Below are positions 1 through 64,000 of a stretch of 64,000 bases of DNA, in pieces (position 1 is the stretch's first letter; every line of letters starts with the position of its first letter). The position numbers and the translations under genes are program-made. Origin of the DNA: Ruminococcus sp. (GTDB lineage Bacteria > Bacillota > Clostridia > Oscillospirales > Ruminococcaceae); contig JAFUTU010000038.1 in assembly GCA_017484095.1 (NCBI GenBank), positions 1 through 64,000 of the forward strand, written 5' to 3'. The notes under the pieces were generated by a model. The model was not told where the DNA came from and ran no database searches. It saw only the letters and a list, made by a program, of their open reading frames with translations.

Positions 1-1
1 A

Positions 2-373
2 TCTATCACCTATGCTGACCTCACAAACTTCTGGGGCTCTATGACAGACTATAATATGGACACTATGGTGTGCTCACCTGCTGCAATGGCAGCTATCCTC
101 GGTCTTCCCGAGATGAAGTACTGCATCGGCGAATATATGTCTGGCGGCACAGTCGAGACACCTTACGGCGTTACTCTCGTAAAGAGCCCTCAGGTAAGCG
201 GTGCTCTCTGCGTAGGCGTTGACAGATCTTCAGCAGGCGAGATGATCTTCGGTACAGATGTCATCATCGACTTTGACCAGCTTATCTCAACTCAGTGCAA
301 GGAGATATCCGCATCTGTGATAGCAGGCTTCAGCAAGCTTTCTGCAGGCGCAGTAAAGGTACTCAAGTCTTAA
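2..373 (+). CDS. Phage major capsid-like protein, C-terminal part (gene starts before the window)
   Basis: The frame is open from base 2 to the stop at 373, so this is the 3' end of a longer gene. The first Met at 41 is internal. The visible 123 residues are hydrophobic/polar with Gly-rich turns. They are followed at once by four short to medium genes with tight spacing or overlaps, which is typical of a phage head-tail module. I infer a major capsid protein from position and general character, not from a decisive motif. It could be another phage structural protein. Confidence 0.45.
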   Translation, partial: SITYADLTNFWGSMTDYNMDTMVCSPAAMAAILGLPEMKYCIGEYMSGGTVETPYGVTLVKSPQVSGALCVGVDRSSAGEMIFGTDVIIDFDQLISTQCKEISASVIAGFSKLSAGAVKVLKS

Positions 374-432
374 TAATTGAACCCGCGGGGAGAGGTCGCC
401 CTCTCCCCTTTACGGGTGAAAGGAGAGAAACA

Positions 433-810
433 ATGATCTCACTCGATCAGAAAACGATAATGGGTGAATTCATCACCCTTGCAGGCATAGAACCTGCCGA
501 CTCAGACGATCTGCAGGAGCTTGTTCTCGAGGCTATGAAAGCAGTATCCCTGCGCGTAGACGAGAGCAGGGTAACACAGGCAGATATACCTACCTGTGAG
601 CACCTTGCCGCCTGTGAAGCAGTTTATGAATATGCTCTTGTGCGCTGTGCAGGCGAACGCCTGATAGTCTCTGCCGACGGCAGGGCAGGTGAGCGCATAG
701 AGTCACTTGCCCGTGTCGAAGCTGCCCAAAAGCTGAGAGACGAAGCCGCTAAAAGGGCAGCACATCTTCTGAAAGAAGATCCCTTTTACTTTGCCTGCAC
801 AAACACTTGA
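433..810 (+). CDS. Putative phage head-tail connector-like protein
   Basis: The product has 125 residues. Start chosen at ATG 433 because AGGAGAG lies at 421-427; a longer frame upstream lacks support. The protein is Ala/Glu-rich, mostly helical in character, with an alternating charged C-terminal helix (RVEAAQKLRDEAAKRAA). Size, helical content and position directly after a capsid-like gene suggest an adaptor or connector of the phage head-tail junction. No specific motif confirms this. It is co-directional with its neighbours and probably in the same operon. Confidence 0.4.
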   Translation: MISLDQKTIMGEFITLAGIEPADSDDLQELVLEAMKAVSLRVDESRVTQADIPTCEHLAACEAVYEYALVRCAGERLIVSADGRAGERIESLARVEAAQKLRDEAAKRAAHLLKEDPFYFACTNT

Positions 811-827
811 CGAAAGGAGACATACCT

Positions 828-1247
828 ATGCATGAAGACCTTAATGCGGCAGTTACCGAGATCATGACCTGTGCATCACAGGCAGGGTTTGAGGCACACC
901 GCGAATTCTTTCCCGATGACCTTATGAAAAAAAGGTCGGTCTATGCAGCTGTAGTTTCCGTCACCTCGCAGAAGGATATCGCAGAATGTCTGGTAGGAGA
1001 TGCTCTGCAAAAGGAGATAGAATCTGTAGTTGAGGTAAAGCTGCTCGGCAAAATGTGCGCTTACAGCGATGCCTATGAGCTGGAGGATATGGGCTCCGAA
1101 CTGTTTGCAGAGCTTGCCTCCTCGGGAGAGCTGTTATCAAGAGTGACAAGCCTTTCTCAGCTGAAACAAAACGGCAGGCTCGGCAGACTTGAGCTCGACA
1201 TAGAGCTGACCCTCAGAACACTTGAGATCAAGGAGGTGTCCCTGTGA
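828..1247 (+). CDS. Putative small phage structural protein (tail-terminator-like position)
   Basis: The product has 139 residues. ATG 828 is preferred over an upstream TTG at 807 because AAAGGAGA sits at 813-820. Its stop overlaps the next gene's GTG start by 4 bases (1244-1247), a sign of translational coupling. The sequence mixes a short helical start with alternating hydrophobic strands. In tailed phages this slot usually holds a head-closure or tail-terminator protein. I recognise no motif, so the role rests on order and size. Confidence 0.4.
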   Translation: MHEDLNAAVTEIMTCASQAGFEAHREFFPDDLMKKRSVYAAVVSVTSQKDIAECLVGDALQKEIESVVEVKLLGKMCAYSDAYELEDMGSELFAELASSGELLSRVTSLSQLKQNGRLGRLELDIELTLRTLEIKEVSL

Positions 1248-1591
1248 AGCAGAACACAAGATATATCCTGACTGCAACAGCCATTGAGACCTCATTCATC
1301 TTTGATACATTCTGTGAGACCTTCGGTACTGCGATGACAGCTGTGCCTGCTTATAACGGCATATTCTGCTCCGTAACGGGCAGAAAGTCATCAAAGATCA
1401 CCCTGACAGGCACCCTTGCTATGGAGCAGCTTGCAGATTACGAAGCTTTAAAAACTGTAACGGGCAGAAAAACTACCTTTGTCATAAATTCGGTTCAGTA
1501 TGAAAACTATGCTCTTGAATCCGTCAAGGCAGAATTTGAATCAGGCTCACTGCTTGGTACGGTGACGGCGGTCATCACGGAGGTGACCTGA
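1244..1591 (+). CDS. Small beta-rich protein of the phage-derived cluster
   Basis: The product has 115 residues and a GTG start overlapping the previous stop, with AAGGAGGTG upstream. The sequence is rich in Thr, Val and Ile in strand-like alternation and has no signal peptide. It ends one base before the next ATG. Beta content and position fit a tail or adaptor component, but no family is recognised. Confidence 0.4.
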   Translation: MKQNTRYILTATAIETSFIFDTFCETFGTAMTAVPAYNGIFCSVTGRKSSKITLTGTLAMEQLADYEALKTVTGRKTTFVINSVQYENYALESVKAEFESGSLLGTVTAVITEVT

Positions 1592-1592
1592 T

Positions 1593-2537
1593 ATGGAAAG
1601 ACAGTCAGTATCCATAAGGTTTATTTATCACAGCGGCACGGTCAAGACGGTCTACAGGATTATAAAGGCAGTTTTCACCAAGGATTATTATTCTCCGTGT
1701 ACTGAACTTTCAGCAAAAGCATATGCAGATGACGCAGTGAGCATAACCCCCTCCGACATCAGGAGGGTTGAGTTTTACATAGGCTCACAGCTGCTGCATA
1801 ACGGCCTGCCTGACACCGTCACAGTAAGGCGTCAGGGAACGGCAACGATAGTATCTGTTGTCAGCAGGGGAGTTACGGTCGCTCTCTGCCAGAGCGAGCC
1901 TGAGCCCGGTATCTGGTCTCGGGCTGACCTTGATGACTGTCTTCGCCGTTCGGGTGCATCGTCTGAGATTACCTGTGAAAGCGGTACGATAACGACAAAC
2001 TATGTAAATATCGCAGAAGGATCTACCTCCTGGGAGGCTATCTCGGCATATGCGTTAAAGGCATACTCGTCCTATCCGTATATCCGTTCGGCTTCTGAGA
2101 TCATGGTCACGAGAAGCACCGAGCATAAGGTGATCTCCGCACCGAGGATATTGAGCATCGACAGAGCACTTAATACGAAAAATCTGCTGTCAGCCCTTTA
2201 TATGCAGGACCTTTCCGGAGATTATACCACTACTGCCTCTGACAGCTATGCCGACAGCCTCGGGATAGTCAGAGAAAAATACCTTCCTCTCGATCAGCAG
2301 TGGCTGCATGATGAGCAGCAGGGTCTGAATATGCGTCTTGCATACAGCAAGCGTGCGAGCAGGGAGTATCGCCTGACATATGTCGGCTATAACGGTGAAG
2401 ACCTTACCGACACAGCCCACATTACCGATCTCGGTTCTTTGTCCACTACCTTTGAGGTAAGCGCCATAAGGATAGAGGTCAGTGCGCTTGGAATAATCAC
2501 AACACTCAGTCACTACACTGACGGCTTTTTTGAGTAA
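1593..2537 (+). CDS. Baseplate hub-like (gpD/gp44-type) phage protein, tentative
   Basis: The product has 314 residues, with ATG one base after the previous stop and an AGGTGA ribosome site at 1581. The N-terminal half holds short strand-rich segments (VTVRRQGTATIVSVVSRGV). The middle has GSTSWEAISAYALKAYSSYP, resembling the T-x-W-E-A-L/I segment seen in late-control-D/Mu gp44 hub proteins. The C-terminal part is strand-rich again. The call of a tail hub or baseplate protein is an inference. If right, the cluster jumps from head genes to a hub without tube or tape-measure genes between. A strong terminator follows. Confidence 0.35.
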   Translation: MERQSVSIRFIYHSGTVKTVYRIIKAVFTKDYYSPCTELSAKAYADDAVSITPSDIRRVEFYIGSQLLHNGLPDTVTVRRQGTATIVSVVSRGVTVALCQSEPEPGIWSRADLDDCLRRSGASSEITCESGTITTNYVNIAEGSTSWEAISAYALKAYSSYPYIRSASEIMVTRSTEHKVISAPRILSIDRALNTKNLLSALYMQDLSGDYTTTASDSYADSLGIVREKYLPLDQQWLHDEQQGLNMRLAYSKRASREYRLTYVGYNGEDLTDTAHITDLGSLSTTFEVSAIRIEVSALGIITTLSHYTDGFFE

Positions 2538-2567
2538 GACTTTATCACAGATCCACGGCATAGCTTT

Positions 2568-2609
2568 GAGCGTATTACATTTACCAAAGTATGTAATACG
2601 CTCTTTTTA
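2568..2609 (+). terminator. Rho-independent terminator after the phage-derived cluster
   Basis: A 13-bp inverted repeat (GAGCGTATTACAT and its complement) brackets a 10-base loop and is followed by CTTTTTAT. Confidence 0.85.
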
Positions 2610-2668
2610 TTTAAAACGACAAAAAACATTCTATCTTTGATCTAATTAAAAAAATCACTTGAAAGGTA

Positions 2669-2697
2669 TTTACAAATCGGCTGAAAAGTGTTAAAAT
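2669..2697 (+). promoter_or_regulatory. Sigma-A promoter for the hemolysin III gene
   Basis: TTTACA at 2669-2674 and TAAAAT at 2692-2697, spacer 17. It lies just after the terminator and 36 bases before the chosen start. Confidence 0.55.
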
Positions 2698-2732
2698 TAT
2701 AATGTATAATTATGCAAAGGGAGAGTTGTGCT

Positions 2733-3392
2733 ATGTCAAAAACAGCTGCAGCGAAAAGATATTCTCTCGGAGAGGAGATATTCAACTCCGTTACCCACGG
2801 CATAGGCGGAGGTCTGTCGATAGCAGGCACCGTTGTGCTTATAGTTTGTGCTGCGATATATTCTAATGCTTGGGGAGTTGTAAGCTCTGCGATATTCGGC
2901 GCTTCGCTTATCATTCTGTACACAATGTCTACCCTTTATCATGCGATAACCAATCCCAAGGCAAAAAGCTTTTTCAGGATAATGGATCATAACACCATAT
3001 TCTTTCTTATAGCAGGCACCTACACCCCGATAACCTTAGTGCCGCTGAGAGGCGCTCTCGGCTGGGTGCTGTTCGGTATTATATGGGCAGCGGCGATAGT
3101 AGGCATCGTATTTACCTCTATTAACCTTGAAAAATTCAGAAAGCCCTCTGTAGTGTGCTATATACTTATGGGCTGGGCGATAATTTTTGCGGTCAAGCCA
3201 ATGCTTGACAATGTGAATGCGCTGTCTCTGTGGTTCATTCTTATAGGAGGTCTTTTCTACACTGTGGGCATAATATTCTATGTTCACAAGGAGAAAAAGT
3301 ACTTCCATTCGATATGGCACCTGTTTACCATAGCAGGAAGTGTGTTCCACTACTTTGCCGTGCTGATGTTTATTATAAAAGATAGATCTTGA
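2733..3392 (+). CDS. Hemolysin III family (PAQR/YqfA-like) membrane protein
   Basis: The product has 219 residues. ATG 2733 is chosen because AAGGGAGAG at 2717-2725 fits it; an upstream ATG at 2712 overlaps that site. The sequence has about seven hydrophobic segments and the family's conserved His positions: STLYHAI, MDHNTIFFLIAGTYTP, and HSIWHLFTIAGSVFHYF near the C-terminus. Hly-III proteins are integral membrane proteins related to PAQR receptors and TrhA; a metal site and a role in membrane energetics are proposed. Monocistronic or followed by the hydrolase 36 bases on. Confidence 0.9.
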   Translation: MSKTAAAKRYSLGEEIFNSVTHGIGGGLSIAGTVVLIVCAAIYSNAWGVVSSAIFGASLIILYTMSTLYHAITNPKAKSFFRIMDHNTIFFLIAGTYTPITLVPLRGALGWVLFGIIWAAAIVGIVFTSINLEKFRKPSVVCYILMGWAIIFAVKPMLDNVNALSLWFILIGGLFYTVGIIFYVHKEKKYFHSIWHLFTIAGSVFHYFAVLMFIIKDRS

Positions 3393-3428
3393 TACCTATA
3401 TTTTATATTCTGATAAGGACAACAGCTT

Positions 3429-4217
3429 ATGAAACTTACACTTGAAACAAACGGCTTTGAGACCGAATATATCCGCTTTGGCAAAGAGGGCGCACAGCCG
3501 ATGCTGGTGCTGCCGGGGCTCAGCCTTTTAAGCGTTCTCACGTTTGAGGAGGGCATAGTCAGTGCCTATGGCTGCTACGCCCGTGACAGAGACGTTATCC
3601 TTCCCGACAGAAGAAAGCAGCTGCCTGACGGCTACACCCTTGACGATATGGCTGATGATACCGCCGATTTTTTAGATGCTCTGGGCATAAAGAATGCCGA
3701 TGTTATGGGAGTGTCTCAGGGCGGTATGATAGCTCAGGTATTAGCCGTAAAGCGTCCTGATCTTGTGAGGTCGCTGGCGCTTTGTTCTACCTCGGCGCGT
3801 CTGCCCGATGAGTCGAAGAAAACTCTTGGCGGCTGGATAACTGCTGCAAAACAGGGCGATGCCGATGAGCTTGTACGCGCCTTTGCAGAGAATGTTTACT
3901 CGCCCGAGTATTACGAGAAATATAAAGCAGGTATACTAGGTATGGCAAGGCTGACAGGCGAAAATGAGCTTGAACGATTTGCTGCCCTTGCAAAAGCAAC
4001 TGAGGGGTTTGACCTTTCAGATAAGCTCAGTGAGATAAAGGCGCCGTCGAAAGTGTTTGCAGGCTCTGAGGACAGGATGTTCGGTACTGAGTGTCAGAGA
4101 GAGCTCTCAGACGGGCTTGGCTGCGAGCTTTGCGTTTTTGGTGGCTACGGCCACGCAGTATATGATGAGATGCAGGGCTTCCACGATAAGGTGAACGAGT
4201 TTTTTCACTCTGTGTGA
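3429..4217 (+). CDS. Alpha/beta-fold hydrolase
   Basis: The product has 262 residues and no signal peptide, so it is cytoplasmic. The nucleophile elbow is GVSQGG (Ser of the catalytic triad). An acidic residue follows in FAGSEDRMFG, and the His is in YGHAVYDE near the C-terminus, giving a complete Ser-Asp/Glu-His triad. Upstream LVLPGLSLL is the strand/oxyanion-loop region. Substrate is not predictable; such enzymes include esterases and C-C hydrolases. It follows the hemolysin III gene by 36 bases and may be co-transcribed. Confidence 0.85.
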   Translation: MKLTLETNGFETEYIRFGKEGAQPMLVLPGLSLLSVLTFEEGIVSAYGCYARDRDVILPDRRKQLPDGYTLDDMADDTADFLDALGIKNADVMGVSQGGMIAQVLAVKRPDLVRSLALCSTSARLPDESKKTLGGWITAAKQGDADELVRAFAENVYSPEYYEKYKAGILGMARLTGENELERFAALAKATEGFDLSDKLSEIKAPSKVFAGSEDRMFGTECQRELSDGLGCELCVFGGYGHAVYDEMQGFHDKVNEFFHSV

Positions 4218-4318
4218 TAAAGATCGGTGTTCGACAAGGCTTTATACTTATTTTTCCGCCGCAGGCGGGAAAGATATACTAAGATCAGTGTTGACAAAAA
4301 CAGAAAGGACGAAAAGAT

Positions 4319-4993
4319 ATGGCAAAAATACTGGTAGTTGACGATGAAGCTAAAATAAGGCTCATAATCAAGGAATATGCGGAATTCGAGGGCTATAAGG
4401 TCACCGAAGCCGAGGACGGTATGGACGCTGTCGAAAAGGTGAGGAATGAGGATTTTGACATCATAGTTATGGATATAATGATGCCGAAGCTCGACGGCTA
4501 TTCCGCCTGCAAGGAGATAAAGAAGATAAAGCAGATACCTGTGATAATGCTCTCTGCCAGAGGTGAGGAGTATGATAAGCTATTCGGCTTTGAGATAGGT
4601 GTCGATGACTATGTAGTAAAGCCCTTCTCCCCTAAGGAGCTCATGGCTAGGATAAAGGCTGTGCTCAACCGTTCACAGGGCTCAAAGCCCGAGGAGGACG
4701 TTATAAGGTACGAAGGCCTTGAGATAAACTTCACAGCGCGTGAGGTAAAGATAGACGGTGAAAGAGTTGCGATGACTCCGAAGGAGTATGACCTGCTGTT
4801 CTATCTAGTCAAGAATATGAACATAGCTTTGTCGAGAGAAAAGCTCCTCGAGGAAGTGTGGGGCTTCGATTTCTACGGCGATGACAGAACAGTGGATACC
4901 CATATAAAAATGCTCAGGAACAGCCTCGGCAGATACAGGAACCTCATCATAACCCTGAGAGGAATGGGATATAAGTTTGAAAAGATCAGATAA
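4319..4993 (+). CDS. OmpR/PhoB-family response regulator
   Basis: The product has 224 residues. The receiver domain (about 1-118) has the acidic pocket (VVDDEA), the phospho-acceptor Asp in VMDIMMPKLDG, the switch residue in MLSARG, and the Lys in VVKPFSP. The C-terminal winged helix (about 130-224) has the typical TPKEYDLLFYL and DDRTVDTHIKMLR segments. Its last 17 bases overlap the kinase start, so the pair is translationally coupled. The signal and regulon are unknown. AGAAAGGACG lies before the ATG. Confidence 0.95.
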   Translation: MAKILVVDDEAKIRLIIKEYAEFEGYKVTEAEDGMDAVEKVRNEDFDIIVMDIMMPKLDGYSACKEIKKIKQIPVIMLSARGEEYDKLFGFEIGVDDYVVKPFSPKELMARIKAVLNRSQGSKPEEDVIRYEGLEINFTAREVKIDGERVAMTPKEYDLLFYLVKNMNIALSREKLLEEVWGFDFYGDDRTVDTHIKMLRNSLGRYRNLIITLRGMGYKFEKIR

Positions 4994-6503
4994 GGCGGAA
5001 AGAAAAACGAAGCTGAAACAGGATCTCAGAGAGGCAAGGGCGGCGGCGCGCTCAAAATGGGGCATACGCACCTATGTGTGGCTCTATTTTATGGTTTTTG
5101 CGTTTATAATACTGCTGCTGCTGTGGCTTTTTCAGTATTTTTTTCTGGAAAAGTACTACGAAGGTGCAAAGATACGAAATATCTCCTCGGCTGCCAAGGA
5201 TATAATAAACGCCTACGGCACCGATGAGCAGGATCCTGTGAACCGTACCCTTGCTTTTGACAATAATCTGTGCATAATAATCACAGACGAAATGACGAAT
5301 GTGCTTGCCTATGAGAATAATCTCGGAAGCTTTTCATTCCTTTCGCAGAACCTTAAGGACGAGTACGGAGTTTATCTTCTTGACCTGATAAACGAGCTAG
5401 AAAGCAGCGATGAGCGCACGGTAGCAAAGATATCGCGCAATGAGAGCTTTAAAAGCCGTGAGATATTCTACTGCACAGCCGTTTATGCGGACGGCTCCGA
5501 CGGGCAGGTGTATCTGTTCATAGAAAGCTCTATCGAACCGATAGACGCTACCGTAAACATCATCAGAGGTCAGCTCATCTATATAACGATAATCCTGTTC
5601 GAGCTCGCTTTCATAGTTACGATATTTATATCAAAGCGTCTTTCCATGCCGATAACCGAGATAACGGAGACTGCCAAGAAATTCGGCGAGGGAGATTACA
5701 GCGTTGAGTTTGACGTAAAGGGCTATTCAGAGATAGAAGAGCTCTCAAACGTGCTTGATAATGCCAAGAACGAGATAAAGAAAGTTTCTGACCTGAGAAA
5801 AGACCTTATAGCGAACGTATCTCACGACCTGAGAACGCCTCTCACTATGGTAAAGGCTTATGCCGAGATGATAAGAGACCTCTCGGGAGATAACCCCGAA
5901 AAGCGCAATGAGCACGTTCAGATAATCATTGATGAGGCGGACAGGCTCTCGGCACTGGTAAATAACCTGCTGGAGCTTTCAAAGCTGGAATCGGGGAACA
6001 TCGAGCTTGAAAGGAAAAACTTCTCGATAAAGCAAAAGCTTGAAGACTGTATGACAAGATATAAGCTGCTGATAGAGAAGGACGGCTATGACATCAGGCT
6101 TGAAACAGACGAGGACAGGCTGGTAAATGCTGACCCTGATAAGCTCGATCAGGTGATCTACAATTTCATAAACAACGCTGTTAATTACAGCGGTGAGAAT
6201 AAAGTCATCAGAGTAAGGCAGATAAATAAGGAGAGCACCGTGCGTATCGAGGTAGAGGACAACGGCAGAGGCATCTCGAAGGAGCTGCTGCCGAAGGTGT
6301 TTGACCGCTACTACCGTGACTCAAAGGTGAAAAGAGATGTCGTAGGAACAGGGCTGGGGCTGTCTATCTGCCAGCAGATACTGAAGCTTCACGGCTTTGC
6401 CTACGGAGTTTCCTCCGAGGAGGGAAAGGGCTCTGTTTTCTGGTTCGAGGCTGATATAGCAAAAGAACCGAAACAGAGAATAGCAATAAGCGAAGAAAAA
6501 TAA
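4977..6503 (+). CDS. Membrane sensor histidine kinase, partner of the preceding regulator
   Basis: The product has 508 residues with a TTG start at 4977 inside the end of the regulator gene. An N-terminal basic region leads to a first membrane segment (about 30-50). An extracytoplasmic sensor domain runs to about 195, then a second membrane segment. HAMP follows around 215-270. The dimerisation helix has the phospho-acceptor His in NVSHDLRTPL. The ATPase domain has the N box (FINNAVNYS), DNGRGIS and GTGLGLSI. All catalytic motifs are intact. The sensor domain is not a recognised type, so the stimulus is unknown. Confidence 0.95.
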   Translation: MKRSDKAERKTKLKQDLREARAAARSKWGIRTYVWLYFMVFAFIILLLLWLFQYFFLEKYYEGAKIRNISSAAKDIINAYGTDEQDPVNRTLAFDNNLCIIITDEMTNVLAYENNLGSFSFLSQNLKDEYGVYLLDLINELESSDERTVAKISRNESFKSREIFYCTAVYADGSDGQVYLFIESSIEPIDATVNIIRGQLIYITIILFELAFIVTIFISKRLSMPITEITETAKKFGEGDYSVEFDVKGYSEIEELSNVLDNAKNEIKKVSDLRKDLIANVSHDLRTPLTMVKAYAEMIRDLSGDNPEKRNEHVQIIIDEADRLSALVNNLLELSKLESGNIELERKNFSIKQKLEDCMTRYKLLIEKDGYDIRLETDEDRLVNADPDKLDQVIYNFINNAVNYSGENKVIRVRQINKESTVRIEVEDNGRGISKELLPKVFDRYYRDSKVKRDVVGTGLGLSICQQILKLHGFAYGVSSEEGKGSVFWFEADIAKEPKQRIAISEEK

Positions 6504-6519
6504 TAGTGAGGAGAATAAG

Positions 6520-7383
6520 ATGTTAAAGATCATAGGTGTGCGCTTCAAAAGCGTAGGGAAGATATATTACTTTGACCCCGATAAGTATGAGCTTGGTGAG
6601 GGAGATAAGGTGATAGTTGAGACCGCAAGGGGAGTTGAATGCGGTGAAGTGGTCATCGTGGACAGAGAGATAGATGAGGAAAAGTTCAGCTCACCTATCA
6701 AAAAGATCATAAGGCCTGCAAATGCGGAGGATATGAAGCAGATAGAGAAAAACCACGAGAAAGAGAAGGAAGCTCTTGCTATCTGCGAGCAGAAGGTGCG
6801 CGACCACAAGCTTAATATGAACCTTATCGACTGTGAGTGTACGTTCGATAACAATAAGCTGCTGTTCTACTTCACTGCGGAAAACAGAGTTGATTTCAGA
6901 GAGCTGGTAAAAGACCTTGCCTCCGTTTTCAGAACAAGGATAGAGCTAAGACAGATAGGCGTCAGGGACGAAGCGAAAATGCTCGGGGGCTTGGGTATCT
7001 GCGGTCAGCCGTTCTGCTGCTCGAGGTTTCTTGGAGAGTTCCAGCCTGTGTCGATAAAAATGGCTAAGGAGCAGGGGCTGTCTCTGAACCCGACCAAGAT
7101 ATCGGGTACCTGCGGAAGACTTATGTGCTGCCTGAAATACGAGCAGGACGCCTACGAGGATCTGTTGAAAAACACCCCGAAGGTCGGCGCTATAGTTAAG
7201 ACTATGGAGGGAAGAGGCGTTGTCGAGGAGGTAAACCTTCTCACAGGAAAGCTCAGGATAAAGATAGAGAAGACAGAGAACGTTATCTCTGTTAAAAAGG
7301 ATGAAGTTGAGGTCATAAGGGACGCTGTCATCAGAGTGGATAAAAATGAGATGAAAGCGCTGAAAAAGCTGGAAGATAAGTAG
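6520..7383 (+). CDS. ricT: RicT/YaaT-like PSP1-domain protein
   Basis: The product has 287 residues. It carries the PSP1 C-terminal domain with a Cys-rich signature: CECTF, then GGLGICGQPFCCSRFL and SGTCGRLMCCLKYEQ. In Bacillus subtilis the RicA-RicF-RicT complex carries iron-sulfur clusters and stimulates RNase Y-dependent mRNA processing, competence, biofilm formation and sporulation. The conserved cysteines fit that. ricA and ricF are not adjacent here. It follows the kinase by 16 bases and probably shares its transcript. Confidence 0.88.
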   Translation: MLKIIGVRFKSVGKIYYFDPDKYELGEGDKVIVETARGVECGEVVIVDREIDEEKFSSPIKKIIRPANAEDMKQIEKNHEKEKEALAICEQKVRDHKLNMNLIDCECTFDNNKLLFYFTAENRVDFRELVKDLASVFRTRIELRQIGVRDEAKMLGGLGICGQPFCCSRFLGEFQPVSIKMAKEQGLSLNPTKISGTCGRLMCCLKYEQDAYEDLLKNTPKVGAIVKTMEGRGVVEEVNLLTGKLRIKIEKTENVISVKKDEVEVIRDAVIRVDKNEMKALKKLEDK

Positions 7384-7455
7384 TTCTGCCGGACGGGTCG
7401 GGCGCTCCTGCCCCCTTGCGGATAGCTGGGTGCTGCTAAACCGTTTGACGGCGCG
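7384..7455 (+). repeat. Intergenic repeat family A, copy 1
   Basis: Starting right after the ricT stop, this stretch shares AGCTGGGTGCTGCTAAACCG with copies at 14854-14936 and (reverse) 20679-20742. Those have AGTTAGGTGTTATTAGATCG and AGTTGGGTGCTGTTAAACTG at the same place. The GC-rich hairpin found at the end of the other copies is not well preserved here. Confidence 0.6.
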
Positions 7456-7488
7456 ACAACGTCGTGTCAACCGCAGGAGGGTAGGTGC

Positions 7489-7605
7489 GGCAGCAAGCTT
7501 ATCACTACTGATCTCAAGGCTGCGGACACCAATGATGACAAAAAAATCAATGCAACTGATCTTTTGGCGATGAAAGCACATATCAAAGGTATGAAGCCGC
7601 TTTAG
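7489..7605 (+). pseudogene. Dockerin C-terminal remnant
   Basis: This frame ends with a second dockerin calcium-binding repeat: AADTNDDKKINATDLLAM then KAHIKGMKPL and stop. It closely matches the last residues of the intact leucine-rich-repeat dockerin gene ending at 12260 (INATDLLKMKAHMKG). No start codon with a ribosome site and no catalytic or signal-peptide portion lies upstream; repeat family A abuts it instead. It is best read as the 3' stub of a dockerin gene lost by deletion or insertion. Confidence 0.7.
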
Positions 7606-7616
7606 TGACCAAAAAA

Positions 7617-7646
7617 ACGCCCAGATACAATATCTGGTGGGTGTTT
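7617..7646 (+). terminator. Hairpin after the dockerin remnant
   Basis: CCAGATA and TATCTGG form a stem with a CAA loop, extended imperfectly outward, followed by a short T-rich tail. It is probably the old terminator of the lost gene. The rest of the gap up to the promoter at 7724 is A+T-rich with nothing recognised. Confidence 0.45.
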
Positions 7647-7723
7647 ATGAAATGGTATTCATCAGGCAAAAAATAGTTATTCAAATTTGTTAAAATTGCT
7701 ATAATAATTATTTAAAAATAATG

Positions 7724-7752
7724 TTGACAAACAAAATAACGTGTGCTATAAT
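7724..7752 (+). promoter_or_regulatory. Consensus sigma-A promoter with extended -10
   Basis: TTGACA at 7724-7729 and TATAAT at 7747-7752, spacer 17 ending in GTGTGC. This is a perfect consensus, implying strong expression of the surface protein at 7831. About 75 bases of leader follow. Confidence 0.9.
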
Positions 7753-7830
7753 GACAATGGTATGTTGGCAGGGTGTATACGTATGCCCTGCCGATGATAC
7801 GAAATTTTAAAGAAAAGGAGAAAAAGTTGT

Positions 7831-10056
7831 ATGAAGAAGGCTTTAAGTGCGTTTCTTGCGGCTGCTCTGGCTGTAAGTGCGGTACCTGCTTTTTCTGTAT
7901 CTGCTGAGGAGCTTGATTCTAACTACATAGTTACGTTCACGCCTAACAAGACTACTGCAGTACCTGGTGATACGATTACGTACACTGCTTCGGTAGAAGT
8001 TAAGGGCAATGGTGGACTGAGTGGAACTGTATTTTGGTTCAACGTTCCTGATGGACTTACATATGTAAAGAAGGCAGGAAAGACTCAGGGCTACACAGTG
8101 CTCGAGGACAATATCGCTGATAGATTCGGCGAAGAGTACTATGTTGGCGAGGATGACTATACTGCTGCTCAGCCTACGGGTTTTGTTCTTCTTACGATCG
8201 AAGGCGATGTTGGCGAGAACGGTGTCATGGGTGTTGACTCACCTATAGAAAAGCTTGATCTGTTCACGTTTGACTGTAAAGTTGACGATGATGCTGCTTC
8301 CGGAGATTACAGTATCGAGTTCTTATTAGGTGACGATGATCCTGACTGCGTTACTACCTGTGAGAAGTATGATGATGATTTTACTGGTGTTATACCGATA
8401 ACCAACTCACCGGCTGTTAAGGTAGCAGCTAAATCTGTTGATGCTACAGGCATCACAGCTGACGGTACAATGAGTCTTGGCAAGCACGACGAGAAGAAGA
8501 ACGTTAACGCTAAGCTTCAGCCTGAGGACGCTACCGATACTATCGAGTACAGCGTTGATGGCGACGGCAGCAAGTATGTTACAGTTGACAAAGACGGTAA
8601 CGTAACAGCTGTTGCTGACGGTGTAGCTAAGATCATCTCAACGGCTTCAAAGGCCGGTTTCAAAGCTACTACTACTGTAACTGTTAAGATCGTTCATGAG
8701 CTCGAGGCAGTAGCGGAAGTTCCTGCAACCTGCACAGCTGAGGGTACAGAGGCTTACTACAAGTGTAAAGTTTGCGGTAACCTGTATTCAGATGCAGAGG
8801 GCAAGAACCTGATCTCGAACCCTGTTACTATCCCGAAGACTGCACACACTATCGTTCCGGTAGCTGCTAAGGATCCTACCTGCTTAGAGGCAGGCACAGC
8901 TGCAGCATATCAGTGCTCAGTTTGTAAGAAGTACTTCTCTGATGCAGCAGGCACAACTGAGATCGCAGCTCCAACAACTAAACCGGCTCTCGGTCATGAC
9001 TGGGGCGAGTGGACAGTAACAACTCCTGCTACCTGCGCTGAGGAAGGCGAAGAGACAAGAGTATGTGCAAGAGACAAGTCTCACATTGAGACAAGACCTA
9101 TCGCTAAGCTTACAACTCATACCCCCGGTGAACCCACCAAGGAGAATGAGGTTGCAGCTACTTGCGGTACAGACGGCAGCTATGATCTTGTGACCAAGTG
9201 TACAGTATGCGGTCAGGTCCTCAGTACTGAGAAGGTCACAGTTCCCGCTACAGGAAACCACACTCTGAAGCACGTTGACGCAGTACCTTCCAATTGTACC
9301 GAAGAGGGCACAAAGGAATACTGGCAGTGCGAGGTTTGCAAGAAGATGTTCTCTGACGCAGACGCAAAGAATGAGATCACAGGCGCTGAAAAGGTTGCAG
9401 CTTTGGGTCACACGCCGGGCGAAGTAGTTATTGAGAACGAGGTAGCAGCTACCTGCGGTACAGACGGCAGCTACGACGAAGTTATCTACTGCACGGTTTG
9501 CAATCAGGAGATCGACAGAAAGACTATCCTTGTAAAGGCTACAGGCGACCATACTCTGGAAGATGTAGAGGCTAAGGCAGCTACTTGCACAGAGGACGGA
9601 AACCTCGCTTACAAGAAGTGCTCGGTTTGCGGCAAGATATTCGAGACCGACGGTACCACTGAGACAACTCTCGAGGCTGTAACTCTTAAGGCTACAGGCC
9701 ACGATTGGGGCGAGTGGGAAGTTGTAACTGAGGCTACTGAGACTACAGACGGTCTCAAGAAGAGAGTTTGCAAGAATGATGCTACTCACGTTGAGGAGGA
9801 GAAGATCCCCGCAACAGGTACAACAGTTGTTGACGACAGCAGCTCGAGCGAAGTTGTTGATGAGTCTTCAAGTGACGCATCCAGTGATACAAGCTCTGAC
9901 ACAAGCTCTAAGGATACTTCAAGCAAGGCGTCTGACAGCAGCAAGGCAGCAGCTAGCGGCTCTACCACTAACCCCGGTACAGGTGCAGCAGCCGGCACAA
10001 TTGCAGCAGGCATTGCAGTTCTGGCAGCTCTCGCAGTTGTAAAGAAGAAGAAGTAA
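7831..10056 (+). CDS. Large NPGTG-anchored surface protein with cohesin-like and Big_2-like domains and Cys-pair repeats
   Basis: The product has 741 residues. A signal peptide (1-25, ending SVSAEE) precedes a cohesin-like beta domain (about 28-200; starts with the typical PGDTITYTASVEV pattern). A bacterial Ig-like Big_2 segment follows (about 205-290). Then come at least five repeats built around CTAEGT...YKCKVCG...FSDA, each with a CxxC pair. A Ser-rich spacer and the sorting-type tail NPGTG (residue about 714), hydrophobic stretch and KKKK end the protein. It is exported and probably sortase-linked to peptidoglycan. The cohesin-like call is moderate; it could be another adhesin domain. 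Terminator at 10074. Confidence 0.8.
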   Translation: MKKALSAFLAAALAVSAVPAFSVSAEELDSNYIVTFTPNKTTAVPGDTITYTASVEVKGNGGLSGTVFWFNVPDGLTYVKKAGKTQGYTVLEDNIADRFGEEYYVGEDDYTAAQPTGFVLLTIEGDVGENGVMGVDSPIEKLDLFTFDCKVDDDAASGDYSIEFLLGDDDPDCVTTCEKYDDDFTGVIPITNSPAVKVAAKSVDATGITADGTMSLGKHDEKKNVNAKLQPEDATDTIEYSVDGDGSKYVTVDKDGNVTAVADGVAKIISTASKAGFKATTTVTVKIVHELEAVAEVPATCTAEGTEAYYKCKVCGNLYSDAEGKNLISNPVTIPKTAHTIVPVAAKDPTCLEAGTAAAYQCSVCKKYFSDAAGTTEIAAPTTKPALGHDWGEWTVTTPATCAEEGEETRVCARDKSHIETRPIAKLTTHTPGEPTKENEVAATCGTDGSYDLVTKCTVCGQVLSTEKVTVPATGNHTLKHVDAVPSNCTEEGTKEYWQCEVCKKMFSDADAKNEITGAEKVAALGHTPGEVVIENEVAATCGTDGSYDEVIYCTVCNQEIDRKTILVKATGDHTLEDVEAKAATCTEDGNLAYKKCSVCGKIFETDGTTETTLEAVTLKATGHDWGEWEVVTEATETTDGLKKRVCKNDATHVEEEKIPATGTTVVDDSSSSEVVDESSSDASSDTSSDTSSKDTSSKASDSSKAAASGSTTNPGTGAAAGTIAAGIAVLAALAVVKKKK

Positions 10057-10073
10057 TACACTTTTTGATATTT

Positions 10074-10102
10074 AAAGGGAACGCTTCGGCGTTCCCTTTT
10101 CT
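10074..10102 (+). terminator. Rho-independent terminator
   Basis: AAAGGGAACGC, TTCG tetraloop, GCGTTCCCTTTT. Confidence 0.9.
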
Positions 10103-10106
10103 GTTT

Positions 10107-10170
10107 CCCCCACCCCACTTTCAGTAGCGGCGAATATTACTGACGTTTGTCCTCCCACGGAGGGGAGGGG
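10107..10170 (+). repeat. Intergenic repeat family A, divergent copy
   Basis: It has the same layout as the copies at 14854 and 20679: CCCCCACCCC, then AGTAG, TATTA and GTTTG, ending in a C-rich/G-rich hairpin (CCTCCC...GGAGGGGAGG). The central part is diverged. Confidence 0.5.
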
Positions 10171-10196
10171 GCAGCTTTGCTTGAGACTATTAATAG

Positions 10197-10225
10197 TTGA
10201 CATTTTTAACTGAGTGTGCTATAAT
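10197..10225 (+). promoter_or_regulatory. Consensus sigma-A promoter with extended -10
   Basis: TTGACA at 10197-10202 and TATAAT at 10220-10225, spacer 17 ending in GTGTGC, like the promoter at 7724. Confidence 0.9.
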
Positions 10226-10277
10226 TTTTGTGTATGAAAACGGCTTTGCCGAGTGAATGACTATGGAGGTATGCAGT

Positions 10278-12260
10278 ATGAAAAAAAGAATAGCTGCCTG
10301 TGTGCTGGCAGCTGCAATGGTAGTCGGCAGCGTTGGACTGCCAAACGGCGCCTTTTCCGGAGCTTTCAGCGGTAATTCGATAGTGGCTGAGGCAGTCACA
10401 TCGGGCAATTATAAGTATACTCAGACTGCTTCTGGCGAGTGCAGACTGACGGGCTTTGTCGAGCTACCGTCCAATCTGGTAATACCTGCTCAGATAGACG
10501 GACTAAAGGTGACTGCATTCAGCGGAAATGCTGTACTATGGCTCGGAAAAGACAAAACGGCAGTTACAAGTGTTACTGTGTCTGAGGGTATAACCGCTAT
10601 AAATGCTTCTATGTTCAAGGATTTCACTAATCTTTCGAGCGTTACCCTGCCTTCCTCGCTCACAAGCATTGGTGAGGGTGCATTTACAAATACTGCGATA
10701 GTTAATAATCAAAGCGGCCTTAAATATGTCGGCAACTGGCTTGTTGCCGCTGATACGAGCATCACATCGGCAAGCATAAGGTCTGGCACTGTGGGTATTG
10801 CAACAACCGCTTTTAACAACTGCTCGAAGCTTACCTCAGTAACTATTCCCAACAGTGTTCAGTACGTAGGTGACAGCGTATTTAACGGTTGTACTTCGCT
10901 TACATCAGCTGATCTCTCATCTATGACTAAGATACCTGACGGACTGTTCTCAGGCTGCAGCAGCCTGAATAACGTAAAGCTTTCGTCCTCTCTCGCGGAG
11001 ATCGGCAAAGAGGCTTTCCAAGGCACAGGCTTTTCAAGCTTTGATATCCCCGATTCGGTAGTGAGTGTTGGATATAATGCATTTGACCAGACTCCGCTTC
11101 TCAGCAGCCAGAGCGGTTCATTAAAATATATTGACGGCTGGCTCGTCTATGCTGACAGCACACTCACATCTCTGAATGTTCAGGCAGGCACAGTCGGTAT
11201 AGGCGCTTGCTGCGCAGGAAATACCAAGCTTACAAGCGTGACCATACCTTCAAGTGTTAAGTATATCTCCAATGATGCGTTCCAGAGCTGTACTGCACTT
11301 ACGTCTGTTTCTTTCTCCTCGGGGCTTGAGATAATAGGTAAAGGCGCGTTCCAGGGCTGCAACAAGCTTGACACTATCGCGCTGCCGGCAACACTTAAAA
11401 CAATTAGTGACAGGGCATTTCTTAACTGCCTGAATCTGGGCTACTCAAAGGGACTTTCTATACCAAGCAGTGTAAACAGCATCGGTACGGATGCGTTTAC
11501 AGGCTGCCAGAGCATGGACGCTATCGAAGTTCTCTCGTCCAGCGCAACTATAGGCACAAGGGCATTCGGTTACTACACCACAACCGAAAAGAATACAGAT
11601 CTTATAGTAAACTGCTATAACGGCTCCACGGCACAGAGCTATGCTTCAAAGAACGGATTTACGATAAATATTCTCAGCGGCGGTTCAAGCCATGAGCATT
11701 ATTTTACTAACTGGACGATAACTACAGCAGCAACCTGTACAACTGACGGTGTTGAGACAGGCTACTGCTCCTGCGGACAGACGAGCACCAGAACGATAAC
11801 CAAGCTTGGCCATAATGTAAGCAGTACTTGGGAGGTAACTAAGGCTGCTACCTGCACGGCAACAGGCACTCAGGTTCAGAAATGTACAAGGTGCGGTGCT
11901 GTTATAAATACTGCCTCCATACCGAAGACTGCTCACACATATGCAGTAGATCATGTTGTAGCACCTACGGCAACAGAGCAGGGATACACTGTATATAAGT
12001 GCTCTGTCTGCGGTGCAACAAAGAATGATGATTATACACCTGCTACAGGGAAGACAGACACCCGCAAAAAGGGCGACCTCAACAACAACGGAAAGATAGA
12101 CGCAAGCGACCTTTTGCAGGTAAAGAGCCACATTAAGAAAGTAAAGCAGCTGACAGGTGACGACTTCACCTGTGCAGACATTGACGGTAACAAAGTGATA
12201 AATGCGACAGACCTGCTCAAAATGAAAGCACATATGAAAGGCGTAAGCAGAATTTGGTAA
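10278..12260 (+). CDS. Secreted BspA-like leucine-rich-repeat protein with C-terminal dockerin
   Basis: The product has 660 residues from ATG 10278 (GGAGG at 10265-10269; an upstream ATG at 10257 is too early). Signal peptide about 1-40. Residues about 60-470 hold LRR_5/BspA-type repeats (LTSVTIPNSVQYVGDSVF, TSVTIPSSVKYISNDAFQ). About 480-595 hold repeats with CxxC pairs like those of the preceding gene. The last 62 residues are a type I-like dockerin with two calcium loops: GDLNNNGKIDASDLL and ADIDGNKVINATDLL. It should be secreted and held by a cohesin, such as that in the 61033-62778 product. The LRR part probably binds host, food or cell-surface ligands. Confidence 0.9.
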   Translation: MKKRIAACVLAAAMVVGSVGLPNGAFSGAFSGNSIVAEAVTSGNYKYTQTASGECRLTGFVELPSNLVIPAQIDGLKVTAFSGNAVLWLGKDKTAVTSVTVSEGITAINASMFKDFTNLSSVTLPSSLTSIGEGAFTNTAIVNNQSGLKYVGNWLVAADTSITSASIRSGTVGIATTAFNNCSKLTSVTIPNSVQYVGDSVFNGCTSLTSADLSSMTKIPDGLFSGCSSLNNVKLSSSLAEIGKEAFQGTGFSSFDIPDSVVSVGYNAFDQTPLLSSQSGSLKYIDGWLVYADSTLTSLNVQAGTVGIGACCAGNTKLTSVTIPSSVKYISNDAFQSCTALTSVSFSSGLEIIGKGAFQGCNKLDTIALPATLKTISDRAFLNCLNLGYSKGLSIPSSVNSIGTDAFTGCQSMDAIEVLSSSATIGTRAFGYYTTTEKNTDLIVNCYNGSTAQSYASKNGFTINILSGGSSHEHYFTNWTITTAATCTTDGVETGYCSCGQTSTRTITKLGHNVSSTWEVTKAATCTATGTQVQKCTRCGAVINTASIPKTAHTYAVDHVVAPTATEQGYTVYKCSVCGATKNDDYTPATGKTDTRKKGDLNNNGKIDASDLLQVKSHIKKVKQLTGDDFTCADIDGNKVINATDLLKMKAHMKGVSRIW

Positions 12261-12267
12261 TAAGAGT

Positions 12268-12293
12268 AAAAGCTCCGCTTAGGCGGAGCTTTT
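12268..12293 (+). terminator. Rho-independent terminator
   Basis: AAAGCTCCGC and GCGGAGCTTTT pair around a short TTAG loop. Confidence 0.9.
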
Positions 12294-12325
12294 CATTTGT
12301 TAATAAAGTATTATTCCTTAGTTAT

Positions 12326-12387
12326 GCACCCGAAGGGGTAGCAGCCGACGCAGTCGTTGCTAGGGGGGCGACCGGAAAGTCCCCTAA
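12326..12387 (+). repeat. Left inverted terminus of the 577-bp element
   Basis: Contains CGAAGGGGTAGCAGC, then CGACCGGAAAGTCCCCTA. It is the inverted partner of 12841-12902. Confidence 0.7.
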
Positions 12388-12840
12388 AGGAAACATCTGA
12401 AAGAATAAGGGTACTGCCCTCTTTTAAATGCGAGACCATTCAGCCACACTTACAGTGCGGCATCTGTTCTCGCTGAGAGAAAATAGTGGTTTTATGAACG
12501 CAGTTGAGAACTCTGCTAATGTAGTACGAAATAAAAAAATAAGTGTTGTTTTTCATCGCTGCACTTTCTTAAAAGCGACCTCCTCACGCACCCCGTCGCT
12601 ACGCTCGGGGGTACATTCGTCGGTCGCTGAGAGAAGCAAGTGGTTTTACGCTCCGTATTGGTCGCCTGTCAAGGGTGAGAGCCCTGCAAACGGCGATACC
12701 ACCTCGGAGAGGTGGCTAGACGTTTGCACTAAAATAAGTGTGCTGCCTATATTTTACATATTTTTTTCAAAATATTTGTTGAGAACACGGCTAGCGTTTG
12801 AATTGAAATGGTACAGGCTGTGAAAATCTCTTTTCTCTCT

Positions 12841-12902
12841 TTAAGGGGATTTCCGGTCGTCCCCTAGCAGCGATTGCGTCAGCTGCTACCCCTTCGGTAT
12901 AC
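12841..12902 (+). repeat. Right inverted terminus of the 577-bp element
   Basis: Contains AGGGGATTTCCGGTCG, CCCCTAGCAGCGATTGCG and GCTGCTACCCCTTCGG. It is the inverted partner of 12326-12387. Confidence 0.7.
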
Positions 12903-13019
12903 TACTCTGTAGGTCAGGCACTTGCCTGTTGAAGGTCTTTGCCTTCGGGCGTCATTGTAGACACTGATCACTACATAGAGTAGCGAGATAGCTGCGCGGC
13001 GAGCAACGGAGAGCGCCGC
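12899..13019 (+). ncRNA. Candidate structured RNA between the element and argS
   Basis: TACTCTGTAG and CTACATAGAGTA close a domain (12903-12984). It holds two perfect hairpins: CAGGCA-CT-TGCCTG and GAAGG-TCTTTG-CCTTC. A further GCGGCG/CGCCGC hairpin follows at 12996-13019. The argS promoter lies downstream, so these are not part of the argS leader from that promoter, and no T-box consensus was seen. No known RNA family is recognised. Confidence 0.35.
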
Positions 13020-13029
13020 CTGTGTAAAG

Positions 13030-13058
13030 TTGACATAAAAGGCAATTGATGATATACT
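13030..13058 (+). promoter_or_regulatory. Sigma-A promoter of argS
   Basis: TTGACA at 13030-13035 and TATACT at 13053-13058, spacer 17. Confidence 0.85.
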
Positions 13059-13101
13059 ATCTATGTATGCTCAGTGAATGAAAAATGAAAGGACAGATAT
13101 T

Positions 13102-14853
13102 ATGAAAAGTTTGACTAGCCTGCTTACCAAAAAGGTTGAAGAGGCATTTGAAAAATGCGGATACTCTAAGGAGCTTGCCAGTGTAACTGTTTCTGACAGA
13201 CCCGATCTTTGTCAGTTTCAGTGCAACGGTGCGCTCGGCGGTGCGAAGCTTTACCACAAGGCGCCCAGAATGATCGCTGAGGACGTTGTAAAGGTGCTGA
13301 GTGATGACAAGGAGCTTGCAAAGGTCGAGATAGCAGGAGCAGGTTTTATAAATATAGATATCTCTGACGAGATGCTGCTTGGCTATATTAATGAGGTGTT
13401 CGATGATGTGAATATCGGTGTGCCTCAGGCTGAAAAAGAGGAAACTATAGTGCTCGATTACGGCGGACCTAATGTTGCAAAGCCGCTGCATATAGGCCAC
13501 CTCAGGGCTGCGGTAATAGGCGAGGCGCTTAAAAGGCTTGTGCGTGCGACAGGCAGAAAGGCGATCGCTGACGTTCACCTGGGCGACTGGGGCTTGCAGA
13601 TGGGTCTTGTAATGGCAGAGCTCGAAGTGCGCCACCCTGACTGGGAAGTGTTCTCTGACAGGTTCGATGCTGAGAGCTTTGAGGGAAGTATACCGCTTAC
13701 GGCTGATGAGCTGAATGAAGTATACCCGTTTGCCAGTGCAAAGAGCAAGGAGGACGAGAGCTTCAAGGCTAGGGCAAAGGAGCTGACGGTCGAGCTTCAG
13801 AACGGAGAGCCGCGCTATACGGCGATCTGGAAAGAGATAGTTAAGATATCTGTAAATGATATAAAGAAGAATTATGATGATCTGAACGTTGATTTTGACT
13901 ACTGGTACGGCGAGAGCAATGCTGACAAGTATGTTCCCGAGCTTTTGGAGGCGCTTGAAAAGAAGGACCTTATGTATGAGAGCGAGGGCGCAATGGTTGT
14001 AGATGTTGCAAAAGAGGACGACAAGATAACCGTTCCGCCGGTAATAGTCAAGAAGTCTGACGGGTCGAGCATTTATGCAACAACAGACCTGGCGACCATC
14101 GTGCAGAGAGAGAAGGACTTCAAGCCTGACGGTATCTGGTATGTGGTAGACCAGAGACAGAGCCTGCACTTTACGCAGGTGTTCCGCTGCGCAAAGAAGG
14201 CTGAGATAACCGATGCAGGGCTTGAGCACCTCGGGTTCGGCACTATGAACGGTGCGGACGGCAAGCCCTACAAGACCCGTGACGGCGGAGTTATGAGGCT
14301 GTCACTGCTGTTTGATACGGTTTACGACGCGGCTATGGAGAGAGTGAAGGAGTCAAAGTTCAGCGCTGAGGAGGACAAGGCCGACGTTGCAAGAAAGATA
14401 GCTGTCGCAACGATAAAGTTCGGAGACCTTATAAATCACAGGGCTAAGGACTATATCTTCGATCTGGACAAGTTTATGGCTGCTGACGGAAAGACAGGTT
14501 CATTCCTGCTTTACACTGTGGCAAGGGTGAACTCTATACTCAAAAAGGTAGACGAGGAGAAGATAACTGCGGCGGCAAGCGTGTTTACGGACAGCGAGCG
14601 TGACCTGCTCCTGAAAATAGCTCTCAGCGGCGAGGCATATGCGCTTGCTTTCAAGGAGAGAGCGCCTAACATCGTCTGCGAGAACGCTTACCAGCTGGCG
14701 CAGAGCTTCTCAAAATTCTATCACGACAACCATATCCTAACCGAAGAGGACGAGCAGAAGAAAAACGCTTGGCTCAGAGCCTGCGTAGTGCTCAGAAAGG
14801 TGATAGAGAAGCATCTTGACATTCTCGGCATAGAATCAGTTGAACTGATGTAA
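13102..14853 (+). CDS. argS: Arginyl-tRNA synthetase
   Basis: The product has 583 residues from ATG 13102 (GAAAGGA at 13086-13092; an upstream ATG at 13078 lacks a site). It is a class I synthetase charging tRNA-Arg. The N-terminal Add-1 tRNA-recognition domain (about 1-110) is followed by the Rossmann core with the HIGH box (KPLHIGHLRAAVIGEALKRL). The C-terminal DALR anticodon-binding domain ends in KVIEKHLDILGIESVELM. Length is normal. A family A repeat whose hairpin acts as terminator follows directly. Confidence 0.97.
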   Translation: MKSLTSLLTKKVEEAFEKCGYSKELASVTVSDRPDLCQFQCNGALGGAKLYHKAPRMIAEDVVKVLSDDKELAKVEIAGAGFINIDISDEMLLGYINEVFDDVNIGVPQAEKEETIVLDYGGPNVAKPLHIGHLRAAVIGEALKRLVRATGRKAIADVHLGDWGLQMGLVMAELEVRHPDWEVFSDRFDAESFEGSIPLTADELNEVYPFASAKSKEDESFKARAKELTVELQNGEPRYTAIWKEIVKISVNDIKKNYDDLNVDFDYWYGESNADKYVPELLEALEKKDLMYESEGAMVVDVAKEDDKITVPPVIVKKSDGSSIYATTDLATIVQREKDFKPDGIWYVVDQRQSLHFTQVFRCAKKAEITDAGLEHLGFGTMNGADGKPYKTRDGGVMRLSLLFDTVYDAAMERVKESKFSAEEDKADVARKIAVATIKFGDLINHRAKDYIFDLDKFMAADGKTGSFLLYTVARVNSILKKVDEEKITAAASVFTDSERDLLLKIALSGEAYALAFKERAPNIVCENAYQLAQSFSKFYHDNHILTEEDEQKKNAWLRACVVLRKVIEKHLDILGIESVELM

Positions 14854-14947
14854 TGCTCGCCGCACGGCTGGGCGCCCCCACCCCGCGGAAGTAGTTAGGT
14901 GTTATTAGATCGTTTGCCCTCCCCGTAGGGGAGGGGTATTTTTTCTT
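14854..14947 (+). repeat. Intergenic repeat family A, full copy, doubling as the argS terminator
   Basis: It begins TGCTCGCCGCACGGCTGGGC at the argS stop and continues with CCCCCACCCC, AGTTAGGTGTTATTAGATCG. It ends in the hairpin CCCTCCCCGTAGGGGAGGG followed by TATTTTTTC, a good intrinsic terminator. Confidence 0.7.
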
Positions 14948-14949
14948 AC

Positions 14950-14978
14950 TTGACATATATTTAGATTTATAGTAAAAT
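14950..14978 (+). promoter_or_regulatory. Sigma-A promoter of the aconitase gene
   Basis: TTGACA at 14950-14955 and TAAAAT at 14973-14978, spacer 17. Confidence 0.8.
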
Positions 14979-15027
14979 ATAAGTTGAGATATTGTGCTCG
15001 ATAAGAAATAAAGAAGGGAAGTTTATT

Positions 15028-16965
15028 ATGGGACTTACACTTACAGAAAAAATACTGAAAGCACACCTCGTTGACGGTGAGTTCGTTAAGGGTCAGGAGA
15101 TCGGCATAAGGATAGATCAGACCCTCACTCAGGACGCAACGGGAACTATGGCTTATCTTGAATATGAGGCAATGGGCGTGCCCAGAATCAAGACCGAAAA
15201 GTCGGTCGCTTATATTGACCACAACACGCTCCAGTCAGGCTTTGAGAATGCTGACGATCACCGCTTTATAGGGTCTGTCTGCAAAAAGCACGGCGTTTAT
15301 TTCTCACGCCCCGGCAACGGTATCTGTCATCAGGTACACTTAGAGCGCTTCGGTATCCCCGGAAAGACACTTATAGGCTCTGACAGCCACACACCTACAG
15401 GCGGCGGAATAGGTATGATCGCTATTGGTGCAGGCGGACTTGACGTTGCGGTCGCTATGGGCGGCGGAGCATACTACATAACCTACCCGAAGATAGTAAA
15501 GGTCAACCTCACTGGTAAGCTTTCTGCTTGGGTTTCGGCTAAAGACGTTATCCTGCAGGTCCTCAGGATAATGAGCGTTAAGGGCGGAGTCGGAAAGGTG
15601 ATCGAATACTGCGGTGAGGGCGTTAAGACCCTTTCAGTTCCTGAAAGAGCTACTATCACCAACATGGGTGCAGAGCTTGGCGCTACAACATCTATATTCC
15701 CGTCTGACGAGATAACACTTTCGTTCCTGAAGGCTCAGGACAGAGCTGACGTATGGACAGAGCTCAAGCCCGATGATGATGCAGTTTACGATGAGGTCAT
15801 AGATATCGACCTGTCGGCGCTTGTTCCGCAGGCTGCTTGTCCTCACAGCCCTGACAATGTAAAGACCTGTGACGAGATCGGCAAGCTTAAGGTAGATCAG
15901 GTATGTATCGGTTCATGTACTAACTCATCATACGTTGATATGATGAAGGTAGCTCACATATTAAAGGGCAAGACCGTTGACCCAAGCGTATCTCTTGCTA
16001 TTGCACCCGGATCAAAGCAGGTGCTCAATATGATCGCTAAGAACGGCGCTCTCGCTGATATGATAGATGCAGGCGCAAGGATACTTGAGTCTGCCTGCGG
16101 ACCCTGCATAGGTATGGGTCAGGCGCCTAATTCGGGCGGAGTTTCCCTCAGAACGTTCAACCGTAACTTCCTCGGACGTTCGGGAACGAAGGACGGTCAG
16201 ATATATCTTGTTTCTCCTGAGACAGCTGCGGCTTCCGCACTGACGGGTTATCTTACAGACCCGAGAACTCTCGGAGAGATGCCTGAGATCAGGGTGCCCG
16301 AGCAGTTCATGATAAATGACAATATGGTAGTTGAGCCTGCTCCTGTTGAGGAGATGGACAGCGTTGAAGTGCTCAGAGGACCGAACATCAAGCCTTACCC
16401 TGAGACTGCTCCGCTGGTGGAGGATATTGAGTGTCAGGTATCGTTGAAGGTAGGAGATAACATCACTACCGACCACATTATGCCTGCAGGCGCTAAGATT
16501 CTTCCTCTCAGATCGAATATCCCTGCTATCTCGCAGCACTGCTTCACTGTATGCGATGAGGAGTTCCCGAGAAGAGCTAAGAATATGGGAGCATCTATCA
16601 TCGTGGGGGGTACAAACTACGGTCAGGGAAGCTCGCGTGAGCACGCAGCGCTTGCACCGCTGTATCTCGGTATAAAGGCAGTGCTCGTTAAGAGCTTTGC
16701 ACGTATTCACAGAGCTAACCTTATAAACGCAGGTATACTGCCTCTCACATTTGTGAACGAGGCTGACTATGATAAGATAGATCAGGGCGATGAGATCGCT
16801 ATCAAGAATGTTAGAGCAGATGTTCAGGCTGATAAGACTGAGCTGACCGTTATAAACAAGAGCAAGAATGTTGAGATACCTGTTCTCTGTGAGCTGACAG
16901 GAAGAACTAAGGAGATCATGCTTGCAGGCGGACTGCTCGACTATACCCGCGAAAATCTAAAATAA
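15028..16965 (+). CDS. Aconitate hydratase
   Basis: The product has 645 residues from ATG 15028 (AGAAGGGAAG upstream). It isomerises citrate to isocitrate with a 4Fe-4S cluster. Cluster ligands are visible as the single Cys in GSCTNSSY and the pair in SACGPCIGMG. Substrate loops include GSDSHTPTGGG, and the swivel domain has GSSREHAALAPLYLG. Size fits the shorter aconitase form of Clostridia. With the isocitrate dehydrogenase at 19109 it forms the oxidative route to 2-oxoglutarate for glutamate synthesis. Confidence 0.95.
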   Translation: MGLTLTEKILKAHLVDGEFVKGQEIGIRIDQTLTQDATGTMAYLEYEAMGVPRIKTEKSVAYIDHNTLQSGFENADDHRFIGSVCKKHGVYFSRPGNGICHQVHLERFGIPGKTLIGSDSHTPTGGGIGMIAIGAGGLDVAVAMGGGAYYITYPKIVKVNLTGKLSAWVSAKDVILQVLRIMSVKGGVGKVIEYCGEGVKTLSVPERATITNMGAELGATTSIFPSDEITLSFLKAQDRADVWTELKPDDDAVYDEVIDIDLSALVPQAACPHSPDNVKTCDEIGKLKVDQVCIGSCTNSSYVDMMKVAHILKGKTVDPSVSLAIAPGSKQVLNMIAKNGALADMIDAGARILESACGPCIGMGQAPNSGGVSLRTFNRNFLGRSGTKDGQIYLVSPETAAASALTGYLTDPRTLGEMPEIRVPEQFMINDNMVVEPAPVEEMDSVEVLRGPNIKPYPETAPLVEDIECQVSLKVGDNITTDHIMPAGAKILPLRSNIPAISQHCFTVCDEEFPRRAKNMGASIIVGGTNYGQGSSREHAALAPLYLGIKAVLVKSFARIHRANLINAGILPLTFVNEADYDKIDQGDEIAIKNVRADVQADKTELTVINKSKNVEIPVLCELTGRTKEIMLAGGLLDYTRENLK

Positions 16966-17023
16966 CAAGGAGTAGGTAACAGGTCAGGTCATTGGATGTG
17001 AACGAAGAACAGGGGGTGTAACC

Positions 17024-18247
17024 TTGGACGACAACAATATAACCTCGACCAACTTTGATTATGACATCTATACGGGCGGAAATGCTGAATCAGCCGTCAA
17101 TGAGATATATGCTGAGGAACAGAAGGAGATCGAAAGGGCTGAAAAGCTTGCAAAGAGAGCTAATAAGAACAAGCTCGACTTTACCGGCGTTGAGAGCGTG
17201 ACAGGTGAGAATATAGACTCCTTGATATTCAATGAAGAGCCTGAGCCTGAGCCCGTCGAAATGGACGACCCTACAGTCCCCACAAGAAATGACCTAAGGG
17301 ACAGAGCTCAGACCTACAGAAATTACGAGCCGCCCGAGGGCTACCGAAATCCTTATCAGTCTGAGCCGCAAAAGCCGATACCTGCTTATCAGGTAGGGGC
17401 TAATGACCCTTATGCTACCGATAATTTTCAAAGCACATATACTGATACTTCAAACTATCAGGCAGAGGCAATGGCGGCACGTATGCGCGGCCAGACCGTG
17501 ACATACGGTCAGCAGATGTACGGCGCCACTCAGCAGGGTTACGGACAGCTGAATATGCAGATGCCTCAGCAGGGACAGCCTTACGCACAGCCGCAGACCT
17601 CACCTTATGACGCGCAGGGAAGATACGACCCCCAGAACGTTTACGGACAAAACGGTCAGTACCGGCAGCAGGGCAGTATGCCCCGTGAGCAGGGTATGGC
17701 AATGGTGGATCAGATGATGTCTCAGGACAGGATGATGTCGCGCGGAAGCTTATATTCGGGGTCAAGGTCTCGGTATTCGAGCACGAGCTCATCTGCAATA
17801 AGACCCGGAATGAGCAAGCGTGAGCGCGGTCTGGCGCAGGTGGATCAGATGATGGCGCAGGACAGGGCAAGTCATCAGACTACTGACACTGTTATCGGTG
17901 TGCTCAATCAGAGGCAAACGGGGCATTTCGGAAGAGATATTGCAAGCGGCTACAGCGCAGGTCTCGGCGGCAGCCGCCTTGACGAACGCAGCGGTGGCGG
18001 CGGAGGAGATATGGCATGGTATTTCCTGTGGTTTGCTGTGGGTGCGCTCATACCGTTCGGAGCTTTCAATCTGCCGTTTGAGTTTTGTATCATAATCGGT
18101 GCGGTGTTCGGGCTGATAGGTGCGGTAATACTGCATAACGGCAAGGAAGGCTTTGACTTTAAGACCAGCCTGTCGATGAGCAAAACTGAGCTGCTGCTCA
18201 TACCTGTTTGTGCTGTGATAGGCGTGCTGCTGTATTTCTTTTACTGA
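17024..18247 (+). CDS. Gln/Tyr/Pro-rich disordered protein with C-terminal membrane segments
   Basis: The product has 407 residues with a TTG start preceded by AGGGGGTG. The first two thirds are low-complexity, with an early charged helix and then many Tyr, Gln, Pro and Gly residues. A motif occurs twice: QGMAMVDQMMSQDR and RGLAQVDQMMAQDR. The last about 75 residues have two to three hydrophobic segments (WYFLWFAVGALIPFGAF, ILLYFF-type end). It is probably a membrane protein with a cytoplasmic flexible head. No family is recognised; it lies between the two TCA enzymes. Confidence 0.75.
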   Translation: MDDNNITSTNFDYDIYTGGNAESAVNEIYAEEQKEIERAEKLAKRANKNKLDFTGVESVTGENIDSLIFNEEPEPEPVEMDDPTVPTRNDLRDRAQTYRNYEPPEGYRNPYQSEPQKPIPAYQVGANDPYATDNFQSTYTDTSNYQAEAMAARMRGQTVTYGQQMYGATQQGYGQLNMQMPQQGQPYAQPQTSPYDAQGRYDPQNVYGQNGQYRQQGSMPREQGMAMVDQMMSQDRMMSRGSLYSGSRSRYSSTSSSAIRPGMSKRERGLAQVDQMMAQDRASHQTTDTVIGVLNQRQTGHFGRDIASGYSAGLGGSRLDERSGGGGGDMAWYFLWFAVGALIPFGAFNLPFEFCIIIGAVFGLIGAVILHNGKEGFDFKTSLSMSKTELLLIPVCAVIGVLLYFFY

Positions 18248-18292
18248 TTCGGCTATAATTAATAACATGATGGTCTGTGAGGAGGCGTTAAA

Positions 18293-18835
18293 ATGGATAA
18301 TACAGCAGAGCAAAAATATACCGCAGAGCAGTATTATGCTATGACGGGTGAGACGAACCAGCCTATGGAGCTGCATAACGGAAATATTGTAATGCTTGCA
18401 GCACCGGATATCAGGCATCATAATATAACAACTGAGTTGTTTTCAAAGCTCAGAGATTATATCAAATTCAAGGGCGGAGACTGTAAGCCCTTTCATGCAC
18501 CTGTAGATGTCAAGCTTGACGAATACACGGTGGTGCAGCCCGATGTGTTTGTTGTGTGCGATAAGAACAAGATAGATGAAAAGCGTATAAACGGTGCGCC
18601 CGACTTTGTTGTTGAGGTGACGAGCGATAACAGGTTGAACGATCTTGTGACAAAGCTGGAGCTATACAACAGGTTTGGTGTGAGAGAGTACTGGATAGTT
18701 GATCTTAAATTCGAGAGAGTGCTGGTATACAGCTTTGAGAGCGGAGACTATCCGATAATTTACAGTTTTGCCGAGGAAGCCCCTGTGGGTATCTACGGCG
18801 GTGAGCTTAGCATTAAGATATCGGAGCTTTTGTAA
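18293..18835 (+). CDS. Uma2-family (DUF820) putative endonuclease
   Basis: The product has 180 residues, with GAGGAGGCG before the ATG. It has the PD-(D/E)xK-like layout of the family: VQPDVFVVCDKNK, then APDFVVEVTSDN, then KLELYNRFGVREYWIVDL. The Asp, Glu and Lys of the predicted site are present. Most relatives are cyanobacterial, with scattered Firmicutes members; the biological role is unknown. It is followed by a small membrane protein gene 21 bases on. Confidence 0.85.
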   Translation: MDNTAEQKYTAEQYYAMTGETNQPMELHNGNIVMLAAPDIRHHNITTELFSKLRDYIKFKGGDCKPFHAPVDVKLDEYTVVQPDVFVVCDKNKIDEKRINGAPDFVVEVTSDNRLNDLVTKLELYNRFGVREYWIVDLKFERVLVYSFESGDYPIIYSFAEEAPVGIYGGELSIKISELL

Positions 18836-18856
18836 AAATGTATTGAGGTGACGCAT

Positions 18857-19090
18857 ATGCTTCCTAGACTTGACGGGATAGGCGTTCTTATGGGATCGCT
18901 TATTCTGGCAGGATATGTTTTGGGCCTGCTTATTCTCGGCATAGGCATTTTGCTTTGGTACAAAAAGGACAGAACGCCCACAGATCACAAGAAAAGATAC
19001 ATTTATGCTTCAAAAACCTTGGTGGTGCTTGGGGTAATGACAATTCTTGTGACGTTTGCGTTTCACTATAGTATTTTTATAAATAAATAG
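18857..19090 (+). CDS. Small two-helix membrane protein
   Basis: The product has 77 residues from ATG 18857 (TGAGGTG at 18844-18850; a GTG at 18848 would overlap that site). Two hydrophobic segments (about 8-30 and 53-70) flank a basic, Lys-rich loop (KKDRTPTDHKKRY). No family is recognised. It sits 18 bases before the isocitrate dehydrogenase gene and may be co-expressed. Confidence 0.65.
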   Translation: MLPRLDGIGVLMGSLILAGYVLGLLILGIGILLWYKKDRTPTDHKKRYIYASKTLVVLGVMTILVTFAFHYSIFINK

Positions 19091-19108
19091 ATTCAGGAGG
19101 AAAGTTAA

Positions 19109-20323
19109 ATGGCTAAGATTCAAATGAAAACGCCGCTCGTTGAAATGGACGGCGACGAGATGACCAGGATCATCTGGCAGGAGATAAAGGATATCCTTAT
19201 CCTTCCTTATGTTGATCTGAAAACAGAGTATTATGATCTCGGACTGGTTCACAGGAACGAGACTGACGATCAGGTGACGGTGGATTCCGCTAACGCTACG
19301 AAGAAATACGGAGTTGCTGTCAAGTGCGCTACTATCACGCCTAACGCTGCACGTATGCCTGAGTATAACCTCAAGCAGATGTGGAAGAGCCCTAACGGAA
19401 CTATCAGAGCGATGCTCGACGGAACTGTTTTCAGAACACCTATACTTGTAAAGGGAATAACTCCCTACATACCGACCTGGACAAAGCCTATAACTATTGC
19501 GCGTCATGCTTACGGAGACGTTTACAAGAACGTTGAGATGAAGTGCCCGCAGGGTTCAAAGGCTGAGCTCGTTCTTACCGACAAGGACGGCAACGTTTCA
19601 AAAGAGGAGATATTTGACTTCAAGGATACAGCAGGCATTATTCAGGGTCTGCACAACAGGGAGGATTCTATATCTTCCTTTGCAAGGGCTTGCTTCAACT
19701 TCGCATTGGACAAGAAGCTTGATCTGTGGTTCGCAACTAAGGACACTATCTCTAAGAAGTATGACCACACCTTCAAGGATATTTTTGCTGAGATATATGA
19801 GAATGAATATAAAGAAAAGTTCGAGGCAGCAGGGATAGAGTATTTCTACACGCTGATAGACGATGCCGTTGCAAGAGTTGTACGTTCTGAGGGCGGCTAT
19901 ATCTGGGCGTGCAAGAACTATGACGGTGACGTTATGAGCGATATGGTGGCTACGGCTTACGGCTCGCTTGCTATGATGACTTCGGTACTCGTATCTCCTG
20001 ACGGAGTTTATGAGTATGAGGCTGCACACGGAACAGTCCAGAGACATTACTATAAGCACCTGAAGGGCGAGGAGACCTCTACAAACTCTGTAGCTACGCT
20101 GTTTGCATGGACGGGAGCTCTTAGAAAGAGAGGAGAGCTCGATGAGCTGCCCGAGCTTATCGATTATGCTGACAAGCTCGAAAAGGCAACTATACAGACA
20201 ATCGAAGATGGCATTATGACAGGAGACCTGTATCTGCTCTCTAAGCTTGAGAATAAGCAGAAGGTGAACACAGAGGATTTCCTGAAGGCTGTTGATGAGA
20301 GGCTGAAAAAGCTGCTGGGCTGA
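19109..20323 (+). CDS. icd: NADP-dependent isocitrate dehydrogenase (eukaryote-like type)
   Basis: The product has 404 residues, with AGGAGG before the ATG. It converts isocitrate to 2-oxoglutarate and CO2 with NADP. It starts with [14 protein letters not shown], as in the homodimeric eukaryotic/bacterial type II IDH group. Substrate residues appear in [17 protein letters not shown], and the metal/cofactor part in [20 protein letters not shown]. Length is typical. It works with the aconitase encoded at 15028. Confidence 0.95.
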
Positions 20324-20366
20324 TAGGTGAAAAAACTGAACAAATAGTAAAGATATTTTGCTTATC

Positions 20367-20395
20367 TTGACTTTTTCGGGATAATGTGCTATAAT
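20367..20395 (+). promoter_or_regulatory. Sigma-A promoter of the SCIFF gene
   Basis: TTGACT at 20367-20372 and TATAAT at 20390-20395, spacer 17 ending in ATGTGC, the same extended -10 as at 7724 and 10197. Confidence 0.88.
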
Positions 20396-20427
20396 TATTC
20401 TAATATAGAATTACGGAGGTAGATCTT

Positions 20428-20571
20428 ATGAAGCATATCAAAACTATCAACAAGGCTAACCTTAAAAAGAGCGCTGAGAAGGGCGGCTGCGGCAAGTGTC
20501 AGGCTTCCTGTCAGTCAGCTTGCAAGACCTCATGCACTGTAGCTAACCAGAAGTGCGAGAGAGAAGCTTGA
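20428..20571 (+). CDS. scfA: SCIFF ranthipeptide precursor (six cysteines in forty-five residues)
   Basis: The product has 47 residues, with a strong GGAGG site. It begins MKHIKTINKANLKKSAEKGG and has cysteines at 21, 24, 28, 32, 36 and 43, the hallmark of SCIFF peptides. Known relatives receive Cys-to-Thr (or similar) thioether bridges from a radical SAM/SPASM enzyme; Thr34 and Thr37 lie among the cysteines. The maturase gene follows at 20752. The family is near-universal in Clostridia, and some ranthipeptides are linked to population-density signalling. No exporter or protease gene is adjacent. Confidence 0.95.
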   Translation: MKHIKTINKANLKKSAEKGGCGKCQASCQSACKTSCTVANQKCEREA

Positions 20572-20597
20572 TCGGTTTCTAGTTAAAGAATGTAAAA

Positions 20598-20633
20598 ATA
20601 CCCCCGTCTTTTGGCGAGGGTATTATGCTTTTT
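20598..20633 (+). terminator. Hairpin between SCIFF precursor and maturase
   Basis: ATACCC/GGGTAT with an inner GTC/GGC stem and a TTTT loop, then TATGCTTTTT. It probably makes the small peptide mRNA more abundant than the maturase mRNA. Confidence 0.7.
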
Positions 20634-20678
20634 AAAGGTTCGCGAAGCGTTACTATCTAATAGTTCAAAACAAATGAT

Positions 20679-20742
20679 CCCCCTCCCATACGAGGGAGGG
20701 TAAACAGTTTAACAGCACCCAACTGCTTACGTGGGGTAGGGG
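20679..20742 (-). repeat. Intergenic repeat family A, inverted copy providing the maturase ribosome site
   Basis: Its reverse complement aligns with the copy at 14875-14936: C-rich start, AGTTGGGTGCTGTTAAACTG, GTTTACCCTCC, G-rich end. On the plus strand its last bases read GGGGTAGGGG and run into AGG, forming the ribosome binding site of the gene at 20752. Confidence 0.7.
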
Positions 20743-20751
20743 AGGTAAAAA

Positions 20752-22125
20752 ATGATACATAAGTTTAAGCTTGAAGGATATAATGTATTGCTTGATGTTA
20801 ACAGCGGCGGAGTACACATCGTTGATGATCTTACTTATGATGTGCTTGACAATGTCGAGCCGCCGTTTGCTACGGAATGTCCCGAGAACGTGGTAAAGAA
20901 GCTGTCGAAGACGTATCCCGAAAAGGATATTTGCGACTGCTATGACGAGATAGTTTCGTTATATGAGGATAAAATACTGTTCAGTGAGGACGATTATGAG
21001 AAGTTTGCTCTGGCGTCTGTGGCTTCTCCTGTAAAGGCTTTGTGTCTGCTGGTGTCTCAGGACTGCAATATGAGGTGCAAGTACTGCTTTGCAGCGCAGG
21101 GAGACTACGGCACGGGCAGAAAGCTTATGAGCTTTGAAACGGGAAAGAGAGCTCTCGATTTTTTGATCGAGCAGTCGGGAAGCAGGTATTTTCTTGAGGT
21201 AGATTTCTTCGGCGGAGAGCCTATGCTCAACTACGACGTTGTAAAGCAGATAGTTGAATACGGACGTTCCCGCGAGGAAGAAGCAAACAAGAAGTTCCGC
21301 TTTACGATGACGACAAACGGTCTTATACTTACCGATGAGCAGATAGATTACCTCAACAAAGAGATGAACAACATAGTTCTCTCTATAGACGGCAGAAAAG
21401 AAGTAAACGACAGAATGAGGGTACTTGTCGGCGGACAGGGCACCTACGATAAGATACTGCCGAACTTTAAACGCCTGACCGAGCGCAGAGATAAGGACAA
21501 GGACTGGTACGTGCGCGGTACATACACCAAGTATAATCTGGATTTCTCGAACGATATAATGCATTTTCATGACCTCGGGTTCGAGCAGATATCTGTCGAG
21601 CCTGTTATAGCGGATCCGAAGGAGCCTTACGCTATAACTGAAGCGGACCTGCCGAAGATATTCAAGGAGTATGAGGTGTTGTCTCAGAAGATCAGAAAAA
21701 TCAGAGAAGAGGGCAAGTTCATAAACTTCTTCCACTTTATGATAGATCTGGATCAGGGTCCCTGCGCTATCAAGAGACTGCGCGGCTGCGGAAGCGGCAA
21801 CGAGTATGTTGCTATATCTCCCGAGGGAGACATTTATCCATGCCACCAGTTTGTGGGTATTGAGGATATGAAGATGGGCAACATCAATGAGGGTACGTTC
21901 GATCTGGAAAAGAAGGACGAATTCGCTCATGCACACGTATATACTAAGCCCGAGTGTAAAAAATGCTGGGCGAAGTTCTATTGCAGCGGCGGCTGCAACG
22001 CTAATAACTATATCTACAACGGCGATATCCATGCAGCTCATAAGCTTTCGTGCCAGATACAGAAAAAAAGGCTTGAATGCGCTATCCTGATGAAAGCGCT
22101 TGAGCTGATGGATACAGCAGAATAA
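20752..22125 (+). CDS. scfB: SCIFF peptide maturase, radical SAM/SPASM thioether-forming enzyme
   Basis: The product has 457 residues. An N-terminal RiPP-recognition-like region (1-90) binds the leader. The radical SAM cluster motif is CNMRCKYC (Cys 105, 109, 112). SPASM cysteines follow: CAIKRLRGCGSG, DIYPCHQ, CKKCWAKFYCSGGC and a final Cys in KLSCQIQ. This set binds two auxiliary 4Fe-4S clusters. The enzyme installs thioether crosslinks in the SCIFF peptide encoded just upstream. Its ribosome site, GGGGAGG, comes from a dispersed repeat. Length and motifs match CteB/Tte1186-type enzymes. Confidence 0.96.
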   Translation: MIHKFKLEGYNVLLDVNSGGVHIVDDLTYDVLDNVEPPFATECPENVVKKLSKTYPEKDICDCYDEIVSLYEDKILFSEDDYEKFALASVASPVKALCLLVSQDCNMRCKYCFAAQGDYGTGRKLMSFETGKRALDFLIEQSGSRYFLEVDFFGGEPMLNYDVVKQIVEYGRSREEEANKKFRFTMTTNGLILTDEQIDYLNKEMNNIVLSIDGRKEVNDRMRVLVGGQGTYDKILPNFKRLTERRDKDKDWYVRGTYTKYNLDFSNDIMHFHDLGFEQISVEPVIADPKEPYAITEADLPKIFKEYEVLSQKIRKIREEGKFINFFHFMIDLDQGPCAIKRLRGCGSGNEYVAISPEGDIYPCHQFVGIEDMKMGNINEGTFDLEKKDEFAHAHVYTKPECKKCWAKFYCSGGCNANNYIYNGDIHAAHKLSCQIQKKRLECAILMKALELMDTAE

Positions 22126-22135
22126 AGTAAAAAAT

Positions 22136-22170
22136 AAGCACAGCAGGGAGTAATTCCTAGTTGTGCTTTG
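22136..22170 (+). terminator. Rho-independent terminator after the maturase
   Basis: AAGCACA and TGTGCTT form the base of an imperfect stem, with AGG/CCT inside, followed by TGTTGTTT. Confidence 0.7.
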
Positions 22171-22174
22171 TTGT

Positions 22175-22203
22175 TTGACATAATTCGTGAATGGTGTTAT
22201 ACT
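22175..22203 (+). promoter_or_regulatory. Sigma-A promoter of the 33-residue peptide gene
   Basis: TTGACA at 22175-22180 and TATACT at 22198-22203, spacer 17. Transcript start is expected near 22210. Confidence 0.85.
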
Positions 22204-22251
22204 GTTTATGCTGATTCTTCTCCGAACTTAACAGGGAGGAGGTGAAGACTG

Positions 22252-22353
22252 TTGGAGATACTTATTTCTTTATTAGCTGCTGTTGGAACAGGTGTTATTG
22301 CCAATTGGATATATGACATCTGTAAATGGCTGGATAGCAGACGAAAGAAGTAG
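22252..22353 (+). CDS. 33-residue hydrophobic peptide, candidate Fst/Ldr-like type I toxin
   Basis: A TTG start six bases after a very strong AGGAGGTGA. The peptide has an acidic start (MEI), a hydrophobic helix (LISLLAAVGTGVIANWIY), then ICKWLDSRRKK. Length, a single membrane helix and a charged tail match Fst-type toxins (also 33 residues), though the sequence differs. Similar short peptides ending in CKWLD are common hypothetical proteins in Clostridia. An opposing promoter at 22443-22471 would make an RNA antisense to its 3' part and also complementary to its start region through a direct repeat. Function is inferred from layout only. Confidence 0.75.
   Translation: MEILISLLAAVGTGVIANWIYDICKWLDSRRKK
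22260..22278 (+). repeat. Direct repeat a of the par-like locus
   Basis: ACTTATTTCTTTATTAGCT, inside the first codons of the peptide gene. It matches the sequence at 22420-22436 apart from two extra bases, so the antisense RNA can pair with it. Confidence 0.7.
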
Positions 22354-22363
22354 CCAGCATAAG

Positions 22364-22402
22364 AAAACCGAGGGATGGCAGTCCCTCGGTTTTCGCTTTT
22401 TT
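22364..22402. terminator. Shared (bidirectional) terminator of peptide mRNA and antisense RNA
   Basis: AAAACCGAGGGA and TCCCTCGGTTTT with a TGGCAG loop. CGCTTTTTT follows on the plus strand. The minus strand has only TTTTCTT, so termination is better in the plus direction. Confidence 0.85.
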
Positions 22403-22419
22403 GTGAAGCTGTTGTTTTC

Positions 22420-22436
22420 ACTTATTTCTTTTAGCT
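22420..22436 (+). repeat. Direct repeat b of the par-like locus
   Basis: ACTTATTTCTTTTAGCT. It coincides with the expected 5' end of the antisense RNA and is partner to 22260-22278. Confidence 0.7.
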
Positions 22437-22442
22437 ATATAC

Positions 22443-22471
22443 ATTATACTACACGAACAATGATTTGTCAA
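22443..22471 (-). promoter_or_regulatory. Consensus sigma-A promoter, antisense to the peptide gene
   Basis: Read on the minus strand, TTGACA (22471-22466) and TATAAT (22448-22443) are 17 bases apart, a perfect consensus. It starts 5 bases beyond the gatB-aspS stop and faces the 33-residue gene; no minus-strand gene lies downstream of it. Confidence 0.88.
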
Positions 22472-22475
22472 TACC

Positions 22476-25346
22476 TTATGGCAGAAGCCTGTTTATATCT
22501 CTTGGGAACATAGAGGTCTCGCGGATATTGTTCTTGCCGAGAAGCTTCATCAGCAGTCTTTCAAGACCTATACCAAGACCACCGTGAGGCGGCAGGCCAT
22601 ACTTATGCGCTTCAAGATAGCTTGCAAAGTCTGCGGGGTCAAGTCCCTGCGCTTTCAGCTTAGCTACCTGCTCATCATAATCGTGTATTCTCTGTCCTCC
22701 AGAGGTTATCTCCAGTCCTCTGAACAGGAGGTCAAACTTGTATGCTTCTCTTGGGTCCTCTCTGGAGTTCATCGCATAGAACGGAGGCTTTGAGGACGGG
22801 AAGTGTGTAACGAAAATGAAGTCACTGTCATACTTCTCTTTTGCATACTTGCCGAGGTTCACCTCGTCCTCAGGGTCAAGGTCGAACTTCTTGCCGCTTG
22901 TCTCTCCGCCTCTCAGAAGCTTTAATGCATCTGCAAACTTGATAGACGGTATCTCCTTGATAGTCGGCACGTCAGCACCGAGAATAGCGATCTCGTTTTG
23001 GTAGTTTTGCTTGATATACTCAAAAATGCTTCTGAGCATTGCGGTCTCCATAGCCATAACATCGTACATACTGTCGATGTAGCCCATCTCAAAGTCAAGA
23101 CCGATGTACTCGTTAATATGACGTGAGGTAGCGTGCTTTTCAGCTCTGTAAACGGGAGCTATCTCGTAAACTCTGTCAAAGAAGGCAACAGCGGTCTGCT
23201 TGTAGAACTGAGGTGACTGGTTCAGGAAGGCATTCTTTCCGAAGTAATCAAGTGCGAAGATGTTTGCACCGCCCTCAGCTCCCTGGGCAACTATCTTAGG
23301 TGAGTGAATCTCGGTAAAGTTCTGCTCCTGCATGAACTTATGCATTCCGTGAACAAGACCCTCCTGAAGCTTGAAGATCGCTCTCTCGTATGGGTTCCTG
23401 AGGGATACGGCTCTGTTATCGAGGTTTACCTCTATCGTGCAGCCGAGCTTGCCCTGAGATATTTTAAGCGGCAGCTCTGCGGCATTGGTAGATACCAGCT
23501 GGATAGATGAAAGCTCGATCTCAAGACCTGTCTGCTCTCTGTTGTTCTCTTTGACAAGGCCCTTTACCTTAACAAAGTAGCCCTCTCTGAGGCCCTCTAT
23601 GCTGTCGGGGCACTTATCGGCAGAGTAAACCGTCTGGAAGACATATCTGGCAGTTCTTACATTGATAAATGCGATGCTGCCCATATTTCTTATCCTGTGG
23701 ACACAGCCCTCAAATTCGACCTCGCTGCCCATAGCAGCCTTTGCGTCATCAAGGGTGAACTCTTTTATAAGCTTGTCGGTAGAGATCATCACCATATCGC
23801 CGTCAGGCTCGGGAACGAACTTATCGGTCGGCTGATACTTTGTCAGCTTATCGGTGCCAATAACGGTCTCGGTCTGCTCGGTCTCATCAGCTTTGTTCTC
23901 AGCCTTTGATGCTGCAAACTCATCGAGCTTTTTCTCTAATATCTCTTTTATTATCTTAGGTGTAGCTATACCCTTCAGTGCCTTTGTACACTGACCCATG
24001 ATAAAGCCGAAGACCTTCTTTTCGCCGTTTGCATACTGTGCAGCCTGAGCATTGTTCTCAGAGATTATTCGGTCGATCTCGCTGTTTACTTTCTCTTCGT
24101 CAACAGTTATGAGCATACCCTTTTCCTTGGCGATATCCATAGGCTTTCCGCCCTCCTCCGCCATTACACGGAAGACAGCCTTAGCATCGTTTTTGGAAAC
24201 TGTCTCATTATCAGACATTTCAACGAGCTTTGCGATATCCTCAGCAGGGAAGGTGATGTTGTCGATATCAATCTCTCCGAGGTTGACACGCCTCATGAAC
24301 TCACCGAGCATAAATACGCAAACGCTCTTCGGCTTATTGTAGTAAGAGCAGGCTTTATCAAAGAAGTCAGATATCTGCTTTGACTGGATAAGGATATCGG
24401 CATCAACAGCCGAGATACCGTTCTCGATATACCTTGCGCGTCTCTCGGCAGGCATTTCGGGGAGCTTTGCGTGTATCTCTTCGATCTGCTGATCTGTGAG
24501 GTTTACCTGTAAGATATCGGGCTCGGGGAAGTAGCGGTAGTCGTTAGCATTCTCCTTGGTACGCATAGACGTGGTCTTATCACGGTTCGCGTTATAGCGC
24601 CTTGTTTCCTGAACTACCTTTTTGCCTGCTTCAAGCAGGAGAGCCTGTCTTTTCTGCTCATACTTTATAGCTCTGCCGACTGATTTTACGGAGTTTATGT
24701 TCTTGATCTCGGCACGGGTACCGAACTCAGTTGCATCGGGCTTCATCAGCGAGATGTTAACGTCGCATCTGAGTGAGCCCTGCTCCATTTTACAGTCGCA
24801 GACACCTGCATATTTGAGGAGAAGAGCTATCTGCTCAACATAAGCCATAGCCTCCTCTGCGGAAGCGATATCGGGCTCGGATACGATCTCGATAAGCGGT
24901 ATGCCGCAGCGGTTATAGTCAGCCAGAGACACGCCGTTAAAGTCGTCATGCACGAGCTTTCCTGCGTCCTCCTCAAGATGTATGTGGTTTATTCTTATTT
25001 TTTTCTTTTTGCCGCCCACTTCTATCTCAACTGCGCCCTCACCGATTATGGGGTAGTAGAGCTGCGAGATCTGATAAGCCTTCGGCAGGTCGGGATAGAA
25101 ATAGTTCTTACGGTCGAACACCGAGAATTTATTTATCGAGCAGCCGAGCGCAAACCCTGCCTTAACAGCATATTCAACTGCCGTCTGGTTTATAACGGGG
25201 AGAGTGCCGGGCATACCTGTGCACACAGGGCAGCACCTTGTATTCGGTGCGCCGCCGAACTCAGCCGAGCAGCCGCAAAAGATCTTTGTCTTGGTAAGGA
25301 GCTCGGCGTGTATCTCCAGACCAATGACGGTCCTCCATTTTTCCAT
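22476..25346 (-). CDS. gatB-aspS: Fusion of GatB amidotransferase subunit with archaeal-type aspartyl-tRNA synthetase
   Basis: One 956-residue frame. Residues 1-478 are a full GatB: start MEKWRTVIGLEIHAEL, zinc-type cysteines CGC and CCPVC, GSLRCDVNISL, and a C-terminal tail domain. Residues 479-522 form a polar linker. Residues 523-956 are a short, archaeal-type AspRS: OB-fold anticodon domain, motif 2 (YRAEKHATSRHINEY), GGQRIHDYDEQ, and motif 3 (GGLGIGLERLL). The bacterial GAD insertion is absent. His550 sits where discriminating archaeal enzymes have Trp and non-discriminating ones His. The fusion would charge tRNA-Asn with Asp and amidate it on one scaffold. Strong GGAGGAG site. gatA and gatC lie upstream. 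Confidence 0.95.
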   Translation of the reverse strand: MEKWRTVIGLEIHAELLTKTKIFCGCSAEFGGAPNTRCCPVCTGMPGTLPVINQTAVEYAVKAGFALGCSINKFSVFDRKNYFYPDLPKAYQISQLYYPIIGEGAVEIEVGGKKKKIRINHIHLEEDAGKLVHDDFNGVSLADYNRCGIPLIEIVSEPDIASAEEAMAYVEQIALLLKYAGVCDCKMEQGSLRCDVNISLMKPDATEFGTRAEIKNINSVKSVGRAIKYEQKRQALLLEAGKKVVQETRRYNANRDKTTSMRTKENANDYRYFPEPDILQVNLTDQQIEEIHAKLPEMPAERRARYIENGISAVDADILIQSKQISDFFDKACSYYNKPKSVCVFMLGEFMRRVNLGEIDIDNITFPAEDIAKLVEMSDNETVSKNDAKAVFRVMAEEGGKPMDIAKEKGMLITVDEEKVNSEIDRIISENNAQAAQYANGEKKVFGFIMGQCTKALKGIATPKIIKEILEKKLDEFAASKAENKADETEQTETVIGTDKLTKYQPTDKFVPEPDGDMVMISTDKLIKEFTLDDAKAAMGSEVEFEGCVHRIRNMGSIAFINVRTARYVFQTVYSADKCPDSIEGLREGYFVKVKGLVKENNREQTGLEIELSSIQLVSTNAAELPLKISQGKLGCTIEVNLDNRAVSLRNPYERAIFKLQEGLVHGMHKFMQEQNFTEIHSPKIVAQGAEGGANIFALDYFGKNAFLNQSPQFYKQTAVAFFDRVYEIAPVYRAEKHATSRHINEYIGLDFEMGYIDSMYDVMAMETAMLRSIFEYIKQNYQNEIAILGADVPTIKEIPSIKFADALKLLRGGETSGKKFDLDPEDEVNLGKYAKEKYDSDFIFVTHFPSSKPPFYAMNSREDPREAYKFDLLFRGLEITSGGQRIHDYDEQVAKLKAQGLDPADFASYLEAHKYGLPPHGGLGIGLERLLMKLLGKNNIRETSMFPRDINRLLP

Positions 25347-25359
25347 GCTGATCTCCTCC

Positions 25360-26811
25360 TTACATCTTCGGCAGCACAGGGGTGAAGCCCTGCTCGAATG
25401 CGTCTGCTGCCTTGATTATATCCTGTTCTCTGAATTTCTTTCCTATCAGTGACATTCCTATCGGCATACCGTTCTTATCATAGCCGCAGGTGGTAGATAT
25501 TGCAGGCAGACCTGCGATGTTAACCGTTACGGTGCAGATATCAGCCTGATACATTGAAACGGGGTCAGCCGTTTTCTCCGGGCTGTAGGCTACTGTCGGT
25601 GCGGTAGGAGTTAAAATGATGTCGCACTTTTCAAAGATGTCGTTATATTCTTTTCTGACAAGCTGTCTCAGTGCGAGAGCTTTTCTGTAATAAGCGTCGT
25701 AGTATCCGCTGGAGAGGCAGTAGTTTCCGAGAAGGATTCTTCTCTTTACCTCATCGCCGAAACCCTCTGATCTTGAGCGAACGATGAGCTCCTCATAGCT
25801 GTCACAGTCTGTGCTCGTTCTGTGGCCGTACTTTATGCCGTCATATCTTGAAAGGTTAGATGCTGCCTCAGCACAGGCAAGCAGGTAATAGCACGATACT
25901 GCATATTTGAGCGACGGCATCGAGCAATCGACGAGCTCTGCGCCCATAGCCTTGTACTGCTGTGCTGCTTTCATAACTGTTTCTCTGACTTCATCGTCGA
26001 TACCGTCTGCAAAGTACTCCTTCGGCAGGGCTATCTTCACGCCCTTCATACTTTCACCGATAGTTGAGGTGAAGTCGGGTACGTCCTCTCTTGCGCTGGT
26101 GCCGTCATGGATATCAAAGCCGCAGATAGCGTTAAGAAGCAAGCCGCAGTCATGAGCATCAAGGCCGATAGCGCCTATCTGGTCAAGAGATGATGCGAAT
26201 GCCACAAGACCGTAACGTGATACTCTGCTGTAGGTGGGCTTTATTCCCGTAACACCGCAGAATGAAGCAGGCTGTCTGATAGAGCCGCCTGTATCCGTGC
26301 CCAGGGCTATAGGTGCGAGCCTTGCCGAAACTGCTGCAGCAGAACCGCCCGATGAGCCTCCGGGTACGCAGCCTTTGTTATAGGGGTTCACGGTCTTCGC
26401 AAAGGCAGAGGTCTGTGTCGAGCCGCCCATAGCGAACTCGTCCATAGAGGTCTTGCCGAGCATTACGATATTCTGGGCGTTGAGCTTTTCCATTACTGTA
26501 GCATCATAGGGAGGAATGAAGTTTTCCAGTATCTTTGAAGCACAGGTGGTCTTGACGCCCTTTGTGCAGATATTGTCCTTAACAGCTATCGGAATACCTG
26601 TCAGGGGCTTTGCTTCACCCTTGTTTATGATATCCTGAGCTGCCGCAGCCTGCTGCATAGCCAGCTCCTCGGTAACGGTGATATAGCTTTTTATCTCGCC
26701 GTCATATTTTTTTATATTATCGAAATAGCCCTTTGCAAGCTCGGCAGAGGATATCTGCTTGCTGTCGAGAGCCTTTCTCATATCACGCAGCTTCATGTCT
26801 TTGAGCTCCAT
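25360..26811 (-). CDS. gatA: Asp-tRNA(Asn)/Glu-tRNA(Gln) amidotransferase subunit A
   Basis: The product has 483 residues. ATG 26811 is preferred because AAAGGA abuts the ATG at 26820 but is 8 bases from 26811. It is a glutaminase of the amidase-signature family that feeds ammonia to GatB. The Ser-cisSer-Lys triad is seen as Lys in AVKDNICTKG, and Ser residues in GGSSGGSAAAVSA and DTGGSIRQPASFCG. Length is normal. Order gatC-gatA-gatB is standard; the downstream gatB is fused to AspRS. Confidence 0.96.
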   Translation of the reverse strand: MELKDMKLRDMRKALDSKQISSAELAKGYFDNIKKYDGEIKSYITVTEELAMQQAAAAQDIINKGEAKPLTGIPIAVKDNICTKGVKTTCASKILENFIPPYDATVMEKLNAQNIVMLGKTSMDEFAMGGSTQTSAFAKTVNPYNKGCVPGGSSGGSAAAVSARLAPIALGTDTGGSIRQPASFCGVTGIKPTYSRVSRYGLVAFASSLDQIGAIGLDAHDCGLLLNAICGFDIHDGTSAREDVPDFTSTIGESMKGVKIALPKEYFADGIDDEVRETVMKAAQQYKAMGAELVDCSMPSLKYAVSCYYLLACAEAASNLSRYDGIKYGHRTSTDCDSYEELIVRSRSEGFGDEVKRRILLGNYCLSSGYYDAYYRKALALRQLVRKEYNDIFEKCDIILTPTAPTVAYSPEKTADPVSMYQADICTVTVNIAGLPAISTTCGYDKNGMPIGMSLIGKKFREQDIIKAADAFEQGFTPVLPKM

Positions 26812-26830
26812 GTCAAACATCCTTTCAAAA

Positions 26831-27109
26831 TTATTCTACTACCTTAGGAACAACGAAGCAGTTGTCCGAGCTTACGGCATTTGAAACTATCTTATCCGTT
26901 GCCATTGAGGGAACAACGCTGTCGCATCTCAGCTCAGGCAGGAATACATCGTGATTATCCTTATAGGCGTCATAGGTGACATCTATCTCCTTGACGGTAT
27001 CCATAAGGTTGATGATGTCGGTCATCTGACCTGCGGTCTCTTCGAGCTTTTGCTCTGAGAACTCAAGCTTGCTCAGGTCTGCCAGATATTTTACCATTTG
27101 CATATCCAT
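26831..27109 (-). CDS. gatC: Asp-tRNA(Asn)/Glu-tRNA(Gln) amidotransferase subunit C
   Basis: The product has about 92 residues. It has the small helical GatC pattern (LADLSKLEFSEQKLEE, MTDIINLMDTVKEIDV). It wraps GatA and GatB in the complex. The start is uncertain: ATGs at 27121, 27109 and 27103 are in frame. GGAAAG is one base from the first and 13 from the second; I chose 27109. First gene of the gatC-gatA-gatB/aspS operon. Confidence 0.92.
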   Translation of the reverse strand: MDMQMVKYLADLSKLEFSEQKLEETAGQMTDIINLMDTVKEIDVTYDAYKDNHDVFLPELRCDSVVPSMATDKIVSNAVSSDNCFVVPKVVE

Positions 27110-27252
27110 AAAAAGCACCATACTTTCCGTATTTTTGGCATCACTGCCATAACTATATTATTATACACTATTTTAAACGCTTTTGCAAGTGTTTTGCGCT
27201 ATGTATATTTTTTTTTACAAATAGAGAGATTGAAAATAATTGTTGTTCTATC

Positions 27253-27340
27253 TAGGGGGCTTTCCGGTCGCCCCCTATGACCCCTTCGGGTATAAATCTA
27301 TACGGCGAGAGCCGCCCTCTGCACCCCTTCAGGTATATAT
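27253..27340 (+). repeat. Solitary end-like copy of the 577-bp element's terminus
   Basis: AGGGGGCTTTCCGGTCG, CCCCCTA, then ACCCCTTCGGGTATA, repeating the terminus motifs of 12326-12902 but lacking its middle GCAACGACTGCG part. CACCCCTTCAGGTATAT follows at 27322. AGGGGGC/GCCCCCT can form a hairpin. It lies in the gap between gatC and the glycosylase gene. Confidence 0.6.
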
Positions 27341-27348
27341 GCTGTTAC

Positions 27349-28161
27349 TTAGGTTTTAACAGTTCTTATGTACTGGAACAGATACTGCTGAGCGACGCCC
27401 TCTATACCTTTGGTACATTCGGGCAGGCCGTCAGGATAATACTGCGCCATTACCCTTTTCACCCAGACGTCTTTCGGAAATGCATCTAGCTTATGGAAGC
27501 CGAACAGCAGGGCACAGTCAGCGACCTTGGGGCCTACGCCCTTGATCTTCATAAGCTCATCTCTTGCGTCATCGGTAGAGAGGGTCTTGATCTTTTCTGT
27601 GGTCATCTCTCCGCTGTTAAAGCGCCCGACTGCATCAACTATGTATTTTGCTCTGAAACCTGCTCTCAGGTAGCTTAGGGTGTCTACAGTTTCGGCTTTC
27701 ATATCCTCAAAGGAGGGGTAAGCGCTGTAATGCTCGCAAAGACGCGAGATTATCAGCTTTATGCGAGGTATGTTATTGTTCTGGCTGATGATGAAGGAGC
27801 TTATAGTTTCCCATGGGTCCTGTCTGAGTATGCGCGTGCCGCGGTACTGTTTTACAGCCTTTGACAGAGTCTCGTCTTCGGAGAGGGTTTCTATCATTTT
27901 GCTGTAATCAGAGCCGAGATCAAAATAATCGAACCAGACAGACCTGAACTGCTCCTCAGACACGTTATGCAGCTTGAAAACGCCCTTTTCCTGAAGCTCG
28001 GATATGGTGAGTTCATTATTCAGGAAATATCCGTGATAGGTGTCGGGGGATATCCTTTCCCAGCGGAATGCCTGTCCGCAGTCTAAGGTCTGGTCAAGGT
28101 CGAGCTCTGACTGGCGGAGGACGATATCGTCACCCTGAACAAAAAAATCTGTGACATTCAT
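27349..28161 (-). CDS. 8-oxoguanine DNA glycosylase (Ogg-type, HhH-GPD family)
   Basis: The product has 270 residues from ATG 28161 (GAGGAAAAGAG upstream). A longer frame to 28347 is not supported. The N-terminal OGG_N-like domain contains DCGQAFRWE. The helix-hairpin-helix is IKGVGPKVADCALLFG, with the Schiff-base Lys as in eukaryotic OGG1 (GTKVADC). The catalytic Asp is in PKDVWVKR. It excises oxidised guanine and nicks the strand. Monocistronic. Confidence 0.92.
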   Translation of the reverse strand: MNVTDFFVQGDDIVLRQSELDLDQTLDCGQAFRWERISPDTYHGYFLNNELTISELQEKGVFKLHNVSEEQFRSVWFDYFDLGSDYSKMIETLSEDETLSKAVKQYRGTRILRQDPWETISSFIISQNNNIPRIKLIISRLCEHYSAYPSFEDMKAETVDTLSYLRAGFRAKYIVDAVGRFNSGEMTTEKIKTLSTDDARDELMKIKGVGPKVADCALLFGFHKLDAFPKDVWVKRVMAQYYPDGLPECTKGIEGVAQQYLFQYIRTVKT

Positions 28162-28180
28162 AAAAATTTCTCTTTTCCTC

Positions 28181-28209
28181 TTGAAATTTGGTGATAAAAC
28201 TATTATACT
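28181..28209 (+). promoter_or_regulatory. Sigma-A promoter with a long leader before the DUF6062 gene
   Basis: TTGAAA at 28181-28186 and TATACT at 28204-28209, spacer 17. The leader of about 150 bases includes a CAGCAAGCTGCTG hairpin near 28300 and a GGGG/CCCC pairing around it. Confidence 0.65.
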
Positions 28210-28364
28210 ATAAGAAGCAGACTTTTTCAAGTGGCATGTGCTAGTCCGCACCGTACTTTGGATAGATGTCCCAAGGGGTTTTAGGACGGGCGTGCAACAG
28301 CAAGCTGCTGCCGAAAGCCCCCTGAATGACAGTTCAACATCATACATGATTTTTTGGAGGATAT

Positions 28365-29048
28365 ATGAGAGAAAGCTTACTGACTATTCCCGTTACAGAT
28401 ATATTTGAGCCGAAATGCGGCTGCCCTATCTGCCTTCTGAGAGATACTCTTGAAAAGAGAACGGTGGAATACATAATGGGTGCTGCGATGATGGAACCCG
28501 ATGTCAGGATAGAGACAAACAAGCTGGGCTTCTGCAAAACTCATTTTGAGCAGATGAGAGCCTGCAAAAACAGACTTTCACTGGCGCTTATGCTCCAGTC
28601 TCACTTGCAGAGTATGCAGAAAAACATCTTCACAAGGCAGTCTGTGTTTGAGAAGAAGACCGCAAAGCAGAGAAAGGTGTCGGCTGTTAATTCGACCTGC
28701 TTTGTGTGCTCAAAGATAGATTGGGGAATGTCACGCATCTTGGTAACACTTTTTGAGATGTATGTTCAGCAGAGAGATTTCAGAGAGCTTTTCGATGAAC
28801 AGGAAATGCTCTGTCTGCCGCATTATGACCTGCTGGTGTCTATGTGCGGTGAGAATATGGACAAGAAGTATCAGAAGCAGTTTATAGATGCCTGCACAAA
28901 GCTGACGGAAAAGTATCTCGACGAGCTTGAAAAAGACGTCTCACACTACTGCAAGATGTATGACTACCGCAACACCGGTGCAGATGCCGACTGGGGCAAC
29001 TCGAAGGATTCGATAGAGAGAGCAATAAAATTTCTGACGACACGATAA
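28365..29048 (+). CDS. DUF6062 family protein
   Basis: The product has 227 residues with TTGGAGGAT before the ATG. It is Cys/His-rich: CGCPICLLRDTLEKRTVEY, LGFCKTHFEQMRACKNR, STCFVCSKI and CLPHYD. These paired cysteines with His suggest a metal- or cluster-binding site. The family is common in Clostridia and has no known function. Cytoplasmic by sequence. Confidence 0.8.
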   Translation: MRESLLTIPVTDIFEPKCGCPICLLRDTLEKRTVEYIMGAAMMEPDVRIETNKLGFCKTHFEQMRACKNRLSLALMLQSHLQSMQKNIFTRQSVFEKKTAKQRKVSAVNSTCFVCSKIDWGMSRILVTLFEMYVQQRDFRELFDEQEMLCLPHYDLLVSMCGENMDKKYQKQFIDACTKLTEKYLDELEKDVSHYCKMYDYRNTGADADWGNSKDSIERAIKFLTTR

Positions 29049-29134
29049 GACATCTCAGGTAGGTTTTCGTGAAATTTCGTTACAAATGGTTACAGTTTCG
29101 TTAAGGCCGGAGAAGATGCTTGTGGGCAAAAAAA

Positions 29135-29203
29135 TGTACAGTTCTGCCGATGACGCGGTATGTCTGCGAATACAGATTTATATGCACAAAAAACTGTACA
29201 GTT
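29135..29203 (+). repeat. Direct repeat pair around TGTACAGTT
   Basis: GCAAAAAAATGTACAGTT ends at 29143 and a near-identical copy ends at 29203, exactly 60 bases apart. Each contains the palindrome TGTACA. It lies in the gene-free gap 29049-29582; no gene is seen in the gap. Confidence 0.55.
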
Positions 29204-29379
29204 AGATTGCCGATTGATAAATTTGTGTCAAACAAATTTAATTTTGCCGCAAAGCTCGCAGGCAGTGGGCTTTCAGCTTAAGGGCATAGGTGAGATGTGT
29301 TGACGTTCACAAAATATCAATATTTGTAACCGAATGTTCTTTCGTTTCGACCCATATTTTTACGTAAAAACGTTTTCAG

Positions 29380-29507
29380 TTTTCAACAATGATTTTTTTC
29401 AACAACGTTCAATCAGCGCAAAACAGCGCAGTTTTCAACGTTTTCAACAGAGTTATCAACAATAATTTGTTACGAAAACGCTGTTTTCAACTTTTTTCTG
29501 TTGATAA
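29380..29507. other. Cluster of DnaA-box-like 9-mers (origin-like region)
   Basis: Seven sites fit TTWTCAACN: TTTTCAACA at 29380, 29396 and 29441; TTTTCAACG at 29432; TTATCAACA at 29453; TTTTCAACT at 29484; and TTATCAACA on the minus strand at 29499-29507. TTATCAACA differs from the TTATCCACA consensus at one base. The surroundings are A+T-rich. dnaA and dnaN are not adjacent, so this may be oriC placed away from dnaA, a DnaA titration/regulatory site, or a relic of a mobile replicon. Confidence 0.5.
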
Positions 29508-29582
29508 GTTGAATACTTTTCCTCCCGCTGGCGATAATAGTTGTAAAATTCCAGATAACGGGAAAAGAGGGAAATTTCTGAG

Positions 29583-29846
29583 ATGGTAAAGGGAATTAAT
29601 AAACAAATTATAGAAATAAAATGCACAAATAATGAATATTTTGACAGAATATTATTGTTTGTTTCAGCCGATAAGGGAGCTCCTCTGAGTGAGGAGGCTT
29701 TGCTTGAAAAAGAGGCGCAAAAGGTCTGTTGTCAGCTGACAAATGAAAGGACCATCGGAAAAAAGAGCAGATCATTTATCCTGGCTGCTGTTTTATGCGG
29801 CTGCGCAGCGGTTTGCGCACTTATGGCGGTCTGCTATTTTATTTAG
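29583..29846 (+). CDS. Small membrane protein
   Basis: The product has 87 residues with AGAGGG upstream of the ATG. The first 60 residues are polar and helical (LSEEALLEKEAQKV). The C-terminal 24 are one membrane helix with cysteines (ILAAVLCGCAAVCALMAVCYF). A tail-anchored topology is likely. No family recognised. It follows the DnaA-box-like cluster. Confidence 0.6.
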   Translation: MVKGINKQIIEIKCTNNEYFDRILLFVSADKGAPLSEEALLEKEAQKVCCQLTNERTIGKKSRSFILAAVLCGCAAVCALMAVCYFI

Positions 29847-29869
29847 CAAAATCACAAGTTCGCACTATA

Positions 29870-29903
29870 AACGGCGTGGATCAGCCGTGCGGAGAGAACA
29901 GGG
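29870..29903 (+). repeat. GC-rich intergenic repeat family B, copy
   Basis: AACGGCGTGGATCAGCCGTG then CGGAGAGAACAGGG. The same core occurs at 54019-54053 and, inverted, in the tandem repeat at 43081-43287. CGGC/GCCG pairings make a hairpin. Confidence 0.6.
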
Positions 29904-29962
29904 TCAATAGTATGGGTTAGGGGCTATACTTGACATAAAGATCATACTAGGAGGTATGTAAA

Positions 29963-30661
29963 ATGAGCAATAATCAAATCAAAAAGTATGTGGCTGAGGC
30001 TATCGGCACCTGTGTGCTGGTAATGTTCGGCTGCGGAACAGCTATGATAACGGGATGTCTGGGTGCAGGATATCTGACGACTGCGTTTGCTTTCGGACTT
30101 TCTATCGTGGCGATGGCATACAGCATCGGCAATATTTCGGGCTGTCACATCAATCCTGCGGTATCGTTCGCTTTTTTAGTAAGAGGCAAAATGAGCCTTA
30201 ACGAATTCATCGGCTATATCTGCGCACAGTTTGCAGGCGGACTTATTGGTACGACCTTATTGGCGCTGATATTCAAGCTAGGTGACGTTAAGGATCTTAC
30301 CAGAACTTATGGTTCAAACACGCTCGACGGTGTCGGCAAGAGCTTTATAGCAGGCTGCATAGTTGAGATAATCCTTACATTCGTATTCATTCTCGTTATT
30401 CTCGGCGTTACTTCTGAGAAGTTCAAGCATGGTTCGTTTGCAGGGCTTGTTATAGGCCTTTCGCTGACATTTGTTCATATTCTCGGTATCGGCCTTACAG
30501 GAACTTCTGTTAACCCTGCAAGAAGCTTCGGTCCTGCAGTGTTTGCAATGTTCAGAGGCAGATGGGTGCCTATGAAGCACCTGATCGTGTTCCTCATTGC
30601 GCCGATGATAGGTGCTTTCATTGCAGCTAAGGTACATGATTTCCTTGAGAAAGAGGATTGA
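29963..30661 (+). CDS. Aquaporin (MIP family channel)
   Basis: The product has 232 residues with AGGAGGT before the ATG. Six membrane segments with the two pore motifs: HINPAVSFAF in loop B and SVNPARSFGP in loop E. The second NPA motif is followed by Arg, as expected for the selectivity filter. The short loops and NPARSFGP resemble water-type (AqpZ-like) channels more than glycerol facilitators, but substrate is not certain. A strong terminator follows. Confidence 0.93.
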   Translation: MSNNQIKKYVAEAIGTCVLVMFGCGTAMITGCLGAGYLTTAFAFGLSIVAMAYSIGNISGCHINPAVSFAFLVRGKMSLNEFIGYICAQFAGGLIGTTLLALIFKLGDVKDLTRTYGSNTLDGVGKSFIAGCIVEIILTFVFILVILGVTSEKFKHGSFAGLVIGLSLTFVHILGIGLTGTSVNPARSFGPAVFAMFRGRWVPMKHLIVFLIAPMIGAFIAAKVHDFLEKED

Positions 30662-30696
30662 TAAAACCAAGCCCCTTGCCTGATGATAGCTTATAA

Positions 30697-30729
30697 GGGC
30701 GCTCCCGAACGTTCGGGAGCGCCCTTTTT
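30697..30729 (+). terminator. Rho-independent terminator after aquaporin
   Basis: GGGCGCTCCCGAA and TTCGGGAGCGCCC form a 13-bp perfect stem followed by TTTTT. Confidence 0.95.
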
Positions 30730-30843
30730 GCGTTGAGGAGAACGCTGTTTTCTGCTTTAATAAAATATCCTAAAAAAATTAACTTAAACGGGCATATAGT
30801 GTGCTATACTGAGACTGATGAAAGTGGTTATAGGGGTGTATTG

Positions 30844-32031
30844 ATGAAAAATTACGATATACTGATGGATCTTGCGCTGATAATGGTCGGCGCAAAATTT
30901 ATGGCTCTTGTGGCGAGAAAGGTCAAGGCGCCAATGGTGGTCGGGGAGATCGTTGCGGGACTGCTGCTGGGACCTTGTGTGTTCGGAATAATGGGGCCTA
31001 ACAGCTTTATCAGTCAGCTGGCTGAGATAGGTGTTATACTTATCATGTTCTCGGCAGGGCTTGAGACTAATCTTGCAGAGCTTAAAAAATCCGGGCTCAG
31101 AGCGTTTGTTATTGCCTGTGCGGGAGTGTTCGTGCCGTTTGTTTGCGGAGCTTTGCTGTATTCATGTGTTTACGGCTTCTCTTCATTCGGAAGCGAGGGC
31201 TTTTTCAAAGCGCTTTTCATAGGTTCTATAATGACGGCAACGTCTGTAGGTATCACAGTAGAGGTGCTTAAGGAGCTTGGATATCTGAAAACCAAAGTGG
31301 GGCAGACCATACTCAGCGCTGCGATAATAGACGATGTGATAGGTATTATCGTGCTGACGTTCGTGCTCAGCTTCAAAGACCCAAAGACAAAGCTCGCGAC
31401 AGTATCTCTGAAGGTGCTGATGTTTCTGGCGTTCTCATTCATTCTGGGATATCTGTTCTACCGTGCGTTCAAGTTGATAGATGAGAGGTATCCGCACACA
31501 AGACGTATACCGATAATGGCTATGGGGCTTTGCTTTGCACTGGCATATCTGGCGGAGGCATACTTTGGCATAGCGGACATAACGGGCGCTTATATAGCAG
31601 GTATAATCCTCTGTAATGTGCGTGATGCTGCCTATATCGACAGAAAGGTAAACGTGAACGGTTATATGTTCTTTGCGCCTGTGTTTTTTGTGAGCATCGG
31701 TCTTAAAACGAGCTTTAACGGTATGAAAGGTTCGCTGCTGGCTTTTTCGATAGGGTTTGTCCTGGTGGCTATGGTGAGCAAGCTCATCGGCTGCGGACTT
31801 ATTTCAAAGTGCTTCGGCTTCAAGAACAACGAGTGCGTAAAAATAGGTGCAGGTATGATGACAAGAGGAGAGGTAGCCCTCATTATTACAAACAAGGGTA
31901 TGGCTCTCGGAATGATAGATGCGTCATATTTCACTGCGGTGATACTGCTGATAATAGTTTCAAGCATAGGTACACCGCTGCTTCTGAAGGCGCTTTACAG
32001 CAAATATCCCGATAAAGAAGCATCTGCGTAA
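30844..32031 (+). CDS. Cation/proton antiporter (CPA2, NapA/KefB-like)
   Basis: The product has 395 residues from ATG 30844 (AGGGGTG upstream; the open frame begins earlier at 30733 without a site). About 12 membrane segments. Family features: MVVGEIVAGLLLGPCVFG at the start, LIMFSAGLETNL, and the ion-binding Asp pair in AAIIDDVIGIIVL. No RCK/TrkA regulatory domain is attached, so it is of the short NapA-like type, exchanging Na+ or K+ for H+. An extended -10 (GTGTGC-TATACT) lies at 30799-30810. Confidence 0.92.
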   Translation: MKNYDILMDLALIMVGAKFMALVARKVKAPMVVGEIVAGLLLGPCVFGIMGPNSFISQLAEIGVILIMFSAGLETNLAELKKSGLRAFVIACAGVFVPFVCGALLYSCVYGFSSFGSEGFFKALFIGSIMTATSVGITVEVLKELGYLKTKVGQTILSAAIIDDVIGIIVLTFVLSFKDPKTKLATVSLKVLMFLAFSFILGYLFYRAFKLIDERYPHTRRIPIMAMGLCFALAYLAEAYFGIADITGAYIAGIILCNVRDAAYIDRKVNVNGYMFFAPVFFVSIGLKTSFNGMKGSLLAFSIGFVLVAMVSKLIGCGLISKCFGFKNNECVKIGAGMMTRGEVALIITNKGMALGMIDASYFTAVILLIIVSSIGTPLLLKALYSKYPDKEASA

Positions 32032-32184
32032 CGATTGGTTAAATATTTAACCTGAATTAACAATTAAATTAGTTATAGTTAACAAAAGTATAAAGCAAAA
32101 ATAAAGTAAAGAACAATAAATAAATGTCGTAATCAGTTATAATATAAACATACCGAACGATGCGTGAGTTGGTCGGTGCAAGGG

Positions 32185-32217
32185 GTGGCTCCAATAGGGG
32201 CTGCTTTTTTTGTGTCT
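32185..32217 (+). terminator. Rho-independent terminator after the antiporter
   Basis: GTGGCTCC, AATA loop, GGGGCTGC with some G-T pairs, then seven T. Confidence 0.7.
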
Positions 32218-33075
32218 TTATCCCATTTGTGCAAGGAGATCGTCGGTGTCAAAATAGCCTGAGCGGTCGATACGTTTAAGTTTATGGAGACAAGAGCTGT
32301 CTCCTTTTTTTATTGCTGTGATCCCGCTTTCATCGGTTATATAGGCATCAAAGGCACATTCTTTTGCAAGAGTGAGAAACTCATCACTGAGAGTGCCTGT
32401 GGGAAGGATAAATGAGTTCGGTTTGAAAAGGCAGTTGTCATAGCAGCGCTCTCTGAGCCCGAGAACGTCAGCGAGGTAGGCTCTGCGGTAGGTGCGAATA
32501 TCTTCGTCCTGTTTTATTCCGCCGTTTTCACGCTCAGGGTCAGAGAGAATATCATAAGCAGCGGCGGCAAATTCAAAGGTACCGCTGTTTCGCAGGGCTG
32601 AGATGTCCTCCCAGCAAAGATATGAACGCTCGGAGGAAGGGGCGGCGTCTTCTGATGCGCCGTCTGTTTTGCTGCCTGAGATAGTTGCTGTAAAGCGCCA
32701 GTTGTATTTCTGGGCAAGAGGCAAAAGGTCACTCAGGCAGTTGAGCTTGGTCTCGTCTATTATCATAATAATGGGTCGGTCGGGGAGGATGCCGTCATAT
32801 TTTACATAGCGGATAATGTCGTTGATGAATACGGGAGAGAAGCCGCTTTCAGAGAGGGATATGATGTCGCTCTCCAGCTGGGAAAGAGTGCAGGTGTTCT
32901 CGCCGATGAGAGAGTCATCTGTGGTTATAGAGCCGTAGCGTATGATAGGGACGGAATAGCCCTCTCCCGATGAGGAGGAAGAAGCGGCGCTGCTGCTATT
33001 CTCAGCTTTGACACCGCAGGCAAAAAACAGCTGTGAGATAACAGCCGTGAGTATCAAAAGTATGGCTTTTTTCAT
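32218..33075 (-). CDS. Polysaccharide deacetylase-like lipoprotein
   Basis: The product has 285 residues from ATG 33075 (CGGAGTG upstream). A lipoprotein signal with lipobox LFFACG is followed by a Ser-rich spacer. The body resembles a divergent carbohydrate esterase 4 fold: PIIRYGSITTDDS, then GILPDRPIIMIIDET, TATISG, and LPTGTLSDEFLTLAKECAFDAYI. The canonical HxxxH and TFDDG metal motifs are altered (MIIDET where FTFDDG is usual), so catalysis is doubtful. Convergent with the antiporter, divergent from the chemoreceptor. Confidence 0.7.
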   Translation of the reverse strand: MKKAILLILTAVISQLFFACGVKAENSSSAASSSSSGEGYSVPIIRYGSITTDDSLIGENTCTLSQLESDIISLSESGFSPVFINDIIRYVKYDGILPDRPIIMIIDETKLNCLSDLLPLAQKYNWRFTATISGSKTDGASEDAAPSSERSYLCWEDISALRNSGTFEFAAAAYDILSDPERENGGIKQDEDIRTYRRAYLADVLGLRERCYDNCLFKPNSFILPTGTLSDEFLTLAKECAFDAYITDESGITAIKKGDSSCLHKLKRIDRSGYFDTDDLLAQMG

Positions 33076-33170
33076 AATGTCACTCCGTTTGTGTCTGTTT
33101 TGCATAATTTCTGTCCCTATATTTCTATGCATGAAAAGCAAAAAAATACAAAAAAACAGGTCTGTAACTC

Positions 33171-33199
33171 TTGAAATATTTGTGCAAATGTGATATACT
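33171..33199 (+). promoter_or_regulatory. Sigma-A promoter of the chemoreceptor gene
   Basis: TTGAAA at 33171-33176 and TATACT at 33194-33199, spacer 17. Confidence 0.75.
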
Positions 33200-33274
33200 G
33201 TCTTTAAGTGATGAAATTTCAAGACCGCATCGGGCACAGGCTGCCGAGCGGCTGTAAATAATGGGAGGATCAGT

Positions 33275-35359
33275 ATGAAGAGACTGCGTACAAAAATGCT
33301 TCTGGCAATGGTAATGGTGGCGGTAGTCGTATTTGCCTTTTTGGGAGCGGCTATGATATTTTTTATCTCAAATTCTATCGAGAAGTCGATAGTGCTTTCT
33401 ATGGAGCCGATGGCAGAGAGCGCAGCTGCCGATCTTGACGATACGATAATGCTGTATATGAATTCTGTCAAGAATACGACTGATTCAAATGCCTTTACAT
33501 ATGCCTCCGATGACAAGACGAGACTTGATATGCTCAAGGCAGGCTTCACTAAGAACAACAATCAGTATATCTCTCTGGCAATACTTGATATCAACGGATC
33601 GGAGCTGATATCAAGCGGTGATCTGTCTACGGAGGGGCTCACAGATGAGCAGATAGATGAAGCAATGAAGATGACTGCGGCTTATATCACGGATATTTAT
33701 GAGTTCTCAGGCAAGAAGTGCTTTTCTATACTTTGTGCAGGTGCAAATGCTCAGGGAGAGAAGCTGCTGAGCGTACTTACTGTTGATACTGCGCTGCTTT
33801 CCAAGGACCTTAACTCGTTCAAGCTTGGAAGCAGAGGTTTCCTTTACGTTGTGGATAAGTCGGGCAGCATAGTTGTTGACAGCACCAACAAGAACGCAAA
33901 GGCTAATATATACAAGCTTTCGGACGACGAGGAAGAGGCTAAGGCTGTCGGATCGGCTATTCTCGGAACTGACGAGGGCGACAATCAGTATGAATACAAT
34001 GACACTACCTACTATACCTACCATGTCAAGATAGACCACTTCAACGGCAAGGTGGTAATGGTTACCGATATCGCAGATTTTGCAGAGTCACAGACTGTAG
34101 CGATAAGAAACGGCTTTATCATAGGTATCATCATTCTTATAATAACGATCGCGTTTGCGGTGTTCTTTGCATCGCGCCTTTCAAAGCCGATAATTTCTAC
34201 CACGAACAGACTGAGGTCTCTTGCGCAGGGTAACCTTACGGACCCTGTTGATGTGTGGTATTCAAAGGACGAGCTGGGCGTGCTCTCTACCTCTCTGGAG
34301 GAGACGGTATTCTCGCTGAGACAGTACATAAGCCTTATCACATACTCACTTACGCAGATATCGGAAGGCAACCTGCAATACAGGCTTGAGGGCAACTTCA
34401 AGGGAGACTTCTTCAAGATAAAGAGTACCTTCAACGAGATATTTGATTCACTCAACGATACGTTCGCATCTATAAACCTTTCCGCAGAGCAGGTGAACTC
34501 GGGCGCTGTTCAGGTGTCTGATTATTCACAGGCAGTGTCTCAGGGTGCTACGCAGCAGGCTTCCGCTATCGAGGAGCTTTCCGCTACGCTTTCCGACGTA
34601 TCGGAGCAGGTAACTCAGAACTCTGAGGACTCAAAGAATGCGTTCAATATCGTATCCGAGAATACTGAGGCTGTGAACAGCTGCAACGAGGACATGGGCA
34701 ATATGCTCAAGGCGATGAACGATATCAATACATCTACCAGTGAGATCGCAAAGATCATCAAGGTGATCGATGAGATCGCATTCCAGACGAATATACTTGC
34801 TCTTAATGCTGCTGTCGAGGCTGCAAGAGAGGGTTCAAAGGGATTCGGCGTTGTTGCTGATGAGGTAAGAAGACTGGCATCGCGTTCGGCTGAGGCTGCA
34901 AGGCAGACGGCTGAGCTCATCGAAAATTCGTCTGTTGCGGTTTCAAAGGGCTCACAGATAGCTGAGCAGACAGCTAAGTCACTTAATGAGATAGTTGAAA
35001 AGTCAAACCAGATAAGATCACTTATAAAGAACATTTCCGAGGCTTCGGAGACACAGTCGGGAGCTATTGCTCAGGTAAACACAGGTGTAGACCAGATCTC
35101 GGCAGTCGTTTCTGCAAATACTTCTACCGCTGTGAGCACGGCTTCTGCTTCTGAGGAGCTGTCGAGCCAGTCGCTCATACTGAAGAACATGATCGCAAGG
35201 TTCAAGCTTGACGGTGAGGACGAGCACAAGAGTTCCGGTATGAGGTTCTCATACGATGATGATGACTTCGATGATGAGCCTGCGGCAGATGATGAGCCTG
35301 AGGACAGCGAGCCTGAGCACGATGACGAGTTTTCATCGGGAGAGGATGACAAGTACTGA
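33275..35359 (+). CDS. Methyl-accepting chemotaxis protein with Cache-type sensor
   Basis: The product has 694 residues with GGGAGGA before the ATG. A first membrane helix (about 8-32), a periplasmic-side dCache-like sensor (about 35-275), a second helix (about 283-305), HAMP (about 306-360), and a long cytoplasmic coiled coil. The coiled coil carries the universal tip DEIAFQTNILALNAAVEAAR and GKGFGVVADEVRRLA-type signature (here SKGFGVVADEV). The C-terminus is strongly acidic (DDDDFDDEPAADDEPEDSEP). It implies chemotaxis or a related output; no che or flagellar genes are in the window. Confidence 0.95.
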   Translation: MKRLRTKMLLAMVMVAVVVFAFLGAAMIFFISNSIEKSIVLSMEPMAESAAADLDDTIMLYMNSVKNTTDSNAFTYASDDKTRLDMLKAGFTKNNNQYISLAILDINGSELISSGDLSTEGLTDEQIDEAMKMTAAYITDIYEFSGKKCFSILCAGANAQGEKLLSVLTVDTALLSKDLNSFKLGSRGFLYVVDKSGSIVVDSTNKNAKANIYKLSDDEEEAKAVGSAILGTDEGDNQYEYNDTTYYTYHVKIDHFNGKVVMVTDIADFAESQTVAIRNGFIIGIIILIITIAFAVFFASRLSKPIISTTNRLRSLAQGNLTDPVDVWYSKDELGVLSTSLEETVFSLRQYISLITYSLTQISEGNLQYRLEGNFKGDFFKIKSTFNEIFDSLNDTFASINLSAEQVNSGAVQVSDYSQAVSQGATQQASAIEELSATLSDVSEQVTQNSEDSKNAFNIVSENTEAVNSCNEDMGNMLKAMNDINTSTSEIAKIIKVIDEIAFQTNILALNAAVEAAREGSKGFGVVADEVRRLASRSAEAARQTAELIENSSVAVSKGSQIAEQTAKSLNEIVEKSNQIRSLIKNISEASETQSGAIAQVNTGVDQISAVVSANTSTAVSTASASEELSSQSLILKNMIARFKLDGEDEHKSSGMRFSYDDDDFDDEPAADDEPEDSEPEHDDEFSSGEDDKY

Positions 35360-35367
35360 TAAAAAAA

Positions 35368-35396
35368 TTATCCCCTGTCTTCGAGGCAGGGGATAA
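35368..35396. terminator. Hairpin between chemoreceptor and phosphofructokinase genes
   Basis: TTATCCCCTG and CAGGGGATAA form a perfect 10-bp stem. The T-run is only on the minus-strand side, so on the plus strand it may be a weak terminator or processing site. Confidence 0.45.
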
Positions 35397-35425
35397 CATT
35401 AAATAATGAAAGGATCTGAAATGCT

Positions 35426-36499
35426 ATGAAAAGACGTATCGGTATTCTTACCAGCGGAGGAGACTGCCCGGGTCTTAACGCTACTATCAGGGGAGTTGCA
35501 AAGGCTTGCTATGAAAAGTTCGGCGAGGACGTTGAGATAGTGGGCATTGAGGACGGATATTTCGGTCTTATCAATAATATGTGCAAGGAAATGAAGCAGT
35601 CGGATTTCTCGGGAATACTGACTACGGGCGGAACTATTTTCGGCACAAAGAGAACACCTTTCAAGAAAATGCAGGTGATAGAGGACGATAACGTTGACAA
35701 GGTAAAGGCAATGAAGGCGACCTACAAAAAGCAGAAGCTTGACTGCCTGCTCACCCTTGGAGGAAACGGAACCCACAAGACGGCTAACCTGCTGTCAACA
35801 GAGGGGCTCAACGTTATAGGTCTGCCTAAGACGATAGATAATGATATCTGGGGCACGAGCGTTACGTTCGGCTTCCATACGGCGGTGGACACTGCCACCG
35901 ATGTTATAGACAGGCTTCATTCTACCGCTAATTCGCACGGACGTATACTTGTTGCTGAGATAATGGGCAACAAAGCAGGCTGGCTGACGCTTTATTCGGG
36001 TATTGCAGGCGGCGCTGATATGATAGTTATTCCTGAGATACCTTACGATATCGAAAAGCTTGCTGAGGCTTGTGAGAAGAGAGAGTCAAAGGGATTTTCC
36101 ATAATGGCTGTTGCCGAGGGCGCCTTTGACAAGGACGAAGCTAAGCTGAAGAAAAAAGAAAGAGCAAGGCAGAGAGCAGAGCAGGGAATAGGCACGGCTA
36201 CTGCAAGGATAGCGGCTCAGATAGAGCAGCTGACAGGCAGAGAGACCAGAGTATGCGTGCCCGGACATATGCTGCGCGGCGGCAGCCCCAGTGCTTATGA
36301 CAGAGTGCTTGCGACAAAGTTCGGTGTACACGCAGCAGAGCTTATCAGCAAGGATAAGTACGGCTACGCTGTTGCAATGATAAACGAGGTAGTGTCCGAA
36401 AATCCGCTTGAGGACGTTGCAGGAAAGACCAAGTTCGTGCCTGCGGATCATCAGCTTGTTAAGACTGCAAAGGAGATAGGCATAGTATTCGGCGACTGA
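35426..36499 (+). CDS. pfkA: 6-phosphofructokinase
   Basis: The product has 357 residues. It phosphorylates fructose 6-phosphate in glycolysis. The start RRIGILTSGGDCPGLNATIR is the nucleotide loop, and PKTIDNDIWGT is the fructose-phosphate/catalytic motif. Donor-determining positions are mixed: GGNGT has Gly as in ATP enzymes (GGDGS) but Asn in place of the metal-binding Asp, while PKTIDND has the Lys typical of PPi-type and group III enzymes (ATP types have PGTIDND). GHMLRGGSPSAYDR is the substrate/allosteric loop. The phosphoryl donor is thus uncertain. Confidence 0.93.
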   Translation: MKRRIGILTSGGDCPGLNATIRGVAKACYEKFGEDVEIVGIEDGYFGLINNMCKEMKQSDFSGILTTGGTIFGTKRTPFKKMQVIEDDNVDKVKAMKATYKKQKLDCLLTLGGNGTHKTANLLSTEGLNVIGLPKTIDNDIWGTSVTFGFHTAVDTATDVIDRLHSTANSHGRILVAEIMGNKAGWLTLYSGIAGGADMIVIPEIPYDIEKLAEACEKRESKGFSIMAVAEGAFDKDEAKLKKKERARQRAEQGIGTATARIAAQIEQLTGRETRVCVPGHMLRGGSPSAYDRVLATKFGVHAAELISKDKYGYAVAMINEVVSENPLEDVAGKTKFVPADHQLVKTAKEIGIVFGD

Positions 36500-36560
36500 T
36501 GCTCTCCGCACGGTCCTGCCGGACGGGTGGCCACGCTGTTCTATGTAGTGACTGGTGTCG
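36500..36560 (+). repeat. Intergenic repeat, mixed A/B-type fragment after pfkA
   Basis: TGCTCTCCGCACGG begins right at the stop, as TGCTCGCCGCACGG does after argS at 14854. It is followed by TGCCGGACGGGT, also present after ricT at 7388. The later part (GTCGGCGAATATT) resembles the copy at 10107. Confidence 0.5.
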
Positions 36561-36600
36561 GCGAATATTCCCAAAGCCAGATAACCCTATAGAAGTTATT

Positions 36601-36632
36601 CCCCGAAGCATTTCAAAGTGCTTCGGGGCATT
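36601..36632 (+). terminator. Hairpin, probable pfkA terminator
   Basis: CCCCGAAGCA and TGCTTCGGGG form a perfect stem with an 8-base loop; the tail is only moderately T-rich. Confidence 0.6.
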
Positions 36633-36741
36633 GTATTTGCCTGCTAAGATAAATCAGGGAGTTGTTTGAAATAACTCCTTTTTACAAAAGTGTGTTGCTA
36701 CGATAAATCAGAATTTGTGCTATCAACGATTGTAACACAGT

Positions 36742-36816
36742 ATAGAAGTTCTGTCAATAAAAATGCCACAGTACTTCCGACTGAATATCAGAAATACTAT
36801 GGCATAAAACTTCTAT
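36742..36816 (+). repeat. Long imperfect stem-loop, possible small RNA or element relic
   Basis: ATAGAAGTT pairs with AACTTCTAT, and further in ATGCCA and AGTA pair with TACT and TGGCAT. A terminator follows directly at 36823. No protein is convincing here. It could be a small RNA of about 100 bases or the end of a lost mobile element. Confidence 0.4.
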
Positions 36817-36822
36817 ATCAGC

Positions 36823-36848
36823 ACCGCCCTAAGAGGACGGTTTTTTTA
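36823..36848 (+). terminator. Rho-independent terminator
   Basis: ACCGCCCT and AGGACGGT with an AAG loop and one mismatch, then seven T. Plus direction, after the stem-loop at 36742. Confidence 0.65.
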
Positions 36849-36853
36849 AGGTC

Positions 36854-37480
36854 TTACAGTTTATATTTTTCTTTCAGCTCAGGCGATATCTTCCTGTCTT
36901 TGAAATAATACTCTTTGTCGTGCTCTCCTATCTCTCGCTGAACACGGCAGGGGCTGCCGTATGCCAGCACGTTTGAGGGTATATCCTTAGTGACTACGCT
37001 GCCGGCGCCTATGACTACATTATCACCGATCGTAACTCCGGGCATTATCAAGACGCCTGCACCTATCCAGCAGTTGCTGCCAATATGAACAGGGGAATTA
37101 TACTGCAAGCCGTCAGCACGGAGGGTGGGGTCAAGCGGATGACCTGCCGAGGCTACCACTACGTTCGGCGCAAACATAGTATTGTCACCCACATATATGT
37201 GAGTGTCATCAACTAAGGTTAGGTTGAAATTTGCGTAGATGTTTTTTCCAAAGTGACAGTGAGCCCCTCCGAAGTTGGTATGCAGGGGCGGTTCGATATA
37301 GCAGCCCTCACCTATTTCGGCAAACATTTCCTTAAGCAGTGCCTCACGCTTGTCAAGCTCTGTGGGGCGTGTCTGATTAAACTCATAGAGGCGGTCAAGA
37401 CAGCCGAGCTGCCACTCCAATATCTCATCATCATGTGGATCGTAAAGGTCTCCCGTGTGCATTTTGTTTTTCTCACTCAT
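36854..37480 (-). CDS. Maltose/galactoside-type O-acetyltransferase
   Basis: The product has 208 residues. N-terminal Mac domain (about 1-60: MHTGDLYDPHDDEI) and a left-handed beta helix made of hexapeptide repeats (VHIGSNCWIGAGVLIMPGVTIGDNVVIG). The catalytic His is in VVASAGHPLDP, and the C-terminal loop is YGSPCRV. It transfers acetyl from acetyl-CoA to a sugar; the natural sugar is unknown. Trimeric and cytoplasmic in this family. Confidence 0.92.
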   Translation of the reverse strand: MSEKNKMHTGDLYDPHDDEILEWQLGCLDRLYEFNQTRPTELDKREALLKEMFAEIGEGCYIEPPLHTNFGGAHCHFGKNIYANFNLTLVDDTHIYVGDNTMFAPNVVVASAGHPLDPTLRADGLQYNSPVHIGSNCWIGAGVLIMPGVTIGDNVVIGAGSVVTKDIPSNVLAYGSPCRVQREIGEHDKEYYFKDRKISPELKEKYKL

Positions 37481-37509
37481 GAGTGTGTCCTCCGATCACA
37501 GCGGTAATA

Positions 37510-39552
37510 TCAGCTGTTCATTTTTGAAAAAGCAAACTTCTCAAACTCTTCTATTGGCATAGGCTTCGCAAAATAGTAGCCCTGGAACATTTTGCAGCCC
37601 ATTTCGGAAAGGGTATTATACTGGTTTTCAGTCTCAACGCCCTCTGTAAGAGAGGCAATGTCAAGTTCCTCGGAGAGTCTGATTATGTTTTTGATGATAG
37701 TTCTTGCCTTATTGGTCCTTTCTGATTTTGAAAGGAATCTCATATCTATTTTGAGAACATCAACAGGCATATCCTTTAGCAGATTAAGTGAGGAATAGCC
37801 GCTGCCAAAGTCATCCATCTCAACTATAAAGCCGCAGCTCCTTAGCTCATCAAGTATCTTCATTCTCTCCTCGGAATCGTTCATCATAACAGTTTCTGTT
37901 ATTTCTATGCGAAGCTTATCAGGTGTGATATCATATTCCTTTACGAGCGCTTTAAGCTCAGATGCAACGTCTATAAAATAGAAGTCCTTAGGAGAGATAT
38001 TTACAGAAATGAACATATCACTGTCAAAGGTTTTCCATTTTGAGAGTATCTTGCAGGCAGTACGCCACATATGCCTGTCCACCTCTACTATCATGCCGTT
38101 TCGCTCAAATGTTGGTATGAACATTGCGGGCGACATAAAGCCATGCTCGGGGTGTATCCACCTTGCAAGAGCTTCTGCGCCGACCACTTTGCCGTTTCCG
38201 TCAGAAACTATGAAGCTTGCAAGCTCATTTTCTATTTTATTCCTGTCCGAATAAAACTGCTCAGCAGGCATAAACACACCGAAGGTATCTCCTGCGAGCC
38301 TTCCGTAAACGCAGCTGCTGTTCATATTTTTCCTGATCCACTCAGCGATCTGTATGAGTGCCGTATCACCGAAGGCAGTGCTGAAAATATCATTAACTAT
38401 CTTGAAATCCTTAACGTCTATAAAAATCGCCATATAGATATTGTCAGGGTAATCAAGAAGGGTCTGTCTTATGCTGCCGTAGATATACTGCTTGGTGAAA
38501 AGGCCGGTTAGGCTGTCGTGGGTAGATTCATAAAGCTCCTGCTTGAGCTTTTGCTGTTCTGCTGTGCTGTCATGTATTATAAGGTAAGAGCCGGCGATGT
38601 GCTTGCTGTCATCGTTTACTGATCTGCTCTCAACTGAATAGTATTTTGCATCAGCTCCGCTGCCGACTACATTCTTTTCGCTCCAGTCGGTGCCGCTCGG
38701 CTTGCGCTTGCCAAAGAGTTCTGTAAGCTTGCCGGTGACACTGTCAAGATCAGCAGGGGCAACGCCTGTGAGCTTTAAACCCTTCTCATTTGCCCAGATG
38801 CACCTGCCCATAGGGTCGTAGACAAAGAGCGCATCAGGCATATCGGAAGCGATATTGGAGAGTATTCTGTCAAGCACGCGCAAAGGGCGATAGTACAGCG
38901 ACAGGTAGAAAACAAGCAGTCCGAAAACACCGTAGCCGATCATAGAACGGTCAATAGGTGTACGTGAGAATATGTAAAATGTTTGCCAGAGGCCGATCAC
39001 GACCATTGCAGTTAAAATGGCAGAATAACGCTCGCGGTAGAGCCTGCCTGTTGTCACACAGGCGAGAATGAAGATCAGTATAACACTTAAGAAAACAGAA
39101 TAATCAACTATTCTGTGTATGGTCTGCCCGAAATGAGGGACCAGTCTGTAATAGGATTTTCCCTGAACGTCTACGGGCTCGACAGAGAAGGCGTGCCCGA
39201 AAAACAGGTTGAGAATCAGCTGTACAGCATCGGCAATAATAAAGAAATATACAAAAGTAGGATTATTCTTTTTCTTACCAATGCCTCTGCAATATTCTCT
39301 TGTGAAGCTTACAAGTGCAGTCATTACCAGATCCATACCTATGAAGTAGATATAGCACCCTACTATTGCTCTTGACCTGATGCTTGAGCCTATTATTATC
39401 AGGTTGCCTACTATCGGAGGTATCAGGGCGAGCTCAAGCAGACCTACGGCTCTGCCGATGGTCTTTGTCGACTTGAACGCCTTTACAGCACAGATAACAA
39501 GACCAACAGCTATAGCGGTCAGTATCGCAGAAAAAGCAATTCGTATGTCCAT
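37510..39552 (-). CDS. Membrane GGDEF/EAL signalling protein with degenerate GGDEF and internal gap
   Basis: The product has 680 residues from ATG 39552. About seven membrane helices (histidine-kinase 7TM-like, 1-215), a PAS-like domain (about 235-340), then GGDEF-like sequence (THDSLTGLFTKQ) whose signature reads AGDTF, so it cannot make c-di-GMP. Only about 35 residues later GAEALARW (EAL) begins, so the second half of GGDEF and the first strand/helix of EAL are missing. The remaining EAL residues look complete: NISPKDF, EITET, DDFGSGYSS, LKID, EGVE, QGYYF. It may act as a phosphodiesterase or c-di-GMP sensor. Confidence 0.9.
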   Translation of the reverse strand: MDIRIAFSAILTAIAVGLVICAVKAFKSTKTIGRAVGLLELALIPPIVGNLIIIGSSIRSRAIVGCYIYFIGMDLVMTALVSFTREYCRGIGKKKNNPTFVYFFIIADAVQLILNLFFGHAFSVEPVDVQGKSYYRLVPHFGQTIHRIVDYSVFLSVILIFILACVTTGRLYRERYSAILTAMVVIGLWQTFYIFSRTPIDRSMIGYGVFGLLVFYLSLYYRPLRVLDRILSNIASDMPDALFVYDPMGRCIWANEKGLKLTGVAPADLDSVTGKLTELFGKRKPSGTDWSEKNVVGSGADAKYYSVESRSVNDDSKHIAGSYLIIHDSTAEQQKLKQELYESTHDSLTGLFTKQYIYGSIRQTLLDYPDNIYMAIFIDVKDFKIVNDIFSTAFGDTALIQIAEWIRKNMNSSCVYGRLAGDTFGVFMPAEQFYSDRNKIENELASFIVSDGNGKVVGAEALARWIHPEHGFMSPAMFIPTFERNGMIVEVDRHMWRTACKILSKWKTFDSDMFISVNISPKDFYFIDVASELKALVKEYDITPDKLRIEITETVMMNDSEERMKILDELRSCGFIVEMDDFGSGYSSLNLLKDMPVDVLKIDMRFLSKSERTNKARTIIKNIIRLSEELDIASLTEGVETENQYNTLSEMGCKMFQGYYFAKPMPIEEFEKFAFSKMNS

Positions 39553-39683
39553 AGAGTTCACCACACTTTTATATAAACATATCTTAGCACGATATCTGAA
39601 ATCAACCAGATAAAACGGCATACTCCTACAGATATATTCTATCATATATCGCCTCATATGTCAACAAAAAGTGCTCGTCAAAG

Positions 39684-39714
39684 AAAAAATATCTCCCGCT
39701 TTTGACGGGAGATA
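39684..39714 (-). terminator. Rho-independent terminator of the spoVAD-spoVAE operon
   Basis: TATCTCCCG and CGGGAGATA with a short loop; on the minus strand the stem is followed by TTTTTTCTTT. Confidence 0.85.
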
Positions 39715-39722
39715 CCGCACTG

Positions 39723-40079
39723 TTAAGACTTCTGCTTTGGTTTGAAAATAAGGGCTGCGATAAAAGCGAACACCATAGCTGCGGCAATGCCTGCGGCACA
39801 GGCGGTCAGCCCTCCTGTGAAGATACCCATAAAGCCGTCTTTGTCAACGCCGTCTTTTACGCCGTTATACAGCAGATAGCCAAACCCTGTCAGGGGCACT
39901 CTTGCACCCTCGCCCGCTAAATCTACCAGCGGTCTGTAAACTCCAAGAGCGCCGAGTATCACGCCTGCACACACGTAGAATACAAGTATCCTGGCAGGCG
40001 TGAGCTTTGTAAGGTCTATAAGAAACTGTCCAATGGCACAGAGTATACCGCCGACAAGAAATGCGTAAACGTACACCAT
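39723..40079 (-). CDS. spoVAE: Stage V sporulation protein AE
   Basis: The product has 118 residues from ATG 40079 (AGAGGGTGAT overlapping the spoVAD stop). It is a small hydrophobic protein with four membrane segments and the family pattern GGILCAIGQFLIDLTKLTPARILV. With SpoVAC and SpoVAD it forms the channel in the spore inner membrane that moves dipicolinic acid during sporulation and germination. spoVAC is not adjacent. Confidence 0.93.
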   Translation of the reverse strand: MVYVYAFLVGGILCAIGQFLIDLTKLTPARILVFYVCAGVILGALGVYRPLVDLAGEGARVPLTGFGYLLYNGVKDGVDKDGFMGIFTGGLTACAAGIAAAMVFAFIAALIFKPKQKS

Positions 40080-40083
40080 TTTA

Positions 40084-41100
40084 TCACCCTCTTTCGTGCG
40101 ATATCCACACGAGATGAGATATCGAGGGTATGGTATCTCCCTGCTGAGATACCGTTGGTGAGAGAAGCGCTCCCGTAGCCGCAAAGAGGATATTGTGGAG
40201 CTCACCGCTTCTCAGCAGCGGCAGAAAATATCCGCAGAGCATACTTCCTGCACAGCCGCAGCCGCTGCCGCCTGCGTGAACGTCCTGAGTGTCGGGGTCA
40301 TAGATCATTTTGCCACAGTCGAGATGCCTGTCAGAAATATCGGTACCCTCTCTTTCAAACAGAGAGCACAGTATAGAACTGCCCACTGCACCGAGATCAC
40401 CCGTTACGATGTGGTCAAAGTCCTCGGGGTGCATACCTGTTTCTTCAAAAAATGTGCTGATCGTTGAAAATGCAGCAGGCGCCATCGCAGCACCCATATT
40501 GTTAGCGTCTGTAACGCCCATATCTACGATCTTTCCGACGGTGCAGCCTCGAATGTAGGGTGGTTTGTCCTCGGCGGTAACCACCAGCGCTCCCGAAGCC
40601 GTGGCAGTCCACTGAGCGGTGGGTGTGCGCTGACCGCCATAGTTGAGCGGCATACGGTATTGCCTTTCGGCAGTGCAGAAGTGTGATGATGTGACAGCCA
40701 TTGTTCTTTTGCAGATGTTTCTGTCAACGAAAAGAGAGGCAAGCAAAAGCCCCTCTGACATTGTGGAGCACGCTCCGTATATGCCGAGAAAGGGTATCTC
40801 GTAGGATTTGATGCCATAGGTGGTGCCTGTACACTGGTTGAGAAGGTCACCTCCGAACAGTATGTCAATATCTTCGGGCGAGAAAGAGCCCTTTCTTAGA
40901 GCGTGTTCAACTGCCTGCTTTTGAAGCTGGCTCTCACCCTTTTCAAATGTATCCTCCGAAAAATAGGGGTCGTCATTGATCTTGTCAAAATACTGACCCA
41001 TAGGGCCTTCGGCTTCTTTTTTGCCGCCAATTGCCGCAGATGATGCCACCGCGGGCGGAGACTGCATTATCACTGTTGATCTCATTTTTTGCTCATTCAT
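40084..41100 (-). CDS. spoVAD: Stage V sporulation protein AD
   Basis: The product has 338 residues with GAAAGGACG before the ATG. It has a thiolase-like fold with the family segments FGGDLLNQCTGTTYGI, GIYGACSTMSEGL and HAGGSGCGCAGSML. SpoVAD binds dipicolinic acid on the spore inner membrane. First gene of a two-gene operon with spoVAE; a sigma-G-like promoter lies upstream. Confidence 0.96.
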   Translation of the reverse strand: MNEQKMRSTVIMQSPPAVASSAAIGGKKEAEGPMGQYFDKINDDPYFSEDTFEKGESQLQKQAVEHALRKGSFSPEDIDILFGGDLLNQCTGTTYGIKSYEIPFLGIYGACSTMSEGLLLASLFVDRNICKRTMAVTSSHFCTAERQYRMPLNYGGQRTPTAQWTATASGALVVTAEDKPPYIRGCTVGKIVDMGVTDANNMGAAMAPAAFSTISTFFEETGMHPEDFDHIVTGDLGAVGSSILCSLFEREGTDISDRHLDCGKMIYDPDTQDVHAGGSGCGCAGSMLCGYFLPLLRSGELHNILFAATGALLSPTVSQQGDTIPSISHLVWISHERG

Positions 41101-41138
41101 AGATATCGTCCTTTCGTTTTAAACTGTTATCTTATATC

Positions 41139-41168
41139 TATTTTGTTCAGCATATGGAGATTTATTCA
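41139..41168 (-). promoter_or_regulatory. Candidate sigma-G (forespore) promoter of spoVAD
   Basis: On the minus strand TGAATA (41168-41163), 17 bases, CAAAATA (41145-41139). This fits the sigma-F/G pattern GnATA with CAnnnTA and the known forespore control of spoVA operons. Confidence 0.5.
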
Positions 41169-41282
41169 AAGGGCGCGAAAATGCGTATCTGCGACAAAAT
41201 TCACAAAAAATATATAGTATCGGGGTCAAAAGTATGATATTATGATTATGATACTTTTGTTTTCGATATTGGGGGTGCGGCT

Positions 41283-42104
41283 GTGTATATTTGTCCTGTT
41301 TGCAGAAAAAAGCTTTATTTTTCTGATAAGAGCTGGGTATGTGCAGAGCACCACAGCTTTGATGTTCACCGCAAGGGCTACGTTAACCTTATGACGACAA
41401 GAAAGCTCAATCCAAAGCGTGCAGGCGATAACAGCGATATGGTAAGGGCAAGGACGCAGTTCCTTGATTACGGGCATTATCTTCCTCTGGCGGAGAAGAC
41501 TGCCGATATTATGGAAAGGCTGACACCTGCAGAGCACCCAACGATCGTTGACAGCGGCTGCGGTGAGGGCTATTACACGGTAAACTATGCAAGGCTTATG
41601 CCGAATGCACAGCTTTACGGTATCGATATCTCAAAGGCGGCTTGCTCTCATGCGATGTCAAGAGTGAACGAGGCTGCGATAGATAACGCACACATAGCGG
41701 TAGCGTCATCATTTGAGCTGCCGTTTGACGATGAGACAGCAGATCTGGTGGTGTGTACGTTTGCACCTGTAAGCGATAGAGAATACGCAAGAGTGCTCAA
41801 AAAGGGAGGGCATCTGGTGGTGGTATCGCCGTCGGCAGAGCACCTGTTTGAGCTCAAAGCGCTGATATACGATGAGCCCTATAAGAACAAGCCGAACGAT
41901 TACGGGCTTGAAAGCTTCACCGAGGGTGAGGAGATCATCTACGAGTACAAGGCGATGCTTTCTACAAGGGACGAGATACTGAGCCTTTACAAGATGACGC
42001 CGTATTTCTATAAGACCTCTGCGCCCGATGCTGCAAAGCTTATAGAGACCGAGAGCCTTGAGGTGACCTGCGGCTTCTCGATAAGAGTGTTCGCTAAAAA
42101 ATGA
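41283..42104 (+). CDS. RlmA-type 23S rRNA guanine N1-methyltransferase
   Basis: The product has 273 residues with a GTG start after GGGGGTG. An N-terminal zinc finger: YICPVCRKKLYF and WVCAEHHSFDVHRKGYVNL, as in RlmA(I)/(II). The SAM-binding motif I is VDSGCGEGYYTVNYA, followed by LYGIDISKAA. It probably methylates G745 or G748 of 23S rRNA (hairpin 35); the two types cannot be told apart by eye. Confidence 0.88.
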   Translation: MYICPVCRKKLYFSDKSWVCAEHHSFDVHRKGYVNLMTTRKLNPKRAGDNSDMVRARTQFLDYGHYLPLAEKTADIMERLTPAEHPTIVDSGCGEGYYTVNYARLMPNAQLYGIDISKAACSHAMSRVNEAAIDNAHIAVASSFELPFDDETADLVVCTFAPVSDREYARVLKKGGHLVVVSPSAEHLFELKALIYDEPYKNKPNDYGLESFTEGEEIIYEYKAMLSTRDEILSLYKMTPYFYKTSAPDAAKLIETESLEVTCGFSIRVFAKK

Positions 42105-42125
42105 TGAGAATATAAGGAGTTTGCT

Positions 42126-43100
42126 ATGAACAATAAGGTGTTTTGCAAGGGCTATACATGGGGATTTTTCTCGGGCAGCGGAGTTTTCGGCACCCCTGAG
42201 GCTGATGCGTCTATGGAGAAACTGGCAGAGAACGGACTTGACTGGATATGTATACCTGTGAACTGCTTTCAGGAGGCGTATTATTCTCTGAATGTGTTTG
42301 CTATGTTCGGAAGGACGCAGACCGATGATGAGGTAAGAAAGGCGATAAGAAAGGCTAAAAGCCTAGGGCTCAAGGTTTGTCTTAAGCCTATGGTGGACTG
42401 CCTTGACAGAGCATGGCGTGCAAGGATAGATTTCCCGGGGGAGAACCCGACATATTGGGAACGTTGGTTCAGAAGCTATACGTTTTTTATGCTGCACTAT
42501 GCTAAGATAGCCGAAGAAGAGGGCTGTGAGATGATCTGCACGGGCTGCGAAATGGCAGGAATGGACAAGCAGTCAGGATACTGCAAAAAGCTGATAGCAG
42601 ATGTAAGGAACGTTTATCACGGGATAGTGATGCACAATATAAACCACGGAGACGAGTTCCGTTTTGACTGGCTGAGCGAGGTCGATATAATAGGAGTATC
42701 GGGGTATTATCCATGCACTGATGAGAATGATCGCTCACTTGAAAAGATGAAGGCTGTCTGGGCTGAGGTAGTGAAAAGGCTGGAAAAGATGTCGGAGCAT
42801 TACGGCAGACCTGTGATGCTTGCAGAGATAGGAGTCCGCAATGAGGAGGGCTGCACGCAGTACCCTTGGGACTTTCACTACCGTGCTGACAGGGAGACCG
42901 ACGAGCAGGAGCAGGCTGATTTTTATGAGGCAGCTCTGAGCTCTACCTGGGACAAGCCCTGGTTCTGCGGATATTTCTGGTGGGACTGGAAGGCAAAGCT
43001 TCCGCCTATTGAAAAGGCAAAAGAGAACCGTGATTTCACGATCTACGGCAAAAAAGCAGAGCAAGTCCTCAAAAAATGGTACTGCTCGCCGCAGGGCTGA
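42126..43100 (+). CDS. GH113-like glycoside hydrolase (beta-mannanase type), intracellular
   Basis: The product has 324 residues, AGGAG upstream. TIM-barrel enzyme with family pattern CKGYTWGFFSG at the start, KVCLKPMVD, acid/base Glu in CTGCEMAG, nucleophile Glu in MLAEIGVRN, and the closing WWDW and NRDFTIYGKKAEQVL. No signal peptide, so it acts on imported oligosaccharides such as manno-oligomers. Its last codons form the start of a 96-bp tandem repeat. Confidence 0.85.
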   Translation: MNNKVFCKGYTWGFFSGSGVFGTPEADASMEKLAENGLDWICIPVNCFQEAYYSLNVFAMFGRTQTDDEVRKAIRKAKSLGLKVCLKPMVDCLDRAWRARIDFPGENPTYWERWFRSYTFFMLHYAKIAEEEGCEMICTGCEMAGMDKQSGYCKKLIADVRNVYHGIVMHNINHGDEFRFDWLSEVDIIGVSGYYPCTDENDRSLEKMKAVWAEVVKRLEKMSEHYGRPVMLAEIGVRNEEGCTQYPWDFHYRADRETDEQEQADFYEAALSSTWDKPWFCGYFWWDWKAKLPPIEKAKENRDFTIYGKKAEQVLKKWYCSPQG

Positions 43101-43287
43101 TCCACGCCGCACGTTTGTGAGATCAGTCAAAGAGTGGTCGCACCTAATCATTCAGTGTTGACTTTGGCAAAGAGAAACTGCTCGCCGCAGGGCTGATCCA
43201 CGCCGCACGTTTGTGAGAGCGGTCAAAGAGTGGTCGCACCTGATCATTCGGTGTTGACTCTGGCAAAGAGGAACTGCTCGCCGCAGG
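43081..43287 (+). repeat. 96-bp tandem repeat (2.1 copies) spanning the end of the GH113 gene
   Basis: ACTGCTCGCCGCAGG recurs at 43081, 43177 and 43273, exactly 96 bases apart. The two full units differ at only a few positions. The first unit includes the last codons and stop of the upstream gene. Each unit contains the inverted core of repeat family B (CTGATCCACGCCGCACG). The third, partial unit flows into the AGGAAGGAG ribosome site of the thioesterase gene. Confidence 0.9.
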
Positions 43288-43299
43288 AAGGAGAATAAT

Positions 43300-43692
43300 A
43301 TGGCAGATATCGAACAGGTAAGAGAGTTTTTCAGAAATGACCGTTTTGCTACTGAGAACGGAGCGGTAATAGATGCGGTCGATGAACATTTCGCAAGGGT
43401 GAGCCTTACGATAGACAGCAGGCATAAAAACGCAGTCGGCGGAGTTATGGGCGGCGTATATTTTATGCTGGCAGATTTCGCATTTGCTGTGGCTACTAAC
43501 TGGAAGGAGCCGGGAACGGTATCGCTGACCTCGGATATTTCATTTATCGGGGTGCCGAAAGGAGAGCGCCTTATCGCTGAGACAGAGTTCATCAAGGAGG
43601 GCAGAAGCACCTGCTGCTACAACGTCAGGGTGACGGATGAGCTTGGAAATATAGCTGCCGCAGTAAAAATAGTTGGATTTATAAAGAGATAA
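43300..43692 (+). CDS. PaaI-family hotdog thioesterase
   Basis: The product has 130 residues. Single hotdog domain with the 4HBT segments NAVGGVMGGVYFMLADFAFAVA and LTSDISFIGVPKGE. It hydrolyses acyl- or aryl-CoA thioesters; substrate unknown. AGGAAGGAG precedes the ATG and lies at the end of the 96-bp tandem repeat. Confidence 0.9.
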   Translation: MADIEQVREFFRNDRFATENGAVIDAVDEHFARVSLTIDSRHKNAVGGVMGGVYFMLADFAFAVATNWKEPGTVSLTSDISFIGVPKGERLIAETEFIKEGRSTCCYNVRVTDELGNIAAAVKIVGFIKR

Positions 43693-43727
43693 GAAAAGCC
43701 GCAGGAGATAAGCTTCTGCGGCTTTTA
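43693..43727 (+). terminator. Rho-independent terminator after the thioesterase
   Basis: AAAAGCCGCAG and CTGCGGCTTTT with a 12-base loop. Confidence 0.88.
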
Positions 43728-43765
43728 TGCACAAAAAAGAGCCTGCGGGATGCAAGCTCTTTTTA

Positions 43766-44506
43766 TTATTTTTTCTTCTTAGCTGTTACAGCAGCGGCGC
43801 CTGCCAGAGCGATACAAACAACTGTGAGAGCTGCCGAACCTGTGCTAGGGTTAGTGCCTGAGGCTGTGTTTGCAGGCTTTGAAGAATTATTATCAGGGTG
43901 TGCTGAGGTATCTTCTGAAGAGTCAGGAGCTGCCTTAGAAGAACTGCTTTCATATACTATAGAGCTGCTGTGCAGTGTTTCTGACGATGAAGCAGTTTTG
44001 GTGTACTTAGCACCTGAAATGTAGATACTTACTGTGCCTGCTGTGCAAAGCCTGAGATCTCCTACGAAAGCATTGTTCTTTTCATTATCATCAGATAAGA
44101 TGCTTTTTGCAAGGTGTTCAAGCTCGTCAAATGAGGCAGCATAGGTGTCAACGGTCCCTGCGGATATAAGATCATCGGCATCTATGTGATATTCAGTGCC
44201 GTCAGCGGTGTCAAAGAATGTGAAAACAGTAGTTCCCTCCGTGATATCGGCATCAGGTGTGATCTCTATAACAACTTTTGCAGCTGATGTATCAACATCA
44301 TAGCCTGCCTTGTTAGCATCACATATCCATTTGAAGCTGCCGTCAGCATCGAGACTGAGGTCTTTAACCATTACGTTTTTGGAGCCGTTATTGAGATCTG
44401 CTGTCGAGTATATGATATCAGAATCGTCAGCAAGTGACACAGTTGACATCACAGTGAGAGACATTGATACTGCTGCAAAAGCGGCTGTTATCTTAGACAA
44501 TTTCAT
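43766..44506 (-). CDS. NPSTG-anchored surface protein, third of a tandem set
   Basis: The product has 246 residues. Signal peptide (1-26), a beta-rich domain (about 30-170), a Ser-rich spacer, then NPSTG, a hydrophobic stretch and KKKK, a sortase-type tail. It shares the tail and signal-peptide style with the two genes upstream on the same strand. No domain family is recognised; it may be a small adhesin or carbohydrate-binding protein. GGTGGAGGTG precedes the ATG. Confidence 0.8.
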   Translation of the reverse strand: MKLSKITAAFAAVSMSLTVMSTVSLADDSDIIYSTADLNNGSKNVMVKDLSLDADGSFKWICDANKAGYDVDTSAAKVVIEITPDADITEGTTVFTFFDTADGTEYHIDADDLISAGTVDTYAASFDELEHLAKSILSDDNEKNNAFVGDLRLCTAGTVSIYISGAKYTKTASSSETLHSSSIVYESSSSKAAPDSSEDTSAHPDNNSSKPANTASGTNPSTGSAALTVVCIALAGAAAVTAKKKK

Positions 44507-44535
44507 TTTGGCACCTCCACCCTGAGAATAGAATA

Positions 44536-44557
44536 AGTCCCCCTGTTAAGGGGGACT
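44536..44557 (-). other. Intercistronic hairpin, copy 1
   Basis: AGTCCCCC and GGGGGACT pair around six bases, with no T-run. The same hairpin with the same flanks occurs at 46034-46053. Probably an RNA processing or stability element, or a leaky terminator, in the surface-protein operon. Confidence 0.7.
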
Positions 44558-44594
44558 ATCCTTATAGATATCTGATAAAATTATCTGATATAAA

Positions 44595-46004
44595 TTACTT
44601 TCTCTTCTTAGCTGTTACTGCTGCAGCACCTGCAAGTGCGATACCAACAACTGCGAGAGCTGCTGTACCTGTACCGGGGTTAGTGCCGGAAGCGTTGTTT
44701 GTAGCCTTTGAAGAAGAAGAAGTATCCTTAGAATCTGTAGAATTCTCGCTGGAAGTCTCAGAAGATACGTCAGAAGAGCTGTTGTCAACAGTCTTGTTGC
44801 ATGTGCACTCCTTAGAAAGGCCGGATACTGTGAATGTTATCTCAAGATCAGAACCCTTGATATCAGCGAGGTCGATAGGAGAATCTTCCTTAGTAGAACC
44901 ATACTCGTTGTAGATCTCGATTCTGTAGTTGGTCTTGTTGTTCTCGAGGTTGCCGTAAATGATCTTAGCAGCATCAAAAGCAATTTCCTTGCCGTCTACA
45001 GTGATCTTGTCAAGAACTACCTTGAAGTTAGGATAAACGAGCTGTCTCGGGTTGTCATCGCTCCACTTCTCGCCGTTTGCATTATATGCACCGTCAGTGG
45101 GATTCTCTTCGTAAGTAACTTCCTTAGTTTCCTTGTCAGTTACCTTCTTATATCCAGTCTCATATACATCGGGGATATCAACTACGAAAACAACTGCGCC
45201 GTCGAATGCTGAAGGCTCAGCGTTAGGCTCGCCAGCACCGTCATCTGCACGGTCTACGAACTTGATCGTATAGGTGCCGTCAGCTGTGATCTTAGTTGTG
45301 GTTGCCCAGTCCTGAGGGAACCAACCGCCAGCTGCGAAACCGAGTGTAGCGCCAAGCTCTACAGTATCGTTGCAGCCACAGCCACACTGATTCTTCTCAG
45401 CATCCCACTTGTCGCAGGTCTCAGCTGTGCAATCGCACTTTGCCTTCTCGGCCTCGGGCTCGGGCTCAGGGTTTGTTGTTGTGCCTGTAAGGCCTGTTAC
45501 AGTGTACTTAACGTCAGCAGTGTAGGTCTTGCCTTCCTCTGCGCCGTCGATGAATACCTGGATTCCGATGTCGCCTACTTCTTCGTCACCCTTAGGGTTA
45601 ACTGCGGAAGGTGCGAATGTGAACTCAAGCTTGCCGCCCTCGAACTGTGCCTGTCCGGGAACGTTCCATGACCAGTTTGAGCTGCCCATGTCATAGAAAG
45701 ACAAACCGAACTTGTCAGCTTCGGTTCCTGTTGCGTTAGAGATCTCAGCAGTTACCTGAATGCTGCTGTAATCATCAAGATCCTCAAAAGCGGTGATATC
45801 ATCTTTCAGTGATACGGAAACGCCAGAATCTACGCCCCAAGCAGCTGCAGTAGCTTCCTTCTCGTACTTGAATGAACCCTCTGCGATAACAGTAGAAGTA
45901 GCTGCTGCAGTGCCTGCAGCATCATCTGCACTTACTACCATGCTGAGCATTGAAGCAGCCATAGCTGCTGCAGAAAGTCCAGCTAAAATCTTAGAAATTT
46001 TCAT
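44595..46004 (-). CDS. NPGTG-anchored surface protein, second of a tandem set
   Basis: The product has 469 residues. Signal peptide (1-26). Two beta-sandwich-like regions with Trp-rich patches: about 40-170 (SSNWSWNVPG, IGIQVFIDG) and about 215-400. Between them a Cys-rich linker (CDCTAETCDKWDAEKNQCGC). A Ser/Thr spacer precedes NPGTG, a hydrophobic stretch and KKRK. The first domain resembles that of the gene upstream (fine pattern GFQVYG/IGIQVF). Possibly carbohydrate-binding; no catalytic motif seen. GGAGGAA ribosome site. Confidence 0.82.
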   Translation of the reverse strand: MKISKILAGLSAAAMAASMLSMVVSADDAAGTAAATSTVIAEGSFKYEKEATAAAWGVDSGVSVSLKDDITAFEDLDDYSSIQVTAEISNATGTEADKFGLSFYDMGSSNWSWNVPGQAQFEGGKLEFTFAPSAVNPKGDEEVGDIGIQVFIDGAEEGKTYTADVKYTVTGLTGTTTNPEPEPEAEKAKCDCTAETCDKWDAEKNQCGCGCNDTVELGATLGFAAGGWFPQDWATTTKITADGTYTIKFVDRADDGAGEPNAEPSAFDGAVVFVVDIPDVYETGYKKVTDKETKEVTYEENPTDGAYNANGEKWSDDNPRQLVYPNFKVVLDKITVDGKEIAFDAAKIIYGNLENNKTNYRIEIYNEYGSTKEDSPIDLADIKGSDLEITFTVSGLSKECTCNKTVDNSSSDVSSETSSENSTDSKDTSSSSKATNNASGTNPGTGTAALAVVGIALAGAAAVTAKKRK

Positions 46005-46033
46005 TATAATTCCTCCGTTGTTAGAATGGCATA

Positions 46034-46053
46034 AGTCCCCATTAAAGGGGACT
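46034..46053 (-). other. Intercistronic hairpin, copy 2
   Basis: AGTCCCC, six-base loop, GGGGACT, flanked as at 44536-44557, 24-43 bases after the upstream stop codon. Confidence 0.7.
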
Positions 46054-46076
46054 ATACCTATTTAACGTGTATGTGA

Positions 46077-47357
46077 TTACTTTCTCTTCTTGGAAGTAAC
46101 AACTGCTGCACCGGCAAGTGCTACGCCTACTGCTGCGAGAGCAGCTGCGCCAGTACCGGGGTTGGTAGAAGCTGCAGTGTTAGCTGCCTTGGAAGAAGAA
46201 TCTGTAGCCTTGGAATCAACTGCTGAAGAATCAGCCTCAGACTCGGAAGTAGACTCAGAGGACTCCTCAGAGCTGCTGTCGTCAACTACTTCTTCGTTGT
46301 TGTTCCACTCGTAAACAGCGCTTGTGATATTTACGCCGTAAACCTGAGAACCGAGCTGATACCAGATTGTCTCCTCGCCTGTCTCCTTGTCAACGTTAGG
46401 ATTATCCTTAGCGTTTTCAAGCAGGTTGTTTACGCACTTCTCAGTGAGGTAAACAGTAAGAGTGCCGGGCTCCTTAACTATGTAGTAGCTATCATTCTGA
46501 AGAACAGGGTTCTTCTCAGCCTCGAGCTCCTCAGCTGTGTAAGCAGACTTGAGCGGCAGACCAGCAATAGTGCCATCCTCAGGCTCATAACCCTCTGTGT
46601 AGAGCTTAGCCCAGCCGTGACCGTCAAATGTGTTGAACAGGTAATAATCCTTACCATCCTCAAGTGTGTAGGTATAAGTGATCTTGATACCGTCAGCAGC
46701 CTTGATGTTGGAGATGTCCCAACCCTCAGGAGTGTAAGCTGTAGCGCCCCAGTCACCTGCGTAAGCATCAGCAGTAACCTCTGCCTTCTCAGTGTAGGTG
46801 ATGTTAGCGTAAGGATTTTCGTCCTTCTTCTCGTCCTCTCCGGAAGTGATTGCGTAGTCAACCTTGAAGCTTGCTTTGTCATCAAGAGCAACCTTCTCAG
46901 TGTTAACATAAGCCTGGATACCGAACTGAACCTCAGCCTCATCCTTAGGATTGAGCTTTGTGCAGTCAACGCTTAAAGTAAGCTCACCATTCTCATCGAG
47001 AGTACCCTCAGCGCCTGTTACCCAGTTCCAAGTGCCTGTGCTCATGCCGTAAACCTGGAAACCTACGTCTGTAAGAGCAAGCTTCTCGCCTGAAGCAAGA
47101 GTAGAATCAAGATCGGAAGCCTTGATAGTTACAGTAACATCACCGTAGCCTTCAATAACATCCCATTCCTGTGTCTCGTACCAGAATGTGTTAGTAGCGT
47201 CAAGTCCGGGACCCCACTGATTCTGTGCGACATTGATCTCAACCGAAGCGGTATCCTTAACGATCTCAGTCGTCTCTGCTGTTGCAGGAATAGCAGCCGC
47301 TACAGATGCGATTATTGCTGCAGCACTCATTCCTGCAAAAATCTTAGAGATTTTCAT
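46077..47357 (-). CDS. NPGTG-anchored surface protein, first of a tandem set
   Basis: The product has 426 residues from ATG 47357 (GGAGGAAATT upstream; the frame opens 30 bases earlier). Signal peptide (1-28, ending ATA). Two beta-rich, Trp-rich domains: about 30-185 (VGFQVYGMSTGTWNWV) and about 195-330 (YAGDWGATAYTPEGWDI). Then an acidic Ser spacer, NPGTG, a hydrophobic stretch and KKRK. Its likely promoter is at 47429-47457. The three genes look like diverged paralogues. Ligand unknown. Confidence 0.82.
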   Translation of the reverse strand: MKISKIFAGMSAAAIIASVAAAIPATAETTEIVKDTASVEINVAQNQWGPGLDATNTFWYETQEWDVIEGYGDVTVTIKASDLDSTLASGEKLALTDVGFQVYGMSTGTWNWVTGAEGTLDENGELTLSVDCTKLNPKDEAEVQFGIQAYVNTEKVALDDKASFKVDYAITSGEDEKKDENPYANITYTEKAEVTADAYAGDWGATAYTPEGWDISNIKAADGIKITYTYTLEDGKDYYLFNTFDGHGWAKLYTEGYEPEDGTIAGLPLKSAYTAEELEAEKNPVLQNDSYYIVKEPGTLTVYLTEKCVNNLLENAKDNPNVDKETGEETIWYQLGSQVYGVNITSAVYEWNNNEEVVDDSSSEESSESTSESEADSSAVDSKATDSSSKAANTAASTNPGTGAAALAAVGVALAGAAVVTSKKRK

Positions 47358-47428
47358 TTTGAATTTCCTCCATTTTAAAATATTCAACTGATGTTGAGCG
47401 ATATCACCTCAACATAAATTGTAAATAC

Positions 47429-47457
47429 ATTGTAACATATATTTAACGTCTTTTCAA
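47429..47457 (-). promoter_or_regulatory. Sigma-A promoter of the three-gene surface operon
   Basis: On the minus strand TTGAAA (47457-47452) and TACAAT (47434-47429), spacer 17. The leader holds a hairpin ATGTTGAG/CTCAACAT at 47392-47416. Confidence 0.7.
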
Positions 47458-47619
47458 TCGGCAATTTTCACAAACACATCACATTTCTTTAGGCATATTT
47501 AATAAACTTTACCCTGTTTTTGTCCGTGTTTCCGCTGTTTTTCTTTTTACTGGGAGTTTTTTTACCCTTTTAAACAATATTTTTATATACGCTAAAAAAC
47601 TGATATCACGGCATTTTCC

Positions 47620-48267
47620 TTATGTTTCCTGCTGCTTTTTCTGCTCCTCGCGCTCCTTTTGTGAAAATACACAACCGCAGTAGTCCTGTCTGTACAGCCC
47701 GTACTTTTTCGACAGCTCTATCGAACGTTTATAGCCTTCTCTTTTCTTAAAGTCGGAGGGGAGACACTTTACGCCGTATTCACGGGATAATTTCGCTGCT
47801 ATCTCATTGATCTTCTGTGAGTTTTTAATCGGGGATATAGAAAGAGTGGTAGTGAAATAGTCGAAATCATTCTCTTGTGCGATCATGGCGGTGCGTTCAA
47901 GCCTTAGCTTAAAGCACGCAAAACAGCGTTCTCCGCCCTCTTTTATGTGTTCGAGCCCTTTTACAGCCTCATAGTACTGCGAGGGGTCAAATTCAGCTGT
48001 CATCAGCGTGATCGCGTGCTTTGCAGGCATCTCAGAGATCAGTCTGCGCTCTTCTTCCTCACGCTTAAAGAACTCTGATTCTGGGTAGATATTGGGGTTA
48101 TAGTAAAGCACTGTTATTTTAAAGTATTCTGACAGATACTCCAGCACATAAGAAGAACACGGCGCGCAGCAGCTGTGCAAAAGAAGCGTAGGTACATGCT
48201 CTGAGTGTTCGAGCTCTTCTATTATGGCATCAAGCTTTTTCTGATAGTTTATTTTTTGCTCCTGCAT
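47620..48267 (-). CDS. queH: Epoxyqueuosine reductase QueH
   Basis: The product has 215 residues. It performs the last step of queuosine synthesis in tRNA. Cys motifs of the family: LLHSCCAPCSSYVLEYL near the N-terminus, GERCFACFKLRLE in the middle, and QDYCGCVFSQ near the end, which bind a 4Fe-4S cluster and metal. Other signature segments are YYNPNIYPESEFFKR and FDYFTTTLSISP. No other queuosine gene is adjacent. Confidence 0.95.
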   Translation of the reverse strand: MQEQKINYQKKLDAIIEELEHSEHVPTLLLHSCCAPCSSYVLEYLSEYFKITVLYYNPNIYPESEFFKREEEERRLISEMPAKHAITLMTAEFDPSQYYEAVKGLEHIKEGGERCFACFKLRLERTAMIAQENDFDYFTTTLSISPIKNSQKINEIAAKLSREYGVKCLPSDFKKREGYKRSIELSKKYGLYRQDYCGCVFSQKEREEQKKQQET

Positions 48268-48342
48268 GGGAATACCCCCTTTTATAATGGTATTATTATA
48301 ACCTATTGTGCAGAAAATTGCAATAGGTGTGGGCGCTGCCTC

Positions 48343-48371
48343 TTGACAAACGGCGATATACGTAGTATAAT
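48343..48371 (+). promoter_or_regulatory. Sigma-A promoter of the TPP riboswitch/thiT transcript
   Basis: TTGACA at 48343-48348 and TATAAT at 48366-48371, spacer 17. Confidence 0.9.
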
Positions 48372-48403
48372 CTGTATTGCGGAGATATCCGTTAATATTA
48401 TTT

Positions 48404-48490
48404 GCAGGGGAACATAAGGCTTACCGCCCGAGTTGAGAAGACATTAGTCTGACCCTTTGAACCTGTCGGTCAATACCGTCGTAGGAAGCA
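48404..48490 (+). promoter_or_regulatory. TPP (thiamine pyrophosphate) riboswitch
   Basis: The conserved blocks are present in order: GCAGGGG, TTGAGA (usual CTGAGA), GACCCTTTGAACCTG, then TCAATACCGTCGTAGGAA (usual GATAATGCCAGCGTAGGGA). It binds TPP and controls the thiamine uptake gene at 48577. The terminator hairpin at 48509 is the expected expression platform. Confidence 0.93.
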
Positions 48491-48508
48491 GATTTAGTGT
48501 GTGCTCAT

Positions 48509-48546
48509 AGCGCGCTCTTCCTTGCGGGAGGGTGCGCTGTTTTGTT
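48509..48546 (+). terminator. Riboswitch-controlled terminator
   Basis: AGCGCGC and GTGCGCT close an imperfect stem with TTGC loop, followed by GTTTTGTT. It should form when TPP is bound. Confidence 0.8.
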
Positions 48547-48576
48547 CTCAAGTTGTATGATTAGGAGGATTTTCAA

Positions 48577-49182
48577 ATGGCAAAAGAGAAGAAATTTTCA
48601 ACGATACAGCTCGTTGAGGGTGCTATAATGCTGGCACTGGGTATAGTACTAAGTCTTATAACACCGTTTAAGAAGCTGCTTCCGTTCGGCGGTTCGATAA
48701 CACTGCTTTCGATGCTGCCTATCTGTCTGTACAGCATTAAGTACGGTGTGATAAACGGTCTCGCGGTATCATTCCTGTTTTCGCTGTTCCAGTTTGCACA
48801 GGGAGCCATTCAGGACGGACTGTTCGGATGGGGTCTTACGGCAGGAATGCTTGTTGCCTGCATCGCGTTTGATTACATAATTGCTTACACGGTGATAGGT
48901 CTGGCTGGCATTTTCAGAAAGAAGGGTATTCAAGGCTGGATCGCAGGAACTATACTTGCTCTTGTACTTAGGTTTTTCAGCCACTTTATCAGCGGTGTTT
49001 ATGTGTTTGCGTCAACGGGTAAGATATGGGACGATCTTGATTTTGTAGCTAATAACAAGTATCTCTACAGCGCAGTTTACAATGCGGCATATATGGTGCC
49101 TGAGATAATACTTACAGTTATTGCTGCTGTGATCCTTTATAACCTGCCTGTAACAAAGCAGATGCTCAGACCGAAAAAGTAA
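48577..49182 (+). CDS. thiT: Thiamine ECF transporter substrate-binding subunit
   Basis: The product has 201 residues, AGGAGG upstream. Six membrane segments. ThiT/YuaJ features: VEGAIMLALGIVLSLI at the start, SLLPI-type loop (LSMLPICLYSIKYG), and the C-terminal HFISGVYVFAS and YNAAYMVPEIILT, where residues contacting thiamine lie in known ThiT. It docks with the shared EcfAAT module, not encoded here. The TPP riboswitch upstream supports thiamine as substrate. Confidence 0.95.
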   Translation: MAKEKKFSTIQLVEGAIMLALGIVLSLITPFKKLLPFGGSITLLSMLPICLYSIKYGVINGLAVSFLFSLFQFAQGAIQDGLFGWGLTAGMLVACIAFDYIIAYTVIGLAGIFRKKGIQGWIAGTILALVLRFFSHFISGVYVFASTGKIWDDLDFVANNKYLYSAVYNAAYMVPEIILTVIAAVILYNLPVTKQMLRPKK

Positions 49183-49189
49183 TACAACA

Positions 49190-49220
49190 AAAAATGCACT
49201 CCGTTTTGGAGTGCATTTTT
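49190..49220 (+). terminator. Rho-independent terminator after thiT
   Basis: AAAAATGCACTCC and GGAGTGCATTTTT with a GTTTT loop; usable from both sides, so it also serves the convergent regulator gene. Confidence 0.9.
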
Positions 49221-49223
49221 ATT

Positions 49224-49553
49224 TCACCGTGAATCTGATAGTATATCTAATCTCTCAAGTAATCTGCCTTTGTTTTTATCATTAAGCTGTCTGAAACTGT
49301 TTATAAGATGAGTTTCCTCTTTGTTTAAGGAAGATTGTGTCAAGCCTGATTTCTTGTTGGTCAGGCCTGCAATATAATCAAGGGAGACTCCATAAAGTTT
49401 TGCGATATTTACAGCTATATTCATTGGCAATTCGCTTTCGCCGCATTCATATCGACGGTATTGTGTCAGGTGTAAAAACAGCTTTTCTGCCACCTGACGC
49501 TGCGTCAGATCGCTATCCTCTCTTAGGTCCCTTATTCGCTGATATGCTATCAT
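49224..49553 (-). CDS. XRE-family helix-turn-helix regulator
   Basis: The product has 109 residues from ATG 49553 (GGAGG upstream). The Cro/CI-type HTH covers about 1-65: IRDLREDSDLTQRQVAEKLF, YRRYECGES, IAKLYGVSLDYIAGL. The C-terminal part is a short helix, probably for dimerisation. Two palindromes ACACA-N4-TGTGT in the divergent region are likely its operators, so it should repress itself and the membrane protein gene at 49688. Confidence 0.9.
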   Translation of the reverse strand: MIAYQRIRDLREDSDLTQRQVAEKLFLHLTQYRRYECGESELPMNIAVNIAKLYGVSLDYIAGLTNKKSGLTQSSLNKEETHLINSFRQLNDKNKGRLLERLDILSDSR

Positions 49554-49595
49554 TATATTATCCTCCGTAATTGTGTTTTTTACATTGTAGCATTT

Positions 49596-49664
49596 AACAC
49601 AATTATGTGTTGACAATCAACGATTTATGTGTTATAATTTAAAAATAATAACACATATTTGTGT
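49596..49664 (+). promoter_or_regulatory. Divergent promoter region with two operator palindromes
   Basis: Promoter for the rightward gene: TTGACA at 49610-49615 and TATAAT at 49633-49638, spacer 17. Palindromes ACACAATTATGTGT (49597-49610) and ACACATATTTGTGT (49651-49664) flank it, with centres 54 bases apart, about five helical turns. A further half-site TTGTGTT lies at 49571. The adjacent XRE protein is the obvious binder. Confidence 0.8.
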
Positions 49665-49687
49665 CACAATGAATGGAGGAATGATAT

Positions 49688-50653
49688 ATGGCAAAAGAGA
49701 AAAACAAAAAGAAAGGATGTCTTATTGCAGTAATAGCTGTAGTAGTGATAGGTGTTATAGCTGCTGCTGCAGGCGGAGGAAAGAAAAAAGATGATTCAAG
49801 TTCTCAGTCAAACGGAAAGGTTTCTGTCTCTTCAAGTACTTCGTCAGAAAATCAAGGAAAAGTTAATACGGACAAGGAAAGCAAGAGCGCTGAAAATGGC
49901 GATGTTTCCGAGGAAGCTAACGATGTGATATATGATGATGGCGGAATTAAAATAACATATACAGGATATACAGCTTCAAAGATGTTTACAAGCGCAAGCT
50001 TGAATTTCCTGATTGAAAATAACAGCGACAAGAATATTACTGTTGAGAACTTCAATCTGAATATCAACGGATATACACTTGATACATGGTTCTATGAACA
50101 AGTACCTGCTTCAAAAAAATCAAATGTAAAAATGGACATATACGATACTCAACTGAAAGAGAACGGTATTGACACGCTTGGCACGGTTGACATGAATTTC
50201 AGATGTATTGACAGCGACACATATGACGAGCTGTTTATTACGAATGATATTGAGATAGTTTTTGACGAAACAGTTTCAAGCGAGGAAAACCTTGACGATT
50301 ATCAGCTTGTGGTCGATCAGGACGATGTGCAGGTTTACTACAAGGGCTTGGATCACGACGGCTGGATATCAGATACAAGCTTTAAATTCCTTATTGTAAA
50401 TAACAGCAACAGAAATGTTACTTTGTCAGCAGATAATATCTCGGTCAATGATTTTGCAATGTCAACACTCTTCCATGGAGACTGTGCTGCAGGTAAAAAG
50501 ACTAATGAGACGATAGATGTGTATAAATCAACTATTGAAGATAATAACATCGAGAAGATCACAAAGCTTGAATTCTCATTGAGATGCTATGATTCAGACA
50601 CTTATGATGATATTTGGGAGACAAATGCTATCACAATAGAAATTACTGAATAA
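49688..50653 (+). CDS. Membrane-anchored protein with two tandem Ig-like (DUF4352/5067-like) domains
   Basis: The product has 321 residues with a strong GGAGG site. A Lys-rich start leads to one membrane helix (about 11-29), then a Ser-rich spacer. Two copies of one extracytoplasmic beta-sandwich domain follow (about 80-195 and 205-320). Matching segments are SASLNFLIENNSDKNITVEN against TSFKFLIVNNSNRNVTLSAD, and FRCIDSDTYDEL against LRCYDSDTYDDI. Function unknown. It is under the control region of the divergent XRE gene. Confidence 0.82.
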   Translation: MAKEKNKKKGCLIAVIAVVVIGVIAAAAGGGKKKDDSSSQSNGKVSVSSSTSSENQGKVNTDKESKSAENGDVSEEANDVIYDDGGIKITYTGYTASKMFTSASLNFLIENNSDKNITVENFNLNINGYTLDTWFYEQVPASKKSNVKMDIYDTQLKENGIDTLGTVDMNFRCIDSDTYDELFITNDIEIVFDETVSSEENLDDYQLVVDQDDVQVYYKGLDHDGWISDTSFKFLIVNNSNRNVTLSADNISVNDFAMSTLFHGDCAAGKKTNETIDVYKSTIEDNNIEKITKLEFSLRCYDSDTYDDIWETNAITIEITE

Positions 50654-50657
50654 GAAT

Positions 50658-50690
50658 AAAATGGGCTGTTCAAACGAACAGCCCATTTTA
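50658..50690. terminator. Bidirectional Rho-independent terminator
   Basis: AAAATGGGCTGTTC, AAAC loop, GAACAGCCCATTTT: a perfect 14-bp stem between convergent genes. Confidence 0.93.
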
Positions 50691-50693
50691 TTA

Positions 50694-51713
50694 TCACAGA
50701 TATTTGATTATTTCGTCTCTTACGGTGTCGAGGTGCGGATCGGAAAGACCGAAATTCATTCTCTTATAGCTCCATGCGGCTCTGCCAATGCCGAAATGCT
50801 CAAACGCAGCATTGATATCTTTATACCAGCTGAGGGTATCCTCGGGAGCGGCAATGTCGATAACTCCGTATTCTCCGCAGTAAAGTGAGGTGCCCCGCTC
50901 CTCGCAGAGCTTGACGGCAGCTTCAAATCTTCTGATGAAATATTCAGAGCTGTACTTTTCTCCTGCGGTCTCTGTATGGTCCATATATGTCATTTCGAGA
51001 TCAGCGGCATCTTTAAGATACTGCTTTACATCTCCCGGGTAGCCGATTCGGTAATCCTTATTCATCTGCTTTACCCAGCCTGCTGCCTGATGAGTGAATA
51101 TGAGCGGCTCATAGCAGTGGAAATTGTATATCACATTCTCATCGTGAGGGAGGTCAAGGTCTTTAAGAGCATCAAGGGAATTGTTCCAGTAGCTGCCAAG
51201 CAGTATCCTGATATCGGGTGCTATAGCACGTATCCTCTCGATAGCCTTTTTGCTTATGCTGTTCCAGACTGGTGAAAACTTGGGGTCTGTTACCTCATTG
51301 AGAAGCTCAAAAGCTGCCATTTCCGTAAGGTGACCGTAGCGCTTGGCAAATTCCTCCCAGAGAACGCAGAACCTCTCTTGAAGCTCGGCATCGGCGAAAA
51401 AGCCTATATAATTCTCATCATCAAATATGAAGCCCTGAGTTTTATGCAGGTCAAGCACGATGTTCAGACCGTACTTCTTGCACCACTCAATAGCCCTATC
51501 CACATAGGAAAAGCCAAACTCTCTGAGCGTTCCGTCCTCCTCCTGGAAGATGTTATAGTCCATAGGCAGGCGTACATGGTCTGCGCCCCAGCCTGCTATT
51601 GTCTTTATATCTTCCTCGGATATAAATGAATCAAGATGTTCCTTCGTGTATTTGAGCTGAGAGAGCCAGCCTCCCAAGTCAACGCCTTTTACAAAGCCTT
51701 CAAATTTTTTCAT
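50694..51713 (-). CDS. GH5-family glycoside hydrolase, intracellular
   Basis: The product has 339 residues and no signal peptide. TIM-barrel with family GH5 features: GVDLGGWLSQ, ADHVRLPMDY, LDLHKTQG, acid/base Glu in FELLNEVTD, HCYEPLIFTHQ, and nucleophile Glu in YCGEYGV, then WSYKRMNFG. It probably cleaves imported beta-glucan or similar oligosaccharides. Together with the GH113 enzyme it points to intracellular use of plant-fibre oligomers. Confidence 0.93.
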   Translation of the reverse strand: MKKFEGFVKGVDLGGWLSQLKYTKEHLDSFISEEDIKTIAGWGADHVRLPMDYNIFQEEDGTLREFGFSYVDRAIEWCKKYGLNIVLDLHKTQGFIFDDENYIGFFADAELQERFCVLWEEFAKRYGHLTEMAAFELLNEVTDPKFSPVWNSISKKAIERIRAIAPDIRILLGSYWNNSLDALKDLDLPHDENVIYNFHCYEPLIFTHQAAGWVKQMNKDYRIGYPGDVKQYLKDAADLEMTYMDHTETAGEKYSSEYFIRRFEAAVKLCEERGTSLYCGEYGVIDIAAPEDTLSWYKDINAAFEHFGIGRAAWSYKRMNFGLSDPHLDTVRDEIIKYL

Positions 51714-51925
51714 AATAAGCCTCCTGATATGGGGTATGGGTCCGTGCTATGGTTTGATTATACTGATTTTTGCGGTTTTTTATATCACAAATCTGCTTTT
51801 CATGTCAGATCTATAATATAATCACATGATATCACAGTTTTATTGTTATGTAAAGGGGGTCAGAGGTCAAAATCTTGATATTTTAAACGTCATTTGTGCG
51901 CTTCGATCTCATTTTGGACATAAAG

Positions 51926-51971
51926 AAAACCTCGTATCTACGGCGTTTTCTTGCGTAAATGCGAGGTTTTT
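51926..51971 (-). terminator. Terminator of the initiator tRNA gene
   Basis: On the minus strand AAAACCTCG and CGAGGTTTT bracket a long imperfect stem, followed by CTTTATG. It begins 4 bases after the tRNA's CCA. Confidence 0.75.
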
Positions 51972-51974
51972 AGT

Positions 51975-52051
<77 letters not shown>

Positions 52052-52074
52052 ATATCTCTTTTCGGTACCCATAA

Positions 52075-52103
52075 ATTATATCACATCAGTGAGGTGTTGT
52101 CAA
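52075..52103 (-). promoter_or_regulatory. Consensus promoter of the initiator tRNA
   Basis: On the minus strand TTGACA (52103-52098) and TATAAT (52080-52075), spacer 17. Confidence 0.92.
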
Positions 52104-52231
52104 GTGTTTTTTTAGTTTTCATTATCTCTGTCATATTATATTCCGTTTTATTTAATTTTATTCGGCGATATACACAAATATTGTGTCATAACTGATGTTA
52201 TTTTGTTACGCTAAAATGTTTGTCTGCCCCC

Positions 52232-52260
52232 TTGACAAATCCCGATGAATGGTTTATAAT
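52232..52260 (+). promoter_or_regulatory. Consensus promoter of the symporter gene
   Basis: TTGACA at 52232-52237 and TATAAT at 52255-52260, spacer 17. Confidence 0.92.
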
Positions 52261-52325
52261 AATGTAGTGCTTTATTAAGCGAAAGCATAAAAGTTTTAAA
52301 GTATTGAATTAAAGGAGTGTTTCAA

Positions 52326-53873
52326 TTGACAGCAAGATGGGTCATCCTAGTCGTCTATCTGGTATTGATGATAGTGATAGGCGTATACTACAGGAAAAAG
52401 ACTGCCAATGTCAATGACTTTGTTCTCGGAGGAAGAACTCTGGGACCTTGGTTCACGGCATTTGCATACGGAACATCTTATTTTTCGGCGGTAATATTTG
52501 TCGGCTATGCGGGCAAATTCGGCTGGTCATACGGTCTGGCATCAACATGGGTAGGAATAGGAAACTGCCTGCTTGGTTCATTGCTGGCATGGATCGTACT
52601 CGGAAAGAGAACGAGGATAATGACCAAGCACCTTGAAGCTAAGACTATGCCTGAGTTCTTCGAGAAAAGGTATAACAGCAAGCCTTTGAAGATTGCCTCA
52701 GCGCTGATAGTGTTCGTGTTCCTTATCCCTTATACGGCATCGGTTTACAACGGTCTTTCAAGGCTGTTTGAGAAGGGCTTCGGCATCAAGTATGAGTACT
52801 GCATAATAGGTATGGCGCTGTTTACTGCTATCTATGTTATACTTGGCGGATATAAGGCAACAGCACTGAATGATTTTATCCAGGGTATCATAATGCTGAT
52901 CGGCATAGTTGCGGTAGTGCTTGCGGTGCTCAACCTTAACGGCGGTCTGTTCGATTCAATCGACAAGCTCGGTGATGTTAAGGATGCGAACGGAGACACG
53001 GGCGTATACAACACCATTTTCGGACCTGACCCGATAAATCTGCTGGGAGTTGTGATACTTACATCACTCGGTACATGGGGACTGCCTCAGATGGTGCAGA
53101 AGTTCTACGCTATCAAGGACGACAGAGCTGTAAAGACCGGTACTATCGTATCTACAGTGTTTGCGCTGATAGTTGCAGGCGGCTGCTACTTCCTCGGTGG
53201 ATTCGGCAGACTGTTTGCAGAGCCTGCTGAGGGCGGACTTCCCGAAGGCGGTTCCGACTCTATCGTTCCGATAATGATGGATAAGCTGCCGTCTGCTCTG
53301 TTCGGTCTTGTTATTGTGCTTGTGCTTTCGGCTTCTATGTCAACTCTTTCATCACTGGTGCTCACTTCAAGCTCAACTCTTACGATCGACCTGATCAAGC
53401 CTATGATGAAGGGTAAGATGGACGAGAAGAAGGAGCTTCTCACGATGAGGATATTTATTGCAGTGTTCCTTATCGTATCGGTCATCATTGCTCTGATAAC
53501 TCTTGAAAATCCTCAGACAGTTATCTCAAGCCTTATGGGTATATCCTGGGGCGCACTTGCAGGAGCCTTCCTTGCACCGTTTATGTACGGTCTTTTCAAA
53601 AAGACGGTTACAAAGGCTGCTGTAGCGGTAAGCTTTATTTGCGGTGTTGGCATAACGGTAGTACATATGTTCATCTACACTCTCAAGCTCGTGCCCGATG
53701 CACCTATGACTCTTGGCAAGCTGAGCCTTGCGTCACCTGTTAATGCAGGTGCGTTCGCAATGCTGTTCGGTCTGATAATAGTGCCTGTTGTCAGCGCATT
53801 TACCAAGCAGAGCGATGAGGATAAAGCTCTTACTGACGAGATATTCACCTGCTATGAGAATGGTGATCTCTGA
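52326..53873 (+). CDS. Sodium:solute symporter (SSS family)
   Basis: The product has 515 residues from TTG 52326, because AAAGGAG at 52311-52317 overlaps the GTG at 52317. About 13 membrane segments with SSS features: DFVLGGRTLGPWFTAFAYGTSYFSA, GGYKATALNDFIQGIIM, and SASMSTLSSLVLTSSSTL (the Na2-site Ser pair). It imports a solute with sodium; the substrate (for example proline, pantothenate or a sugar acid) cannot be fixed by eye. Strong own promoter and terminator. Confidence 0.92.
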   Translation: MTARWVILVVYLVLMIVIGVYYRKKTANVNDFVLGGRTLGPWFTAFAYGTSYFSAVIFVGYAGKFGWSYGLASTWVGIGNCLLGSLLAWIVLGKRTRIMTKHLEAKTMPEFFEKRYNSKPLKIASALIVFVFLIPYTASVYNGLSRLFEKGFGIKYEYCIIGMALFTAIYVILGGYKATALNDFIQGIIMLIGIVAVVLAVLNLNGGLFDSIDKLGDVKDANGDTGVYNTIFGPDPINLLGVVILTSLGTWGLPQMVQKFYAIKDDRAVKTGTIVSTVFALIVAGGCYFLGGFGRLFAEPAEGGLPEGGSDSIVPIMMDKLPSALFGLVIVLVLSASMSTLSSLVLTSSSTLTIDLIKPMMKGKMDEKKELLTMRIFIAVFLIVSVIIALITLENPQTVISSLMGISWGALAGAFLAPFMYGLFKKTVTKAAVAVSFICGVGITVVHMFIYTLKLVPDAPMTLGKLSLASPVNAGAFAMLFGLIIVPVVSAFTKQSDEDKALTDEIFTCYENGDL

Positions 53874-53891
53874 TAAACAGAAAACTTATAA

Positions 53892-53930
53892 GCAGCTGTT
53901 CTTCCAAAGCGGAGGGCAGCTGTTTTTTTC
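53892..53930 (+). terminator. Rho-independent terminator after the symporter
   Basis: GCAGCTG and CAGCTG with an inner TTCC/GGAG pairing, then seven T. Confidence 0.8.
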
Positions 53931-54018
53931 TGTTAAGCCGTGCGGCGATCGAATTTATTTTCTTTGAATACAGATCTATTTGGTAGGAGTGACCACTATG
54001 TTAAAGTTAGAACAAAAC

Positions 54019-54053
54019 AACGGCGTGAATTAGCCGTGCGGCGAGCACCCTGC
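54019..54053 (+). repeat. GC-rich intergenic repeat family B, copy
   Basis: AACGGCGTGAATTAGCCGTG then CGGCGAGCACCCTGC, matching 29870-29903. A partial GCCGTGCGGCGA also occurs at 53937. Confidence 0.6.
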
Positions 54054-54126
54054 ATATCAGCGGACAAAGCCTCATATTATTGTAAGAGGTCTTTATCCTA
54101 TTTGTGACTCTGAAAGGGGAGGGGCA

Positions 54127-55761
54127 ATGAAAAAGCAGGGGTTCTTGAAAAGCTCAGCGATCCTTCTTTTTATGATAATCATAACAAAAGCGCTGGGTAT
54201 ACTGTATAAGGTGCCGCTGACGATTCTGCTCGGCGGCGAGGGAATGGGGCACCTTTCTGCAGCAATGTCTGTGTTTGCACCTGTGTTCGCGGCGTCAGTG
54301 TCGGGAATAACACCTGCGGTGGCTAAACTTACTGCTGAAAACTGCGCTCTCAGGCGGTTTGCGAATATGAGAAAAACAAGGCGCGCCGCTATGAGACTGT
54401 TCGGGCTGTTCGGGGCGGCAGGGTGTGTGCTGCTGATAGCGGCGGCACCACTGCTGTCAAAACTGTCAGGTTCATCGGGAAGTCCTGCGGCTGTGATCTG
54501 TGCTGCACCGACGCTTTTATTCTGCACGCTTATGTCAGTAGAAAAGGGATATTACGAGGGCCTTTCAAATATGGTGCCCACAGCCGTTTCAGAGATAGCG
54601 GAATCTGTTTTCAGACTTGTTTGCGGGCTTGGTCTTGGTTATGCTGCCGGAAAGATACTTGGGCTGTCATCAGAGCTTTGTGCGGCTGCTGCCATACTGG
54701 GTACCTCAGCCGCATCAATGCTTGGGTGCATAGTTATTTTTGTGATGACACTCAGAAAGGGAGACGGCATCACCAAAAAAGACCTTGACAGCGACCCCGT
54801 TACTGACAGCTCTCACAGGATAAGATCGGCGCTGCTGACGGTATGTGCGCCTATTGCCTTGACAACAGTTGTTAACAGCCTCAGCGGCTTTATCGACCTG
54901 ATGACAATACCAAGAGGGCTTGCAGCTGCTGCGGTAAAGGCTCCGCATTTGTTTGACAGGATAACCGCAGCAGGCATTAAGACAGAGGCGGTGCCGAACT
55001 TTGTTTACGGATCGTATACGGCGCTGGCACTTACTATTTTCAGCTTTGTGCCGACGGTAACAGCTATGCTTTCAAAAAGTCTGCTCCCTGAGATAACGGC
55101 AGCTCATGCCTGCGGAGATAAGGTAAGGCTCACTAAAAGTCTGTCAAGACTTATAAGGGCAGCGGCTTTGATAGCAATGCCTGCCGGAGCTTTCATTATT
55201 ATAAGGCCAAAGGAGATACTTTCGTTTCTCTTCGGACCGAGAGTGACCGAGATCTATGCCTGCCGTGAAGCGTTTATGATACTGGGTGCCGCCGCAGTGT
55301 TTTCGGGGATAGCAGCACCGTGCTTTGCAGCCTTGCAGCTGATAGGAAGACCTCGCGAGGGGATAAGGATAATGGTAGGCTCGGCAGCCGTGAAGCTGGG
55401 ACTTAATCTGCTGCTGGTGAGAGTGCCGCAGCTTGGGATATCGGGAGCAGCGGTGTCAACTCTGGGTTCAGTGATGTTTATAATGGAGCTGTGCCTATTC
55501 AGACTGAGAAGAATGACCGGCGGCAGGCTAAGTCCTGCGGCGCTGATGATAAAGCCTATGTATGCGTCAGGACTTGCCATGGCTGCGGCGGCAGTTGTGC
55601 CGAAAATGCTTGAAAACGGGCTCTCTGCGTCAGGAGAGGGACGGGCCGTTCTGTGCCTGACATTGTTATTTAGCTGTATTGTGTATGGTGTTTCTTTGGT
55701 TTTATTGTGCGAAATGCCGAAAAATAAAATTCCTAGGGCAATTTTCAAAAAAAAGCTTTAA
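54127..55761 (+). CDS. SpoVB/YabM-like polysaccharide or lipid II flippase (MOP superfamily)
   Basis: The product has 544 residues, AAGGGGAGGGG upstream. About 14 membrane segments. Family pattern at the start: SSAILLFMIIITKALGILYKVPLTILLGGEGMG, as in SpoVB and YabM. Such proteins flip lipid-linked precursors for peptidoglycan or spore cortex. It is followed by mazG, hup and rqcP, the same order as yabM-yabN-(hup)-yabO in Bacillus relatives. Confidence 0.88.
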   Translation: MKKQGFLKSSAILLFMIIITKALGILYKVPLTILLGGEGMGHLSAAMSVFAPVFAASVSGITPAVAKLTAENCALRRFANMRKTRRAAMRLFGLFGAAGCVLLIAAAPLLSKLSGSSGSPAAVICAAPTLLFCTLMSVEKGYYEGLSNMVPTAVSEIAESVFRLVCGLGLGYAAGKILGLSSELCAAAAILGTSAASMLGCIVIFVMTLRKGDGITKKDLDSDPVTDSSHRIRSALLTVCAPIALTTVVNSLSGFIDLMTIPRGLAAAAVKAPHLFDRITAAGIKTEAVPNFVYGSYTALALTIFSFVPTVTAMLSKSLLPEITAAHACGDKVRLTKSLSRLIRAAALIAMPAGAFIIIRPKEILSFLFGPRVTEIYACREAFMILGAAAVFSGIAAPCFAALQLIGRPREGIRIMVGSAAVKLGLNLLLVRVPQLGISGAAVSTLGSVMFIMELCLFRLRRMTGGRLSPAALMIKPMYASGLAMAAAAVVPKMLENGLSASGEGRAVLCLTLLFSCIVYGVSLVLLCEMPKNKIPRAIFKKKL

Positions 55762-55845
55762 ACCTCTTGAAATTTTGACGAAAATAGGTTATTATTAATA
55801 AGGTAACTTGGCCTTGAGGGCTGTTCTCGGAAAGGTAATGGTTTT

Positions 55846-56595
55846 GTGGAAAACGAATATGCAGAGCTTTTAGCTAAGGATAGATATGATATTGATGATC
55901 TGGCGCATATCGTCCGCATACTGAGAAGTGAGAACGGCTGTCCCTGGGATAAGGTACAGACGCATAAGACTATCAAGAAGGATTTTCTTGAAGAGGTCTA
56001 TGAGGTCATGGAGGCGATAGACGCCGAAAGCCCCGAGATGATGCGTGAGGAGCTCGGAGATGTGCTTTTGCAGGTGGTTTTCCACTGCGTTCTCGAAAGT
56101 GAGGAGGAGCATTTCGGGCTGGATGAGGTGACGACCGATATCTGCAGAAAGCTTATCGTGAGACACCCGCACGTTTTCGGAGATGTTAAGGCGGATACCG
56201 TTGACAAGGTACTGACGAACTGGGATTCCATCAAGAAGGAGACCAAGGGACAGGAAACGTACACTCAGACGCTGGAGAGCGTACCTAAGAATTTTCCTGC
56301 GCTGATGAGAGCTCAGAAGCTTGTGAAGAGAGCTGACAGGGCGGGAGTATCGCTTGGGGGCGTCAGTGAGCTTTCAGATAGCATAGCTGAAAAGGCAAAA
56401 GCTATAGGCGAAGAGAACGACAAGACCAAGGCTGTGGCATTGCTGGGGAAGATGATGTTCGAGTGTGCGGCACTGGCAAGAGAGCTCGATGCTGATGCGG
56501 AGGAGACGCTTACCGATGAGAACAACGCATTTATCGGCCGCTTCCGTGAGGCAGAGGAAAAAGCAAGGCAAAACGAGTCTGAGATAAGGCTCTGA
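55846..56595 (+). CDS. mazG: Nucleoside triphosphate pyrophosphohydrolase MazG
   Basis: The product has 249 residues with a GTG start. The first MazG domain has the typical ENGCPWDKVQTHKTIKKDFLEEVYEVMEAID and EELGDVLLQVVFHC, with the EExxE...ExxD metal-binding residues. The second domain (about 130-240) is shorter and weaker. It hydrolyses NTPs to NMP and PPi and cleans damaged nucleotides. It lacks the N-terminal methylase domain found in Bacillus YabN. Confidence 0.95.
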   Translation: MENEYAELLAKDRYDIDDLAHIVRILRSENGCPWDKVQTHKTIKKDFLEEVYEVMEAIDAESPEMMREELGDVLLQVVFHCVLESEEEHFGLDEVTTDICRKLIVRHPHVFGDVKADTVDKVLTNWDSIKKETKGQETYTQTLESVPKNFPALMRAQKLVKRADRAGVSLGGVSELSDSIAEKAKAIGEENDKTKAVALLGKMMFECAALARELDADAEETLTDENNAFIGRFREAEEKARQNESEIRL

Positions 56596-56682
56596 GCATA
56601 GATACCGCGTAAGGCGAGTAAAAGTTAATAATGGACAGCCGGGGGAATCCCTGAGAGTCTAATTAAAATGGAGGTAAAAACA

Positions 56683-56958
56683 ATGACAAAGGCAGAACTT
56701 ATCAGCGCGATCGCAGCAAAGGGAGAATATTCCAAGAAGGATGCAGAGAAGGCACTTACAGCAGTTACAGCTTCTATCACTGAGGCACTTGCAAAGGGTG
56801 AGAAGATCTCGCTCGTTGGCTTCGGTACTTTCGAAGTAAGACAGAGAGCAGCTAAGACTTCGATCAACCCCAGAACCAAGGAGAAGATCAAGGTTCCTGC
56901 AAAGAAGGTTCCTGCATTCAAGGCAGGCAAGGCATTCAAGGACGCTGTTAATAAGTAA
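56683..56958 (+). CDS. hup: HU-type DNA-binding protein
   Basis: The product has 91 residues from ATG 56683 (GGAGG at 56670-56674; an ATG at 56668 overlaps it). HU signature: KISLVGFGTFEVRQRAAKTS and NPRTKEKIKVPAKKVPAFKAG. It bends and compacts DNA without strong sequence preference. Codon choice is biased toward abundant-protein style. A strong terminator follows. Confidence 0.97.
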   Translation: MTKAELISAIAAKGEYSKKDAEKALTAVTASITEALAKGEKISLVGFGTFEVRQRAAKTSINPRTKEKIKVPAKKVPAFKAGKAFKDAVNK

Positions 56959-56970
56959 TTTTGCTTTAAT

Positions 56971-57006
56971 GACCTGACCTTTCAAACGGGGTCAGGTCTT
57001 TTTTTG
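56971..57006 (+). terminator. Rho-independent terminator after hup
   Basis: GACCTGACC and GGTCAGGTC with a 10-base loop, then seven T. Confidence 0.93.
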
Positions 57007-57022
57007 TAGGATAGGAAGTGAA

Positions 57023-57268
57023 ATGATGAGACTGGATAAGTATCTTAAAGTTACAAGGCTTATAAAGAGACGGACTGTTGCAAATGAAGCCTGTGATGCT
57101 GGCAGAGTAACAGTGAATGACAAGATCGCAAGAGCATCATACGATGTTAAGGTCGGTGATATCATCACGATCTCTATGGGCGCAAGACCGATAACTGTTA
57201 AAGTGCTCGGGGTTACAGAGTTCGTTAAAAAAGAGGACGCTGCACAGTATTATGAAGTTATAGGATAA
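57023..57268 (+). CDS. rqcP: S4-domain RNA-binding protein RqcP (YabO)
   Basis: The product has 81 residues, one S4 domain: MRLDKYLKVTRLIKRRTVANEACDAG and RVTVNDKIARASYDVKVGD. In Bacillus RqcP binds stalled 50S subunits with RqcH to drive C-terminal alanine tailing. ATG 57023 and 57026 are both possible. Position after mazG matches the yabN-yabO order. Confidence 0.93.
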   Translation: MMRLDKYLKVTRLIKRRTVANEACDAGRVTVNDKIARASYDVKVGDIITISMGARPITVKVLGVTEFVKKEDAAQYYEVIG

Positions 57269-57274
57269 GAGATA

Positions 57275-57308
57275 CCCCTTGCGGAGATTTACCGCAAAGG
57301 GGCATTTT
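57275..57308 (+). terminator. Rho-independent terminator after rqcP
   Basis: CCCCTTGCGG and CCGCAAAGGGG pair with a 7-base loop, then CATTTTTA. Confidence 0.85.
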
Positions 57309-58462
57309 TATGTGTCAAATATCGAGACTAGCGTCTTGCCGACGAGGGCGCCGCTGTATCTGGCTTGATCTATGGAGTTCGCCTGGCTGCCTATCTCTAT
57401 GAGAAGAGAGCCGTTTGTAAGATCCTGATTGTAGTGGCGATAATCAAAAAGTATAGGTCTGGTCAGGCCGTTCCAGTCAGTTTCAAGAGCTGACTGAAAT
57501 GCACAGGCAAAGTGAAAATTCTGAATATAGTTCGGCATTCCCATGGTGCCGTCATCACAGCCGCTGATAAGCATTATCTGAGCGGCTTTTTTGCCGTTTA
57601 TCTCACAGACAGGTGCAAGCCGTGTGCCGTCGTCACGCTGGATGCCGTCGCGGTGAACATCTAAAACTATTTTTATGGACGGGTACTGTTCAAGAAGAGC
57701 TTGCACGCTCTCGCGGGAATCGTCGTAGGCATCGTTGTAGCTGGGGTGATCGTGAATGGTGCGGTCGTGGACATAGCCTATGCCTGCGCGGTCAAGCTCG
57801 GCACAGATGCTGTCACCTACGGAAACGATACTCATATCGGGATCGGTGGTCTTGCAGGAGAAGGAGGAATCATATGAGGTTTTTTCTGTTTGCTCAAAGG
57901 CTTCGGTCGTATGAGTGTGATATATGAGTATCTGAGGCTCGGCGGCAGTTTTTTCAAGTTCAAAGTCATAAGGCTTTTTGCTCTCTTCGTAAAGGTCAGA
58001 ATTTGACAGAGAGGTGCAGTTCTTTACTTGTCCGCCGTTATCAAGGTCAAAGTAGATATCCTCGGTATAGCCTGTGAAAAAGTATTCTGTGATAGGGCCG
58101 TCCTCGTTAGTGCCGTTTGAATACGGCAGCGCAGCCAATGACTGAGCGGAGGGCTCGGGCGACGGAAACTCGCAGGACTGAGGCTCAGTCTCCTCCTGTC
58201 TCGTATCGGGCTCGTCCGATGGAATATCCCACGCTATATTTGTATGGGATCTGTCCCAATAATAGCCGATATCTGTCGGCTTATCCGATGGGGCAGGCCT
58301 GAGTGCAGGCTCTTGCGAATAGCCTCCTGCTGAGAGCTTTGCTGCCAGCTCTGTCAGGGGCTTCATTTTTTCTGCGGCGCCCGAATACAGCCAGACTCCC
58401 CAGACGGTGACAGTACAGGCACACAGCAATGCGCCTGCTCTCAGAAAAGCAGCTTTTTGCAT
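57308..58462 (-). CDS. spoIIP: Stage II sporulation protein P
   Basis: The product has 384 residues from ATG 58462 (AGGAGG, spacing 7). One N-terminal membrane helix (about 5-27), a Pro/Glu-rich spacer, then the SpoIIP amidase/endopeptidase domain: ILIYHTHTTEAF, VGDSICAELDRAGI, IKIVLDVHRDG, and SLLIEIGSQANS. His, Asp and Glu metal ligands are present. SpoIIP degrades septal peptidoglycan with SpoIID during engulfment. Confidence 0.95.
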   Translation of the reverse strand: MQKAAFLRAGALLCACTVTVWGVWLYSGAAEKMKPLTELAAKLSAGGYSQEPALRPAPSDKPTDIGYYWDRSHTNIAWDIPSDEPDTRQEETEPQSCEFPSPEPSAQSLAALPYSNGTNEDGPITEYFFTGYTEDIYFDLDNGGQVKNCTSLSNSDLYEESKKPYDFELEKTAAEPQILIYHTHTTEAFEQTEKTSYDSSFSCKTTDPDMSIVSVGDSICAELDRAGIGYVHDRTIHDHPSYNDAYDDSRESVQALLEQYPSIKIVLDVHRDGIQRDDGTRLAPVCEINGKKAAQIMLISGCDDGTMGMPNYIQNFHFACAFQSALETDWNGLTRPILFDYRHYNQDLTNGSLLIEIGSQANSIDQARYSGALVGKTLVSIFDT

Positions 58463-58521
58463 CAATATTCCTCCTGTAAAGTCTTTTATATTATTCTATT
58501 CACGAAGGGAAAAATAAGAAC

Positions 58522-58550
58522 AAAAAAGACCGCCAAAATATTGACGGTCT
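58522..58550 (-). terminator. Terminator of the 49-residue protein gene
   Basis: On the minus strand AGACCGTC and GGCGGTCT pair (one G-T), then six T. Confidence 0.8.
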
Positions 58551-58558
58551 GAATTATT

Positions 58559-58708
58559 TTACTGCACTCCGCAGTCCTCATAGTCTTTCCATTGATCGTA
58601 ATAAGCTTTCTCCTCATAGTATTTATATACCAGAAATGCCGTGGATACTACCACCAGCAGAAGTGCTCCGAGAAGTTTCCAGAATGAACGCTTAGAAGAA
58701 TACTGCAT
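58559..58708 (-). CDS. 49-residue single-helix membrane protein
   Basis: ATG 58708 follows GGAAAGGACATG at good spacing. A basic start (MQYSSKRSFWK) precedes a hydrophobic helix (LLGALLLVVVSTAFLVY) and a Tyr/acidic tail (KYYEEKAYYDQWKDYEDCG). It has its own consensus promoter and terminator, so it is very probably a real gene. No family recognised. It lies between spoIIP and the glucosaminidase gene. Confidence 0.8.
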   Translation of the reverse strand: MQYSSKRSFWKLLGALLLVVVSTAFLVYKYYEEKAYYDQWKDYEDCGVQ

Positions 58709-58738
58709 ATTATCATGTCCTTTCCTTATCTTTCTGAT

Positions 58739-58767
58739 ATTATACTACTTTGCCGCCCGATTGTCAA
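58739..58767 (-). promoter_or_regulatory. Consensus promoter of the 49-residue protein gene
   Basis: On the minus strand TTGACA (58767-58762) and TATAAT (58744-58739), spacer 17. Confidence 0.9.
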
Positions 58768-58769
58768 GA

Positions 58770-60551
58770 CTAACGGCCGCTGACCTTTCTGAATATCATA
58801 AGAGCATCGGAAACGTCTACCTTGCCGTCGCCGTTATAATCTGCTCTTGTCTTCTGCTCTGCGGTAAGGGAAGCTCTGCCTGCGGTATAGCGGTTTATCA
58901 TAAGGCCGTCTACCACGGTGAGCTTATTGTCTCCGTCAACATCGCCCTTTGTATAGGCAGGTGCTGCTTTCTGTCTGGTTATGGTCAGGGTATAAACTGA
59001 TGATGTGCCGTTTTCGGCTGTGCAGATAACGCGCAGCACATTTGCACCCGTTTTGAGCTGTACCGTTCCGAATCCAGATACGTCAGCTGCATCATACTCG
59101 CTTATCGCAGTTATCGTTACCGATGAAGTGGTATCAGGTACTGTAGCGGTATATGAATATGTTCCCTTTGTAAAAGCAGGGGAGAGCTTTGCTCCCGAAA
59201 CTGACAGGGTCTTCAGATAGCTGTTTGAGTTTCCGCTGTCTGTCGGCTTTGAGCAAGCTGTATCAGGCATATTGTCATATACGGGTATCTTAAACTCCAT
59301 AGCGCCGTTCTTTATCTCATCGGAATATGCGTTTTTCAGGCTGACAGCCTCATTTGCCTGTCCGAAAACACAGGTCATATACTGATGATAATAGAGACCG
59401 TTGCCGCCGTCTACCATATCGAATTTCTGTAAATAAAGGGTGTCCTGTCCTTTTGTGATATAGCCGTTGCCTACGAAAACAGAGCCGCCGACTATCGACC
59501 TGTACTGGTTTGTCCAGGGAAGGAGGTAGGTCGGGTTTTCTGTCTTGGCATATTTACAGCCCATTTCTGCAGCTGACATAGTTGATGTTGCATATGCCAT
59601 TACGTCAAAGAAATTGAAATAGTTCTCGTAACCTTCCACTGTTCCCAGTGACTGAGGCGCACCGTATACGCCCTGCTCATTGCGGCACCTTGACGCCAGG
59701 TGATACGGAGAAACGCCCGATATGCTTGCCGCCTTCATAAAGGTAGAGGAATACGACTTTGTCTCACCTGTATCGGGGCAGGTATAATTGCCCGACATAA
59801 ATGTGCCCTCGAGTATCTTCCTGACGCCTGATTCTGTCTGATAGGAAGGGTCATATGAGAGGTTCTCAAACATAAATATGTAGGTATCGTTTATAAAATT
59901 GCGGGGGTCCATATAATACATTATGATCTGCTTTGATGCTGCCTGCCAGTACCAGCCGTCAAGACCGTACCAATAGCCCTCGTCATAATTATATGCGCCT
60001 TTCTCCATTGATTTCCACGAATCAAGAGCCCCGTCATGCACCAGATTTCTTCCGAGAACACATTCCTGTGCTACGGCAGTGTTCCAGTCAATACCGAGCT
60101 TCTGAGCTGTGAAGGTCCAATTCGGATGAAGCGAGTGCATAGTTCTCAGATAAGGCTTGTAGCTCTCGGGAAAACCCTGAGCGGTCATATATGCCTCAAA
60201 ATCTGAGCTTGCAGCTGCAGGCGCTGCCTGAGACGCAGAGGCGCTCTGTGTCTGAGAGGAGGAAACGATATCTATGTAATTAGACGCACAGTAGCCCGTA
60301 AGCTTTCCGGCTGTTATCTTATACCAGACACCGCCTTCACTGTCCTTGGCAGAACCGATGATCGTTACCTGCTGACCTTCGGTTATCTGTCCTACCTTAG
60401 AATATTCTGTTCCCGCACCCGATCTGACATTAAGCACATCACAGGTGCATCTGCCTGTTTTGTCTGCCGCAAATGCAGACACTGCCCCGACGCTGCCCAT
60501 AACAACAAGCAGCGCCAGTGACAGCAGTATTGAGATCAATCTCCTGCTCAT
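58770..60551 (-). CDS. Secreted SH3b-glucosaminidase with cadherin-like domain and C-terminal dockerin
   Basis: The product has 593 residues from ATG 60551 (AGAGGTG upstream). Signal peptide (1-29). SH3b domain (about 32-90: CDVLNVRSGAGTEYSKVGQI). Glucosaminidase domain (about 115-420) with the conserved KAASISGVSPYHLASRCRNEQG. Cadherin-like beta-sandwich (about 448-530: LSPAFTKGTYSYTATVP). Dockerin (about 535-593: GDVDGDNKLTVVDGLMINRY and ADYNGDGKVDVSDALMIFRK). It should cut peptidoglycan glycan chains and could be held at the surface by a cohesin, possibly the one encoded at 61033. Dockerins on wall hydrolases are unusual. Confidence 0.93.
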   Translation of the reverse strand: MSRRLISILLSLALLVVMGSVGAVSAFAADKTGRCTCDVLNVRSGAGTEYSKVGQITEGQQVTIIGSAKDSEGGVWYKITAGKLTGYCASNYIDIVSSSQTQSASASQAAPAAASSDFEAYMTAQGFPESYKPYLRTMHSLHPNWTFTAQKLGIDWNTAVAQECVLGRNLVHDGALDSWKSMEKGAYNYDEGYWYGLDGWYWQAASKQIIMYYMDPRNFINDTYIFMFENLSYDPSYQTESGVRKILEGTFMSGNYTCPDTGETKSYSSTFMKAASISGVSPYHLASRCRNEQGVYGAPQSLGTVEGYENYFNFFDVMAYATSTMSAAEMGCKYAKTENPTYLLPWTNQYRSIVGGSVFVGNGYITKGQDTLYLQKFDMVDGGNGLYYHQYMTCVFGQANEAVSLKNAYSDEIKNGAMEFKIPVYDNMPDTACSKPTDSGNSNSYLKTLSVSGAKLSPAFTKGTYSYTATVPDTTSSVTITAISEYDAADVSGFGTVQLKTGANVLRVICTAENGTSSVYTLTITRQKAAPAYTKGDVDGDNKLTVVDGLMINRYTAGRASLTAEQKTRADYNGDGKVDVSDALMIFRKVSGR

Positions 60552-60841
60552 TTCACTAACACCTCTTGGGATCTCCGACATTTTTACACAAGCTTTTGTA
60601 CATTTTTTTGTCTTTAGTACAAAAGATTACACTTATTATATTCAATCGCGAGGCGTTTGTCAAGAGGATTTTTATTAACAAAAAATTTACATATGAATAT
60701 TCTGGCAAGATTTTAAAATATTACAATTTGATTACAATACATTTTGTGGCCTGTCCCGAAATTCACCCATATATCTAGTGATTGCACTTTTTTACGAAAA
60801 AAATAGCCAAATTTTTTGCCTTAAATTCGCTGTTTTGACTA

Positions 60842-60870
60842 TTGACGACATATATTAAATAGGTTATAAT
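60842..60870 (+). promoter_or_regulatory. Sigma-A promoter of the cohesin protein gene
   Basis: TTGACG at 60842-60847 and TATAAT at 60865-60870, spacer 17. Upstream, 60552-60841 is A+T-rich and shows no gene. Confidence 0.82.
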
Positions 60871-60876
60871 TCAAAT

Positions 60877-60904
60877 TGCCGACAGGAAGAATTCGGCAGT
60901 TTTT
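60877..60904 (+). other. Stem-loop at the 5' end of the cohesin mRNA
   Basis: TGCCGA and TCGGCA pair around 10 bases, followed by GTTTTT. The expected transcript start is at or next to the first base of the stem, so it is more likely a stabilising 5' hairpin than an attenuator. About 125 more leader bases follow. Confidence 0.5.
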
Positions 60905-61032
60905 AACTTAATTGTCCGAAAATTTGTTCTTTTTAAAGATGAAAAATAAATGTTTAATAAATTAACAAAGCAAGCGTCAGCTGACTGATCAAGTCAGAGA
61001 GATGATCTTGAAATTCAAAAAGGAGGAATACG

Positions 61033-62778
61033 ATGAAGAGACTTAGAGTATGCAAGCCTGCGCTCGGAGCTGCAACGGCATTTCTTATGGTATCGTCGGT
61101 AATATCGATGGCGGCATCTGCTTCGGGCACGAATGAGATAAAGCTCAGGGCTGACAAGACTTCTGCCAATGCAGGAGACACCATAAATGTTACGGCGTCT
61201 ATAGCTCCTGACAAGACAGGTGTTGCGGGCTTTACCTTTGATATACATTTTGACCCTAACGATGTTGAGGTATATATACCTACTGATGATGAGCTTGGCG
61301 GAAAGTACAGTCTTGAGTCTGAGTATTCTGTCATTACCAATTACAGTGCCACCGAGGCATCTGTGAAGGTGGTGGGAGCTAACCTAAAGGGTGCGAACGT
61401 TACATCCGAAAGCGATGTGGCAATTGCAACATTCGTAGTTAAAGACGGTAATGACGGCAAGGCAGATTTCTGGATAGAGGTAGACACTCTTATAAAGGAG
61501 AGCGGAGAGGACTATGTTTCCGCAAGCTACAGCGCACCTACCAAGGCAAAGCCGATGGGTGTAAATATAGTTAAGGCTGAGGAGACTAAGGCTCCTGAGA
61601 CTACTACCACTACAGAGGCAACTACCAAGGCAACAACAAAGGCCACTACCACTAAGGCGACGACCACTACTACGACTACCACAACAACTACTACCACTAC
61701 AACTACAACAACTGCTCCCGAGACAGCTTATGAGACTGAGACCGAGAGCACTACCACGTCAGCTGCGCCTGTAGTTACCGAGGCGCCCGTTGTTACTTCG
61801 GCGGCACCTCAGACAACTCAGCTCACACTGACCACTACAAAGAAAAATTACGTAGTTACAGCGGCTCCTGCTGAGGAGGCTGCACAGAGCGAGAAGAAAA
61901 ACTATGTTGTAGAGAACACCGAAGAGACTGCTACTCCTGCGGAGGAGAGCGCTCAGACACAGAACGAGCAGACCGAACCCGTCAATATGAACGAGACTGC
62001 AAAGGCACTGTTTGACTATGTAGCAGGAGCAACAGGCTTTAACAGTGAAGAGACAGTTCAGTACAGCTTCAGGCTTTCGGATCATATCAGCGATTATTCA
62101 CAGAACTATGATATCAAGGTAAATATCGACACATCAGGCACTGTAAACGGTGCTGTAGGCGCAATGAGAGACGGTGAGTGGTCAAGCGAGCCTGCAAAGA
62201 CCTACGGTGACACCGAGGACAGCTGGACCTATGAGAACGTTGACCCAAACAACACCAGCGATCAGATATTTGTTCAGCTTTATTCGCTGAGTGCAAACGC
62301 TGAGTTCGAGATCGAGTCGATCGATATTATACCTGTCGGTTCTCATGAGTCGGCAGCGCACATCACTGCTGATGAGACTGCAGCTGTAGGTGAGACCGTC
62401 GCTGTAGACATCACAGAGGCAGTTGGCAAGACTGAGCCTGTGGAAAACGGCTCAGCGACTGTGCCTGTTGAGAGCAAAGAAGAAGCTAACACACAGACAG
62501 ACGATACACAGTCTCAGCTTAAGAGCGAGACTGAGGTCAAGACACAGCCCGTTATCAGCAACCCCGAAAGCGTTGCCGCGACCGAGGCGAAGGTAGCTGA
62601 GATGGAATCCTCGGCTGCTGAAAAAGACGCAGCAGCTGCTGCTGACAGCAAGAAAAATCCGAACACGGGCATTACAACAGTAAGAATGTTACTTACTGTT
62701 GCAGCTCTCGGAGAGATATTCTTTTCACTCTTCGTAGTCTTTTATAACAGATACATCTACAAAGACGACGAGGAATGA
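61033..62778 (+). CDS. Cell-surface single-cohesin protein with NPNTG anchor (scaffoldin-like)
   Basis: The product has 581 residues with AGGAGGA upstream. Signal peptide (1-31). Cohesin domain (about 34-180: NAGDTINVTASIAP, VAGFTFDIHFDPNDVEV, ATFVVKDGNDGKADFWI). Long Thr linker (about 189-260). A second beta-rich, CBM-like domain (about 318-437: YSFRLSDHISDYSQNYDIKV). Acidic spacer, then NPNTG (about 542), a hydrophobic helix and YIYKDDEE tail. KKNYVV occurs twice in the linker. It probably anchors dockerin proteins to the wall through sortase. Candidate partners are encoded at 10278 and 58770. Confidence 0.9.
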   Translation: MKRLRVCKPALGAATAFLMVSSVISMAASASGTNEIKLRADKTSANAGDTINVTASIAPDKTGVAGFTFDIHFDPNDVEVYIPTDDELGGKYSLESEYSVITNYSATEASVKVVGANLKGANVTSESDVAIATFVVKDGNDGKADFWIEVDTLIKESGEDYVSASYSAPTKAKPMGVNIVKAEETKAPETTTTTEATTKATTKATTTKATTTTTTTTTTTTTTTTTTAPETAYETETESTTTSAAPVVTEAPVVTSAAPQTTQLTLTTTKKNYVVTAAPAEEAAQSEKKNYVVENTEETATPAEESAQTQNEQTEPVNMNETAKALFDYVAGATGFNSEETVQYSFRLSDHISDYSQNYDIKVNIDTSGTVNGAVGAMRDGEWSSEPAKTYGDTEDSWTYENVDPNNTSDQIFVQLYSLSANAEFEIESIDIIPVGSHESAAHITADETAAVGETVAVDITEAVGKTEPVENGSATVPVESKEEANTQTDDTQSQLKSETEVKTQPVISNPESVAATEAKVAEMESSAAEKDAAAAADSKKNPNTGITTVRMLLTVAALGEIFFSLFVVFYNRYIYKDDEE

Positions 62779-62795
62779 GACACAACGGATCTGAA

Positions 62796-62831
62796 AAAGC
62801 ACCCCGAGCATTAAGGCTTGGGGTGCTTTTG
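62796..62831 (+). terminator. Rho-independent terminator
   Basis: AAAGCACCCC and GGGGTGCTTTT with an imperfect inner stem. Confidence 0.9.
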
Positions 62832-62835
62832 CTTA

Positions 62836-63828
62836 CTATCCTTCTGATGAGCTGTCTTCAGCCTGTGAGGAGCTGTCATCATAGTGTATGGGCTCTGTTT
62901 CAAGTCCCTGATCGTTAGTCTGTTCAGCTCTCTCGGTAAGGTCAGCGAGCATTTTTTCAAGGGTCTTCATGCTTTTTTCGTAGTTTTCCTGCATCGTCTC
63001 TTTTGAGTCGCCGAAAGTTGTAGTAGGGTACCTCATAGAAAGATGAACATCGTTAGGCATATTCTCAAATCTCAGCTCCTCGGCCAGAAATCCGAAGTTC
63101 AGGCTCAGACCGTCCTCGTCGATGTATTTGCTGTCAGGGAATCTTGACGGAAGAGTCGGATCCATAAGCTGCATAAATTCTTCGTCAGTGTTCGAGTCTG
63201 TGATGAAAAGAATGTCCTTTCCTTCCTGAAGGGCAGCCAGCAGCTTTGTGTTATCGGGGTCCTGTCCGAGATATCTTGATGTGTTCGGTCCCTGCGGAGC
63301 CATTATCACATCAACGTGTACATAGCCGTTGCCGTCAAGGTCTTCCGTATATTTTTCAAAGAACTCCTCAAGCTCCGCGTTTCTTGTCTCTAAGCCGTTA
63401 TTTGATATAACAACGACCGTAAGGTCAGCCTTTTCGCGCCTGAAAGTATCTATCAGGATAAAGATGAATGCCGCAAGCATAAACACGATGAAAATTATCA
63501 TAAATTTGTAGTGATATACAAAATTTGCGAGCCATGCCTTTCCGTGGAGCACTGTCTTTTCTTCGTGCTCTTCTTTGATAGTGGCCTCATCTTCATCTAT
63601 AACTCCTGATTTGAGCTTCATAAGCTCCAGCCGTTCACGTTTTAGCCTTTCCTCACGTTCCTTTTCGGCAAGCTTTTCAAGACGCTTCTTTTCTGCAAGC
63701 TGCTGCTCGTAAAGCTCCCTCTCGCGTTGTCTGGCAGCTCGTTCCTGATCGGCTAAGCTTTTTTCATATTCGTAATCTTCATCATCTATCAGGTTATCAC
63801 CTGTCTGGATGCCTTTTTTCTTTGACAA
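62836..63828 (-). CDS. Coiled-coil membrane protein with extracytoplasmic domain
   Basis: The product has 330 residues with a TTG start after GAGGGATAAAA. Cytoplasmic N-terminus with a highly charged coiled coil (about 20-75: RQRERELYEQQLAEKKRLEK). One membrane helix (about 108-128: FMIIFIVFMLAAFIFILI). An outside domain follows (about 133-305: DLTVVVISNNGLETRNAELE and DILFITDSN) that looks like an alpha/beta binding fold. A Ser/Asp tail ends it. No family recognised; function unknown. Confidence 0.75.
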   Translation of the reverse strand: MSKKKGIQTGDNLIDDEDYEYEKSLADQERAARQRERELYEQQLAEKKRLEKLAEKEREERLKRERLELMKLKSGVIDEDEATIKEEHEEKTVLHGKAWLANFVYHYKFMIIFIVFMLAAFIFILIDTFRREKADLTVVVISNNGLETRNAELEEFFEKYTEDLDGNGYVHVDVIMAPQGPNTSRYLGQDPDNTKLLAALQEGKDILFITDSNTDEEFMQLMDPTLPSRFPDSKYIDEDGLSLNFGFLAEELRFENMPNDVHLSMRYPTTTFGDSKETMQENYEKSMKTLEKMLADLTERAEQTNDQGLETEPIHYDDSSSQAEDSSSEG

Positions 63829-63990
63829 ATTTTATCCCTCCCCGGATAAATCTTACAACATTATACACTATGGTTATGAACTGCGTATTAACAAAAAATC
63901 AGATGTAATTTCATAAAAAATGACTATATACATCGGAGGAAATATCTAGTATAATAAGTGTATGGATCATAAATGAAAGGCGGGACTGCT

Positions 63991-64000
63991 ATGCTGAAAA
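63991..64000 (+). CDS. Start of a gene cut by the window end
   Basis: ATG at 63991 preceded by GAAAGGCGGG and, further up, a TATAAT at 63951. Only three codons (ATG CTG AAA) are visible, so nothing can be said about the product. Confidence 0.4.

Follow-up and report, generated by a model that had tools for sequence, protein, structure and literature searches.

A gatB::aspS2 fusion gene downstream of gatC and gatA

The window analysed here is a stretch of 64,000 nt from a Ruminococcus sp. genome (contig JAFUTU010000038.1, positions 1 to 64,000). On its minus strand lies a single uninterrupted frame of 956 codons plus a stop, with an ATG start preceded by the sequence GGAGGAG, which encodes a complete GatB, a linker of about 45 residues and a complete archaeal-type aspartyl-tRNA synthetase (AspRS) (Table 1). 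GatB is the kinase/transamidase subunit of the GatCAB amidotransferase, and AspRS of the archaeal type is a homodimer. The two enzymes, which are joined in some Ruminococcus-like gut bacteria, act in succession to load asparagine onto its tRNA. The fused gene, gatB::aspS2, is the third gene of gatC-gatA-gatB::aspS2.

Table 1. Features of the gatC-gatA-gatB::aspS2 locus (positions in the window)
Feature	Position	Strand	Basis or remark
gatB::aspS2, 956-aa GatB–AspRS fusion	22476..25346	-	ATG start, stop included; frame, Pfam, NCBIfam
GatB part, residues 1–478	23913..25346	-	Pfam, NCBIfam; top fold matches in structure comparison are solved GatB chains
Linker, residues 479–522	23781..23912	-	acidic overall; 480–526 at very low confidence in AlphaFold2
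Conserved linker motif, residues 500–512, here KLTKYQPTDKFVP	23811..23849	-	45-row alignment, motif counts
Archaeal-type AspRS part, residues 523–956	22479..23780	-	Pfam, NCBIfam, PDB sequence comparison
Anticodon-domain stretch HRIRNMG with His550 (ND-type residue)	23679..23699	-	sequence alignment
gatA, glutaminase subunit of GatCAB, 486 aa	25360..26820	-	13 nt before gatB::aspS2
gatC, 96 aa	26831..27121	-	10 nt before gatA
Promoter-like site (10/12) upstream of gatC	27160..27188	-	consensus match only

Pfam placed the catalytic GatB_N domain at residues 6–289 and the GatB_Yqey tail at 327–474, and these two domains, with gatC and gatA adjoining, identify the first half as GatB. The second half comprises an OB-fold anticodon domain (543–617) and a class II core (639–950), and no GAD domain was listed by Pfam for the window protein. 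NCBIfam GatB models scored over their cut-offs (best stretch 2–476), as did, on the synthetase side, NF003483 ('aspartate--tRNA(Asn) ligase', residues 531–956) and TIGR00458 (aspS_nondisc, residues 536–956; 388.1 bits against a cut-off of 368.4). An earlier interpretation made from the DNA letters (here called the sequence-only reading) had drawn the same frame and the same limits for GatB, linker and AspRS, and its proposal that one chain combines two steps of tRNA-dependent Asn synthesis is supported. In an AlphaFold2 model of the fusion (mean pLDDT 78.2, pTM 0.50; input alignment with only three fused rows), both enzymes were mostly folded, while linker residues 480–526 were disordered and unplaced, and residues 624–649 and 735–746 of the AspRS part also fell below 50.

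Promoter-like sites such as that upstream of gatC were not in excess in the region (8 found versus 7.1 expected from shuffles). Neither the window nor 20 related loci gave a T-box at the Rfam gathering threshold, and upstream of gatC none appeared at E values up to 1, where two matches to other families were at chance level. No plasmid record reached 80% query coverage at E 1e-40. A relative of GatB, aligned over residues 4–474, is encoded on one viral contig.

The fusion recurs in 14 genera of one family

How widely the fusion occurs was a question raised by the sequence-only reading. In a survey of the window's family with TIGR00458 (396 genomes), 76 genomes scored over the cut-off; 41 of these carried a fused AspRS2, with open frames of 749–1002 aa, and the other 35 had frames of 437–506 aa. 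Four more fused loci came from the window's genus. GatB and AspRS shared one frame in all 45 loci inspected (40 stretches, the window and these four), which belong to the same family and extend down to about 65% identity. The gene order gatC-gatA-gatB::aspS2 was complete in 38 of them, the contig ending first in the other seven, and the fusion is kept in 14 genera. By open-frame length, the window's genome was the sole fused one both in a sample of the class (391 genomes, 37 over the TIGR00458 cut-off) and in a sample of the order (394 genomes, 30 over the cut-off). Confinement to one family within these samples adds to what the sequence-only reading had described.

When 61 related genomes were searched with the protein, a fused frame turned up in 10: G033, from a different genus, and nine out of the 29 that belong to the window's own genus. 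In one of these nine, G001, a contig end cuts the fused gene. Among the best 80 of at least 594 related stretches, the named fused loci were L037 (Ruminococcus sp. RGIG8501; 82%) and L034 (uncultured Ruminococcus sp.; 67%), both from metagenome bins, and L035, L036 and L074 matched across the query with the two genes separate and adjacent. G030 appeared to be fused through a 933-aa frame; this was rejected and the genome tallied as unfused, because its sequence has two stops between the halves (487 and 443 aa in other searches).

A frameshift or an assembly join in the linker had been named in advance as grounds for abandoning the fusion. Such an artefact might be suspected from an assembly of 59 contigs and from named relatives that are metagenome bins, but the same join recurs in 45 loci with diverged linkers that are all in frame, including genomes that consist of only two contigs each (G016 and G164). 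We therefore rejected an assembly or sequencing error, which is now vanishingly improbable.

AspRS is probably produced solely as part of the fusion, because a ribosome-binding site of at least 5 nt ahead of an in-frame start close to the N-terminus of AspRS was present in none of the 45 fused genes, compared with 8 of 36 unfused genes. When sites of 4 nt were allowed, the counts were 7 of 45 fused and 18 of 36 unfused aspS2 genes, and since even such short sites appear in only 18 of 36 unfused genes, this is a weak test for internal starts.

The fused synthetase resembles non-discriminating AspRS

The closest PDB sequence to the AspRS part was Thermus thermophilus AspRS2 (E 3.7e-107), which is also the synthetase in the crystallised transamidosome 3kfu. 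Residues 550 and 605 lie at the two sites that we take to separate non-discriminating (ND) from discriminating archaeal-type AspRS (His or Trp at the first, Pro or Lys at the second). As the sequence-only reading had recognised, His550 is at the ND-type position: in the alignment, T. thermophilus AspRS2 (1n9w) also has His there, and 1b8a, presumably the T. kodakarensis AspRS, has Trp26. This position is His in 41 of the 45 fused AspRS and Tyr in four, never Trp, and among separate rows it is His in 35 of 36 and Tyr in the rest. The statement that the second position reads as neither type also stands, with Gln605 aligned to Pro in 1n9w and Lys in 1b8a; 10 residue types occupy this position in the 45 fused rows, Pro in four and Lys in none.

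The separate bacterial-type AspRS of the genome has Met at the site equivalent to H31, which we assume to be the ND/discriminating specificity site of this enzyme type. The P. aeruginosa AspRS (4wj3) has His at this site, 1efw and 1eqr have Leu, and the best match of the genome's enzyme, 6wom, has Lys. Met at this site argues against an ND enzyme but does not settle its specificity; the bacterial-type AspRS is probably a dedicated tRNA-Asp enzyme and could be ND itself. The roles might be reversed, such that the fused AspRS mainly charges tRNA-Asp and the bacterial-type AspRS makes Asp-tRNA-Asn. This division would be compatible with a Gln605 that is neither Pro nor Lys, and with the presence of both AspRS genes, the charging roles of which are putative. 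However, at position 550 the fusion shares His with T. thermophilus AspRS2 and lacks the Trp of 1b8a, it scores over the aspS_nondisc cut-off, its AspRS is physically joined to an amidotransferase, and the bacterial-type enzyme carries Met at the site that is His in the AspRS of the P. aeruginosa transamidosome. We regard the reversed roles as improbable and infer, from these sequence comparisons, that charging by the fused AspRS is of the ND type.

Searches of the genome detect a single GatB, the fused one

The sequence-only reading had pointed to a separate bacterial-type aspS and to asnS and asnA as the genes to look for in the rest of the genome. PF00152 detected three genes, namely the bacterial-type aspS, lysS and the fusion, and no asnS match scored over the cut-off. 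An asparagine synthase (asnB) of 615 aa scored over the cut-off, and a 510-aa relative fell just below it. With asnB present and no asnS over the cut-off, the cell can synthesise free Asn but not attach it directly to tRNA. PF02934, a family that also covers archaeal GatE, matched a single gene, the fusion, and PF00749 matched a single class Ic gene, gltX_bact, with no GlnRS found. Of the genome's 44 tRNA matches, 30 were retrieved, among them one tRNA-Asn gene. The U1-A72 pair was present in this tRNA-Asn(GUU) gene and in two tRNA-Gln genes, and G1-C72 in two tRNA-Asp genes and one tRNA-Glu gene. U1-A72 is given as the identity pair of the amidotransferase in PMC9976931.

Based on the single fused GatB and the lack of matches for AsnRS and GlnRS, Asn-tRNA should come from the transamidation route and Gln-tRNA from the same fused GatB with GluRS acting in trans. 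The second of these roles was not part of the sequence-only reading. By gene content, a single amidotransferase would have to act on both types of tRNA, with a fused synthetase as partner for one and a free synthetase for the other, and protein synthesis should need GatB for both Asn and Gln. With an assembly that is 99.42% complete and split into 59 contigs, a further gene may have been missed.

We then compared gene content across 46 fused genomes (the 45 inspected loci plus G001). A second, unfused GatB was present in 26 and absent in 20, of which six are at least 95% complete (G000, G022, G087, G242, G164 and G360); second partial GatB matches in G001, G422 and G263 were taken as pieces of the fused gene. 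No second GatCAB was found in the window's own branch. In the two genomes checked (L329 and L330), the second GatB had its own GatA in both and its own GatC in one. On the AspRS tree (27 rows, genomes at least 95% complete), presence of the second GatB changes three times. Since 26 of the 46 genomes keep a second GatB, a role of the fusion in making Gln-tRNA need not hold for all of them. Each of the 46 has one class Ic enzyme (seen as two partial matches in G422 and G347), so none shows a GluRS and GlnRS pair. AsnRS scored over the cut-off in 2 of 46 fused versus 21 of 34 unfused genomes (G332 left out), and by genus in 1 of 14 versus 10 of 15 (plain Fisher tests; 1.4e-8 for genomes, 0.0017 for genera). 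We do not claim a link between the fusion and AsnRS loss, as the tree holds only two independent pairs (sign test; p 1).

A conserved motif lies in a variable linker

The linker is highly variable in the 45-row alignment, with a mean entropy of 2.84 bits per column at residues 475–500 versus 0.59 for GatB 1–300 and 0.52 for AspRS 641–956. Residues 500–512 form a conserved motif, a feature absent from the sequence-only reading, in which T502 and Y504 are each conserved at 87%, Asn at 506 at 82%, Tyr at 510 at 78% and Pro512 at 98%. Of the 45 linkers, 35 strictly contain the commonest family form, [YF]xNxxx[YF]xP (9 of 12 members of one fused clade and 26 of 33 members of the second), and 42 contain a looser form, compared with an average of 0.01 of 45 after shuffling; because the patterns were read off the same 45 related rows on which they were counted, the counts are evidence of constraint and not a probability. 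In the window, Pro stands in for the motif's Asn, so that this copy fits the looser form only, and the shorter linker of G108 is without the motif.

Origin of the fusion from neighbouring genes

Among 35 unfused AspRS2 loci of the family, gatB was the next Gat gene upstream in 22, with about 45–345 nt between alignment ends; one of the remaining loci lies before gatC, and 12 have no Gat gene in the fetched stretch. Six junctions were examined. In five (G030, G223, G136, G226 and G140), GatB ends in a stop and the two genes share the same frame, 63–72 nt apart as measured between alignment ends; in the sixth, G389, this combination of frame and spacing was not found. The fusion likely arose from a gatC-gatA-gatB-aspS2 arrangement in which the stop and spacer became the linker. 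The sequence-only reading had also held that the fusion would be refuted by relatives in which gatB and aspS2 are separate genes here. Such relatives do exist, and two unfused lineages are even nested among fused ones, but adjacent separate genes indicate where the fusion came from and do not undo it.

The fused label required two changes on the AspRS tree and three on a GatB plus AspRS tree, with the unfused lineages G223/G136 and G101 nesting among fused rows. Fused rows as one clade were rejected (p-AU 0.002; quick tree, long branches present). These trees would fit either a single gain and two later splits or a history with two to three gains. The shared linker motif favours a single gain followed by splits in two lineages, and two or three gains are possible. 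The nested lineages imply that the join is either dispensable or was gained more than once.

These observations also bear on whether the join has any function. In a neutral read-through, a stop would have been lost by chance and the enzymes would work as they do when separate, the link ensuring equal amounts and nothing more; this overlaps with the explanation that we prefer (below), as it assumes the same pathway and a link without benefit. The frequent position of aspS2 behind gatB in unfused relatives, the closely spaced in-frame junctions and the two nested unfused lineages all suit neutrality. Against it, the fusion has been retained in 14 genera, and the motif persists in an otherwise highly variable linker, as counted with patterns taken from the same related rows. 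We consider neutral read-through unlikely, though by no means far-fetched.

A predicted covalent Asn-transamidosome

Our preferred explanation, which we consider likely, is that the fusion forms a covalent Asn-transamidosome with GatB and AspRS forced into a 1:1 ratio, and that this complex is also the general amidotransferase of the cell. The C-terminal YqeY tail of GatB would carry the dimeric AspRS on its anticodon-domain side through the flexible linker, and GatC and GatA, encoded just upstream, would join the fusion to give a covalently assembled complex. Because this class of AspRS is homodimeric, the expected particle is (GatCAB-AspRS)2, with GatB:AspRS fixed at 1:1. The same complex would amidate Glu-tRNA-Gln made by the separate GluRS, which the flexible linker would allow to reach the amidotransferase and dock on it in trans. 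A stronger version is tentative and, in our view, rather doubtful: the transamidosome would be obligate, the linker motif would be a docking latch that parks or releases AspRS, and in the window's own branch one particle would make all Asn-tRNA and Gln-tRNA by switching between the built-in AspRS and a trans-docking GluRS. That the motif may act as a latch is a guess.

Complex formation explains how Asp-tRNA-Asn is kept from the elongation factor. As synthetase and amidotransferase are naturally tied here, the fusion offers a direct test of channelling, by cutting the linker or changing the motif.

The pathway, both enzyme families, a second AspRS alongside GatCAB and an AspRS–GatC fusion are known. 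The T. thermophilus Asn-transamidosome (3kfu; AspRS2, GatCAB and tRNA-Asn) is built from the enzyme families also seen in the fusion, archaeal-type ND-AspRS and bacterial GatCAB, but its parts are separate proteins, whereas GatB and AspRS are one chain here. The fusion model matched four 3kfu chains of AspRS length (A–D) and two of GatB length (F and I), which suggests an AspRS:GatB ratio of 2:1, with chain identity taken from lengths. The fusion cannot hold 2:1 unless some chains are cut; (GatCAB-AspRS)2 is thus a predicted stoichiometry that differs from the T. thermophilus crystal. GatB chains of the Thermotoga maritima Gln-transamidosome (3al0) and the P. aeruginosa Asn-transamidosome (4wj3) were also close structural matches. 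In both, unlike the fusion, the subunits are separate, and the synthetases are presumably GluRS (3al0) and bacterial-type AspRS (4wj3), not archaeal-type AspRS. The Asn-transamidosome complex is described in PMC9499178 as depending on tRNA-Asn and protecting the aminoacyl-tRNA.

Within the Clostridia, Clostridium acetobutylicum likewise encodes GatCAB along with a second AspRS, according to passages of PMC4206432 that say nothing of a fusion. A title cited there reports T-box control of the C. acetobutylicum pathway, in contrast to the window and the 20 related loci, where none was detected at threshold. The sequence-only reading did not recall the fusion as characterised, and in agreement, no paper on a GatB–AspRS fusion was found in openly licensed PMC full texts, a collection outside which subscription journals mostly lie. 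The phrase 'GatB fused' in PMC4027206 refers to a mitochondrial targeting signal and not to AspRS.

NCBIfam already has a model for a fusion of AspRS with a Gat subunit, PRK12820 / NF009460 (bifunctional AspRS / GatC), in which the partner is GatC, whereas in the window fusion it is GatB. The window protein scored 81.8 bits with NF009460 against a cut-off of 1379, and the genome's bacterial-type AspRS scored far higher, at 562.2 bits.

Distribution of apparent Asn-tRNA routes in the genus

The genus of the window is mixed, and its genomes seem to make Asn-tRNA by several routes. A protein search covered 29 genomes of the genus, and counts were taken from the matches listed. The gatB::aspS2 fusion was found in nine, and another 10 encoded an unfused archaeal-type AspRS that was just 38–39% identical, with no match to GatB among those listed for these 10. 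The remaining 10 had AsnRS-like matches at about 30%, a likeness defined by the search match alone, and unfused GatB was present in eight of them.

In five genomes of the family carrying the fusion, the sole gene matching PF00749 (the class Ic synthetase profile) was a frame of 529–576 aa. For the three of these enzymes scanned, the nearest model was gltX_bact, the NCBIfam GluRS model, at 269–298 bits against a cut-off of 289.95, with two of the three sequences truncated by the end of the fetched stretch. By eye, the gene adjoining the enzyme in G418 looks like the neighbour of gltX in the window genome. These enzymes are perhaps divergent GluRSs at the usual place.

Related loci and other features

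Two unfused operons (L294 in G187 and L310 in G073) have gatA between gatC and gatB. Their GatB and AspRS show 63–66% identity, compared with 41% for gatA, whose match spans only about 394–416 codons. A GatB relative (40%, residues 4–474) is encoded on IMGVR_UViG_2913630200_000002, a 26-kb contig catalogued as viral that is perhaps host sequence.

In the window, the gene for a 457-aa protein adjoins the gatC-gatA-gatB::aspS2 operon on the opposite strand.

Locations of additional features
Feature	Location	Strand	Remarks
TPP riboswitch	window 48396-48504	+	above Rfam threshold
457-aa protein	window 20752-22125	+	radical-SAM/SPASM-like Cys motifs, by eye
529–576 aa PF00749 enzymes	L321-L325 (fetched loci)		genomes G400, G108, G154, G418, G107, respectively

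Follow-up and report, generated by a model that had tools for sequence, protein, structure and literature searches.

Within the window, by which we mean the whole stretch of 64,000 nucleotides of Ruminococcus sp. DNA that was analysed, two intact genes diverge from a common intergenic region, one encoding a single-cohesin protein with a C-terminal sorting motif and the other a dockerin-bearing glucosaminidase (Table 1). Their called starts lie 451 bp apart, a figure that corrects the 480 bases given in the original prediction. The window also encodes a leucine-rich repeat protein with a C-terminal dockerin and, directly upstream of it, a second protein carrying a putative wall anchor.

Table 1. 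Features of the window discussed in the text, with positions counted from its first nucleotide
Feature	Position	Strand	Basis
Protein with NPGTG anchor motif; N-terminal domain (7921-8436) of cohesin-like predicted fold; Big_2 and repeats	7831-10056	+	Pfam, NCBIfam, AF2
LRR_5 (BspA-type) protein; C-terminal dockerin at 12069-12233, code AS/KS + AT/KA	10257-12260	+	Pfam, code scoring
SH3b-glucosaminidase-cadherin-like-dockerin protein, putative wall hydrolase, 603 aa	58770-60581	-	Pfam; PDB match to glucosaminidases of AtlA, AtlE and SagB type; architecture recurs in other genera
Hydrolase dockerin; residues VV/NR + VS/FR at positions 10,11/17,18	58782-58949	-	Pfam Dockerin_1, 41 bits
Cadherin-like domain	58971-59210	-	Pfam, 1.4e-8
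Glucosaminidase catalytic region, residues 125-455, putative catalytic E302	59217-60209	-	PDB match; orthologues
SH3_3 domain, residues 48-103	60273-60440	-	Pfam, 1.3e-14
Promoter toward hydrolase, TTGACA-17-TATAAT, perfect	60635-60663	-	Promoter comparison across 22 loci
Promoter toward cohesin gene, TTGACG-17-TATAAT	60842-60870	+	Promoter comparison across 22 loci
Single-cohesin protein, predicted wall-anchored, 581 aa	61033-62778	+	Pfam, genome search, AF2 + Foldseek, 27 orthologous loci
Cohesin domain, residues 32-180	61126-61572	+	Pfam, AF2, Foldseek, PDB profile matches
Second conserved beta-sandwich, residues 322-445, possibly carbohydrate-binding-module-like	61996-62367	+	AF2 pLDDT about 91; weak profile match
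NPNTG sorting motif, residues 542-546, then TM and charged tail	62656-62670	+	Genus alignment

Architecture of the divergent pair

The cohesin protein consists of a signal peptide, the cohesin, a T/P-rich linker, a beta-sandwich domain, an S/T/E linker, the NPNTG motif, a transmembrane segment and a charged tail. A Pfam scan of the whole protein missed the cohesin, which was found when the N-terminal part was scanned alone (PF00963, 35.5 bits against a cut-off of 24.1) and in a six-frame search of the genome (35.8 bits). The AF2 model contains two confident domains, the first of which (pLDDT about 88) retrieved almost exclusively cohesins from the PDB with Foldseek, including types I and II, the cohesin-like modules of C. 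perfringens and R. flavefaciens ScaC. Profile matches to PDB entries agree (3l8q, 8.7e-9; ScaC 5lxv, 4.5e-5), and the jelly-roll cohesin fold together with a score above the curated cut-off places the domain in PF00963. The second confident domain is kept in 26 of the 27 cohesin orthologues. Pfam recognized nothing in it, and its weak profile match to the R. flavefaciens structures 5aot/5fu2 of CBM74-RfGH5 (E 0.017-0.07) gained nothing from a larger alignment.

Across the genus alignment the NPNTG motif is almost invariant, and one sortase gene was found in the genome, from which we infer that the protein is covalently attached to the wall. A recognizable anchor motif is missing in four orthologues (G326, G020, G124 and G272); that of G326 is cut by a contig end and the G020 reading frame is short, so the genuine exceptions are G124 and G272. 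The cohesin on an NPNTG anchor that had been proposed from the first reading of the window is in this way borne out.

The same is true of the dockerin on an SH3b-glucosaminidase on the opposite strand, for which Pfam recognizes both SH3_3 and Dockerin_1 and the catalytic region matches glucosaminidase structures of the AtlA, AtlE and SagB types (6fxo, 4.6e-9). Residue E302 aligns with a Glu of S. aureus AtlA, and the NCBIfam SagB model scores 33.6 bits, under its cut-off. The catalytic domain is homologous to those of GH73-like N-acetylglucosaminidases such as AtlA and SagB, and the enzyme probably cleaves peptidoglycan. The solved relatives of the SagB/AtlA type are not known to be dockerin proteins and are retained by other means. 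The dockerin itself is of type I (PF00404, 41 to 46 bits), has both EF-hand-like calcium loops intact and is preceded by the cadherin-like domain, not by an X module.

Conservation and co-occurrence

Of 27 loci with a cohesin orthologue, 22 show the divergent arrangement; they span at least five genera, and the two genes are separated by gaps of 219-575 bp. At the level of the genus, 13 genomes, the present one included, encode an orthologous cohesin protein, and 12 of them have the divergent dockerin-glucosaminidase (gaps 404-575 bp); profile searches in other genera of the family added 14 cohesin loci, ten of them with a divergent hydrolase. Because the pair is conserved at 22 loci, the two genes have not come together by chance, and they form a conserved module. 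The promoters are retained as well: toward the hydrolase, TTGACA-17/18-TATAAT matches the consensus at 12 of 12 positions in 21 of the 22 pair loci, and the promoter toward the cohesin gene matches at no fewer than 10 of 12 positions in 19 of them. The outer neighbours of the pair differ among loci; SpoIIP adjoins the hydrolase at four pair loci (G000, G019, G026 and G022), and the gene at 62836 is found at two.

Among 299 genomes of the family, a close hydrolase orthologue is present in 15, a strong cohesin in 16, and the two occur together in 13 (Fisher p about 3e-18, a value in which relatedness is not corrected for). All 15 close hydrolase orthologues bear a dockerin; nine more distant glucosaminidases show none, some of their reading frames being cut by the edge of the sequence stretch. 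In five genomes (G016, G003, G341, G272 and G326) Pfam detects a single dockerin. For G016 (2 contigs, 99% complete) and G003 (99%) this sole dockerin is on the hydrolase, and the sole cohesin over the cut-off (52-53 bits) adjoins it; cohesins per genome were counted for these two. The single dockerin of each of the other three is consistent with the one on its hydrolase. G016 is an R. bicirculans-like genome that we take to be, most likely, R. bicirculans 80/3.

The exceptions run in both directions. Four genomes have the cohesin without the hydrolase. G028 and G218 have kept the cohesin, lack the hydrolase and contain no Pfam-detectable dockerin at all, while at the loci of G237 and G303 the interval separating the cohesin gene from leuC does not contain the hydrolase that G016 has there. 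In G124 both genes are present but not adjacent. Conversely, six R. albus-like genomes and G178 retain the hydrolase and its dockerin in the absence of the orthologous cohesin; one of the six, G023, is presumably R. albus 7. In another R. albus-like genome, G024 (L131 6947-9898), the cohesin gene alone is gone and its usual flanking genes are present. R. albus has been described as cohesin-deficient with many dockerins (PMC4081043), and losses such as that in G024 could help explain its orphan dockerins. Since genomes exist with either gene alone, the dependence between cohesin and hydrolase is strong, not absolute.

Dockerin repertoire and recognition codes

A genome-wide list of cohesins and dockerins, which the original prediction had called for, was drawn up for the 2.31 Mb assembly, whose closest relatives with a name are Ruminococcus MAGs from the rumen. 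Two cohesins pass the Pfam cut-off; of dockerins there are ten complete copies and a remnant consisting of half of one. The dockerins are carried by GH25, GH26 and GH5 enzymes, a transglutaminase-like protein (assigned by eye, with no Pfam match), three LRR_5 proteins, a protein of 1,080 residues, a fragment at a contig edge and the hydrolase; as these carriers include GH25, GH26 and GH5 enzymes, the dockerin cargo is not limited to non-glycosidases. The second cohesin is also single, is followed by a C-terminal transmembrane segment and adjoins glmS (L014 8856-9959, G000:C10). An apparent counterpart of it in G001 (L197 4090-7427, G001:C122) is followed by a reading frame of 737 codons with three Pfam cohesin matches. 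The gene for the GH25 (lysozyme-type) dockerin protein lies about 5 kb from the sole sortase gene found (L015 / G000:C6). Both cohesin proteins being single, no multi-cohesin scaffoldin was detected in the genome, a result that covers detectable cohesins only, given that divergent ones can escape Pfam (PMC11557425), as the N-terminal domain of the NPGTG protein may illustrate; within the same bounds, the genome has no cellulosome built on a primary scaffoldin.

The recognition code was taken as positions 10, 11, 17 and 18 of each dockerin repeat. Eight of the nine other complete dockerins of the genome were scored, seven by script and that of GH26 by eye, and all eight are of the AS/KS type, in contrast to the VV/NR + VS/FR of the hydrolase dockerin. 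In G014 the other scored dockerins are TA/NS-like, and in G022 and G026 they are mostly T-x/K-K-like (TD/KK), whereas the hydrolase dockerins of these three genomes remain VV/LR or VT/MR. In most of the genus, then, the code of the hydrolase dockerins stays V/I-x / hydrophobic-R/K while that of the others drifts; in other genera the code of the hydrolase dockerin differs. In each genome examined the hydrolase dockerin is, by these residues, distinct from the rest. In addition, distances between cohesins correlate with those between hydrolase dockerins when the catalytic domain is controlled for (partial Mantel, partial r 0.58, p 3e-4), against 0.10-0.23 for comparable control domain pairs. The control is imperfect, since one half of the catalytic domain still gives 0.65 with the cohesin when the other half is controlled for and shared phylogeny is not fully removed, and the apparent excess of co-divergence over that of control domains is taken here as supportive only.

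The LRR-dockerin protein, which had also been foreseen, is indeed present; its reading frame starts at 10257, and the position first given, 10278, is a second ATG. Its dockerin belongs to the main dockerin class of the genome, which is common to the GH5, GH26 and GH25 dockerins. On the NPGTG protein encoded directly upstream, NCBIfam Rumino_NPXTG scores 22.0 bits against a cut-off of 23.5, and Pfam recognized no cohesin in the N-terminal domain. The AF2 model of this domain is of moderate quality (pLDDT 62, pTM 0.63), and its best PDB matches are mostly cohesins, with TM-scores about 0.5. Relatives of the protein are encoded beside dockerin genes in G001 and, in both G022 and G026, beside argS and genes for LRR-dockerin proteins. 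On this modelled fold the NPGTG protein is a candidate for binding dockerins of the main class. In G022 and G026 a domain of the same type is also found fused to a dockerin, in an adaptor-scaffoldin-like arrangement (L193 834-2696, L194 4471-6099). Directly upstream of the NPGTG gene, at 7501-7584 on the forward strand, lies a pseudogene remnant, the second half of a dockerin of the main class outside any gene.

A platform shared by the anchored cohesin and the LRR protein was considered and is not supported, given the differing recognition codes and the LRR gene having its own neighbour in the NPGTG protein. Most simply read, the window seems to contain two anchor-dockerin modules that are separate from each other. 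Of the docking platform originally proposed, a wall-remodelling cargo and the departure from a classic cellulase scaffold are supported, and the conserved pair and the sole dockerin of several genomes make the link between hydrolase and cohesin far firmer than could be seen from the window by itself; the part that gave the platform several kinds of protein, the LRR protein among them, is not supported, in view of AS/KS against VV/NR and the candidate cohesin-fold neighbour.

Proposed tether and known systems

We favour, with a probability of about 0.7, the view that the cohesin protein is dedicated to tethering a peptidoglycan hydrolase through its single cohesin. The sortase-anchored protein would fix one cohesin to the cell wall through a long flexible linker, and the dockerin of the hydrolase would plug into it, presumably in a calcium-dependent manner. 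The secreted enzyme would thereby be held at the surface of its own producer, where its most likely role would be wall remodelling or daughter-cell separation. The observations behind this view are the two architectures, the divergent linkage, the promoters, the co-occurrence, the sole dockerins, the distinct code and the co-divergence. Against it, the SH3b domain alone could hold the enzyme at the wall.

Other explanations have to be weighed against the tether. The anchored cohesin might be a general platform that takes all the dockerins of the genome, those of the LRR, GH5, GH26, GH25 and transglutaminase-like proteins as well as that of the hydrolase. Partners are scarce, with two cohesins over the Pfam cut-off for ten complete dockerins, and R. 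flavefaciens ScaE is an example of a single anchored cohesin able to take several dockerins (PMC5301203). Such a platform is nevertheless unlikely, because the recognition residues of the hydrolase dockerin are unlike the rest in each genome examined, the cohesin is conserved even in genomes without any other dockerin, and a second anchored protein of cohesin-like fold stands beside the LRR-dockerin gene; moreover, most LRR dockerins of R. flavefaciens bound no cohesin tested (PMC5301203).

The conservation of the pair in genomes without other dockerins also suggests a housekeeping function, as do the near-consensus promoters of vegetative type on both genes, and this bears on a different proposal, namely that the tethered glucosaminidase digests the peptidoglycan of other bacteria, as a weapon or for foraging, and not the wall of its producer. 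A long flexible linker could let a secreted glucosaminidase extend outward, and the second beta-sandwich, given its weak match to a carbohydrate-binding module, might bind a foreign polysaccharide; but no recurring toxin- or immunity-like genes were seen around the pair at the conserved loci inspected, and we regard this use as quite improbable. Least probable among the alternatives is that the genes are linked without their products interacting, both being surface proteins of one regulon while the hydrolase dockerin binds another cohesin. The R. albus-like genomes and G178, which lack this cohesin but retain the hydrolase dockerin, would fit such a scheme. It is opposed by G016 and G003, in which this is the only cohesin to pass the cut-off, by the specific co-divergence of cohesin and dockerin, and by the complete lack of dockerins in two of the genomes without the hydrolase at the locus.

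The proposed tether has its closest parallels in R. flavefaciens. ScaE of that species is likewise a single cohesin, sortase-anchored at the cell surface, and takes several dockerin proteins (PMC5301203, PMC2930009). ScaE binds the X-dockerin dyads of ScaB and CttA and so carries a whole cellulosome, whereas the present cohesin gene has a wall hydrolase as its neighbour. The protein differs from ScaE also in its second beta-sandwich, in coming from a genome with no detected multi-cohesin scaffoldin and in its cohesin, which is not closest to type III (the ScaE structure 2zf9 ranks 48th, the best matches being type II, C. perfringens, CaCohA2 and ScaC cohesins). The hydrolase dockerin, following a cadherin-like domain, has no X module, unlike those dyads, although the module is not an absolute requirement, as R. 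flavefaciens group-4 dockerins without it also bind ScaE (PMC5301203). On the other hand, the R. flavefaciens protein RflaF_05439 combines an NlpC/P60 module with an XDoc that binds ScaE, a binding given as unpublished (PMC3573020). It resembles the docking proposed for our pair in placing a relative of peptidoglycan-cleaving enzymes on an anchored single cohesin, and differs in its peptidase-like fold and in belonging to a very large cellulosome and not to a private divergent pair. In the R. bromii amylosome (Sca2, Sca5, Amy4), secreted enzymes are likewise retained at the surface by anchored cohesins, in a calcium-dependent manner (PMC5814915), with amylases as cargo, five scaffoldins and two cohesins on Sca5. 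A search of the literature available without subscription found no description of this cohesin-hydrolase pair.

A broader interpretation, to which we give somewhat less than an even chance, is that cohesin and dockerin serve a housekeeping use across the family that is unrelated to fibre digestion. A private lock of one cohesin and one dockerin, inherited as a divergent pair, would keep the cell's own peptidoglycan hydrolase on the wall; larger dockerin repertoires would coexist with this lock and use anchors of their own, of the type of the NPGTG protein, and the R. albus lineage would have lost the cohesin of the pair.

Non-cellulosomal microbes have few or single cohesins with dockerins of unclear role, and R. 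albus has orphan dockerins (PMC4081043); single-cohesin proteins of unknown function are also on record (PMC11557425). Compared with these lone modules, a specific partner and a role are proposed here for one, and the pair offers a concrete cargo and a partner for the one cohesin and few dockerins that many bacteria without cellulosomes possess (PMC4081043, PMC11557425). Genomes such as the R. bicirculans-like G016, with one dockerin and one strong cohesin side by side, provide a minimal test system, and the pair, if its members bind as expected, would be a naturally orthogonal cohesin-dockerin pair. The module may represent a new way for a Gram-positive cell to control where a wall hydrolase acts, and it points to cohesin-dockerin pairs that tether the cell's own wall enzymes, beyond those that digest fibre.
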